Assembly: GCA_902605215.1 (NCBI GenBank)
Contig: CACLBX010000004.1
Coordinates: 1-50,344, forward strand
Direction: 5' to 3'
Origin: an uncultured Pelagibacteraceae bacterium
GTDB taxonomy: Bacteria; Pseudomonadota; Alphaproteobacteria; Pelagibacterales; AG-422-B15
Length of the DNA: 50,344 nucleotides
Each line of letters opens with the position of its first letter. Within the stretch, counting starts at the first letter, position 1. A program made the translations under genes and the position numbers. The notes under the pieces were generated by a model. That model saw only the letters and a list, made by a program, of their open reading frames with translations. It was not told the origin of the DNA and ran no database searches. Positions 1-50,344 of the stretch are shown in pieces.

Positions 1-506
1 AATATGATTATGAAAAATATGCAAAAAATGGAAAATCTATAATTGTAGGAAATTTACCTTTTAATATTTCATCTCAACTTCTTATAAATTGGATAATTAA
101 TTATAAGTGGCCACCCTTTTATAATAAAATGGTTTTAATGTTTCAGAAAGAAGTTGCAGAACGCATTTTAGCTTCTCATAATCAAAAAAAATATGGCAGG
201 ATATCTGTTATTACGCAATCTCGTTGTAGTGTAAAAAAGCTTTTACACGCTCCATCAAGTATTTTTTTCCCTAAGCCAAAAGTTGATGGAATTGTTCTTG
301 AATTTACACCAATTAATAAAAACTTGGATGTAAATATTTACAATCTACAAAAAATAATACGGAAGTCCTTCGAGCAACGTAGAAAAAAAATTAAAACTAG
401 CTTAAAGGAATATGACTATCTCCTAAAAGATTTTGGCATAGATGGCAATTTAAGAGCTGAAAATATATCAGTAGATGACTACTGTAAGCTGGCTTCAGCT
501 ATTTAG
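1..506 (+). CDS. rsmA: 16S rRNA (adenine1518/1519-N6)-dimethyltransferase, C-terminal part (5' end outside window)
   Basis: The frame is open from base 3 (YDYEKYAKNGKSIIVGNLPFNISSQ...) and contains the KsgA motif NLPFNIS. It lies next to gmk/fab genes. The ORF track starts at an internal Met (129). Confidence 0.9.
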   Translation, partial: YDYEKYAKNGKSIIVGNLPFNISSQLLINWIINYKWPPFYNKMVLMFQKEVAERILASHNQKKYGRISVITQSRCSVKKLLHAPSSIFFPKPKVDGIVLEFTPINKNLDVNIYNLQKIIRKSFEQRRKKIKTSLKEYDYLLKDFGIDGNLRAENISVDDYCKLASAI

Positions 507-1097
507 TTTATTTCGAGTATCTGCTATAATTTTCTTTATTTCGGCTATACAGTTTTCGAAATCATTATTTTCAACAATGTATTCATACTCATCTTGATGT
601 CTCATTTCAGTTTCGAACATTTCCATTCTATATTGAATAGCTTGTTCGTTGTCTCCAGATTTTTCTGCCCTCAACTTAAGTCTTTCATAAATAATTTTTT
701 TTGATGGAGGAACAATAAAGATAGTTAATAAGTTTGGCTGATTAGAAGCTTTAAGCTGAAGTGAACCCTGCCAATCTATATCAAACAGAACATCGAAATT
801 ATTATCAAGAGATTCTTGAACATTCTTATGCAGTGATCCATAGTAATTACCAAAAACATTTGCATATTCAATATATTCATTATTCTTAATTCTGCGCATA
901 AATTCATTTTTATCAATAAAGTTATAGTCTGTTCCATGAGTTTCATTATCTCGGGGAGGTCTTGTGGTGTCTGAAATGGATATATTTAATTGAGGATCAT
1001 CCTTTAATAGTTTTTTGCATATAGAAGATTTACCTGCTCCAGATGGCGATGATATTACAATAATCAATTTTTTTGATTTAAGACTATTGGCCATCAA
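495..1097 (-). CDS. gmk: Guanylate kinase
   Basis: P-loop SSPSGAGKSSICKKL, TTRPPRDNETHGTDYNFI motif, about 200 aa. Confidence 0.95.
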   Translation of the reverse strand: MMANSLKSKKLIIVISSPSGAGKSSICKKLLKDDPQLNISISDTTRPPRDNETHGTDYNFIDKNEFMRRIKNNEYIEYANVFGNYYGSLHKNVQESLDNNFDVLFDIDWQGSLQLKASNQPNLLTIFIVPPSKKIIYERLKLRAEKSGDNEQAIQYRMEMFETEMRHQDEYEYIVENNDFENCIAEIKKIIADTRNKLNS

Positions 1098-2346
1098 ACT
1101 TTGAAAATATCAACGAAACATTTGTTCCACCAAAACCAAATGAATTTGATATTACATTGGTAAGATTCATTTTTAGCGGCACAGATTTAATGAAATTTAT
1201 TTTTTTTGTTTCCAACTCATTTTCTAAGTTTAAATTTATTGGCAGAATTTTATTTGCTAAACTCATAATTGAAAATATTGCCTCAACCGCTCCGGCGGCT
1301 CCTAACAAGTGGCCTATTTGAGATTTTGTTGATGATACGAATACTTTTTCTGAGTTCTTCATAAATAATTTATCAATGGCTAATGCTTCAGCTTTATCTC
1401 CTGCTGGAGTTGAAGTTCCATGGGCATTTATGTATTGAATTTCATTTGACTGAAGGCTGGCATCTTCAATTGAATTTTTCATAGCTCTATAAGCTCCATC
1501 TCCTGAGCTATCTGGCAAGGTATAATGGTACGCATCTGACGACATTCCATAACCCTTAATTTCACAAAGTATTTTTGCATTTCGTTGAAGTGCATGAGTT
1601 AATTCCTCAAGAATAAGGACTGCGCCACCTTCCCCCATAACAAAACCATCTCTATCTTCATCAAAAGGTCTAGAAGATCTTGAGGGAGTATCATTAAATT
1701 TTGTACTTAATGCTCTACAAGCTGTAAAACCCTCTATTCCAATTGGGCTTATAGTCGCCTCCGATCCACCAGTCATCATGACGTCAACCTGTCCATGCTG
1801 TATTAGGCGATAAGATTCACCAATTGCATGCGCGGAAGAAGCACAAGCAGAAACTGTTGAGTAATTTGGTCCTTTAAGATTATATTTTATTGATAAGTAG
1901 CCAGCTGGCATATTAATTATCCTGCCAGTTATAAAAAAAGGGCTGATTTTTTTTCCATCTGCATAATCAATGGATGTTTGTTCAATTCCTGGCAACCCCC
2001 CCATACCTGAGCCAATAATGCAGCCTGCTCGAAAGGATTGTGGATCATTGATGGCGCCTAAATTACTTTCTTGAAAAGCTTCCTCACCGGCAGCCATTGC
2101 GTATTTAATAAAATCATCAATTTTTTTTATTTCTTTTTTCTCAATCCAGTCTTCTGAATTAAAAGTTCCATTTTCTCCATTGCCGATCGGTACTTCACAT
2201 GCAACTTGGCATTTGTATTTCGTGGAGTCAAATCTTGTAATCTTAGTAGCACCAGATTTGGCAGCGATTAAGCTGTTCCAGTTTTGTGACTTTCCGCAAC
2301 CAAAGGGGGTTACTAGTCCCATTCCGGTAACTACAACTCTCTTCAT
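1084..2346 (-). CDS. fabF: 3-oxoacyl-ACP synthase II
   Basis: KRVVVTGMGLVTPFG start, STVSACASSAHAIG active-site Cys, NAHGTSTPAGD and KSQIGHLLGAAGAVEA motifs. Confidence 0.96.
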   Translation of the reverse strand: MKRVVVTGMGLVTPFGCGKSQNWNSLIAAKSGATKITRFDSTKYKCQVACEVPIGNGENGTFNSEDWIEKKEIKKIDDFIKYAMAAGEEAFQESNLGAINDPQSFRAGCIIGSGMGGLPGIEQTSIDYADGKKISPFFITGRIINMPAGYLSIKYNLKGPNYSTVSACASSAHAIGESYRLIQHGQVDVMMTGGSEATISPIGIEGFTACRALSTKFNDTPSRSSRPFDEDRDGFVMGEGGAVLILEELTHALQRNAKILCEIKGYGMSSDAYHYTLPDSSGDGAYRAMKNSIEDASLQSNEIQYINAHGTSTPAGDKAEALAIDKLFMKNSEKVFVSSTKSQIGHLLGAAGAVEAIFSIMSLANKILPINLNLENELETKKINFIKSVPLKMNLTNVISNSFGFGGTNVSLIFSKFDGQ

Positions 2347-2359
2347 TAATTTTTTTTTA

Positions 2360-2593
2360 TTAGTCTGTTTCTAGGTGAGATATTGCATCTCCAACAGTTA
2401 ATATCGTTTCTGCTTTATCATCAGGAATTTCTACATCAAAAGCTTCTTCAAAAGCCATGACTAATTCAACAGTATCCAAACTATCTGCCCCTAAATCATC
2501 AATAAATTTAGCATCATCAGTGATTTTACTCATATCATCTATGCCTAAATGTTCAGCAATAATTTTTTTAACTTTGTCAGCAACTTCACTCAT
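2360..2593 (-). CDS. acpP: Acyl carrier protein
   Basis: 77 aa with phosphopantetheine site [19 protein letters not shown]. Confidence 0.97.
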
Positions 2594-2640
2594 AAATACT
2601 CCTGTTTTAATATATTAACTTTTTTTTAATACGTTCTGCA

Positions 2641-3360
2641 TCACATTGTCAAGCCACCATTAACATGAAGCACTTGCCCTGTAATATAGGCTGATTCTTC
2701 CGAAGAAAGAAAATAAACTGCAGAGGCAATTTCATCAATTCTTCCCATTCTTCCAAGAGGAATTCTTTCTACCATATTTTGCAATGTTTTTTCATCAATT
2801 GTTTCAAGAATTTCAGTATCAACAAATCCTGGTGAAACACAGTTAACTGTTACGCCTCTTGAGGCTACTTCATTTGCGAGTGTTCTTGTAAGGCCTTCAA
2901 TTGCAGATTTAGAAGCAACATAATTTGCTTGACCTGCATTCCCAATCTTAGCAGCATCTGAAGAAATATTGATAATTCTTCCCCAGCGACTTTTTATCAT
3001 GTCTTTTAAAATTTTTTTTGTTAGCTTAAAATTAGAATTTAAATTGACACTAATTACATCGTTCCATTCTTCATCTTTCATTCTTAAAAAAAGATTGTCT
3101 TTAGTAATTCCTGCATTATTAATAAGTATATCAGTGGATCCATAAAACTTATTAGACTGCTGAACTAGACTCTCTATTTGTAATGCGTCATAAAGGTTAC
3201 ATGAGATGCATTTAACTTTTCCTTTATAGTTAACTTCAATTTCATTAAGTTTATCAATGTTAGTGCCTGTTACGCATATATTGTAATTGTTTTTATAAAA
3301 CAATTTTAAGATTGATGACCCTATTCCGCCTGTCGCTCCAGTAATTAAAACATTCTTCAT
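2641..3360 (-). CDS. fabG: 3-oxoacyl-ACP reductase
   Basis: SDR with TGATGGIG, NNAG, YVASK and C-terminal ITGQVLHVNGGLTM; sits between acpP and fabD. Confidence 0.95.
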   Translation of the reverse strand: MKNVLITGATGGIGSSILKLFYKNNYNICVTGTNIDKLNEIEVNYKGKVKCISCNLYDALQIESLVQQSNKFYGSTDILINNAGITKDNLFLRMKDEEWNDVISVNLNSNFKLTKKILKDMIKSRWGRIINISSDAAKIGNAGQANYVASKSAIEGLTRTLANEVASRGVTVNCVSPGFVDTEILETIDEKTLQNMVERIPLGRMGRIDEIASAVYFLSSEESAYITGQVLHVNGGLTM

Positions 3361-3362
3361 AA

Positions 3363-4295
3363 TTAAATATTATCCAATTTCTCAAAATCATCTACTTTTG
3401 ATATTGATATTGATGTTATTTCTTTTGACATTCTTTTTACTAAATTCGTCAATACATTCCCCGGCCCAATTTCAATAAACCTTTCCACTCCATCATTTAT
3501 CATATTTGTGATTATTTCTCTCCATCTTACTTTTTTTACTATTTGCTCCACTAGAATTTTCTTTATCTCTGTTTCATCACAAGGCAAAGAAGTCACATTT
3601 GAATAAAGGGGTACATCAAAGGATTTAAAATTGAATTTATCAATCTCATTTTGCATTGTCGCCGAAGCTTTCGTCATAAATTCACAATGAAAAGGAGCAC
3701 TTACAGACAACTTAATAACTTTTTTCAAGCCAAGTTTTTTTGAATTTTCAACAATATAATCAATTGCTTTCATTTCACCACTTATAACTACCTGCCCAAC
3801 TGCATTATCATTCGCAATAAAAATTTTTCCTTCAGAACTTATATCACTTATGGTGGCGGCAATCCCTTCTTCAGTTCCTCCAATAATTGCTGCCATTCCT
3901 CCAGTTCCGACTGGCATACTTTCTTGCATGGCTTTGGATCGAATCTTAAGCAATTCTACAGAATCACTAAAATTTAGAGATTTATTGGCAACTAATGCTG
4001 AATATTCACCAAGAGAGTGGCCTGCTACACAGTGAAAAGAATGTTCATTTATTTTTCCACTTTCTCTCAAAGCCACAAAGATCGCAACGCTTGTTGTCAT
4101 TATTGTAGGCTGTGAATTTTCTGTCATGGCAAGTTCACTTTCTTCACCTTTGAATATTAAGTTTGTAAGACTTTTTCCCATTATTCTGTCCAGCTGGTCA
4201 TAAATTTCACGTGATGATTGAAAATTTGTATAAAAGTCATACCCCATCCCAACGTTTTGTGAGCCTTGTCCAGGAAAAATTAATGCTGTTTTCAT
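3363..4295 (-). CDS. fabD: Malonyl-CoA ACP transacylase
   Basis: FPGQGSQNVGMG and GHSLGEYSAL active-site motifs. Confidence 0.95.
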   Translation of the reverse strand: MKTALIFPGQGSQNVGMGYDFYTNFQSSREIYDQLDRIMGKSLTNLIFKGEESELAMTENSQPTIMTTSVAIFVALRESGKINEHSFHCVAGHSLGEYSALVANKSLNFSDSVELLKIRSKAMQESMPVGTGGMAAIIGGTEEGIAATISDISSEGKIFIANDNAVGQVVISGEMKAIDYIVENSKKLGLKKVIKLSVSAPFHCEFMTKASATMQNEIDKFNFKSFDVPLYSNVTSLPCDETEIKKILVEQIVKKVRWREIITNMINDGVERFIEIGPGNVLTNLVKRMSKEITSISISKVDDFEKLDNI

Positions 4296-4367
4296 CTAAA
4301 AGAATACTTGCTTAATAGGTAATTATAGAATATTTATTCGGACTTTAATAATAAATATGACTTATTT

Positions 4368-4694
4368 ATGTCTCTTTTTGAACATGTGATAATACTTAAA
4401 CAAAGTTTGAGTTCAAACGAACTTTCTAATGAGCTAAAAAATCATACAGATATGGTCTCTGAATTAAACGGAAATGTCGTTTATCAAGAAAGCTGGGGTA
4501 TGAGAAATCTTGCTTATCCAATAAAAAATAATAAAAAAGCTTTCTATGAATACATGAACATTGAATTACCTCAAGAAAACGTAGACTTAATGAACTCAAA
4601 ATTAAATTTAAATGAAAATGTTATCAGGTACTTATCAATAAAAGTTAAATCATTTAGTGAAACTCCTACGCTAATGATTAAAGAAAAGGAGTAG
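4368..4694 (+). CDS. rpsF: 30S ribosomal protein S6
   Basis: S6 length and sequence (GNVVYQESWGMRNLAYPIKNNKKAFYEYMNIE); followed by rpsR and rplI. Confidence 0.93.
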   Translation: MSLFEHVIILKQSLSSNELSNELKNHTDMVSELNGNVVYQESWGMRNLAYPIKNNKKAFYEYMNIELPQENVDLMNSKLNLNENVIRYLSIKVKSFSETPTLMIKEKE

Positions 4695-4700
4695 CTATTT

Positions 4701-4895
4701 ATGGATAGAAATGCAAAAAATAATACTTCATCTTTTGACTATAAAGATCTTTCCTCTCTAAAAAAATTTATTTCTGAAAAAGGAAAAATTACTCCTAGAA
4801 GGATAAGTTATATTTCAATAAAGAAACAAAAAGATCTTTCGAATGCTATTAAAAGAGCAAGATATTTAGCATTATTGCCATATACGGGTAGATAA
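4701..4895 (+). CDS. rpsR: 30S ribosomal protein S18
   Basis: [23 protein letters not shown]...[12 protein letters not shown]; synteny. Confidence 0.94.
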
Positions 4896-5341
4896 TGGAC
4901 ATTATACTCTTAGAATCATTAAATAAATTAGGAAAAGCTGGTGAGATTGTTACTGTTAAAGATGGCTTTGCAAAAAATTATTTGATACCTGAAAAAAAAG
5001 CAATAATCGCCAATAAAAAAAATAAAGGTGATTTAGAAAATCGTATTACTCAAATAAATTCTAATAATGATAAAAAAATAGTTGAGGCTAATGAAATTAA
5101 AGAAAAGTTAGATCAAAAGAAAATTTCAATAGCAATGGAAGCAAACGATGATGGCAGTCTCTATGGTGCAGTTAGTCAAAAATCTGTAAGTGAGAGTATA
5201 TATTCTTTGCTTGAAATAAAGATTTCTCCTGACGCGGTAGTTCTTGATCCAATAAGAGAAATAGGTGAAGCTGAAATACAGGTAATTTTATACGAGAATA
5301 TTAAGGCTATTCTTCACCTTGAAATAACAAAAAAAACTTAA
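4895..5341 (+). CDS. rplI: 50S ribosomal protein L9
   Basis: [36 protein letters not shown]; starts on the rpsR stop codon. Confidence 0.95.
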   Translation: MDIILLESLNKLGKAGEIVTVKDGFAKNYLIPEKKAIIANKKNKGDLENRITQINSNNDKKIVEANEIKEKLDQKKISIAMEANDDGSLYGAVSQKSVSESIYSLLEIKISPDAVVLDPIREIGEAEIQVILYENIKAILHLEITKKT

Positions 5342-5408
5342 TAATAATTCTTTACTAATTTCAAAGATTTAAAAGGCATATATAATTCTAAATATAAAGC
5401 CTAAGAAT

Positions 5409-5442
5409 ATACTAACAAAATTGGAGTCCTGTTAGTATCTTT
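5409..5442 (+). terminator. Candidate hairpin (9-bp perfect inverted repeat ATACTAACA/TGTTAGTAT) with T-rich tail between rplI and dnaB
   Basis: ATACTAACA (5409-5417) and TGTTAGTAT (5430-5438) are exact reverse complements, followed by CTTTT. The stem is AT-rich, so strength is uncertain. Confidence 0.45.
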
Positions 5443-5490
5443 TATTATAAATATACTGACAATTTTTTGTAATTAATATTAATTGATTGA

Positions 5491-6948
5491 ATGTCTAACA
5501 CATTTCAAATCCAGTCCAATAATATTTCTTCAAAACAGCTTCCACACAATATGGAGGCTGAACAAGGATTGCTCGGTGCTATACTGATTAATAATGAAAT
5601 ATTTTACGATATAATTGAAATAGTAAATTCTGAACATTTCCATGAACCGGTTCATCGAATTATATTTGAAGTAATGAATAAAATGGTTTCTAAAGGTCAA
5701 ATTGCATCGCCAATTACTTTGCAGAGTTATTTTGAAATTGAAAAAAATTTAGAAGAAATAGGTGGATCAAATTATCTATTTAGACTGGCGAATTCAGCGG
5801 TTTCTTTGGAATATGCAAAAAGCTATGCCCAAATAATCTATGATATGGCTGTAAGAAGAGGGCTTTATGAGCTTGGAGGCAAAGTCCAACATGATGCTAT
5901 TGAAAGTGATATGGATGTAAAACCCGGAGATCTCATAGAAGATGCAGAAAAAGACCTTTATCAAATATCAGAAAAAGGAACTACCAAAAATAAGGTTCAA
6001 TCTTTTAGAAGTTCAGTTGAAGAGGCTATAGAGCTTACCACTAAAGCATTTAAGAAAGATACGAGTGTGATTGGTCTATCCTCTGGGTTTAGGGATCTTG
6101 ATGCTAAATTAGGAGGATTTCATTCTTCTGATTTAATCATAATTGCTGGAAGACCATCTATGGGAAAGACAGCATTAGCGACAAATATGGCATTCAATAT
6201 TGCAAAAGAGGCTCATAGTAAAAATGATATGGACTCAAGTGTTTTATTCTTTTCACTTGAAATGTCATCAGAACAACTGGCCAGAAGAATTTTATCAGAA
6301 GAAGCAAGAATAAGTTCTAATGATATGAGAAAAGGTGACTTATCAGAAAATGATTTAGATAATTTAGTATCAGTGTCAAAAAAAATTTTGGAGATACCTT
6401 TGTTCATTGATGATACACCCGCAATAAATATTGGAACACTTGCGTCAAGAGCAAGGAGACTCAAGCGTAAGCATGGACTAGGTGCAATTGTGATTGATTA
6501 TTTACAATTATTGAGGCCAAGCAAAATAACAAGAAATGAGTCTCGAGTTCTTGAGCTTTCAGAAATAACTCAGGGCCTTAAAGCTTTAGCTAAAGAAATG
6601 AATATTCCTGTTATAGCATTATCACAATTATCTAGACAGGTTGAGCAAAGAGAAGATAAAAAGCCTTTATTATCAGATCTAAGAGAGTCAGGTTCTATCG
6701 AGCAAGACTCTGATGTAGTTATGTTTATTTATAGGGAGGAATACTATTTGGAAAAAAGTGAGCCTGCTCTCGGTACCGCAGATTACATTGAATGGCAGCA
6801 AAAAATGGATGAAATCCACGGTCAGGCCGAACTCCTCATATCAAAACAAAGACATGGACCAACAGGAAATATAAGACTAAGCTTTGAAAGTAAATTTACA
6901 AAGTTTGGGAACTTTATTAGCAAAGATCACTCAAACAATTATGAGTAA
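5491..6948 (+). CDS. dnaB: Replicative DNA helicase
   Basis: LPHNMEAEQGLLGAIL, Walker A AGRPSMGKTALATN, DYLQLL, SDLRESGSIEQDSDVVMFIYR. Confidence 0.96.
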   Translation: MSNTFQIQSNNISSKQLPHNMEAEQGLLGAILINNEIFYDIIEIVNSEHFHEPVHRIIFEVMNKMVSKGQIASPITLQSYFEIEKNLEEIGGSNYLFRLANSAVSLEYAKSYAQIIYDMAVRRGLYELGGKVQHDAIESDMDVKPGDLIEDAEKDLYQISEKGTTKNKVQSFRSSVEEAIELTTKAFKKDTSVIGLSSGFRDLDAKLGGFHSSDLIIIAGRPSMGKTALATNMAFNIAKEAHSKNDMDSSVLFFSLEMSSEQLARRILSEEARISSNDMRKGDLSENDLDNLVSVSKKILEIPLFIDDTPAINIGTLASRARRLKRKHGLGAIVIDYLQLLRPSKITRNESRVLELSEITQGLKALAKEMNIPVIALSQLSRQVEQREDKKPLLSDLRESGSIEQDSDVVMFIYREEYYLEKSEPALGTADYIEWQQKMDEIHGQAELLISKQRHGPTGNIRLSFESKFTKFGNFISKDHSNNYE

Positions 6949-6959
6949 AGTCTTTCAAA

Positions 6960-8060
6960 ATGAAGAATGTTGATCAAAATACTTTTTTAGACATTGACTT
7001 AAAGTCACTTGGTGACAATTACTTAAAAATTAAAAAAAAAGTAAACAGAAGCTGTATAGTTGCAGCAACTGTGAAATCAAATGCATATGGTCTTGGTGTT
7101 AAGAAAGTTCTACCTGTGCTAATTAGATCAAAATGTAAACATTTCTTTGTAGCTTCCACCGATGAAGCTATGGAAATTAGAAAAATAAATAAGAAAGTAG
7201 AAGTGTATATTTTAAATGGTTTAGTTTTAGATAACTTAAGTATAATAAGTAAATACAGATTAATACCTGTAATCAATAATTTGAAACAACTTAAGAAAAT
7301 AGAGCGCTATCAAAGTAAATTTAATAAAAAACTCAAGATTGCAATTCATTTTGATACAGGCATGTCGCGACTTGGTTTAGATAAAACTGAAACGACTAAT
7401 CTAATTAAAAATAAATCAAAATTAATTAAAAATTCAGATCTTGTTCTGATAATGAGCCACTTAGCTTGCGCTGATGATCCAAAAAATAAAAAAAATCAAA
7501 CTCAATTAAAGGAATTTGATAAGATAAGAATACACTTTTCAAATTGTCTACACAGCATATCGAACTCTGGGGGGGTGTTGCTGGGGAGAAAATATAATCT
7601 TGATATGGTTAGGCCAGGAATATCTCTTTATGGGGGCAACTGTCAAATCAAAGAGAGAAAACATTACAAAAATGTAGTATCTTTAAAGAGTAAATTAATA
7701 CAAACAAGGGAAATAAATAAAGGGGATACCATAGGCTATGGAGCAACATTTAAAGCAAGGAAAAAGATGAAAGTTGGCATTTTTGCAATTGGTTATGGTG
7801 ATGGATTCAGTAGACTCTTTTCAAATAATTATAAAATTTATCTAAATAATAAACGAATTAATTTGATTGGAAGAGTCTCAATGGACTTGGTTACAGTTGA
7901 TTTGACAAATTTTATAAACTTAGAACAAATAGCTAATAAAGAGTTTGAATTCATTGGAAGTAAGAGCCCTATCAATACAGTGTGTGAAACCATAAATACA
8001 ATACCATATGAGATTTTAACAAACCTAGGCAAAAGATACCAAAGAAGATATATTTCGTAA
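6960..8060 (+). CDS. alr: Alanine racemase
   Basis: PLP-lysine region AATVKSNAYGLG, HFDTGMSRLGL, MVRPGISLYG, GRVSMDLVTVDLT. Confidence 0.93.
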   Translation: MKNVDQNTFLDIDLKSLGDNYLKIKKKVNRSCIVAATVKSNAYGLGVKKVLPVLIRSKCKHFFVASTDEAMEIRKINKKVEVYILNGLVLDNLSIISKYRLIPVINNLKQLKKIERYQSKFNKKLKIAIHFDTGMSRLGLDKTETTNLIKNKSKLIKNSDLVLIMSHLACADDPKNKKNQTQLKEFDKIRIHFSNCLHSISNSGGVLLGRKYNLDMVRPGISLYGGNCQIKERKHYKNVVSLKSKLIQTREINKGDTIGYGATFKARKKMKVGIFAIGYGDGFSRLFSNNYKIYLNNKRINLIGRVSMDLVTVDLTNFINLEQIANKEFEFIGSKSPINTVCETINTIPYEILTNLGKRYQRRYIS

Positions 8061-8063
8061 GTA

Positions 8064-10499
8064 ATGAAAAAAGTATTTTCGTCAGTTCTTGATAATTATT
8101 CAAAATTATCTTTGTTTCTACTTGTAGCAATTGCTTTTTTTTTCCTATTTAACTCTGATAATTTTCAACTAGACGCATCTTCTGATACTCTCATCTTGGA
8201 ACAAGATGATGATTTAAAAAGATATCAAGAATTAATCAAGGACTATGACTCAAGTGACTTTTTAATTATTACGTTCACGTCAAAACAGAAATTTATTAAA
8301 AAGCAAAATCTTGATTTTTTAAATTCTTTCATTACAGAAATTGAAAATCTTCCTTTTGTTGATTCAACTCAGTCAATCTTTGACGCGCCATTATTAGAGA
8401 TAAATAATCAATCTTTATCAGATCTAGTAAATGAAATAATTACAATTAAATCACCACAAGTAAATATCGCTGATGCTGAGACAGAATTGCTTAATAGTCC
8501 AATTTTCAAAAACTTAATTATTAGTGAAGATGCAACCACTACAGGCTTACTAATTAATCTAAAAAAGAATCTTGATTTCGATGCAATAGTAAATGAAAGA
8601 ATAAGGCTTAATGAGTTGGGTAAAAAAAATGATGCTGAGCGTGAACTTCTATCTCAACTAAATTTCAAATATGAAATTGAAAAAAAGAGACAGGATAAAG
8701 AGAGAGAAAATAATATATTTACTATCAGAACAAAAATTGAGCAATTCGAAGATGAGAATATTAAAATTCATTTAGGAGGCGTTTCAATGATTGCAAATGA
8801 TACTATCGCATTCGTAAAAAATGATATTATTATTTTCGGCATTGGAGCCTTTATTTTTATATTACTTGTGCTCTATCTTGTTTTTAGAAGCCCTTTGTGG
8901 ATGATTGCATGTATAGGTAATTGCATATTCATTTTAATTACTATGATCGGGTCTATTTCACTACTCGGATGGAAAGTAACTGTTATTTCATCAAACTTTA
9001 TCATGCTTATTTTGATCTTATCTTTATCAATGACCGTACATATAGTTGTAAGGTATCGGCAAATAAGTTTGGAGGAGGAAAAATCTAAAATTAATCAAAA
9101 TATTATTCGTGCACTTGGAAAAATGTATAAGCCTTGTCTATTTGCTGCTCTAACAACTATTTTTGCATTTGGATCACTTTATACAAGTGGAATTAAACCG
9201 GTTATGGATTTTGGCCTAATGATGTGCATGGGTCTAACTATCACATATGTATCCAGTTTTATTTTCTTACCAATTTTGATATCAGTCTTAAATTTAAAAA
9301 GTACTGCTCTGCTGGTTAAAAATAATAGTAAAGATGTATTTTCTATCTTATCGATCAAATTCCCAGTATTGACATTATTATTTTTTACATCTTTGTTTGC
9401 TATTGGCATATATGGAGCAAGTACTCTTAAAGTAGAAAATAGTTTTGTTAATTACTTTAAAGAAGATACTGAAATATACAAAGGAATGAAATTGATCGAT
9501 GAACAATTGGGTGGGACTACTCCCTTGGATATTATTATTCAATTCAAAGATGAGCAAAATGATGATTTCTCTTTTGAAGAGGAGGATTTTATGGATTTTG
9601 GAATTGATTATGATCCTTCAGACTACTGGTTTACTAAAGAAAAAATTGACAATGTTAAGAGTATTCATGACTATCTAGAAACGTATGATTTTGTAGGTAA
9701 AGTACTTTCATTGGCATCCATTATAAGAACTGCTGAAAAACTTAATTCAAATGAAGAATTTGATACACTTGAACTCTCAGTTTTATATAAAAAATTACCT
9801 CAAGATATTAAAGATCAAATTTTAAAACCCTATGTGTTGATAGATAAAAATCAGGCAAGAATATCTCTACGTGTAATCGATACTCATCCTGAGTTAAAAA
9901 GAGCAAATTTCGTTAACGAGCTTAGAAAACATATAGAGTCAAATTATAACAATCAAAATATTGAGGTAAGTCTTACTGGAATACTGATTTTGTACAATAA
10001 CATGCTGCAAAGCCTTTTTGATTCTCAAATTAAATCTTTGGGAATTGTTTTAATGGGAATATTTATAATATTAAGTATTTTATTCCGATCATTTAAAATA
10101 GCTTTAGCTGCTTTGATACCGAATTTAGTCGCCTGTTTTGTTATATTGGGAACTATGGGATTACTGAATATACCCCTGGATTTGATGACAATTACGATTG
10201 CCTCGATTACGATTGGAATAGCGGTAGATAATTGCATACATTATGTTTATAGGTATCGTGAATATTTTGCGATAACTGGATCACACGCAGATGCGGTCAA
10301 TAGCTGCCAGAAAACAGTTAGCACTGCAATCAAAAATACTTCGGTAACTATTATGGCAGGTTTCTCAATTTTGGTATTTTCTAATTTTTACCCTACAATA
10401 TACTTCGGAGCATTTACAGCACTTGCAATGTTTATTGCTTTAGTGGGAAGTCTTACTATATTACCGATATTACTCGGGTACTTTAATAAAAATTCATAA
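8064..10499 (+). CDS. RND/MMPL-superfamily exporter (putative)
   Basis: 811 aa with two repeated hydrophobic blocks and a large soluble domain; MMPL-like segment TIASITIGIAVDNCIHYVYRYRE. Confidence 0.8.
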   Translation: MKKVFSSVLDNYSKLSLFLLVAIAFFFLFNSDNFQLDASSDTLILEQDDDLKRYQELIKDYDSSDFLIITFTSKQKFIKKQNLDFLNSFITEIENLPFVDSTQSIFDAPLLEINNQSLSDLVNEIITIKSPQVNIADAETELLNSPIFKNLIISEDATTTGLLINLKKNLDFDAIVNERIRLNELGKKNDAERELLSQLNFKYEIEKKRQDKERENNIFTIRTKIEQFEDENIKIHLGGVSMIANDTIAFVKNDIIIFGIGAFIFILLVLYLVFRSPLWMIACIGNCIFILITMIGSISLLGWKVTVISSNFIMLILILSLSMTVHIVVRYRQISLEEEKSKINQNIIRALGKMYKPCLFAALTTIFAFGSLYTSGIKPVMDFGLMMCMGLTITYVSSFIFLPILISVLNLKSTALLVKNNSKDVFSILSIKFPVLTLLFFTSLFAIGIYGASTLKVENSFVNYFKEDTEIYKGMKLIDEQLGGTTPLDIIIQFKDEQNDDFSFEEEDFMDFGIDYDPSDYWFTKEKIDNVKSIHDYLETYDFVGKVLSLASIIRTAEKLNSNEEFDTLELSVLYKKLPQDIKDQILKPYVLIDKNQARISLRVIDTHPELKRANFVNELRKHIESNYNNQNIEVSLTGILILYNNMLQSLFDSQIKSLGIVLMGIFIILSILFRSFKIALAALIPNLVACFVILGTMGLLNIPLDLMTITIASITIGIAVDNCIHYVYRYREYFAITGSHADAVNSCQKTVSTAIKNTSVTIMAGFSILVFSNFYPTIYFGAFTALAMFIALVGSLTILPILLGYFNKNS

Positions 10500-10500
10500 G

Positions 10501-11016
10501 ATGAACGATCTTAATTATTCTCAATTTCTCAATGCTTTTGATATTACATTCCTAATCATTTGCCTCATATCAATTTTTTTTGGTATTAAAAATGGACTAT
10601 TAAAAAGTTTTTTTAATTTAATCAAATGGGTACTAATATTATTTATACTTAAAAATTGTTTTGCCTTATTAAGACCTATTGTAGATCAATATATTGCTAA
10701 TGAAACTTTATCTGATGTTACAATATTTCTGATTACCCTCATAACATCATATATATTTATTTCATTCTTACTCAGACTTTTTATTGGTTTTTTACAACCT
10801 AAGAAAAAGGGATTTGTTGATATGGGGCTTGGAGGGGTCCTTGGCATTTTCAGAGGGTATATTGTAATTGTGATAACTTTGTTTTTTATAAATCAAAATA
10901 TATCTTCTAGTTTATTAGATGACTTAATGAATAGCAGCTCATTTGCTGAAATGGTAAATATTGGAATAGATTTTTTTGAACATATACCAAGAAATTTAGA
11001 AGAAATAGGCATTTAA
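10501..11016 (+). CDS. CvpA family protein
   Basis: Four hydrophobic helices, N-terminal FDITFLIICLISIFFGIKNGLLKSFFNLIKW; located downstream of alr as in many alphaproteobacteria. Confidence 0.75.
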   Translation: MNDLNYSQFLNAFDITFLIICLISIFFGIKNGLLKSFFNLIKWVLILFILKNCFALLRPIVDQYIANETLSDVTIFLITLITSYIFISFLLRLFIGFLQPKKKGFVDMGLGGVLGIFRGYIVIVITLFFINQNISSSLLDDLMNSSSFAEMVNIGIDFFEHIPRNLEEIGI

Positions 11017-11018
11017 AC

Positions 11019-11708
11019 ATGAGAAATCTAAATTGTCTTATTACAGGCGCCTCATCTGGAATTGGGGCAAGTATTGCTCAGGAGTTATCAAAGAAAGTTA
11101 AACACATATATATTCTGTCACGTAATGCATCTAAATTAGAAGAGATAAATGATATAATAATTTCAAATGGATGTGAATGTACAATTGTTCCAATTGATTT
11201 ATGTAAACCCAATGTAATAGAAAATCTTTCTGAAGAAATATTTAAAAAAGATAGGTTTTTAGATATTATTGTATCATCTGCGGGCCAAATAACTAAATTA
11301 TCGCCCGTAGAATCAATTGACCTAAATGAATTCAATGACACTATCAAGTTAAACTATATTTCTAATTTTAGAATCATGAAACATTTTCACCCATTACTGA
11401 AAAATTCTAAAAAATCTAACTTTATTATTATCTCTTCAATTAAAAATGAAATGCAATCTCAATATTGGGGTATATATCAACCAATCATGACAGCGTTAAA
11501 TGAATTGGTCATAAGTTTTGCCAATGAAAATAAAGGTACCTCTATAAATGCCAATATTATCTATCCAGGTGCGGTAAATACTAAATTTAGGGAAAACATT
11601 ATGCCTGGCGAGAATAAAAAGGAAATAAAAAATCCAGGTGATGTAGCAAGAGTGGTTGTAAATTTCTTACTATCAAACGAAAAGAGTGGTGAGATTATAA
11701 AGCTTTAG
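11019..11708 (+). CDS. SDR-family protein with degenerate catalytic motif
   Basis: Rossmann TGASSGIGASIA and ISS are present, but the YxxxK position reads YQPIM and NNAG reads SSAG. Confidence 0.8.
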   Translation: MRNLNCLITGASSGIGASIAQELSKKVKHIYILSRNASKLEEINDIIISNGCECTIVPIDLCKPNVIENLSEEIFKKDRFLDIIVSSAGQITKLSPVESIDLNEFNDTIKLNYISNFRIMKHFHPLLKNSKKSNFIIISSIKNEMQSQYWGIYQPIMTALNELVISFANENKGTSINANIIYPGAVNTKFRENIMPGENKKEIKNPGDVARVVVNFLLSNEKSGEIIKL

Positions 11709-12538
11709 TCTGAATAAGGATTACTGGAGCTTATAAATTGATAAGAAATAGGCACTCCTTTTATTTTAAAAAAATCCCTAAATGCATTATCAAAGAATCT
11801 TTGGAATATTAGAGGCGCTTTCTTTTTAGAATTAATAAAAACCTTAAAAAGTGGAGAGCCAGTCTTTATTTGTACAATGTACTTTGGCTTAATTTCTCTT
11901 TTTTTTATTTTTGGATATTTTGATTGTTTATTCAAATAATTAAGGAATTTATTTAAATTAGTTTTTGTGATTTCAACATGGACAAGTTTATTTTTGTTTA
12001 TAATTTGTTTTATAAAATTCTTAATTCTAATGTTTTTCTTTGCAGAAATGAAATCAGTGTTTATCATTTGATATTGACTGTAATTATTACTTAAAAATTT
12101 TTCTATCTTAGTTTTAAACTTCTTTCCCTCATCAATAAGATCCATCTTATTAAACAAAAAAAATATTATCTTTTTTTTTGTTATAGCCAAATCAGCCAAC
12201 CTAAAATCTTGCTTGGTAATGCTTTCAACAGAATCTATGAGTAAAATTACTACGTCAACCTTGTCAACAAGTGTTATAACTTCCTTGTTTCTATTCTTTT
12301 CATCCAGATCATTGATCTTACTTTTTCGCCTCAGTCCTGGAGTATCAAAAATTGTAAAATCGTAACTATACAAAGTAAATTTATCTTTAAACAACTTCTT
12401 TGTAAGTCCGTATTCATCACCTACTGGAGAAATACTGTCTTCAAGTAAACAGTTAAATAGAGTTGATTTACCTGAATTCGGTTTGCCAATAATACAAAAA
12501 TTTATTTTATTCAAAGTGGAAGACATTGGAATTTTCAT
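11705..12538 (-). CDS. der: Der/EngA-like GTPase containing a single G domain plus KH-like C-terminus
   Basis: G1 GKPNSGKST, G3 DTPGLRRKSKI, G4 NKMD, G5 SAK, then a Der-like C-terminal domain (FQRFFDNAFRDFFKIKGVPISYQF). Lies immediately downstream of bamB and a yfgM-like gene. Likely start is this ATG or the one at 12526. Confidence 0.8.
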   Translation of the reverse strand: MKIPMSSTLNKINFCIIGKPNSGKSTLFNCLLEDSISPVGDEYGLTKKLFKDKFTLYSYDFTIFDTPGLRRKSKINDLDEKNRNKEVITLVDKVDVVILLIDSVESITKQDFRLADLAITKKKIIFFLFNKMDLIDEGKKFKTKIEKFLSNNYSQYQMINTDFISAKKNIRIKNFIKQIINKNKLVHVEITKTNLNKFLNYLNKQSKYPKIKKREIKPKYIVQIKTGSPLFKVFINSKKKAPLIFQRFFDNAFRDFFKIKGVPISYQFISSSNPYSD

Positions 12539-13805
12539 CCATTATAAATACTGCATTACTCAATATAACTGGTGGCAATATAATGCCTTTTACACCTAGA
12601 CTGTCAGTTGACAATGCTTCGCCTGTCATTGGTGATACAATTTTTAATTCGCCAAAGTAAGAAAAATTATATAATAAATTATTAATTAAATATGGTCCTA
12701 GCCACAAATTCAGATCCTTTGCTTTTTGACCTTTTTTAAATTTATTAAGTTCTGTAATCCAAAAAACTTCACCAGTATTTTTATTTAAACAAATAAGTTT
12801 TCCATCTTCATCAATGACATATACCTGACCTCCTGAAACAGTTGGTGTCCTGTATCCTGACAGGTCTATTGCCCAATTCCTTTTTCCATTAATAGCATTT
12901 GTCGATATCAATTTGCCGTTAGTGCTAACAGAAAAAATTGTATTACTTGATAAGACCGGACTAGCTGAAATATCTTTAATATCAAAATTACTCAATAATG
13001 AGATTTTTGAGACATTCTCTGACCACAACGGTCTGCCAGTGTCATTATCAAAAGCAACTAGTTCACCATTACTAAATGGAGCAATGATTATGTTCTCAAA
13101 ACCTATTGGAGAAGCTGTAATGAGACTCTTCTTATCTTCTGCCACAGTTTGAAACGACCACTCTACGTCACCTGTCTCGAGTGAAAGTGAAAATAATCGA
13201 TTATCTGATGATATGAATAAAATCTGATTTCTATAAATTAGCGGTGGAGATAATATGGGAAATTCAATTTTTTTCTCCCATATTTTATTTCCATCACTAG
13301 AGTCAACAAGCAAAATCTGCCCGTAAGCGTCAACTAACACTATCTTATCATCAAAATAAGCAAGTCCACCTCTTATAACTTCATACTTTTTATTGGCATC
13401 AACTTTAATATCAATTGAAAATATTTTTTCATTACTTTTATGATTTTTACATTCTAAGAAACCTTTGGGCAAAACGTAGCAAATCGAATCATTAAAATAA
13501 ATTGGCTGGATTATGTTAAGAGCTCCTCTTGTTCCAGAAACAATCTTTGTCTTATCTTTTAAGGAAGATAAAGTGAATATGTTATTTAAATTATTTCCAG
13601 GATTTTGAAAATGCTGCGACCAATAATTTATTTCCTTTGGTGGATCTATTCTTATATCTTCTATGTTTAGACCTAGGGTTTCTGAGATCTCTGCGTCATA
13701 AGCCAATATAGGGAAACTATTTGTATCTTTCTCTATTATTTCATTTTTTGTACAACTAAATATTACAAATGTTGATAGTAAAATAATATATAAAATATTT
13801 CTCAT
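12507..13805 (-). CDS. bamB: BamB-like PQQ beta-propeller lipoprotein
   Basis: Lipoprotein signal MRNILYIILLSTFVIFSC; repeated PQQ-like segments (GDVEWSFQT, GRPLWSENV, GKRNWAIDL, GEVFWITEL); synteny with der. Confidence 0.85.
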   Translation of the reverse strand: MRNILYIILLSTFVIFSCTKNEIIEKDTNSFPILAYDAEISETLGLNIEDIRIDPPKEINYWSQHFQNPGNNLNNIFTLSSLKDKTKIVSGTRGALNIIQPIYFNDSICYVLPKGFLECKNHKSNEKIFSIDIKVDANKKYEVIRGGLAYFDDKIVLVDAYGQILLVDSSDGNKIWEKKIEFPILSPPLIYRNQILFISSDNRLFSLSLETGDVEWSFQTVAEDKKSLITASPIGFENIIIAPFSNGELVAFDNDTGRPLWSENVSKISLLSNFDIKDISASPVLSSNTIFSVSTNGKLISTNAINGKRNWAIDLSGYRTPTVSGGQVYVIDEDGKLICLNKNTGEVFWITELNKFKKGQKAKDLNLWLGPYLINNLLYNFSYFGELKIVSPMTGEALSTDSLGVKGIILPPVILSNAVFIMDENSNVFHFE

Positions 13806-13806
13806 A

Positions 13807-14439
13807 CTATTTAATTGTGTCTAAAAATTTAGTTGCTCTAATAACAATATCTCTTGGAGTATTTGTATCATTAATTAGTTCGTCAAATTTTTCTTTAGAT
13901 ATTTGAAATTTACCTGATAATAAATTTTTGATAGCAATAGTTTCTTTAAAAAGAAATTTAAAAGAACTATTTTCTAATTTATCACTGTTAATATATATAT
14001 TTATTTCATCCATCGCTATGTCATTTAAATTACTCATTAAATAAAAATAGATAGCCAGGTCAGTTATGATGTCATCTGTTTTGTCTTCATTAATTATTTC
14101 TAAAAGCTTGTCTTTGCTTTCTTGTATTTTTCCATTTTCCATTAATAGAGTTGCAATTTTTATTTGCGCAATACCTGAAATAAGTAATTGATTTGAATTT
14201 TCAATTTCACCTAGAGTTTCAATCGTTTGAGTAAAATCTACTAAATCTGAAGAATCAATATATTTCTCTACTTCTTCCTCATAAAATGACTGATTTACCG
14301 ACTTATTAATTTGATAACCAAGTACCGAACCAATTAATAAAATTAGTCCGCCAATTAGATAAACACGGTAACGTCTCCACAAATTTATTAGACGATCCTG
14401 TCTTAATTCTTCATCAACTTGCCTTAAAATATCTGACAT
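13807..14439 (-). CDS. YfgM/TPR-like tetratricopeptide membrane protein
   Basis: N-terminal EVDEELRQDRLINLWRRYRVYLIGGLILLIGSVLGY followed by helical repeats; upstream of bamB-der. Confidence 0.75.
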   Translation of the reverse strand: MSDILRQVDEELRQDRLINLWRRYRVYLIGGLILLIGSVLGYQINKSVNQSFYEEEVEKYIDSSDLVDFTQTIETLGEIENSNQLLISGIAQIKIATLLMENGKIQESKDKLLEIINEDKTDDIITDLAIYFYLMSNLNDIAMDEINIYINSDKLENSSFKFLFKETIAIKNLLSGKFQISKEKFDELINDTNTPRDIVIRATKFLDTIK

Positions 14440-15266
14440 TAATCTTCTTCACCTTTACTAACGATTTGAGGATTCATAGCATAAGTATGTTCCTTGCCTG
14501 GAAACTCTCTATTTCTCACCTCACCAGCGTATTCATAAGCTGCCTTTTTTATTAAAACTTCTAAATCAGCATATTTCTTAACAAACTTTGGAGCAATATT
14601 AGTTAAGCCTAACATATCTTCTGTTACTAATACTTGGCCATCGCATTTAGGCGAGGCGCCTATGCCAATCGTTGGTATTGAAATTCTAGATGTAATCTCA
14701 GCAGCTAATGGTTCAGCCATACCTTCTAGTACTACTGAAAATGCTCCAGCCTCTTCTATTGCAATTGCATCATCAACATATTTGCCCCAATCAAATTTAT
14801 TTCTTCCTTTGACTTTATAGCCACCATCTATGAGTACACTTTGAGGCTGAAGGCCAATGTGTCCCATTACTGGGATTGAACGGTCAGTTAAATATTTTAC
14901 TGTTTCATACATATTTCTTCCACCCTCAAGCTTTACTCCATTGCAGTTTGTTTCCTTCATTACTTTTGCAGCATTCATAAAAGCTTTGTCAACAGACTCT
15001 TCATAGGTCCCAAAAGGCATATCAACTATAATGCACGACTGTTTTGTTGCATTAACAACAGATTTTGAATGCTCTATCATTTGAAAGAGTGTTACTGGCA
15101 ATGTATTTTGATAGTCATAAAGAACCATTCCGAGTGAGTCGCCTACTAATAAAAGATCACCGCAGCCATCAATAGATCTTGCAATCGGCGATGTGTATGC
15201 CGTCAAGCAAACAATTGGGGTTTTTCCCTTTTGGTTTTTGATATCAATTACGGATTTACGTTTCAT
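14439..15266 (-). CDS. panB: 3-methyl-2-oxobutanoate hydroxymethyltransferase
   Basis: VCLTAYTSPIARSIDGCGDLLLVGDSLGMVLY, GHIGLQPQSV, IGIGASPKCDGQVLVTEDMLG. Confidence 0.95.
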   Translation of the reverse strand: MKRKSVIDIKNQKGKTPIVCLTAYTSPIARSIDGCGDLLLVGDSLGMVLYDYQNTLPVTLFQMIEHSKSVVNATKQSCIIVDMPFGTYEESVDKAFMNAAKVMKETNCNGVKLEGGRNMYETVKYLTDRSIPVMGHIGLQPQSVLIDGGYKVKGRNKFDWGKYVDDAIAIEEAGAFSVVLEGMAEPLAAEITSRISIPTIGIGASPKCDGQVLVTEDMLGLTNIAPKFVKKYADLEVLIKKAAYEYAGEVRNREFPGKEHTYAMNPQIVSKGEED

Positions 15267-15321
15267 CCAGCGGTTTATACTTTAGAAATAGAAAAATTTC
15301 TATAAAAAGCTCAAAAACTCG

Positions 15322-15840
15322 TTATTTTCGCCTAACATTAGGGATTACTTCTTCTTGGTAACCTTCATTGAATGAATCAGAGTCGCCATAAATTTCTGCT
15401 TCAAACCACTTGATAAACTCATCTGACTTTATCCCTTTCCAATATTTCCATGATGATTGCGCTATAGGCGCTTTCATAACTCCAAGTTTTAGCATATGCA
15501 TCCTCATCCTTAAATGCGACTCGTCAACAAAGCCTTTTTCAACTTTTTCATATGTATCGAATATATCTACCAATAATGTATTTATAAAAATAGCGACGCG
15601 CCATTTATCTGAATCATCTAGGTCACCTGTGGCCCAATCTTTTGCTAAAAAATTACTAAACTCCTTATCTTTCGCTGTATTAAAATATCTTTCATACATT
15701 CGTTGTGTAAGAGAATGTCCAAATTGAGCTTTTGTAATTTCATTTTGTTGATGAATTTGTAATCCCAAGTAAATAACTGAGACAAGCACACCAAACGCCG
15801 CTACCATTTGTACAATAAGAAGAATAGTGTCTGTATTCAT
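15322..15840 (-). CDS. Hypothetical membrane-anchored protein
   Basis: Intact 172-aa ORF with one N-terminal TM helix; packed against photolyase with shared boundary at 15840. Confidence 0.7.
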   Translation of the reverse strand: MNTDTILLIVQMVAAFGVLVSVIYLGLQIHQQNEITKAQFGHSLTQRMYERYFNTAKDKEFSNFLAKDWATGDLDDSDKWRVAIFINTLLVDIFDTYEKVEKGFVDESHLRMRMHMLKLGVMKAPIAQSSWKYWKGIKSDEFIKWFEAEIYGDSDSFNEGYQEEVIPNVRRK

Positions 15841-17282
15841 TAGGCTATTAAAGTTTTAGTTGTGGCAAATGCCTCTAAAGCTTTTTGACGGGATGAGCCA
15901 ATTTCAACAATAGGCAGTGGATAATTCTCGCCAAGCTTTACACCTGCCGATCTTAGGACATCTTCAGGGGCTTCCCAAGGGTTAAATAAGAACTTATCTG
16001 GCATGTCATTCAAAGCAGGAAGGTATTTTCTTGTGTATTTTCCGTCAGGATCAAATTTCTGTCCCTGAGTTATTGGGTTAAAAATTCTAAAATATGGAGC
16101 GGCATCCGCGCCTGAACCAGCGATCCATTGCCACCCAGCGCTATTGCTCGCTAGATCTGCGTCAATCAAGCAGTCCCAAAACCATCTTTCTCCATGATGC
16201 CAATGTAAAAGTAAATTTTTTACAAGAAAGGACCCCACTACCATTCTTAGTCTATTATGCATGTAGCCCGTTTGCCATAATTCTTGCATGCCTGCATCCA
16301 CAATCGGATAGCCAGTCAGTCCTTTTTGCCATTTCTTTAATTTGTCTTTATCATTATCCCATGGAAAATTGTCGAACTTCTTTTGCAAGTTTTCTTTTGG
16401 AAGAAATGGAAAATGGTAGAGTAAATTAAAAGAAAACTCTCGCCAACCTAATTCACTCAGGAAGTGATCCAGGTCTTTCTTTATGCCTAATTTTCCCTCT
16501 TTTGTCTTAGCTCGGTACCACACTTGGTTTGGTGAGACTTCGCCAAAGTGTAAGTGAGGTGAAAGTTGAGAAACATTCTGATTAGATGGAAAATTTCTCC
16601 CTTCTTTATAATTATTTAATCCATTTGAAATAAACTCTTCAATCTTACTATGGGCACCTTCTTCTCCCGGTGACCAAAGAGAAATCATTTTATTATACCA
16701 ATTGTGTTGAGGCATTAGCTCCAGGTCTTCAATTTTTAAATCATGATTATCAATTGATATTAAATTAGATAGATTAGGTGCTGGTAGTGGCATCCGAGGC
16801 TTATCAGAATTTAGACACCCTTTTCGATAGTATGGGGTGAATACTTTGTAGGGAGTACCATCTTTTTTCGATATATTCCATGGCTCCCATAAAAGTGATC
16901 CATTAAAGGTGTTCACATTTACGTTCTGATCATTAAAATATTTTTTTATCTTTTTGTCTCTTTTGACTCTCCAAGGTTCATAACAACGATTCCAAAATAT
17001 ATTTGAAATTTCATATTGTTTATGTATTTCATTCAGAATATCCATTGGGTTGCCTATAAAAATACAGAGTTTATTTTTTAATGATTTGTTTAACTTGATT
17101 AATGAATGATGCAGCCACCACTTACTTGCAGCACCATTTACGTGTTCTTTTGAATTTACATTGTCTAATATAAAAATTGGTAAGGTCTTGCCATCCTCGA
17201 GTGCATTAGTTAAAGCGGGATTATCGGCTAAACGCAGGTCTTGCCTGAACCACATTACATTTATATTTTTTGCTAATGCCAT
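15840..17282 (-). CDS. phrB: Deoxyribodipyrimidine photolyase (cryptochrome/photolyase family)
   Basis: VMWFRQDLRLADNPAL, LGWREFSFNLL, TGYPIVDAGMQELWQTGYMHNRLRMVVGSFLVKNLLLHWHHGERWFWDCLIDAD. Confidence 0.95.
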   Translation of the reverse strand: MALAKNINVMWFRQDLRLADNPALTNALEDGKTLPIFILDNVNSKEHVNGAASKWWLHHSLIKLNKSLKNKLCIFIGNPMDILNEIHKQYEISNIFWNRCYEPWRVKRDKKIKKYFNDQNVNVNTFNGSLLWEPWNISKKDGTPYKVFTPYYRKGCLNSDKPRMPLPAPNLSNLISIDNHDLKIEDLELMPQHNWYNKMISLWSPGEEGAHSKIEEFISNGLNNYKEGRNFPSNQNVSQLSPHLHFGEVSPNQVWYRAKTKEGKLGIKKDLDHFLSELGWREFSFNLLYHFPFLPKENLQKKFDNFPWDNDKDKLKKWQKGLTGYPIVDAGMQELWQTGYMHNRLRMVVGSFLVKNLLLHWHHGERWFWDCLIDADLASNSAGWQWIAGSGADAAPYFRIFNPITQGQKFDPDGKYTRKYLPALNDMPDKFLFNPWEAPEDVLRSAGVKLGENYPLPIVEIGSSRQKALEAFATTKTLIA

Positions 17283-17344
17283 AATTTATATATATAGCCT
17301 AATTATACCTAGTTTCCATGGATTTGAACTGAAAGTCTGCAGTA

Positions 17345-17860
17345 TTAGAAGGAATATTCAAAATTCTGAGTTGTTGGATTATGTCCTAGGAGTTTTGCTC
17401 CATTTCTGATGTGGTAATGAGTGGCCGTTGGTGTCAGAGGAGAGAGAGTTACTATCCTTTTGTACCCCATCTCTTTTCCAAATTTTAGAGCCTCTTCCAT
17501 AATTTTTTTGCCCGCACCTTTTTTTCTCGACCACACAGTATAAGCAATTATTGTATCAGCATTTTGCTCGTAAACGGCCAGTCGGCTCATTAAGTCCAAT
17601 TCTTTTATTGAATGAGGAACATCCTTTGTAAAGGCTAAACACATAATGCCTTCAATTTCATTATTATATTCTAAACCATATATTTTTCTGTCATGAGTGG
17701 TTCTCCATTCAAGATCAAGCTCTGGTCTTACAGGGTCTTCAGCAACATCAATATTATCTAACTCAATAAATTTGGCTGTTTTAATCCATGTAAAATCAGT
17801 AAAATTTAAATTAAATATTGATTTAAAAAAATTTAGAATTTTAAAAAATAATTTTTTCAT
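17345..17860 (-). CDS. GNAT-like N-acetyltransferase (putative)
   Basis: 171 aa with a VWSRKKGAGKKIMEEALKFGKEMGYKRIVTLSPL segment resembling the acetyl-CoA loop and following helix. Confidence 0.65.
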   Translation of the reverse strand: MKKLFFKILNFFKSIFNLNFTDFTWIKTAKFIELDNIDVAEDPVRPELDLEWRTTHDRKIYGLEYNNEIEGIMCLAFTKDVPHSIKELDLMSRLAVYEQNADTIIAYTVWSRKKGAGKKIMEEALKFGKEMGYKRIVTLSPLTPTATHYHIRNGAKLLGHNPTTQNFEYSF

Positions 17861-18011
17861 TACTTTATTATAGTTGCATTCAATCTAATTTTTAGGTTAA
17901 ATCTTAGTTAAATAGTCTTCTTATTTCCACTCAGTAGTAACGTAGATTTTATTCTGTTTAATATCAATTATTTAAACTAACCGCATAGAGCATGTGCAAC
18001 TAATGTGTAAC

Positions 18012-18194
18012 TCAACAACTACTTTGCACGTTTTCTCCACGCTTAAGTTTTTCAGCTATTATTTCCAACTTAGCAAGACGTTTGGTTTCTTCACCAGTCA
18101 ATTTGCGACGCGGATTTGCCTTTTCAATCCGTTCTTGTAGCATCTTATGGAAGTTACTGTTTGATTGCTTTAGATTATCTAACCATTCGTTCAT
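18012..18194 (-). CDS. Short hypothetical protein, possibly a truncated ORF in accessory island
   Basis: 60 aa, charged, helical (KANPRRKLTGEETKRLAKLEIIAEKLKRGENVQSSC); no strong RBS seen. Confidence 0.45.
   Translation of the reverse strand: MNEWLDNLKQSNSNFHKMLQERIEKANPRRKLTGEETKRLAKLEIIAEKLKRGENVQSSC
18026..18044. repeat. Imperfect direct repeat, left copy: GCACGTTTTCTCCACGCTT
   Basis: 17/19 identity with 20128-20146 (GCACGTTTTTTCTACGCTT), same orientation. Confidence 0.6.
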
Positions 18195-18221
18195 CGGTGG
18201 GTAACACTACAACAAGCTAAA

Positions 18222-19205
18222 TTATCCAACATCAAAGAAACCATAAATATTACGCTCAAAATTTTTAAATGGACTTTCTGTGATGTCAAAAGCCTCTGCA
18301 ATATTTGGCGTAATTCCGTCATAACCGTGTATTATCAGAACACCACCAGAGCATCTAACTAGAAATTTATTATTCGGAAACACATCTACCACAGATCCAA
18401 ATTTGGAGTCTAAGAAAGGATGCGTTTCTAAATCGGTATAGAAAACAGCAGCTCGTTCAATAATAACTTTTTCGCCATTTATATATGAGAAAGCCCCATC
18501 AAAAGGTTCAGTAACAGCCCTAATCAGTCGGTCAATATTGTGTATATCATCTCGCCAGTCGATACTTCCATCTGATGGAGATCGTTTTGGGTAAAAGCTT
18601 TCACCAAAAGCTAGTGATTGAGATCGGGTTGTGCACTTCCCATCCAAAAGATTCTCCAAATTATTCTTAATCAAGCTACACATTGACAAAGTATTTTTAT
18701 AATGCAGTGTTTCAGCGGTGTCATTTTCACCAATACTGAAGGTCTTTGAGTCTAAGATTGGTCCATTATCTATACCAGCTTCATATTTAAAAAGATTCGT
18801 ATGGAATAGTTTTCGCCCTTCAATAAGTGCCCAGTTCATTGGCGATCTTCCCTTTCCAAAAGGAAGGTCCCTTGCGCTTCCATGCATTCCAAACACACCA
18901 ACACTAAACATACTTAGCAACGCCTCTGGGATCAATCTCTGCCAACCGACACAAAATCCGAGAGGGACATGATTTAATTTTTTAATAGCTGTTATATCTT
19001 CATCATTTAGTGAATAACTTTTTGCAACATATATACTTTCAAATATCTTACGTTTAACCACAAGATCTTCATACCCAGCCACATGATTACTTGCAGCCAA
19101 TTCTGTTGAAATGGTAACCAAATGGATTTTCAAATCTAGATTTTTTAAAAATCGTGCTGTATGGAGAGTGGTGTCTTTACATCCAAATAAAATTATTTCT
19201 CTCAT
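18222..19205 (-). CDS. Methionyl-tRNA-formyltransferase-like / amino-sugar formyltransferase
   Basis: Formyltransferase core FGMHGSARDLPFGKGRSPMNWALIEG and C-terminal-domain motif YPKRSPSDGSIDWRD. Confidence 0.8.
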   Translation of the reverse strand: MREIILFGCKDTTLHTARFLKNLDLKIHLVTISTELAASNHVAGYEDLVVKRKIFESIYVAKSYSLNDEDITAIKKLNHVPLGFCVGWQRLIPEALLSMFSVGVFGMHGSARDLPFGKGRSPMNWALIEGRKLFHTNLFKYEAGIDNGPILDSKTFSIGENDTAETLHYKNTLSMCSLIKNNLENLLDGKCTTRSQSLAFGESFYPKRSPSDGSIDWRDDIHNIDRLIRAVTEPFDGAFSYINGEKVIIERAAVFYTDLETHPFLDSKFGSVVDVFPNNKFLVRCSGGVLIIHGYDGITPNIAEAFDITESPFKNFERNIYGFFDVG

Positions 19206-19206
19206 C

Positions 19207-19893
19207 TCAATCCTCGTATGTCTTACAGTTAAGGCGAACTTCAGCTGTAAGAAAATCCGAATTATGTTTCCTCCAAAAATTTAATGTCTCTGTAGGACTT
19301 GACCCTTTACTTGTCCACCAAATTGGATGAATTAATAAATGTAAGCCTTGGCTACGATCACCGCATAGGTAATCAGAAATTAGAGGTAAAACATCCCTTC
19401 CTCCTGAGTCCGATAAGTACTTCATCCTCTTGAAATACTTGTCACTATATGTCTGAGGAATGCCATTCAAAGATACATTATTATTATCAAGAAATGGGCC
19501 TGGACGATGTATTGATACAATGTCTACATCAACATTAAATATGTTCTCAAACAATATTTTTTCATGTTCAAAATCTTCTATTGTGTCATGAGCAGTAGGA
19601 TCAAAGTGGATAGAAACCTTATGACCTAGTTTAATTATACTCTTAACCAATCTTTGATTTTCTGATGAAATTAGATTGTACATATTACTTGTCAGCATAA
19701 AGAAGTAGGTCGAGCGTATGCCAAGCTCAGATTCATAAAGCGCTAATTTATGCGCAAAATCTACGCTGAAGTCGATATCATGACGTATTAGAAGAGTATT
19801 TTTCGACTCTATGTCTCTCCAGTCACTTGTGGGAGTTAAATTATTATTCATCAATTTAATAATTAACTTCTTATACTGTTCCAGGCTAAACAT
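19207..19893 (-). CDS. Polysaccharide deacetylase (NodB-like) family protein
   Basis: RHDIDFSVDFAHKLALYESELGIRSTYFFML, KVSIHFDP, SIHRPG; adjacent to the formyltransferase gene. Confidence 0.7.
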   Translation of the reverse strand: MFSLEQYKKLIIKLMNNNLTPTSDWRDIESKNTLLIRHDIDFSVDFAHKLALYESELGIRSTYFFMLTSNMYNLISSENQRLVKSIIKLGHKVSIHFDPTAHDTIEDFEHEKILFENIFNVDVDIVSIHRPGPFLDNNNVSLNGIPQTYSDKYFKRMKYLSDSGGRDVLPLISDYLCGDRSQGLHLLIHPIWWTSKGSSPTETLNFWRKHNSDFLTAEVRLNCKTYED

Positions 19894-20068
19894 CTTTAGG
19901 ATTCCTACCCTCAGCTAATGATCCTTTCAGCATCCCAGCAGTAAAGCCAAACTCTTTGCATAGACGTTTTACTTCTTTCAGTGCGTTAGCACGTTCGTTC
20001 TTCTTAGCTTCAACCATCTACTGCTGAATTGCTTCCATCTCAGCTTTCAATTCGTCATAAGATTTCAT
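19886..20068 (-). pseudogene. H-NS-family N-terminal-like short ORF interrupted by an in-frame TAG
   Basis: Translated by hand: MKSYDELKAEMEAIQQ*MVEAKKNERANALKEVKRLCKEFGFTAGMLKGSLAEGRNPKDV*. A GGAGG Shine-Dalgarno precedes the first ATG. The stop codon at 20018-20020 is followed directly by ATG (20015-20017). Confidence 0.7.
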
Positions 20069-20100
20069 CTCACACCTCCATAGGTTAAGTATCAGCTTAT

Positions 20101-20106
20101 ATTATA
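20101..20106 (-). promoter_or_regulatory. Candidate -10 element (TATAAT on minus strand) for the H-NS-like/deacetylase/formyltransferase unit
   Basis: attata on the + strand, about 33 bp upstream of the ATG; no clear consensus -35. Confidence 0.35.
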
Positions 20107-20127
20107 GATTTGTTAAGGGGATGAACA

Positions 20128-20146
20128 GCACGTTTTTTCTACGCTT
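20128..20146. repeat. Imperfect direct repeat, right copy: GCACGTTTTTTCTACGCTT
   Basis: 17/19 identity with 18026-18044. Confidence 0.6.
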
Positions 20147-20269
20147 GCCGTAACATTGTTGTACTGTGACGAAAGTATTTCTAAAGCGTCTCACTATGCC
20201 AGTCAGTCACTGCGTCAACGATACAATAGTCACACGTTTGCGCAACATTTTGTGTAACTGTATGAAAAA

Positions 20270-20296
20270 AGACTAAGGAAATCAACGATTGATTTC
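20270..20296 (-). terminator. Candidate intrinsic terminator downstream of guaA
   Basis: Minus strand GAAATCA-ATCGT-TGATTTC (7-bp perfect stem) followed 6 nt later by a T-run (CTTAGTCTTTTTT). Confidence 0.35.
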
Positions 20297-20358
20297 TAAA
20301 TGTGAAAGTAATGTGTAAGTCATTAATGTAATAAAATCAGTGACTTAAACTAGAAAAA

Positions 20359-21897
20359 CTACTCCCACTCAATAGTACCAGGAGGCTTAGAAGTTGTATC
20401 ATAAACTACGCGATTAATTCCTTTTACTTCATTTATAATTCGAGTTGATACTTTACTGAAAAATTCACCACTAAAAGGATAGAAATCAGCCGTCATGCCA
20501 TCTACAGAAGTTACAGCTCTCAAGCCACAAACAAACTCATATGACCTTTGATCACCCATTACTCCAACAGTTCGGACAGGCAATAGAACTGCAAAAGCTT
20601 GCCAGATTTCATTGTATAAATCTGCTGCTTTTATCTCATCAATATAAATTTTATCCGCATGTTGTAACATTCGCACTTTATCTTTTGTAATGTCACTTAA
20701 TATTCGAATTCCTAATCCAGGACCTGGAAATGGGTGTCTTTGAATAAATTCTTTAGGTAATTTTAGCTCTTTACCGAGTCTGCGAACTTCATCCTTAAAT
20801 AATTCTTGTAAAGGTTCGACAAGGCCCAGTTTCATTTCTTTAGGCAGGCCTCCAACATTGTGATGTGACTTGATTACTGAAGTTGGCCCCCCATGAAAAC
20901 TTTGACTCTCTATTATATCTGGATAGATCGTGCCTTGAGCTAAAAATTTTGCTTTAGAGATTTTGCTAGACTCAGCGTTAAATATTTTAATAAATAAATT
21001 GCCAATAATTTTACGTTTTTTTTCTGGATCAGATACTCCTTTAAGGGAAGTGAAGAATCTATTCTTGGCATTAACAGTAATAAGCCTTGATTTAAAATGC
21101 TTTTTGAACAAATTTTGAACTTCCTCAGTTTCATTCAACCTCATTAAGCCAGTATCGACATAGATACATGTTAATTGTTTGTTAATTGCTTTTGAAATTA
21201 TTGCTGCTGTCACCATACTGTCAACTCCTCCAGATAAACCACAAATGACATGGTTTTTTTCGACCTTAATCTTTATTTTGGCAACTTGAGTTTTAAGATA
21301 GTTTTGCATGCTCCATGTAGGTTTAGTTTTGCATATATTGATTATGAAGTTCTTAATTATCATTTCACCTTGATGTGTGTGAACAACTTCAGGATGAAAT
21401 TGAAGACCATAAATATTTAGTTTTTTATTTTCTATGCCCACAAATTTAGAGTTTTTACTTTTCGCTATGGTTGCGAAATCATTTGGCAATTTAATTGCCT
21501 TGTCACCGTGACTCATCCATACATAATGTTGCTTATTTTTTAACTTAATATTTTGAAAGAGCTTACTTTTATGAGTGTGCGTAATTAATGTTTTGCCAAA
21601 TTCGCGTTCCTTTGATATTTCAACCCTACCTCCAAGTTGATGAACTATAAGTTGCATTCCGTAACAAATTCCTAGAATTGGAATATTTAGCGAAAAGATT
21701 TTCTTATCAATTTTTGGTGTACGCGACTTATGAACACTTGCAGGTCCTCCTGAAAATATAATTCCAGTTGGCTTAGTATCCTTAATTTTATGCAACAGGT
21801 TCTTATTACTTACAATTTCACAATAAACGCTGGCCTCTCGAACCCTTCTTGCGATTAATTGAGTTACCTGAGAGCCGAAGTCTACAATATAAATCAT
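20359..21897 (-). CDS. guaA: GMP synthase (glutamine-hydrolysing)
   Basis: GICYGMQL, LQFHPEVVHT, GLSGGVDSMVTAA, HPFPGPGLGIRIL, C-terminal KPPGTIEWE. Confidence 0.97.
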   Translation of the reverse strand: MIYIVDFGSQVTQLIARRVREASVYCEIVSNKNLLHKIKDTKPTGIIFSGGPASVHKSRTPKIDKKIFSLNIPILGICYGMQLIVHQLGGRVEISKEREFGKTLITHTHKSKLFQNIKLKNKQHYVWMSHGDKAIKLPNDFATIAKSKNSKFVGIENKKLNIYGLQFHPEVVHTHQGEMIIKNFIINICKTKPTWSMQNYLKTQVAKIKIKVEKNHVICGLSGGVDSMVTAAIISKAINKQLTCIYVDTGLMRLNETEEVQNLFKKHFKSRLITVNAKNRFFTSLKGVSDPEKKRKIIGNLFIKIFNAESSKISKAKFLAQGTIYPDIIESQSFHGGPTSVIKSHHNVGGLPKEMKLGLVEPLQELFKDEVRRLGKELKLPKEFIQRHPFPGPGLGIRILSDITKDKVRMLQHADKIYIDEIKAADLYNEIWQAFAVLLPVRTVGVMGDQRSYEFVCGLRAVTSVDGMTADFYPFSGEFFSKVSTRIINEVKGINRVVYDTTSKPPGTIEWE

Positions 21898-21898
21898 A

Positions 21899-22297
21899 CT
21901 AGTCAGCCAGCAATTTTAGATTATCAATTTCTTCACAGTCTTTATCACAAAGGATTTCTAAATTAGAAATAAATTCAGCATAATCTTCTATGTTACCCAA
22001 GTTATACGCAGTCTTTCCTAAAAGGAAATTAAGCTCTAAATTGTGCGGCACTAATGTGAATGCAATATTATAATATTTATTAGCAGTGCTTAAATCGTCA
22101 ATTTTTTCATAAGATTTGCCTAACAAAACAAACGACTCTGACGATTTGGGGTTAAAAACAATTTCCTTTTCTAAATATTTAATAGCTATTTCGTATTTAT
22201 TTTTGTTGAAATTCTCTAGAGCATTATCATAAAAATTTGACGCTGACCAAGAATGCGATGAGTATAAAAAAAAAGTTAAAATTATAAAATATTTCAT
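21899..22297 (-). CDS. Exported TPR-repeat protein
   Basis: Signal peptide MKYFIILTFFLYSSHSWSA followed by TPR-like repeats (YEIAIKYLEKEIVFNPKSSESFVLLGKSYEK). Confidence 0.7.
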   Translation of the reverse strand: MKYFIILTFFLYSSHSWSASNFYDNALENFNKNKYEIAIKYLEKEIVFNPKSSESFVLLGKSYEKIDDLSTANKYYNIAFTLVPHNLELNFLLGKTAYNLGNIEDYAEFISNLEILCDKDCEEIDNLKLLAD

Positions 22298-22301
22298 CTA
22301 C

Positions 22302-23777
<1,476 letters not shown>

Positions 23778-23811
23778 TTAAATTATTTAACAAATTATGT
23801 CAATCAAGGTG

Positions 23812-24453
23812 TTATTTTTTTCTAAGGCAAACTAAATAGATTTCACTTGAATTTTTCCTACTTGATTTTGGCTTAAATGAAGTAACTTTATGAAAATTCC
23901 TTTTACATATAGTGAGTACATCTGAAATATCACCTGTTCTGAAATACTTAGCCACAAAATGGCCATTAATATTAAGATTCTGAAGTGAATAACTTAACGC
24001 ATTCTCAACTAAATCCTTGGAAAGAAGAAAATCAGACACTTTATTGCCTGACAAGTTGGGCGAGATATCAGAAAGCACTAGATCATATTCACCTATAGTT
24101 TTAGAGATTTTTTCGAATTCGGGAGATAAAAAGTCTGATCTATAAAAAGTAACACCTTTAATCTCTTCCATTTCAAGGATATCTACAGCAATTATTGAAT
24201 TTAGACTTTTCCCATGATTTTTAAGTACTTGGCACCAACTTCCAGGTGCTGAACCAAGATCAATTACATTTTTAGCCTCATTTAAAATTTTATATTTCTC
24301 AATAATTTCAACTAACTTGTATGCAGCCCTGGATCTATAGTTATCACTAATAGACTTCTGCACAAATTCATCATCTACATGCCTTTTAAGCCATTTCTTA
24401 TTTTTATCTTTGAATAATTTATTCTTTATTTTCATAAAGTTGTTATTTTTCAA
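23812..24453 (-). CDS. rlmE: 23S rRNA (uridine2552-2'-O)-methyltransferase
   Basis: RSRAAYKL, IDLGSAPGSWCQVL, LVLSDISPNLSG, FVAKYFR, SSEIYLV (K-D-K-E tetrad positions retained). Confidence 0.92.
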   Translation of the reverse strand: MKNNNFMKIKNKLFKDKNKKWLKRHVDDEFVQKSISDNYRSRAAYKLVEIIEKYKILNEAKNVIDLGSAPGSWCQVLKNHGKSLNSIIAVDILEMEEIKGVTFYRSDFLSPEFEKISKTIGEYDLVLSDISPNLSGNKVSDFLLSKDLVENALSYSLQNLNINGHFVAKYFRTGDISDVLTICKRNFHKVTSFKPKSSRKNSSEIYLVCLRKK

Positions 24454-24500
24454 TTATTTAACAATAAATACATACTACTTGAAATCTAGCTAATTACCAA

Positions 24501-24517
24501 TATATCACTTTGATATA
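24501..24517. promoter_or_regulatory. Operator-like palindrome 1: TATATCA-CTT-TGATATA
   Basis: Perfect 7-bp dyad with 3-nt spacer upstream of the tolC/padR efflux operon. Confidence 0.65.
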
Positions 24518-24530
24518 GGTATTGATTATA

Positions 24531-24547
24531 TATATCAACCTGATATA
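24531..24547. promoter_or_regulatory. Operator-like palindrome 2: TATATCA-ACC-TGATATA
   Basis: Same dyad as 24501-24517, centre-to-centre distance 30 bp; overlaps a possible -10 (TATAGA 24544-24549) of a TTGATT/16/TATAGA promoter. Confidence 0.65.
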
Positions 24548-24562
24548 GATACCTTTTTTATA

Positions 24563-25864
24563 ATGGATTTTTATATGAGATTTTCTAAGTATTTTGCGAT
24601 CATAATGACTTTATTATCAACGAGTAGTGCTGGAGCATTGAGTCTAAATGATGCAATTAGTGAATCTTTGGCAAATAACCTGCTGCTTAAAATGGAAGCT
24701 AATTCAGTAGATATTGCTGAAGAAGATTATTTTCAATCAAAATCAAATTACTTACCTTCAATTAGTCTTAACGCAAATATATCAGAAAATGAATACTCAA
24801 GCCTTAAAACTCAATCAGGAATTATTGGGAGTGATTACGAATTAGCTCCAAGCAGTAAATCAATAATCTTATCTCAAAATCTATTCAGTGGTTTTAGTCG
24901 CTTTTACAATTCAATGTCGACAAAAGAATCTCTAAATCTGAAAAGACTTAATGAGAAGAAAGTTATTCAGGACATAATTTTAGAGACGATTGAAGCCTAC
25001 TATAATGTCCTTATTGCTGAAAAATCAGTTAAGTCGTACAATGACAATCTTGAGTCTGTTGCAGAAAGATCAAATGCAACAATCAAAGAATACGAAGTTG
25101 GCCTCACCTCCAAAACTGATGTTGCTCAGGCTGAAGCTTTCTTAAATAATGCAAAGATTGATTTATTAGATTCTGAAATAATTCTTAAAAATTTAAAAAA
25201 TTCATTCTTTGATTTAGTTGGTGTTGATGCAAGAGATTTAATGTTTTCAGAAATTAATGCTGACATACCAAGTTCCTTTAGTGAATTTAAAGAAATATTA
25301 ATCGCTAATAATTATTCAATAAGGATGGCGGAAGTAAATTTGAAAATAATGAATGCTAATGTAGGAGTGGCACGTTCAGCATATTATCCTCAACTAAGTC
25401 TTACTGCTACTAAATCTGAGTTAGATGAATTTTCAGCTGAGATAGATGAGCTCACTAATGAAGAAATTAAAGCTACTCTTAATTGGCCAATCTTTACGGC
25501 TGGAAAATCGCTATCTAATGTCCGCAAGGCAAAAGAAGTTAAAAATACGCAGTTAATACTTTTACAGAAAACGCAAAATGAAACTGTTATTCTCTCAGAA
25601 AATATCTGGGACAAATATAAAATTTCAGAACAAACCATTAAAGCTGCTGAGCTAACGTATAATGCCAATCAAACTGCATATAAAGGTACTGTAATTGAGC
25701 AAGAAGTTGGTGAAAGAAGTGTTCTAGATGTTTTAATTGCAAGGCAAGCGCTGCTCAATTCAGAGATTAATTATTTCAACAAGCAGAAAGATAGAGAAAT
25801 AGTTAAAACTCAAATTATGTATTTAGCAGGGTTACTTAATTTTGAAAATTTAGAGGTTAATTAA
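24563..25864 (+). CDS. TolC-family outer-membrane efflux protein (start may be ATG at 24575)
   Basis: Signal peptide MRFSKYFAIIMTLLSTSSAGA; TolC-like helical repeats; first gene of the efflux operon. Confidence 0.88.
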   Translation: MDFYMRFSKYFAIIMTLLSTSSAGALSLNDAISESLANNLLLKMEANSVDIAEEDYFQSKSNYLPSISLNANISENEYSSLKTQSGIIGSDYELAPSSKSIILSQNLFSGFSRFYNSMSTKESLNLKRLNEKKVIQDIILETIEAYYNVLIAEKSVKSYNDNLESVAERSNATIKEYEVGLTSKTDVAQAEAFLNNAKIDLLDSEIILKNLKNSFFDLVGVDARDLMFSEINADIPSSFSEFKEILIANNYSIRMAEVNLKIMNANVGVARSAYYPQLSLTATKSELDEFSAEIDELTNEEIKATLNWPIFTAGKSLSNVRKAKEVKNTQLILLQKTQNETVILSENIWDKYKISEQTIKAAELTYNANQTAYKGTVIEQEVGERSVLDVLIARQALLNSEINYFNKQKDREIVKTQIMYLAGLLNFENLEVN

Positions 25865-25865
25865 T

Positions 25866-26414
25866 ATGCAAAAAGATACTCTATGTTTAGGCTTACTTTC
25901 TTTGGGCCCAAGATCAGGTTATGAAATTAAACAAATGTTTGAAGGTCCTTTATCAGATTTTTACAGCTTAAGCTTTGGAACTATTTATCCAACTTTAAAT
26001 AAACTCCAAGATGAGAAATATGTTTCATGTAAGCAATTATCACAAAGCAAAAAGCCAGATAAAAAAGTTTATACAATCACTAAAAAAGGAAAGGACTTAA
26101 TGAAGGACAATTTATTAGGAGATGCCTCAGCCTATATACGTTCAGGCAATTTTGGTGATCAAATCAAATCAGAATTCTTTTTACTTTTATTATTTGCAAA
26201 ATATCTACCTCAAGAAACTTTAGACACAGTATTAAATGAAAGAACTTTGTTTCTGCGACAGAAACTGGAACAATTTAAATATGACGGTCCAGTTCCATCA
26301 GATCTACAAGCTCTTAGAAATGAAAAATCTGTCGCCTTTATTAGAGGACTGGCAACAACCCTAATTGAAAGTGGTTTAAATTATATGGAAAAAAATAGAG
26401 GAAAGCTGAATTAG
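25866..26414 (+). CDS. PadR-family transcriptional regulator
   Basis: LCLGLLSLGPRSGYEIKQMFEGPLSDFYSLSFGTIYPTLNKLQDEKYV winged-helix motif typical of PadR. Confidence 0.9.
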   Translation: MQKDTLCLGLLSLGPRSGYEIKQMFEGPLSDFYSLSFGTIYPTLNKLQDEKYVSCKQLSQSKKPDKKVYTITKKGKDLMKDNLLGDASAYIRSGNFGDQIKSEFFLLLLFAKYLPQETLDTVLNERTLFLRQKLEQFKYDGPVPSDLQALRNEKSVAFIRGLATTLIESGLNYMEKNRGKLN

Positions 26415-26415
26415 T

Positions 26416-27486
26416 ATGTTTAAAAAAATCCCAATCAATATTGTCTCAGCAATTGTAATCTTTATTCTTGTTTTTGCATGGATAGTTTCAGGCTTGTTTT
26501 CTTCAGACGAAACTAGTTCATCTGAAACAATAACAAATAGTGAAACAGTTGAGAAGATCACTGTCAGAGCCAGTGAATTTTCATCACAAGATAAAACATA
26601 TTATCTCACAGTACGTGGAAGAACTGAGGCAGATAAAGTTGTTATGCTTAAGCCAAAAACGTCCTCTAATATTTCAATGGTAATAAGTCCAGGGCAAAAT
26701 GTGAAAGCAGGTGAGCTCATTTGTTTACTAGATAAAGAAAACAGACTAGCTGGATTAAATGAAGCAAACGCTAATAAAAATAAAGCTCAATTACAATTTG
26801 ACGCAATTCAAACACTTGCAAATGAGGGTTACAGATCAGAAAATGCTGTGGCTACAGCGGAGGCTGCTCTAAAATCCGCTATAGCGCGAGTTGAAATGGC
26901 ACAAAATGAACTTGATAACATTAGAGTTGTTGCTCCATTCGATGGGTATGTTGAAGATGTGTTTGTTGAAGTTGGTGATTTAATTACTCCTGCAACCCCA
27001 TGTGCTAAAATTATGCAACTTGATCCGATGAAAATAACAGGTGAAGTTACAGAGAAGAATGTTGCACAATTATCAATTGATCAAGAAGTAAGTGTCAAGA
27101 TGTTAAATGGAGAGACTATTGAAGGAAAAATTAACTTCATTAGCAAAAGTGCCAATCCAAGCACGCGCACATACAAAGTAGAAGCAACAGTACTAAATAA
27201 AGATGGGAATATTCTTGAGGGACTTACTGCAGAGATGAGAGTGCCATTAAATAAAGTTAAAGCCCACCTAATACCATCTTATTTGCTGTCACTAAATGAT
27301 GAAGGTGAATTGGGAATAAAAATAGTTAAAGATGGCGCAGTTAAATTTCTTCTCATTCAAATTATAGAAGATGGCCTTGATGGCTTATGGGTTTCGGGAT
27401 TGCCGGATAAAGTGACTATTATCACTGTGGGTCAAGAATATGTAATAAACGGACAAAATGTTAATGTTCAATTGAGTGAGATTTAG
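26416..27486 (+). CDS. RND efflux periplasmic adaptor (membrane fusion protein)
   Basis: N-terminal TM, lipoyl-like GQNVKAGELICLLD, VVAPFDGYVEDVFVEVGDLITP. Confidence 0.9.
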   Translation: MFKKIPINIVSAIVIFILVFAWIVSGLFSSDETSSSETITNSETVEKITVRASEFSSQDKTYYLTVRGRTEADKVVMLKPKTSSNISMVISPGQNVKAGELICLLDKENRLAGLNEANANKNKAQLQFDAIQTLANEGYRSENAVATAEAALKSAIARVEMAQNELDNIRVVAPFDGYVEDVFVEVGDLITPATPCAKIMQLDPMKITGEVTEKNVAQLSIDQEVSVKMLNGETIEGKINFISKSANPSTRTYKVEATVLNKDGNILEGLTAEMRVPLNKVKAHLIPSYLLSLNDEGELGIKIVKDGAVKFLLIQIIEDGLDGLWVSGLPDKVTIITVGQEYVINGQNVNVQLSEI

Positions 27487-27491
27487 TTTAA

Positions 27492-30400
27492 GTGGTAGAT
27501 TTCTTAGTTGATAGAAAAAGAACAGCTCTTGCGCTTCTATTAGTACTTATTTTTGCTGGAATTATTGGAAGAATGAATATTCCAATTGAGAACAGACCAG
27601 AAATTACAATACCAGTAGTTTATGTAGGCGTTTCACTTCCTGGCATATCACCAGAAGATGCTGAGAGACTTCTGCTTAAACCAATAGAAGATGAGGTGAG
27701 AAGTATTGAAGGAATTGATGAACTTCAGGGCTTTGCTCTTGAAAATTTTGCTGCCGTTATTGTCAAATTTGATGCTGCTGAAACCATGAAGAAATCTCTA
27801 GACAAGGTTAGAGATGCCGTTAATGACGCAAAAGTTAAATTCCCAGACGAAGCAAACGATCCGATGGTAAGAGAAGTGTCAGTTACTGAAGATCCAACAA
27901 TTATTCTTTCAATCAGCTCAAAATCAGCCTCAGAAAGATTTATATTAGACCTTGCTCGTGAAATAAAAAAAGATGTTGAGCTTATTCCTGCAATTTTTGA
28001 AGCAGAAATGGTTGGCGGAAGACAAGAACAACTTGAAGCTGTAATTAATAGAACTCAGCTTGAGAGTTATAATATATCCTTCATGGAAATAATAAGCTCT
28101 GTTGCAAATAATAATCAAGTAGTAACAGCGGGCGAAATTAAAACTGCTCAGGGTCAATTCTCTGTAAATGTTCCAGGTTTATTTGAAACTGCAAGAGATG
28201 TTTATGAACTACCCATAAGATCAACGGATAACAGTTCCGTATTATTATCCGATATTTCTGAATTAAAGAGAAATTTTAGGGATAGAGAAAATTATACCAA
28301 AGTTAATGGAGAAATAGGTGTTTCTCTTCTAATAAAAAAAGCTAGAGGTGAAAATGTTATTGAGACTATAGATGAAGTTGAGAGGATTGTTGACAAATAT
28401 AAATCTAAAGTTTCTTCGGATGTAAGTTTTAATTATGTAATGGATACTCGAAGTTATATTTCAGATAACGTCGACTCGCTCCAAGGTAATATTATTTTAG
28501 CTACTGTCGTGGTTTTATTAGTTACTATGATAGCCCTGGGAATCAGATCCTCTTTAATAGTCGGCTCAGGTATTCCAGTTTCAATCTTAATTACAATATT
28601 CGTTATGTATGCCCTGGGCTATAATTATAACTTCATGGTCATGTTTGGTATATTAGTAGCGCTAGGAATGCTTATTGATGGTTCTCTTGTTGTAGTTGAA
28701 CTGGCTGATAGAAAAATGCTTGAAGGGTTTAGTAAGCAGGAGGCATATGTCTATTCGGCAAAAAGAATGTTCTGGCCTATCGTTGCTTCATCTGCAACAA
28801 CGCTAGCGGTCTTTGCACCACTTTTCTTCTGGCCTGGTGTATCTGGTCAATTTATGTCCGTTCTTCCACTCACAATCTTTATTGTTTTGTCTATTGCATT
28901 GGTTTTTAGCTTAATGTTTGTTCCAGTAATAGGAAGTGTATTTGGGAAGCCTTCAAATGCATCAGCTGATGTTTATCGTAGTCTTGGTTCGGATCAAGGC
29001 ATCAATCTCAAAGAACTAACGGGATATGTAGGAAAATATGTGAATATATTAAGCTACGTCATTAAAAGACCAATTATTACCCTATCGTTAATATTTTTTG
29101 TTATTTTTGGCATTATAGCAACTTACTCAAACTTTGGTAAAGGTATGGTGTTTTTTACTTCTAACGACCCCTACTTTGGAGTTGTCAAAGTCTACGCAAG
29201 AGGAAACTTGTCTGTAGAGGAGGTAAATGATCTTGCGCAAGAAGTTGAAGATGCGATGATAAACCAGTTCGGCATCAAAAGTTATTTTTTACAGACTGGG
29301 CAATTTAGTAGTGTTGGGCCATCAGGAGGGGGATCTTCTGAAGATTTAATTGCAACAGCTTACTTTGAGTTCATTGAACGGGGCAAAAGAGAAAATGGAC
29401 ATAAAATAATGGACGATTTAAGAAATGAACTTGGTAATATTAGCGGCATTAAGTATGAAGTCATTGAAGAAACAGGCGGACCACCTGTAGGTAAAGATTT
29501 AGAAATAAGAATAACTGGACCGACGAGTGATATTTTAGTTCCAGTGACTAAGTCGTTAAGAGACTATATTGATAATCTTGATGAGTTAATAAGCATTGAG
29601 GATACTTTGCCAATTCCATTAGTTGATTGGGAGCTTACCATTGATAAGCCTAAAGCAGCACAATTTGGCGTTGATATTTTTACTATTGGTACGGCAATCA
29701 AATTGGTTACTGAAGGAATAATGATAGGCAAGTACAGGCCAAATGACATAGATGAAGAATTAGAAATCTATGTAAGATACCCTGAAAGTGACAGATCAAT
29801 TGATCAACTTGACAATGTAATGATTGAGTCATCTGTTGGTAAAGTTCCTATTAGCAATTTCCTTACAAAGAAGCCAAAGCAAAATGTTAGTTTTATTAGA
29901 AGATGGGACGCAAGAAATGCCATGTACATTAAGGCAAATGTGACTGAGGGCACTTCAACAGGTGAAGTCGTGGAGAAGTTGAGCGACTGGGCAGATGATC
30001 AAGCATTTCCGCCAAATGTTGATATAGCTTATGGAGGCGAAAATGAAGAGCAAAATGACTCCATGAAATTTATCGTTCAGGCATTTATAATTTCTGTATT
30101 GATAATGGCGGCATTACTAGTGACCCAATTCAATAGTTTCTATCAATGCTTTATAATTCTTACTGCAGTCATTATAAGTACTGCAGGCGTATATTTAGGA
30201 CTACTAGTATTTGATCAAGCATTCTCCGCTATATTACATGGTATTGGAATTGTTTCATTGGCAGGAATAGTTGTTAACAATAATATTATTCTAATTGATG
30301 CATATAATTTTGTTAGTAACAAAAATAAGGACGATGTCTATAATAATGTTCTTAAGGCATGTGCCCAAAGATTGAGGCCTATCTTTCTAACTACAATTAC

Positions 30401-30647
30401 AACTATGCTGGGATTAATTCCTTTAGCATTGAATTACAGCATCGATCCAATAGCGAGAACAATTGAGTATGATTCAAATGTGAGTGGTTTTTGGACATCG
30501 CTTGCACAATGCATTGTATACGGTTTGAGTTTCTCAGCAATCTTGACGTTGATCGTTACACCTTGCTTACTTATTTTGCCTTCACATGTGCGCAGTTATG
30601 TAAATAATAGTAAACTTTTTTCATTTACCACAAAAAATGCTTCGTAA
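27492..30647 (+). CDS. RND-family efflux permease 1
   Basis: 1051 aa HAE1-like; GTG start; LVALGMLIDGSLVVVELADRKM and GIVVNNNIILIDAYN transmembrane motifs. Confidence 0.92.
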   Translation: MVDFLVDRKRTALALLLVLIFAGIIGRMNIPIENRPEITIPVVYVGVSLPGISPEDAERLLLKPIEDEVRSIEGIDELQGFALENFAAVIVKFDAAETMKKSLDKVRDAVNDAKVKFPDEANDPMVREVSVTEDPTIILSISSKSASERFILDLAREIKKDVELIPAIFEAEMVGGRQEQLEAVINRTQLESYNISFMEIISSVANNNQVVTAGEIKTAQGQFSVNVPGLFETARDVYELPIRSTDNSSVLLSDISELKRNFRDRENYTKVNGEIGVSLLIKKARGENVIETIDEVERIVDKYKSKVSSDVSFNYVMDTRSYISDNVDSLQGNIILATVVVLLVTMIALGIRSSLIVGSGIPVSILITIFVMYALGYNYNFMVMFGILVALGMLIDGSLVVVELADRKMLEGFSKQEAYVYSAKRMFWPIVASSATTLAVFAPLFFWPGVSGQFMSVLPLTIFIVLSIALVFSLMFVPVIGSVFGKPSNASADVYRSLGSDQGINLKELTGYVGKYVNILSYVIKRPIITLSLIFFVIFGIIATYSNFGKGMVFFTSNDPYFGVVKVYARGNLSVEEVNDLAQEVEDAMINQFGIKSYFLQTGQFSSVGPSGGGSSEDLIATAYFEFIERGKRENGHKIMDDLRNELGNISGIKYEVIEETGGPPVGKDLEIRITGPTSDILVPVTKSLRDYIDNLDELISIEDTLPIPLVDWELTIDKPKAAQFGVDIFTIGTAIKLVTEGIMIGKYRPNDIDEELEIYVRYPESDRSIDQLDNVMIESSVGKVPISNFLTKKPKQNVSFIRRWDARNAMYIKANVTEGTSTGEVVEKLSDWADDQAFPPNVDIAYGGENEEQNDSMKFIVQAFIISVLIMAALLVTQFNSFYQCFIILTAVIISTAGVYLGLLVFDQAFSAILHGIGIVSLAGIVVNNNIILIDAYNFVSNKNKDDVYNNVLKACAQRLRPIFLTTITTMLGLIPLALNYSIDPIARTIEYDSNVSGFWTSLAQCIVYGLSFSAILTLIVTPCLLILPSHVRSYVNNSKLFSFTTKNAS

Positions 30648-33600
30648 TATTTTAGCCTCTATTCTTTTCAGAAAAAAAACAATATCAACAATCTTGTTAA
30701 TGATTGTTTTACTTGGTGTGCTTTCTTATGTGACTTTTCCAAAAGAAGAAATGCCAGAAATTGATCTTAAAACAGTAGCATTGATTGTTGAGTACAAAGG
30801 AATGTCATCAAGCGAAATAGAAAAACTTATAACTGAACCGCTTGAGAGAAAATTGATGTCTCTTCAGGATATTGATGAAATTGTTTCAATATCAAAGGAT
30901 AATATCGCCTCTTTCATGATTGCCTTTGAACTTAATACTAAAATTCAAAATTTATCTAAGCTCATAAGAAATACAATTACTGACGCATCTGAAGAACTTC
31001 CCGAAGAAATGGAAATTATTGAAGTAAAAGAATATGATTCCTCAATGTTTTCAAATATTTACGTTGGTATTTATGGCGATGTCCCCTATGACATTTTAGA
31101 AAAAACTGCAAACGCATATAAAGACCAGCTAGAAAAAATTAATAATGTAACTGAGGTAGATATAGTTGGAAAAAGGGATGAAATTGTCAAAGTTACTCTC
31201 GATCCATCCCTTCTTCGCAAATACGAACTTGATGTTTCAGATGTTTATGGAGCGTTAAGAAAATATAATAATATTGTACCCGCTGGAACACTTGTCAGTG
31301 ATGATGCTAACTATTCAATAAAAATTCCTGGTCTTTATGAAAACTATAGGGAAATAGGTGAACTCCCTATTAAAATGGATAAAGGCTTTATATTAAAACT
31401 TGATGATATTTCAGAAATTAAGAGAACTTATGACGATAAAAAAAATATTGTAATTGTTAACGGAAAAACTGCATTAAACATGCAAATATCAAGAAAAGCT
31501 GGGACCAATATTATTGATACATATAATTCAGTTAAGAAGGTACTGAGGATTAATGATGGAAAATTTCATCCTGATATCAAGACACAAATAATAGACGATG
31601 AATCTGAGCAAGTTGAGCAGAGAATTGAATCCTCAGAAAATACCGTCATAACTGCAGTCATACTTGTAATGATTATTGTCATAGCAGCACTAGGCATAAG
31701 AAGTGGGACAATTGTGGGACTCTCAATTCCAACTACATACTTATTTTCCATCTTAATTTTGGACTCTATGGGACTGACTTATAATTTAATGACTGTTTTT
31801 GGACTCATCTTGTCAGTTGGACTGCTAGTAGATGGGCCAATTGTGATAACTGAATATGCGCGCTCAGAACAAGAACGTGGAGTTCGTCGAAGAGATTCAT
31901 ATATTAATTCCTCTCATACTATGTTTTGGCCAATTGTAGCTTCTTCACTAACAACAATTGCAGCTTTCTTTCCGTTATTATTTTGGCCTGACATGCTTGG
32001 TCAATGGCTAAGGGTAATTCCTTTGACTGTAATTGTTGTGCTATCAACATCATTAGTGGTTTCTCTTATTTTTCTGCCAGCAATGGGATCAATGATAGAG
32101 AGAAAAACGGCCCAAATGTCTGATGAAAACAAAAGAAAAGAAGGATATTTCCTTAGAGTCTATGAAAGAAGTGTATCACGAGCAATAAGAAGTCCATTGA
32201 TAGTTTTGCTTTTAACTATTTTTACATTTCTATCGGTTATTTTCATCTATAGCCAATATAATAATGGTGTTATTTTCTTTCCTAATGATAAAGCAACAAA
32301 CGCTCGAGTTGAGGTTATGGCGCGAGGAAATTTTTCTCCCACAGAAACAGCCGAATATATAAAAGAAGTTGTAGAAGTTGTAGAGTCTAACCCTTATATC
32401 GGAAACTACGTTGCAAATACAATAAATAGAAACCGTATTTGGCTTTTTGATCAAAGTCCAACTGATATAGTTGGCAGGCTGTGGATTGATTTAATTCCAG
32501 AAGATGAGAGACCTGATAGTGATCTGGTACTACAAGATATACAAGATGAATTAAGTAAGATTAGTGGATACGAAGCTAGGATTTCAGGGAATACTTATAG
32601 TTCAGCAATTGTTGGTCCAAAAGATATCGAGATCGAAATCTCCTCAGCAAATAAATTTGTTTTAAGACAGGTAGCAGAAATAATAAAAGACAAATTGACG
32701 AACTCAAAAGAAGTAAAAGATATTGAAATAAAATACCCTATAACTGGCGTAGAATGGGAATATAAGGTTGATAGAAAACAAACTGGAAAATACAACGTAT
32801 CAATTCAACAAATTGGCTCTATTATCAATCTAGCAACAACTGGTGCAAAGATTGGTGCATTAAGACCAATTAATAAGAATGAAGAAATAGATATTAAATT
32901 ATTTTTACCAGAGAATATGCGTTCACTTGATGAAGTTGAAAACTTATTTATACAAACTGACTCTGGCTCTGTACCAATTTCAAGATTCATAGAGAAAGAG
33001 CCCAATAAAAAAATATTTTCTATTGGCCGGAAAGATTCCTCAAGAATATTGATGGTAGATGCAAATACTGCTGAAGGATATAAAACAGCTGATCAAATAA
33101 GAAAAATAAAATACTGGTTGACGCAGGCTAATCTTCCAATTGACGTTAAAGTTAAGCTTATAGGAGAAGCAGAAGACTCAAGATCTTCTCAAGTATTTAT
33201 ATTATCGGCATTTGCTGCAGCATTGTTACTTATGTTTATAATTTTGATATCTTTATTCAATAATTTCTATCACACATTTTTAGTACTTTTTTCTATTGTA
33301 CTATCTACTACAGGGGTATTTGTTGGACTACTCGTATTACAGCTTCCATTCAGCGGCGTAATGACTGGACTTGGAATTGTTGCATGTACTGGGATAGTTG
33401 TTAATAACAATATTATTTTAATAGATAGTTATAGAAAAATTAAAAAGAACGAAAGTGATCGATTTGTTGCAATTATTGCCGCTGCTAAAAGTCGGATAAG
33501 ACCTATTTTTTTAACAACAATAACAACTGTGTTTGGTCTTCTTCCCTCAGCATTGCAAATAAGCGTTGACGTATTTGACAGAACAATCAGTTATAAGAGT

Positions 33601-33783
33601 GCGGAAAGTTACTTCGTTGAGCCTTTAGCTTGGGCAATCGTTTTTGGTCTTTCATTTGCTACCATTGCAACTTTGTTTGTTACGCCTGCCCTACTGGCTT
33701 TGCCTAATAGCTTAAATGTTTTTTTTAGTAGATTTAAGAATTACAGAGGTATACCAAATATTAAAAGTAATTTAGTAAATTAA
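30637..33783 (+). CDS. RND-family efflux permease 2
   Basis: 1048 aa; LSVGLLVDGPIVITEYARSEQ and GIVVNNNIILIDSYR; 11-bp overlap with permease 1. Confidence 0.92.
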   Translation: MLRNILASILFRKKTISTILLMIVLLGVLSYVTFPKEEMPEIDLKTVALIVEYKGMSSSEIEKLITEPLERKLMSLQDIDEIVSISKDNIASFMIAFELNTKIQNLSKLIRNTITDASEELPEEMEIIEVKEYDSSMFSNIYVGIYGDVPYDILEKTANAYKDQLEKINNVTEVDIVGKRDEIVKVTLDPSLLRKYELDVSDVYGALRKYNNIVPAGTLVSDDANYSIKIPGLYENYREIGELPIKMDKGFILKLDDISEIKRTYDDKKNIVIVNGKTALNMQISRKAGTNIIDTYNSVKKVLRINDGKFHPDIKTQIIDDESEQVEQRIESSENTVITAVILVMIIVIAALGIRSGTIVGLSIPTTYLFSILILDSMGLTYNLMTVFGLILSVGLLVDGPIVITEYARSEQERGVRRRDSYINSSHTMFWPIVASSLTTIAAFFPLLFWPDMLGQWLRVIPLTVIVVLSTSLVVSLIFLPAMGSMIERKTAQMSDENKRKEGYFLRVYERSVSRAIRSPLIVLLLTIFTFLSVIFIYSQYNNGVIFFPNDKATNARVEVMARGNFSPTETAEYIKEVVEVVESNPYIGNYVANTINRNRIWLFDQSPTDIVGRLWIDLIPEDERPDSDLVLQDIQDELSKISGYEARISGNTYSSAIVGPKDIEIEISSANKFVLRQVAEIIKDKLTNSKEVKDIEIKYPITGVEWEYKVDRKQTGKYNVSIQQIGSIINLATTGAKIGALRPINKNEEIDIKLFLPENMRSLDEVENLFIQTDSGSVPISRFIEKEPNKKIFSIGRKDSSRILMVDANTAEGYKTADQIRKIKYWLTQANLPIDVKVKLIGEAEDSRSSQVFILSAFAAALLLMFIILISLFNNFYHTFLVLFSIVLSTTGVFVGLLVLQLPFSGVMTGLGIVACTGIVVNNNIILIDSYRKIKKNESDRFVAIIAAAKSRIRPIFLTTITTVFGLLPSALQISVDVFDRTISYKSAESYFVEPLAWAIVFGLSFATIATLFVTPALLALPNSLNVFFSRFKNYRGIPNIKSNLVN

Positions 33784-33785
33784 AT

Positions 33786-34334
33786 ATGAAATCAATTGCT
33801 GTTTATTGTAGCTCTTCAAATAAAATCAGTAAAACTTTCAATGATGAAGTCTCTAAAATTGGTAAACTCCTAGCTCAAGCAAAATTAAAAATTATATATG
33901 GTGGAGGGGATATGGGCCTTATGGGTGAACTATCCAAAAGTGCTACTCAGGCGGGCGGTGAAGTAAAAGGAATAATAACTGAACACCTAATAAATATTGA
34001 ACGAAAAAATGTAAGTGAAAATAATGTAAGAATTGTCAATACTATGCATGAAAGAAAGATTGAAATGTACAATTCTGCCGACTCCTTTCTTATTCTCCCA
34101 GGCGGTATCGGTACTCTAGAGGAATTTTTTGAAGTACTGTCTTGGAAACAGCTGAACCTTCATAATAAACCAATTTTTATATATAATTTTGAAAATTTCT
34201 GGGACCCTCTTGTTGAATTGATAGAGCACATGATCAAAAACAATTTTGCTGGTGAAAATATGAAAGAAGCATATAAGGTAATCAAAAATCATTCAGAATT
34301 AGAAAAAGAACTGAGAATCCGTGAAGAAAATTAA
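33786..34334 (+). CDS. LOG-family (TIGR00730-like) protein
   Basis: [15 protein letters not shown] and [19 protein letters not shown] motifs. Confidence 0.9.
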
Positions 34335-35550
34335 AGTTAAAACACCGCTAGTCGAGATAGATGGTGATGAGATGACAAGAATTATCTGGCAGTTTATCAA
34401 AGATAAACTCATACTTCCTTATCTTGATATTGAACTTGATTATTACGATCTCGGAGTTGAAAGCAGAGATAGAACCAATGATAAAATTACAGTAGACTCT
34501 GCAAATGCCATCAAGAAATACGGAGTTGGAGTTAAATGCGCCACAATAACTCCTGATGAAGATCGGGTAGAAGAATTTAAACTAAAGGAAATGTGGCGCT
34601 CACCAAATGGAACTATAAGAAATATACTAGGTGGAACAGTTTTTAGAGAGCCGATTGTTTGTAAAAATGTCCCTAGACTTGTGCCTGGATGGACTGATCC
34701 CATAGTCGTAGGCAGGCACGCATTTGGGGATCAATATAAAGCAACGGATTTTAAAGTTCCTGGCAAAGGAAAATTAAGCATTAAATGGACACCTGAAGAT
34801 CCGTATATGGAACCGATCGAAAAAGAAGTTTATGAATTTCAATCAAGTGGCGTAGCCATGGCGATGTATAATACAGACGAGTCGATCAGAGACTTTGCAA
34901 GATCTTGCATGAACTATGCATTGATGCGTGAATGGCCTGTTTATCTATCTACTAAAAATACTATTTTGAAACAATACGACGGTCGTTTCAAAGATCTCTT
35001 TCAAGAGATATATGAAAAAGACTTTGCTGAGAAATTTAAATCACTCGATCTAGATTATGAGCATCGATTAATAGATGATATGGTCGCATCTGCGTTGAAA
35101 TGGAATGGAAAATTTGTATGGGCATGCAAAAACTATGACGGGGACGTACAATCAGATACTGTTGCTCAAGGATTTGGCTCACTAGGACTCATGACAAGCG
35201 TGCTTATGACGCCAGACGGAAAAACGATCGAAGCAGAAGCTGCGCATGGAACAGTCACAAGACATTTTAGATTGCATCAAGAAGGCAAGCAAACTTCAAC
35301 GAACCCTATAGCCTCTATATTTGCTTGGTCAAGAGGTCTTAAATATCGTGGAAAGCTGGATGAGAATGAACAACTTATTGAATTTGCAGATAAGTTGGAA
35401 AAAGTATGCGTTGAGACAGTTGAAACTGGATCAATGACAAAGGATCTAGCTCTGCTGATGCCTCATGAACAAGATTGGCATAGTACAGAAGATTTTTTAG
35501 AAATTATTGAGCGTAACCTTAATAATAAACTTACTGTAACTTACCAATAA
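34321..35550 (+). CDS. icd: NADP-dependent isocitrate dehydrogenase
   Basis: GTG start; [68 protein letters not shown]. Confidence 0.95.
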
Positions 35551-38113
35551 TAAATTTTCTTAGCTCTCTTTTTTGATCATCTTCATTAATCAACATGCCT
35601 CCTGATTGGGCAAAATCTTTTCTACCTCCACCACCTTTTCCATTTGAAATAGAGGACGCAAATTTAGCAATTTCATCTGCACCAATTTTATCAGTCAATT
35701 GATCAGTTACGCCTATTAGAAAACTTAGCTTATCACCTTTTTTAGCACAAAGAATTATAACACCGTGATCTGATATTAGTTTTTTGTACTTATCTATAAG
35801 TGGTCTCAGTTCATTAATTAATACATTCTCACAGAATTCAATAATAATATTGTGATCCGAGTTATTGCCAATACTTAATTCTATTGCTTCTTTAAGCTGT
35901 CTTATATTTTCTGTAGAAGCTTCTTTTTCTTTTTCAATGTCCTGTTTTTTTTCTTCTGATTTAAGATCTTCTTTCTTCTTTTCTTCGTTAAATTTTAATA
36001 GGTCATCGCCTCTCAAAGCTTCAATTCTTCTTACTCCTGATGCAGCTGAGGACTCACTTACAATTTTTAATTCTCCTATTTCATTGGTATTAGAAACATG
36101 GGTTCCTCCACATAACTCTGTGCTGTATGTTTTATCATTAGATTTTCCTATCTTGAGAACCCTAACTTCATCTGAATACTTTTCTCCAAACAGGGCAAGA
36201 GCACCAGCCTTTACTGCATCATCCGGTGACATAATTAGTGTCTCTACCTTAGAACCAGTTTTAATAACTTCGTTTACTTTATTTTGAACATCTTCGATCT
36301 CTAGATTTGTCATTGATTTATGATGACTAAAATCAAACCTTAATTTATCATTTGAGACTAAGGATCCTTTCTGTGTAACGTGCTCCCCTAACCTGTCTCT
36401 AAGAGATTGGTGTAAAATATGTGTGGCTGAATGATAAGCTTTACAATCATTTCTTTGTTCTTGGTTAACTGATAAAACTGCATTAGATCCATTTTTAATT
36501 GTTCCTTTAATCATGACTCCTATGTGCAGAATTAACTTGTCCTTTTTTTGAGTATCCATAACTGAAAACTCAAAATCTTCTCCCTGTATCACTCCCGTAT
36601 CTCCAATTTGCCCGCCCGACTCAGCATAAAATACAGTTTGGTTAAGCATAATAATTCCTTCTTCTTTTTCTGTTAATTCAGCGACTCTTTTATCATCTTT
36701 AATAATTGACAGAACTTCACCTTGAGTTTCAATACCATTGTACCCAAGAAATTCAGTAGCTAATAATTCTTTGTTTAATTCAAACCAAATCTTATCAGTC
36801 ATAGAACCACCTGCACCTGACCAATTCTTTCTAGCTAATTCTTTTTGCGCTTCAAGTTTTTTATTAAAACCATCTATATCTATAGAAATATTATTACTTC
36901 TCAAAATGTCCTGCGTAAGATCAATGGGAAATCCGTAAGTGTCATAAAGTTTAAACGCTGAGTCTCCTGAAAAAGTATCACCAGATCGTAAATCTTTAGT
37001 TATATTATCTAGCTGCGAAATGCCTTTATCTAGAAGATTCTTAAATTTTTCCTCTTCATACTTCAACGTCTCTTTTATTAATATTTCAGCTCTTAATAAT
37101 TCTGGATATGCTTCCTTCATATTAAGCATTAACGTGGGCACTAATTGGTGCATCAACGTATCATTATAATCAAGTAGATGAACATGCCGCATTGCTCTTC
37201 TCATTATTCTTCTTAGCACATATCCTCTTCCTTCATTAGAAGGCAATACCCCGTCTGCAATCAAGAAGCATGAGGAACGTAAATGATCAGCAATAACTCT
37301 ATGACTTGAAATTAGCTTAGCATCATCAGATTTAGTAATCTCTATAGAATTACCAATAATCTCTTTTATACTGTCAACTTTATAATTATCATTAGTTCCT
37401 TGCATAACGGCTGCAATTCGCTCAATGCCCATCCCTGTATCAATAGAAGGTTTTGGAAGATCTATTCTTTCATTGGAATTCAATTGTTCGAACTGCATAA
37501 ATACTAAATTCCATATCTCTACAAACCTGTCCCCAGTTTCATCGGCTTCACTAGGAAGCTTTCCATTAAACTGATCACCATGATCATAAAATATTTCAGA
37601 ACAAGGTCCGCAAGGACCAGTTTCACCCATTGACCAAAAATTATCTTTTGTAGATATTCTGATTATCCTATCATCGTTAAGGCCAGCAACTTTTTTCCAA
37701 GATTCATACGCCTGTTCATCATCATGATAGATTGTAACGCATAGTTTATCTTTGTTTATATCAAGTTCAGATGTTATAAATTTCCAGGCATACTCAATTG
37801 CATCTTCTTTAAAATAATCACCAAAAGAAAAGTTGCCCAACATTTCAAAAAAAGTGTGGTGTCTTAACGTATAGCCAACATTCTCTAAATCATTATGCTT
37901 ACCTCCAGCCCTGATGCACTTTTGGGCAGTGACTGCTCGCTTGTAGTCTCTACTTTCTAATCCAGTAAATACATTTTTAAATTGTACCATTCCTGAATTG
38001 GCAAACATAAGTGTCGGATCATTCTGTGGAACAAGTGGACTCGAATGAATATGCTTATGGCCCTGGTTTTCAAAATATGAAATGAAAGCGTTTCTAAGAT
38101 CATTAATTCTCAT
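35531..38113 (-). CDS. alaS: Alanyl-tRNA synthetase
   Basis: N-terminus [55 protein letters not shown]-type motif [24 protein letters not shown]. Confidence 0.97.
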
Positions 38114-38140
38114 ATGTTACGTATAACATCCTGTTGAATA

Positions 38141-38168
38141 AAACGCAAAAAGGCGCTTTTCAGCGCCT
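38141..38168 (-). terminator. Rho-independent terminator downstream of recA
   Basis: Minus strand AGGCGCT-GAAA-AGCGCCT-TTTTGCGTTTT: 7-bp GC-rich stem, GNRA tetraloop, T-tract. Confidence 0.9.
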
Positions 38169-38199
38169 CCTTGCTATGATCAATTATTATAGTTAAAAA

Positions 38200-39279
38200 T
38201 TATTCTTCTACTGTTTCTTCAGATTCTGGATTTTCACCAATTTGTTCAGGCATTTCTTCTGACTGCCCTCTAATTATAGACTCAATTTCTTGAGCTATGG
38301 CAGGATTTTCCTTAAGGAAGATCTTAGAATTTTCTCTTCCTTGCCCGATTTTCTCACCTTTATAAGAGAACCATGCTCCAGATTTTTCTACGGTTCCTAC
38401 TTTAACTCCAAGGTCAATAAGTTCACCTAACTTAGAAATACCTTCACCGTACATTATGTCAAACTCAACCAATCTAAACGGTGGTGCAACTTTGTTCTTT
38501 ACAACTTTAACTCTAGTTTGGTTTCCAATGATTTCATCTTTATCTTTGATTGCACCAATTCTTCTAATGTCCAATCTACAAGATGAATAAAACTTTAGAG
38601 CGTTTCCTCCTGCAGTTGTCTCAGGGCTTCCGAACATGACACCTATTTTCATTCTAATTTGGTTAATAAAGATAACCATGCAATTAGATTTTGAAACTGA
38701 TCCAGTTAGCTTTCTCAATGCCTGACTCATTAGCCTAGCTTGAAGGCCCATATGTGCGTCACCCATTTCTCCCTCAATTTCTGCCTTCGGCGTCAATGCA
38801 GCTACTGAGTCTACTACAAGTACTGATATTGCCTTTGATCGAACTAGTGAATCTGTAATCTCTAATGCTTGCTCTCCTGTATCAGGTTGAGAAATTAGCA
38901 ATTCATCAATATTCACCCCTAATTTCTTAGCGTATGCAGGATCCAATGCATGCTCTGCATCAATGAACGCGCAGTTCTCACCATTCTTTTGTGCTTCTGC
39001 GATTACATGAAGAGCTAAAGTAGTTTTACCAGATGATTCCGGACCATAAATCTCAACAATTCTTCCTTTTGGCAAGCCGCCAATTCCCAACGCCACGTCT
39101 AAGGACAAGGATCCAGTTGAAATTGCTTCTATATCCATTGCTGTTCTTTGACCCAGCTTCATAATTGAACCTTTTCCATAGGTCTGCTCAATTTGAGACA
39201 TTGCTACATCTAAGGCTTTTGCTTTTTCAGAGTTGTCCATTTTTTTATCGTCTACTACTTTCAAATTTGCTTTGCTCAT
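38200..39279 (-). CDS. recA: Recombinase A
   Basis: [66 protein letters not shown]. Confidence 0.98.
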
Positions 39280-39384
39280 CTGCTTTCTCCAAACTGTAAT
39301 TTATAATTGTTCTCAATGTACACATTTTGTTCTATTTTTACAATACTACTTAAATTACTGTTTTTATTGTATAAAATATAATTT

Positions 39385-39399
39385 GTTCAATTAATGTTC
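39385..39399. promoter_or_regulatory. Alphaproteobacterial LexA (SOS) box upstream of recA
   Basis: GTTC-AATTAAT-GTTC matches the GTTC-N7-GTTC direct-repeat consensus, about 106 bp upstream of the recA start. Confidence 0.75.
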
Positions 39400-39512
39400 T
39401 TATATTTTATATTTTTATCAACAGGTGATTCTATTTACAGATGTTACATCCATAAGCAAAATACGTGTATAAATATATAAATTTGGCTGATTTTCTTTGT
39501 TAATAAGTTTTT

Positions 39513-39923
39513 CTAGTCGTCAGAATGCAATTTTTCGTTTCTTTCATGCATTTCTTGAGCCTCTATGCTAAGTGTCGTTACTGGTCTAGCGTCTAATCTC
39601 TCAATATTAATGGGCTCCCCTGTAACTTCGCAGTAACCATAACTTCCATTTTCGATTCTAGCTAATGCTTCATCTATTTTAGCAACTAATTTTCGTTGCC
39701 TATCTCTTGATTTAAGTTCTAGTGTTTTTTCTGATTCTTGTGTAGCCCTATCAGACATGTCAGCTGGGGCGATTGAATCCTGAAGATTTTCTACAGTTTC
39801 TCTGCTTTCTTTGTAAATGTCATTCTTCCAATCTTTAAGCTTTGTTCTAAAATATTCCTTTTGTTTCGCATTCATGAATTTTTCAGATTTTGTAGGCTTG
39901 TAGCTCTTTGGAAGTTTCACCAT
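39513..39923 (-). CDS. dksA: DksA/TraR-family transcription factor
   Basis: DRATQESEKTLELKSRDRQRKLVAKIDEALARIENGSYGYCEVTGEPINIERLDARP; Cys-poor zinc-finger variant. Confidence 0.92.
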   Translation of the reverse strand: MVKLPKSYKPTKSEKFMNAKQKEYFRTKLKDWKNDIYKESRETVENLQDSIAPADMSDRATQESEKTLELKSRDRQRKLVAKIDEALARIENGSYGYCEVTGEPINIERLDARPVTTLSIEAQEMHERNEKLHSDD

Positions 39924-40038
39924 GTTTACTCCTTTTGGATTTAGAATTAAAAACAGTCTGGTGCTTTTAGTAGTTTTTGATATTTAAGTCAATTGAACAA
40001 TACAATTTTTATGATTGATATATAGCTAAAATATAATA

Positions 40039-40052
40039 TGTTTCCTGAAACA
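40039..40052. promoter_or_regulatory. 14-bp palindrome TGTTTC-CT-GAAACA next to a TATAAT-like -10, upstream of the MoxR ATPase gene
   Basis: Sequence TATAATATGTTTCCTGAAACA within the divergent dksA/moxR intergenic region. Confidence 0.4.
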
Positions 40053-40066
40053 ATTTTAAGAATTTT

Positions 40067-40921
40067 ATGAAATTTGAAGGCACAAGTTCATATATAGCTA
40101 CTGAGGACCTTAAAGTTGCAGTTAATGCAGCTATAACCTTGGAAAGACCAATTATAGTAAAAGGAGAGCCTGGCACCGGCAAAACTATGCTGGCTCATGA
40201 GGTTGCTCAATCATTAGGGGCTGAGATTATTACATGGCATATTAAGTCAACGACCAAAGCTCAACAGGGGCTGTATGAGTATGATGCTGTTACTAGATTA
40301 AGAGACTCTCAGCTTGGAGATGAAAAAGTAAAAGATATTAAAAATTATATAAGTAAGGGTAAATTGTGGAATGCTTTTGAAAGTAATAAAAGACCTGTAC
40401 TTTTAATTGATGAGATTGATAAAGCAGATATTGAATTTCCAAACGATCTTCTTCTCGAACTTGATAAAATGGAATTTTTTGTTTATGAGACAGGAGAAAC
40501 CATAAAGGCAGAAAATAGACCTATTGTAATCATCACTTCAAATAACGAAAAAGAACTACCTGATGCCTTTTTAAGGAGATGTTTTTTTCATTATATTAAG
40601 TTTCCTGATCCAGATACTATGGAAGAGATTGTTAATGTGCATTATCCAGAAATTAAAAAAGACCTGATACAAGAAGCATTTAAGATTTTTTATGATATTA
40701 GAGAAGTCCCAGGTATCAAAAAAAAGCCATCAACATCAGAGCTTATTGATTGGCTTAAATTGTTGATGACCGATGACGTGGATGCAAAGATATTGAGGGA
40801 AAAAGATCCTAAAAAACTAATTCCACCTCTTCATGGAGCCCTTCTAAAAAATGAGCAAGATGTCCATTTATTCGAGCGATTAGCCTTTATCTCTCGAAGA
40901 GAAAATGAGAATCTTGAGTAG
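40067..40921 (+). CDS. MoxR-family AAA+ ATPase
   Basis: Walker A VKGEPGTGKTMLAHEVA, Walker B VLLIDEIDKADIEFPNDLLLELDKMEFFV. Confidence 0.9.
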   Translation: MKFEGTSSYIATEDLKVAVNAAITLERPIIVKGEPGTGKTMLAHEVAQSLGAEIITWHIKSTTKAQQGLYEYDAVTRLRDSQLGDEKVKDIKNYISKGKLWNAFESNKRPVLLIDEIDKADIEFPNDLLLELDKMEFFVYETGETIKAENRPIVIITSNNEKELPDAFLRRCFFHYIKFPDPDTMEEIVNVHYPEIKKDLIQEAFKIFYDIREVPGIKKKPSTSELIDWLKLLMTDDVDAKILREKDPKKLIPPLHGALLKNEQDVHLFERLAFISRRENENLE

Positions 40922-40949
40922 AACTGATTTTTCATTAAGATAAATTAAT

Positions 40950-42128
40950 ATGTTCATTAATTTCTTCTTTGACCTTAAGCAAGCAAGTTTACCTGTATCC
41001 TTAAAAGAATATTTAATGCTCATGGAAGCCATGAATAAAAGGGTTGTAGACTCTTTTAATGTAAATGATTTTTATTACTTAAGTCGATCAGCATTAGTTA
41101 AAGACGAGAGATATCTTGACAAATTTGACAGAGTCTTTGGACATTCTTTTAAAGGACTTGAAAATTCTGAAGGTGAAACAGAAAAAGAAATACCAGAAGA
41201 GTGGTTGAAGCTGATGGGGCAAAAATACCTTACTGACGAAGAGAAAAAGATGGTTGAGTCCTTAGGCGGTTGGGACAAGCTGATGGAAACATTAAAACAA
41301 CGTTTAGAAGAACAAAAAAAACGTCACCAAGGCGGTAGTAAGTGGATTGGCACTGGAGGAACATCTCCTTTCGGCGCATATGGATATAATCCTGAGGGTA
41401 TTCGGATTGGTCAAAAAGAAAGTCGAAATAAAAAAGCTGTAAAAGTATGGGACAAAAGAGAGTTTAGTAACCTCGATGGTGATGTTGAGTTGGGAACACG
41501 TAATATTAAAGTTGCGCTTCGAAGACTAAGAAAGTTTGCTCGTGAAGGAGTTGAAACAGAACTTGATTTAGATAATACAATCAAATCTACTGCACATAAA
41601 GGTTACATTGACGTAAAGATGATGCCCGAACGTAGGAATAAGATAAAAGTACTTTTATTTTTCGATGTAGGTGGGTCGATGGATGCTCATGTGAAAATAT
41701 GTGAAGAACTCTTTTCTGCAGCAAGAACAGAATTTAAGCACATGGAGTATTTTTATTATCATAACTGTCTCTATGACGCTGTATGGAAAGATAATAAAAG
41801 AAGGTACAATGAGAACATAAAGACCTGGGATCTTCTTCATAAATACCCTTCAGACTATAAAGTTATATTTGTTGGCGATGCCGAAATGAGTCCATATGAG
41901 ATTACATATCCAGGTGGAAGTGTTGAATTTTGGAATGAAGAGTCTGGCGAAACGTGGCTAACCAGGCTTCTGAATATCTATGAAAACGCAATATGGTTAA
42001 ATCCAATACCAGAGAGGTATTGGGACCGCATATCATCTGCTTCAATAATAAAGCAAATTTTTTCGGATAGAATGTTTCCTTTAACTATTGAAGGTATTGA
42101 TCAGGCTATGCGCGAACTTAATAAATAA
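40950..42128 (+). CDS. VWA (CoxE-like) domain protein partner of MoxR ATPase
   Basis: MIDAS-like LFFDVGGSMDAHVKICEELFSAARTEFKHMEYFYYHNC; directly downstream of the MoxR gene. Confidence 0.87.
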   Translation: MFINFFFDLKQASLPVSLKEYLMLMEAMNKRVVDSFNVNDFYYLSRSALVKDERYLDKFDRVFGHSFKGLENSEGETEKEIPEEWLKLMGQKYLTDEEKKMVESLGGWDKLMETLKQRLEEQKKRHQGGSKWIGTGGTSPFGAYGYNPEGIRIGQKESRNKKAVKVWDKREFSNLDGDVELGTRNIKVALRRLRKFAREGVETELDLDNTIKSTAHKGYIDVKMMPERRNKIKVLLFFDVGGSMDAHVKICEELFSAARTEFKHMEYFYYHNCLYDAVWKDNKRRYNENIKTWDLLHKYPSDYKVIFVGDAEMSPYEITYPGGSVEFWNEESGETWLTRLLNIYENAIWLNPIPERYWDRISSASIIKQIFSDRMFPLTIEGIDQAMRELNK

Positions 42129-42131
42129 TTA

Positions 42132-42992
42132 ATGCTTCCAAAGCAGAATGTTATCTTAGGCATATCGTTATTATGCTTAGGATTACTAATTGCGCCTCTT
42201 TATGACGCTCTGGCTAAATACTTAAGTGAAGACATTCACATTTTAGAAATCATCTGGGCTAGGTTTTTTAGTCATTTTATTTTTCTGGTGCCTCTTGTTT
42301 ATTTCATAAAAGGAAAAGAACTATTTTTTAATTCCTCATCTAAACATCAAATTGTTAGAGGAATTTTTATTTTTTTAGCTACTGCTTTTTTCTATGGCGC
42401 TATATCAGAAATTCCTCTTGCTAATGCCTTAAGCATAATGCTCGTAGCTCCAATCATCGTAGTATTCATGTCTTCTTATATTCTTAAAGAACAATTAAAT
42501 TCTTTTAAAATATTTTGCACCTTCTTTGGTTTTTTTGGAACATTGCTGGTAATACAACCTGGTTTTGAGGAGTTTAATTTCTATTCGCTTTTGGCTTTAT
42601 TGTCTGGATTTTGTTATGCCATGTACTTAGTATACACAAGGCGGGTTAATTTCAGTTCTGATCCTTGGGTAAGCTTGTGCTATACCGCTATACCCGGTGC
42701 AGCAATAATGACAGTTTGTCTTCCATTTTTTTGGCAAAGCTCTCCATCAATTGACCAATATTTATTGATGGGATCAATTGGATTAGTTGTAATTTTGGTA
42801 CATTTTATATTTATTAAAGCCTATCAGAATGCTGAAGCTAGTATTTTAGCGCCATTTCACTATTTTGAAATCATAAGTAATATGTTAATAAGCGTTTTAT
42901 TTTTTAAAGATATACCAAATATAATTGTATGTTTTGGTATTCTTTGCATTGTTAGTAGTGGGGTTTTAATTACGATTAAACAAAAAATATGA
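42132..42992 (+). CDS. EamA/DMT-family transporter
   Basis: About ten hydrophobic segments; SEIPLANALSIMLVAPIIVVFMSSYILKEQL is typical of EamA proteins. Confidence 0.88.
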   Translation: MLPKQNVILGISLLCLGLLIAPLYDALAKYLSEDIHILEIIWARFFSHFIFLVPLVYFIKGKELFFNSSSKHQIVRGIFIFLATAFFYGAISEIPLANALSIMLVAPIIVVFMSSYILKEQLNSFKIFCTFFGFFGTLLVIQPGFEEFNFYSLLALLSGFCYAMYLVYTRRVNFSSDPWVSLCYTAIPGAAIMTVCLPFFWQSSPSIDQYLLMGSIGLVVILVHFIFIKAYQNAEASILAPFHYFEIISNMLISVLFFKDIPNIIVCFGILCIVSSGVLITIKQKI

Positions 42993-43960
42993 ATGAATTA
43001 AATTTAGATTATAAGTTTTCTGTCGCGCCAATGATGGGTGTAACCACACCAAGCGCACGCTATATGTATAGATTGATTTCTAAGGAAGCAATTTTATTTA
43101 CAGAAATGATAACCAGCCAGGCGTTGCATCGAGGTGACTTTAAGAAAATGCTCAGAAAGGAAACTATAGAGTCACCTGTGGTTCTTCAAGTAGGAGGTTC
43201 TGATATCAACCTATTGAAATATTCAACAGAACTAGCAAATAAACATAACTATCAAGGAATAAATCTAAATGTCGGCTGCCCTTCAAAAAAAGTATCACAA
43301 GGTAAAATGGGCGCATGTCTGATGAAGGAAGCAAATCTGGTCAAACAATGCTTAGAAGGAATGAAGGCTGAAACTGCAATGGACGTTTCGTTGAAATGTC
43401 GGATTGGAGTAGATGAATTTGATACATATGAATTTTTCAAAAGCTTTATTTCAACAGTAATTGAAAGTGGTATCAAAATTATCTTTATTCATGCGCGTAA
43501 AGCGTACCTCAAAGGTCTTGACCCTAGAAGGAACCGCACGTTACCACCACTTAAATATGACTTTGTTTATAAAATTAAAAAAGAATTTCCACATATTAAA
43601 TTTATAATCAATGGTGGTTTGGACAATATTGATGATTGTCTAGATCAGCTGAATTATTTAGATGGAGTGATGGTAGGAAGATCAATTCAAGCCAACCCAT
43701 TTTTCTTAGAAGATGTTGACTCCAAATTTTACAGCTTGGAAAAGACAGAGATAGATAGGAGTTTCGTAGTAAAGAAATATTTTGATTATGTAAAAGAGAA
43801 TGTTGATTTAATTTCAACCTATGAACTATTAAGTCCCCTTTTAGCACTTTGCTTTGGCGTTCCTGGATCAAAAAAATTTAAACAAGAAGTTAATGATTTG
43901 ATCAGATTAAGAGATATTCAAAGACTTGAGTATGCCTATTTAAATCTAATTGCGGCTTAA
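42989..43960 (+). CDS. dusA: tRNA-dihydrouridine(20/20a) synthase
   Basis: FSVAPMMGVTTPSARYMYRL, NLNVGCPSKKVSQGKMGACLM, IHARKAYLKGLDPRRNRTLPPL. Confidence 0.94.
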   Translation: MNELNLDYKFSVAPMMGVTTPSARYMYRLISKEAILFTEMITSQALHRGDFKKMLRKETIESPVVLQVGGSDINLLKYSTELANKHNYQGINLNVGCPSKKVSQGKMGACLMKEANLVKQCLEGMKAETAMDVSLKCRIGVDEFDTYEFFKSFISTVIESGIKIIFIHARKAYLKGLDPRRNRTLPPLKYDFVYKIKKEFPHIKFIINGGLDNIDDCLDQLNYLDGVMVGRSIQANPFFLEDVDSKFYSLEKTEIDRSFVVKKYFDYVKENVDLISTYELLSPLLALCFGVPGSKKFKQEVNDLIRLRDIQRLEYAYLNLIAA

Positions 43961-44532
43961 AGAATTTCTGCAATATCACTGAAGCTATACCGGGGTGCCC
44001 TTTCATAATATCCATTTTTATCGGGGTAACCTAGGTTACATAAAAAATTACTTTTAATTGATGTGTCATCAAAAAATTCTTTATCAACTAATTCGTTGGA
44101 AAATCCAGACATTGGACCCACAGCCAGACCAAGCGCATTGGCTGCTTTTAAAAAATAGCCTCCCTGTATTGATGAATTTCTAAATGCAGTAATTTCAGAT
44201 TTTTCTAAGTCATTTTCAAAATATTGTTTTGCATCCTCCCGAAGATAATTCTTTGGTAAGTCTCTCCAAAATTCGATATCCATACCGATAATAGTGCAAA
44301 CAGGTGCGTTCAGGACTTTACTTACATTATCCTCACTCACAAATCGTGATAAATTTTCTTTTGCTTGCTTGCTTTTAAGAAATTTTAACCTCATGGGACT
44401 GCAGTTAAAAGACGTAGGACCCCACTTTAGTAAATCATATAAATCATTAAGTGATTGATCTGAGACTTCTTTATCTAAAAACTTATAGCAAGTCTGCGGT
44501 TCGGTAAATATTTGATGTATTTGATCTGACAT
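43957..44532 (-). CDS. Nitroreductase family protein (malonic semialdehyde reductase RutE/HadB-like)
   Basis: LYDLLKWGPTSFNCSPMRLKFL, FLKAANALGLAVGPMSGFSNELVDKEFF. Confidence 0.85.
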   Translation of the reverse strand: MSDQIHQIFTEPQTCYKFLDKEVSDQSLNDLYDLLKWGPTSFNCSPMRLKFLKSKQAKENLSRFVSEDNVSKVLNAPVCTIIGMDIEFWRDLPKNYLREDAKQYFENDLEKSEITAFRNSSIQGGYFLKAANALGLAVGPMSGFSNELVDKEFFDDTSIKSNFLCNLGYPDKNGYYERAPRYSFSDIAEIL

Positions 44533-44534
44533 AA

Positions 44535-44999
44535 TTATAAGATTTTAACGATATGCTCTTCTATTTCTTCTGGTTTTTTTTGAGTTCCAAATCCACGTAC
44601 AAAATCACCATCTTTATTTATTAGATATTTGGTAAAATTCCATTGTATTTCTCTGCCTGCATCTTGAGTAAGTTTTTTAAATAAAGGTGAAGCATTGTCG
44701 CCAATTACTTCAATTTTATCAAAAAGTGTAAAGGACACATTATACTCAGTGCTGCAAAATTCCTTGATCTCATCATTAGTTCCTTTTTCCTGTGACCCAA
44801 ACTGGTTACAAGGAAAAGCTAAGATTTCAAAACCTTTATCTTTATATTTTTCGTATAAACTCTGAAGTCCAGTATATTGAGATGTAAAACCGCATCTACT
44901 AGCAACATTAACAATAAGCAAAGTTTTACCCTTGAATTTTTCAAGACTAATTTCTTCGCTATCAATATCTTTTACAGAAAAATCGTAAATACTTTTCAT
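44535..44999 (-). CDS. Glutathione peroxidase family protein
   Basis: LLIVNVASRCGFTSQYTGLQSLYEKYKDKGFEILAFPCNQFGSQEKGTNDEIKEFC; WNFTKYL. Confidence 0.95.
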   Translation of the reverse strand: MKSIYDFSVKDIDSEEISLEKFKGKTLLIVNVASRCGFTSQYTGLQSLYEKYKDKGFEILAFPCNQFGSQEKGTNDEIKEFCSTEYNVSFTLFDKIEVIGDNASPLFKKLTQDAGREIQWNFTKYLINKDGDFVRGFGTQKKPEEIEEHIVKIL

Positions 45000-45845
45000 T
45001 TACTTCGCACCCGCTTTAACAAATGTGCCGTTGTTATAATCACTGATAGCGGAAATAATTTCTTCTCTTGTGTTCATTACAAAAGGACCACCTCTGGCAA
45101 TCGGTTCACCAATTGGCTTGCCAGACACTAATAGAAACTTTGCTTTATTTTCACTTGTAACCACTAAACTTCCACCTTGATTAAAAGTAATTAAATGCGA
45201 ACTAGTAATTTCACTATTATCACCATCCAAATGAATACTGCCAGAGTATACGTAAATAAATGAATTGTATTCTTTATCTAGATTGTATGTAAATGGCTGG
45301 TTGCTCGTAATTTCAATATCAAGATATGTTGGATTAACGTTATGTTTTTTTATAGACCCTTCTGTTTCTTTAAAGGAGCCAGCAATAACCTTTACTTTAA
45401 CATCACTATCTTCATATGTTTTGATTTGATTTGAATCTAAGTAAATATATTCTGGGTCGTCCATTTTTTTTTCTGCAGGCATATTGATCCAAAGCTGGAA
45501 GCCATGCAGCTTTCCTTCAGACATTGCTGGCATTTCTGAGTGAATAATCCCACTTCCTGTCTTCATCCACTGAACATCACCTGGCTTCATGATCCCTACT
45601 GCACCGGTACTATCCTTATGTTCAAATTCACCATTTAGCATATATGTAACTGTTTCTATGCCTCTATGTGGGTGAGCTGGAAACCCGCCAAGATAATCAT
45701 CACTTTTATCAGAGCCAAATTCATCCAGCATTAAGAATGGGTCAAAATAGTCAATAAGCTGAGTGCCAATTGATCTCTTCAATTTAACACCTGCGCCATC
45801 TGATGTGTTTATTGGCGATATAATCTGGTCAATAGTACTGCGCAT
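45000..45845 (-). CDS. Pirin family protein
   Basis: DPFLMLDEFGSD, FPAHPHRGIETVTYMLNGEFEHKDSTGAVGIMKPGDVQWMKTGSGIIHSEMP. Confidence 0.94.
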   Translation of the reverse strand: MRSTIDQIISPINTSDGAGVKLKRSIGTQLIDYFDPFLMLDEFGSDKSDDYLGGFPAHPHRGIETVTYMLNGEFEHKDSTGAVGIMKPGDVQWMKTGSGIIHSEMPAMSEGKLHGFQLWINMPAEKKMDDPEYIYLDSNQIKTYEDSDVKVKVIAGSFKETEGSIKKHNVNPTYLDIEITSNQPFTYNLDKEYNSFIYVYSGSIHLDGDNSEITSSHLITFNQGGSLVVTSENKAKFLLVSGKPIGEPIARGGPFVMNTREEIISAISDYNNGTFVKAGAK

Positions 45846-45847
45846 AA

Positions 45848-46798
45848 TTAATTAATTTTTATTAACAACTTTCCTTTTGCCCTACCACTTGATAAATGTT
45901 CATAAGCCTCATGGTACTGGTCAAATGAATAAGTTTTTTCAATTACAGGTTTCAATTTACCGTCTTCCATCCACATCCTAAACATATCAAGGTTTGATGT
46001 AGATGTTCTACCAGAAAGAACTGTACGAGATTTTTTTCGTTTAAAAAACTGTTTTGCAGTATCAATGTTATTATAGATATTAAATTTTGTTGTAACATAA
46101 ATACCATTTGTCGACAAAGAATTAGAAATTTTTGGAAAGGAAAGATTTCCGTTAGCGTCAAAAATAATATCGTATTTATCGGATGTATCAGTGATGTCAG
46201 TTTTTGTATAATCAATAATTTTTTCGATATCAAATTCATTTTTTATCCATTCAATATTTCTATCGCTTGTTACAGCGGTAATATCGGCCTCATATATTTT
46301 TGCCATTTGAAGTGCAAATGTACCAACTCCTCCCGAGGCACCATTGATTAACAATTTATGTCCTTTTCTTAAAGACGCAATATTTCTTAGAGCTAATAAA
46401 GATGTATTACCCACTTGAGGTATTGCTGCCGTATCGGATAGTTCAAAATTATTAGGAGCTAAAGATATATATTTCTGAGATATAGTAATTTTTTCAGCTG
46501 CACTTCCGTTAAATAATATGTCCTGCATGCCAAATACCTTGTCGCCGACCTTAAACGCACCAACGTCATTGCCAATTTCAACTATTTCACCACTAAAATC
46601 ACATGCAGTTATTATTGGAAATTTTTTTATGCTAGTAATGGGCTTAAACCCACCTCTCATTTTTTTTAAGTCAACAGGATTAATTGAAATTGCTGAGACT
46701 TTAATGGCAACCTCATGACGCTTTGGTTTTGGATTCTCAACTTCTAATATTTGGAGTTTGTCAATGCCTCCATATGAATTATATCCAATTGCTCTCAT
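45848..46798 (-). CDS. Zinc-independent MDR / quinone-oxidoreductase-like NAD(P)-dependent alcohol dehydrogenase
   Basis: MRAIGYNSYGGIDKLQILEVENPKPKRHEVAIKVSAISINPVDLK, LLINGASGGVGTFALQMAK. The ORF opens at 46867, but the family-typical start is ATG 46798, which avoids overlap with the divergent PAP2 gene. Confidence 0.88.
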   Translation of the reverse strand: MRAIGYNSYGGIDKLQILEVENPKPKRHEVAIKVSAISINPVDLKKMRGGFKPITSIKKFPIITACDFSGEIVEIGNDVGAFKVGDKVFGMQDILFNGSAAEKITISQKYISLAPNNFELSDTAAIPQVGNTSLLALRNIASLRKGHKLLINGASGGVGTFALQMAKIYEADITAVTSDRNIEWIKNEFDIEKIIDYTKTDITDTSDKYDIIFDANGNLSFPKISNSLSTNGIYVTTKFNIYNNIDTAKQFFKRKKSRTVLSGRTSTSNLDMFRMWMEDGKLKPVIEKTYSFDQYHEAYEHLSSGRAKGKLLIKIN

Positions 46799-46855
46799 AA
46801 TAATTAATTTTAAAATTAAGAATTGATTATATAATGTAATAAATAAGGCGAGTAA

Positions 46856-47746
46856 ATGTTTTATCAAATGCTAACAGATATTTCCTGGGTTGTTAACTTA
46901 AGATCTCCAATTTTAACTCCAATATTTGAGTTTTTAACATGGCTTGGGTACAGAGATTTTCTTTTTATGTTCATTCCATTTACTTATTGGTGCTTTGATA
47001 GGAAAATATTTGGTAGACTAGTTCTAATTGTATTTTTTAGTGCGATAATTAATTCTTGGTTAAAAGATTTTTTTCAAGACCCAAGGCCAGATCTCTATCT
47101 CAATATAGATCCGTGGCTTCAAGCAGAAACCTCTTTTGGGTTTCCAAGTGGTCATACTCAAATAGCAGTTGTTATATGGCTTTATATTGCACTCAATGTA
47201 AAGAATCTCTTTGCGAAAATTGTATCAATTATTTTTTTATTAGGTGTGCCTTTTAGTCGTATCTACCTTGGCGTACATGATATCGGAGATATTCTCGGTG
47301 GAATGATAGTGGGGTTATTCACTCTATATGCCGCTCATCTATTTTATCAAAATATTGACTTGGGAAAATATAATTTAAACAAACTATTTAAATATGTATT
47401 AACGATTATTCTACTGATCGTGTTTTATTTCTCGTGGCCAATGGATCATGGTCATGAATTAGTTACAGGATTGGGAGGACTTATATTGGGCTTCATGATA
47501 GGATCAGATTTAGATAAAAAATATTTTGGTTACGAACGGGTATCAAATACCTTTATGCACTATTTTTCGTGTTCATTGGCATTAATTGTCTTTCTAATTT
47601 TAAATAAATTTTTAGAAACTGGATTTGATCAAGTTATTTTACCTGAGTGGTTCGAAATTGGCATGAGCTCCTTTATATTGGGCACCTATATCTCATTTAT
47701 TGCACTATTTCTTCTTTCAAAAGTTAAGCTTCAATCAATCAAATAA
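46856..47746 (+). CDS. PAP2-family membrane phosphatase
   Basis: Motifs KDFFQDPRP, GFPSGHTQ and SRIYLGVHDIGDILGG. Confidence 0.93.
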   Translation: MFYQMLTDISWVVNLRSPILTPIFEFLTWLGYRDFLFMFIPFTYWCFDRKIFGRLVLIVFFSAIINSWLKDFFQDPRPDLYLNIDPWLQAETSFGFPSGHTQIAVVIWLYIALNVKNLFAKIVSIIFLLGVPFSRIYLGVHDIGDILGGMIVGLFTLYAAHLFYQNIDLGKYNLNKLFKYVLTIILLIVFYFSWPMDHGHELVTGLGGLILGFMIGSDLDKKYFGYERVSNTFMHYFSCSLALIVFLILNKFLETGFDQVILPEWFEIGMSSFILGTYISFIALFLLSKVKLQSIK

Positions 47747-48768
47747 CTTTCGCCATGCTTTAAAGTAAAAAAATCTTCATTTGGTATATTGTATTTTTTT
47801 AGTTCTTTTAGTAACTGGCGAGGAGGTTCCGTAACAGGCTCATCAGTTAAGATAAAAGTTCCCCATGCCATGCCGATAGCTTTACTTGCTTCCAAGTCAA
47901 GAAATGTCATCACAGCTTCCTCAGGGTTTATATGAGAGAATTCCATGATCCACCTTGGTTCATAGGCTCCAATGGGGATTGCCGCTAGATCAACTGGGCC
48001 CAATTTTTCTTTGATTGCCTTAAAATCATCTGTGTATCCAGTATCTCCTAAGTGTATAAAGCTGTGAAACTTGTTTTTAAAATGCCATGCGCCCCATAAA
48101 GTTTCATTTCGATCAAATAAACCACGAGCAGACCAATGTTGCACTGGAGCGAAGGTAATAAGTGTTTCTTGAATTATTAGAGAGTCCCACCAATCAAGCT
48201 CCCTAACATTATAAATACCTTTGCTCTCAAACCATTTTTTTAGACCCAGAGGAACAAGGAAAAGTATGTTATCAAATTTTTCAGCTAATAATTTTACACT
48301 CATGTAATCAAGATGGTCGTAATGACTGTGCGAGATAGTAACTACGTCAATATTAGGTAAATCATCAATCTTCATTCCAGGTGCCATATATCTCTTGGGT
48401 CCTGCAAAATTTAATGGGGATGCTCTCTGTGTAAAATGTGGATCTGTAAGAACATTTATATCTTTATTTTGATACAAAAAAGTTTCATGCCCAATCCAAG
48501 TAGTAACAATATTCTCATTTTCATAAATTTCTTTGTAATTAGGCACTTCAACTTCAAATTCAAAAGTTTCTAAATTTTTACTTCTTCTCTCCCAACTCCA
48601 TTTTAATAATTTATTAAAGCTACTCTCATATGCTACTCCACTAGTATTTGCGTATGTACCATCTGAAAGATGATGCACCGAACTATTAATCACTTCGTTA
48701 GAGTAGGTTGGCAGAGAATATAATAGAGAAACGATCAATAAAGCTACTTTCATAAAATTATTTGTCAT
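47731..48768 (-). CDS. Exported MBL-fold hydrolase, NAPE-PLD-like
   Basis: Signal peptide; TWIGHETFLYQ, TDPHFTQRASP, SHSHYDHLDYMS, HLGDTGYTDDF, PIGAYEPRWIMEFSHINPEEA. Confidence 0.88.
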   Translation of the reverse strand: MTNNFMKVALLIVSLLYSLPTYSNEVINSSVHHLSDGTYANTSGVAYESSFNKLLKWSWERRSKNLETFEFEVEVPNYKEIYENENIVTTWIGHETFLYQNKDINVLTDPHFTQRASPLNFAGPKRYMAPGMKIDDLPNIDVVTISHSHYDHLDYMSVKLLAEKFDNILFLVPLGLKKWFESKGIYNVRELDWWDSLIIQETLITFAPVQHWSARGLFDRNETLWGAWHFKNKFHSFIHLGDTGYTDDFKAIKEKLGPVDLAAIPIGAYEPRWIMEFSHINPEEAVMTFLDLEASKAIGMAWGTFILTDEPVTEPPRQLLKELKKYNIPNEDFFTLKHGESYLID

Positions 48769-49105
48769 TTAGATTCCATAGTATCGCTAAACAAATACTT
48801 TTAGATACGGGGAGTATAAAAAGTACTGTTGCTATAGTTAATGGAATCCACGTCACAGCTTGCAACCAAAGATCAGGGGCGTAAACTTGTTCAATAAATA
48901 AAACGAGGGGGACAATAATGTGGCCAGCAATAATGATTGTAAGCCATGGCCCAAAGTCATCAGTTCTATAAATTGAGAGCTGCTCATCGCAATGATTACA
49001 ATTTGATTTTAGCTTAAGGTATCTTTTATAAATACTGGCTTTGCCACAGCGCGGACATCTTTTCAATATTGATCGGGATAGAGCAAGTATTAGCGAAATT
49101 TTCAT
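48758..49105 (-). CDS. DUF983 family membrane protein with zinc-ribbon
   Basis: CPRCGKASIYKRYLKLKSNCNHCDEQ followed by two TM helices. Confidence 0.85.
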   Translation of the reverse strand: MKISLILALSRSILKRCPRCGKASIYKRYLKLKSNCNHCDEQLSIYRTDDFGPWLTIIIAGHIIVPLVLFIEQVYAPDLWLQAVTWIPLTIATVLFILPVSKSICLAILWNLNDK

Positions 49106-49113
49106 AATAAATA

Positions 49114-49719
49114 CTACTCACTGATTACGAATTCACTACTTGAATCTGCCAACCAATCCCATAAGTATTCAGCAAAACTCCAACGAACTGAGATATCGAA
49201 AATAGGTTCGTCAGATAATCTGTCAATCAATACTGTTGCTTTACTGATATATGATTGTGCACATGAGTTTTTTTTCAGTAAATTTTTTTCAAAATTAAGT
49301 GGGCAAGCTTTGCTAAGCACCTCAATGCTTTTGGGTCCACTTAGTCTCATTGTAAGATAATAATCAGAAACATCAGTGAGAGCATAAAATGATGTTTTAA
49401 GATTTTCATTTAAATTATTGATAATATTCGATTTATTTTGATCACTACATAGAATTAGATACTCATTGGGACCGAGCCATAATACTCTGCCTTCATCGTT
49501 GCCACTAACTTCTCCTGATGATTTTGGAAGATTATAATCAAAATAATTTTCAATTACTTCTCTTGCCTTTAGATCGTTTTCTTTCACTCTTAAGTTTATT
49601 TTTCCAATAAATTCATTTTGCTGTAGAGAAATATTATCTGAGTTGATTGCAATTTTATCAACTAATGGAGACAAATGTTCTTTATCGTTATTCATTATTT
49701 TTATTGCCCTCCTTATCAT
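49114..49719 (-). CDS. soxG: Sarcosine oxidase gamma subunit (start possibly ATG at 49695)
   Basis: GRVLWLGPNEYLILC, ALTDVSDYYLTMRLSGPKSIEVLSKACPLNF; located after the alpha subunit. Confidence 0.85.
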   Translation of the reverse strand: MIRRAIKIMNNDKEHLSPLVDKIAINSDNISLQQNEFIGKINLRVKENDLKAREVIENYFDYNLPKSSGEVSGNDEGRVLWLGPNEYLILCSDQNKSNIINNLNENLKTSFYALTDVSDYYLTMRLSGPKSIEVLSKACPLNFEKNLLKKNSCAQSYISKATVLIDRLSDEPIFDISVRWSFAEYLWDWLADSSSEFVISE

Positions 49720-50344
49720 AAAAAACTGTGTCAGAGATTGTTGCTTCTATAACCTTGCCATTCATTAGAGGAATTTCGACTTTTTCACCAAGAAGATTCA
49801 TACCATTTTTAATCATTGCCAATGCTATAGGGTGACCCAAGATCGGGCTATAGTAACTTGATGTTACATGGCCAAGCATCTTCATTGGCGGTTGTTTAAG
49901 TGCTTTTTCTACGATATGCGACCCCTCAGGTAAAACTGTTTTCTTGTCATTCACAAGAAGTCCTACAAATTTTTTTCTATCAGATCGCAAAGTATCTGAT
50001 CGTGTGAATGATCGTTTTCCTAAAAAATCTTGTTTCTTTTTAGATACGATCCAGTCCATGTTCATATCCATAGGAGTAACGCTTCCATCAGTATCTTGTC
50101 CCACAATAATAAATCCTTTTTCAGCCCTGAGAACATGCATCGTTTCAGTGCCGTATGGTGTTATGTTGTATTTTTTACCGTGGTGCATAAACTGCTCCCA
50201 GACAAATCTACCGTATCGGGAAGGTACGTTGACCTCAAAACTCAATTCGCCAGTGAAACTTATTCTAAAGACCCTTGAATCTATGCCGCACACTTTTCCC
50301 TCTCTAAATTTCATAAAAGGAAAATTTTCTTTTGATAGATCAAT
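49688..50344 (-). CDS. soxA: Sarcosine oxidase alpha subunit, C-terminal GcvT-like part (5' end outside window)
   Basis: The frame is open to the window end (IDLSKENFPFMKFREGKVCG...). RISFTGELSFEVNVPSRYGRFVWEQFM and MHVLRAEKGFIIVGQDTDGSVTPMDMNMDWIV motifs. Confidence 0.9.
   Translation of the reverse strand: MDLSKENFPFMKFREGKVCGIDSRVFRISFTGELSFEVNVPSRYGRFVWEQFMHHGKKYNITPYGTETMHVLRAEKGFIIVGQDTDGSVTPMDMNMDWIVSKKKQDFLGKRSFTRSDTLRSDRKKFVGLLVNDKKTVLPEGSHIVEKALKQPPMKMLGHVTSSYYSPILGHPIALAMIKNGMNLLGEKVEIPLMNGKVIEATISDTVFYDKEGNKNNE

Follow-up and report, generated by a model that had tools for sequence, protein, structure and literature searches.

A Der/EngA GTPase of SAR11 bacteria that retains only the second G domain and the KH domain

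The der locus and its gene model

Here we describe a short der gene on a contig of an uncultured Pelagibacteraceae bacterium (CACLBX010000004.1); the window, as we call it, is the whole stretch of DNA that was analysed, 50,344 nucleotides long. Elsewhere Der nearly always has two GTP-binding halves, a first and a second G domain (GD1 and GD2), and across part of SAR11 the first half is gone. The short gene lies directly behind bamB, as follows:

13807..14439, minus strand: YfgM-like protein, upstream of bamB, named by inference from position and topology
12507..13805, minus strand: bamB, directly upstream of der with a 32 nt overlap (TIGR03300, 157 bits; PF13360, 9.6e-41)
11705..12538, minus strand: der reduced to GD2-KH, ATG start, 277 aa, with Der profile and KH matches
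12526, minus strand: alternative der start (MSS...), 4 codons downstream, giving a product of 273 aa
11019..11708, plus strand: short-chain dehydrogenase, convergent with der and covering the last 4 nt of its ORF (PF00106, 1.7e-31)

The TIGR03300 match of BamB covers most of the model, and a Pfam search of the YfgM-like protein gave no match. The alternative der start is equally likely, because some relatives begin there. An earlier note on this DNA had held that bamB fills the space upstream of der, so that no first G domain is concealed there by a frameshift, and the gene model bears this out: an in-frame TAA stop stands two codons 5′ of the first ATG, which together with the bamB overlap leaves no room for GD1. 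GD1 and GD2-KH segments of alphaproteobacterial Ders were made into profiles, with which the whole window was also searched in six frames. The short der ORF was the sole match above background (205.8 bits with the GD2-KH profile, 88.3 bits with the GD1 profile), and the six frames held no separate GD1 signal beyond that ORF itself, so that a hidden or frameshifted GD1 upstream of the gene was rejected.

Domain content, motifs and predicted fold

Within the 277 aa, Pfam, TIGR03594 and the ORF coordinates agree on the single G domain and Der-like KH domain that had first been read from the ORF. These parts and their motifs are arranged as follows:

11993..12508, minus strand: G domain, orthologous to Der GD2, residues 11-182 (GD2 profile above GD1 profile, TIGR03594 match from position 174)
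12461..12487, minus strand: G1/P-loop GKPNSGKST, residues 18-26, including the potassium-loop Asn21
12401..12409, minus strand: G2/switch I GLT, residues 44-46, with an invariant T46 that aligns with GTTRD of full Der
12335..12346, minus strand: G3 DTPG, residues 65-68, followed by Leu69 (the HAS-GTPase position) and the RRK segment
12140..12151, minus strand: G4 NKMD, residues 130-133
11735..11971, minus strand: EngA-type KH domain, residues 190-268 (PF14714, 52 bits, cut-off 27.3), with KH secondary structure in the AlphaFold2 model

Pfam places its one G domain (MMR_HSR1) at residues 14-131. When the protein was compared with the Der model TIGR03594, as the earlier note had proposed, only the GD2 and KH part matched: residues 10-268 correspond to model positions 174-431 of 432, at 193 bits. 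The cut-off of 306.7 bits is set for the two-domain protein; the short Der, with nothing to match the start of the model, stays below it. Taken feature by feature, the window protein has GD2 in place of the two tandem G domains that mark a Der, together with the GD2 sequence family and its G1-G4 motifs, the EngA-type C-terminal KH domain and the orthologous position behind bamB.

That the remaining G domain is the second one was likewise claimed earlier, from the RRK segment after DTPG. This segment is indeed common to the window protein and Der, and the G domain taken alone scores 133 bits with the GD2 profile and 90 bits with the GD1 profile, a preference for GD2 seen in all of the single-domain proteins tested (about 50). 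The closest solved structures by sequence are EngA/Der, where the GD2 stretch scores 110 bits and the GD1 stretch 50 bits. The size and single G domain of the window protein are Era-like, and the idea that another single-G family (Era, MnmE or EngB) has been mistaken for Der nevertheless has a negligible chance of being right: Era models match the G domain only, at 53-74 bits and below their cut-offs (TIGR00436, 53 bits against 116, residues 15-185), and the MnmE profile reaches 72 bits against 253 (residues 12-204), whereas the Der model runs across G domain and KH domain, the KH domain is of the EngA type, and Era is a separate gene in relatives of the window genome. These results, with the GD2 preference, refute an Era, MnmE or EngB identity; the EngA/Der nearest structures and the bamB adjacency further uphold the earlier assignment to Der rather than to Era, TrmE (MnmE) or another single-G family.

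The G1/P-loop is retained in single-domain and full-length GD2s alike, and of the positions conserved to 85% or more in full-length GD2-KH, 17 are kept in both SAR11 groups. Sixteen of them lie in the G domain (G18, P20, N21, G23, K24, S25, T26, N29, G44, T46, D65, G68, D111, N130, K131 and D133), nearly all within nucleotide-binding motifs, and F234 is the single one in the KH domain. The switch I segment had been described as GDEYGLTKKLF in place of the usual AGTTRD-type motif. The oddity is mild: the neighbouring R/D is now K/K, but the motif is not a different one, since GDEYGLTKK aligns with AGTTRD and its G2 threonine, T46, does not vary. Several near-invariant residues of full Der are replaced, among them R47, D48, A67 and T192 (the last in the KH region), and these replacements are consistent with altered contacts after the loss of GD1, a link that we infer. 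DTPG-Leu69 and Asn21 suggest a HAS-GTPase, in which a hydrophobic residue replaces the catalytic Gln and the K-loop holds an Asn; the role of an Asn21-type residue in the potassium loop comes from the known K+ mechanism of MnmE and EngA (PMC3466195).

A structure prediction, also among the checks first suggested for this gene, gave an AlphaFold2 model with pLDDT 83 and pTM 0.81 that folds like the GD2-KH half of ribosome-bound Der. Its best PDB matches are Der on 45S particles, 9bsl_W (rmsd 2.4) and 9bs0_W (rmsd 2.1), with TM 0.84 by query length, and the predicted arrangement of GD2 and KH thus resembles the ribosome-bound one.

Spread, neighbourhood and loss of the short Der

A single-domain Der was found in 48 of the 297 genomes of the order Pelagibacterales, and a two-domain Der above the Der cut-off in none of the 297; the two-domain cut-off was passed by 363 of 386 genomes in a sample of the class and by 394 of 398 in a sample of the phylum. 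Most genomes of the window's family have the short form, as do several genera of the second SAR11 family, and identity between the families is about 25-32%. Because it stands behind bamB in both sampled families, complete genomes included, it is no assembly artefact, and it is a trait of the SAR11 order across both of them, not the peculiarity of one genome. Two genera, g2 and g5, are presumably SAR11 subclade IIIa isolates. A single-domain Der also occurs in the single cell SCGC AAA028-D10, which PMC6234284 lists as LD12 (SAR11 subclade IIIb); this Der shares 94% identity with the one found in genus g4 of family f2. The closed genome of the LD12 isolate LSUCC0530 measures 1.16 Mbp (PMC6018831).

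Could the missing half be encoded elsewhere, either as a separate GD1 protein or as a full Der in the part of the genome that did not assemble? At 53% completeness, the genome of the window says little by its lack of a full Der; however, none of four complete single-contig genomes with the single-domain form has another Der, and where Der-like G-domain ORFs of relatives were examined they proved to be Era and MnmE rather than a free-standing GD1. The possibility of a second, full-length der had been raised from the start, and none came to light in the window's genome, the complete relatives or the 297 genomes of the order. With the profile search finding no full Der and the Der-like ORFs examined being Era or MnmE, both versions were rejected, and we regard this explanation as very improbable. 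A wider profile search of contigs returned mostly ordinary two-domain Ders, which were used as alignment depth, the exceptions being the LD12 record and one contig (PBVH01000004.1) of the MAG 'Flavobacteriales bacterium RS431'. This MAG holds the SAR11-type single-domain Der on that contig and a normal full-length Der besides, and is mixed or mislabelled, since it carries both forms.

The surroundings of the gene are shared as well. The order panB-yfgM-bamB-der is common to both SAR11 families, and the SAR11 der is convergent with a dehydrogenase or purF, followed by cvpA and an MMPL-type transporter. Among alphaproteobacterial loci of two-domain der, bamB lies directly upstream in 47 of 67, and thus the short gene sits exactly where der belongs.

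Part of the order has gone further. Der and the EngA KH domain are absent from genera g3 and g6 (10 genomes, 98-100% complete), and ObgE was found in all 10 of these. Genus g3, with its many complete genomes, appears to be Pelagibacter-like. In six complete g3 genomes der is missing and bamB is directly followed by a protein of 141-145 aa (GRKKVVLDRGPSHP...), an AFG1-like ATPase and UPF0047; Pfam names for these genes were tested in one of the six, and the protein of 141-145 aa had no Pfam match. The earlier note had called Der essential in model bacteria, where this is proven; with the whole gene absent from these sister genera, it does not hold throughout this order. The same note's view of GD1 loss as a notable minimalisation stands, the loss being confirmed, and in part of the order the end point is complete loss of Der.

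Other reductions were observed outside SAR11. One case is f23, a small order of the Alphaproteobacteria represented by six genomes from two genera: four of these have a Der, and in all four it consists of GD2 and KH only. The short der of f23 also lies directly behind bamB, in the order yfgM-bamB-der and with an identical convergent block. Family f30, which belongs to the same order as f127 and is putatively HIMB59-like, has a two-domain Der that has lost the NKxD of GD1 (FKKIN, FNQLD or FKKID), and from its sequence this decayed GD1 is probably a pseudo-GTPase domain. The reverse pattern may occur in family f17 (genomes of 0.6-0.8 Mb), whose two-domain Ders score 241-253 bits, below the Der cut-off, and where two of three have no clear NKxD in GD2 by motif scan alone. 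A genome of family f130 (100% complete, 1.2 Mb) has no Der match at E 1e-40, its best Der-like match being a 304-aa ORF that covers model positions 3-164 and is probably Era; it is another candidate for full loss of Der, outside SAR11. Phylogeny with other reduced alphaproteobacteria, again as proposed at the outset, was run as GD2-KH trees, which have long branches; in AU tests several constrained groupings of SAR11, f23 and the HIMB59-like sequences gave p 0.34-0.48, values compatible with one shared origin of the reduction as well as with separate ones.

What the short Der may do, and known systems compared

We think it probable that the window gene is the SAR11 der/engA, reduced in place to GD2 and KH by the loss of GD1, and most likely still a GTPase of late 50S assembly. 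Domain content, orthology, spread, conservation of the catalytic motifs, selection and the predicted fold form the observed basis of this reading; the 50S binding, the assembly role and the GTP cycle of the short Der are proposed by analogy. In E. coli, EngA has its GD1 by the L1 stalk and its GD2 in the P-site space, with KH pointing toward the peptidyl transferase centre (PMC13278734). The GD2-KH fragment on its own binds nucleotides and is a slow GTPase that K+ strongly stimulates; with a GTP analogue it has been reported on mainly the 50S subunit (PMC3466195). When G4 is mutated in either domain of the E. coli protein, so that one G4-intact domain is left, cells grow at 42 °C and do not grow at 30 °C (PMC3466195). 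By this analogy, GTP-bound GD2-KH would bind the immature 50S subunit in its P-site space, with the KH domain reaching toward the peptidyl transferase centre, and K+-stimulated GTP hydrolysis would release it; the L1-stalk part, GD1, and its two-nucleotide control would be absent, leaving a single GTP switch. In other SAR11 genera the remaining GD2-KH half was lost too.

Several observations weigh against this reading. Without K+, the GTPase activity of B. subtilis GD2-KH is about 150-fold below that of GD1. In E. coli, mutating the P-loop of either G domain severely impairs growth, and both G domains are reported necessary for ribosome binding in vitro (PMC3466195). The identity between the SAR11 families is low, with R47, D48, A67 and T192 replaced, and the whole-gene loss in sister genera shows Der to be dispensable. 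The strongest rival is that the short Der has left the 50S subunit and been recruited to another job, which might be a part in some different RNA process, a task at the membrane together with BamB, or work on the 30S subunit. Its KH and switch residues are unlike those of full Der and its gene is bound up with bamB; yet the model matches ribosome-bound Der in the arrangement of GD2 and KH, and the bamB link is ancestral and common to ordinary der, and therefore no sign of a new role. We consider such a change of function unlikely.

Slightly less likely still is that the gene is being lost and encodes a Der in decay that retains little function, as the loss from the two sister genera and the long branches in the trees might suggest. 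Against this, the frame is intact and the motifs are retained, and comparison of the window gene with its 12 closest relatives gives dN/dS values of 0.06-0.11 (541 pairs in all have a median of 0.16): the short Der is under purifying selection with its catalytic motifs kept. It is also retained in most of the window's family, in several genera of the other, and in LD12 with its small genome, where useless genes should not last.

Returning to a working GTPase reduced in place, we lean, with less assurance, towards a stepwise dismantling of Der: GD1, the L1-stalk half, would have been lost in the SAR11 common ancestor, leaving a single-switch factor for the P site and peptidyl transferase centre, the rest would have been lost in Pelagibacter-like genera, and one or more other lineages of the Alphaproteobacteria would independently have lost GD1 or let it decay. 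If this is true, 50S assembly in some of the sea's most abundant bacteria runs without Der, nature can separate GD1 from GD2 as modules, and bacteria can shrink and later discard a GTPase that model species cannot live without. Two G domains are what defines a Der, and a single-switch form that has arisen naturally and is under selection bears on why two are needed. A cultured isolate (LD12) belongs to the lineages with this form, as subclade IIIa isolates probably do too, and relatives that have no Der stand beside them. The natural series of two domains, a decayed GD1, no GD1 and no Der bears on the role of GD1 at the L1 stalk and on 50S assembly without it. Within the open-access literature that was searched, there was no earlier report of a natural Der with one G domain, or of Der in SAR11.

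Among known systems, the two-domain Der/EngA (YphC) is like the window protein in GD2, KH, catalytic motifs, the RRK segment after DxxG and the order bamB-der; the window protein differs in having no GD1 and linker, in its length of about 277 against about 450 aa, and in its diverged KH and switch residues. Era also has one G domain followed by a KH-type domain and a similar length, whereas its KH type and sequence family differ and it is a separate gene in relatives. In Patescibacteria/CPR der is also absent from reduced bacteria, according to a 30,000-genome survey of ribosome biogenesis factors (PMC12641178); in the passages of it that were consulted Der is scored as present or absent by whole gene, a GD1-less form is not described, and a text search found no mention of SAR11 or Pelagibacter. 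The mitochondrial EngA of kinetoplastids (6yxx_EA, 7aoi_XL, 7am2_BU) matches the GD2-KH fold with TM 0.81-0.87 by query length and, unlike the window protein, is a much longer mitochondrial protein seen in a mitoribosome assembly intermediate. The engineered GD2-KH fragments of EngA from B. subtilis and others (PMC3466195) are identical to the window protein in domain content; these were made in the laboratory, whereas the SAR11 form was made by evolution and is the sole Der in its genome.
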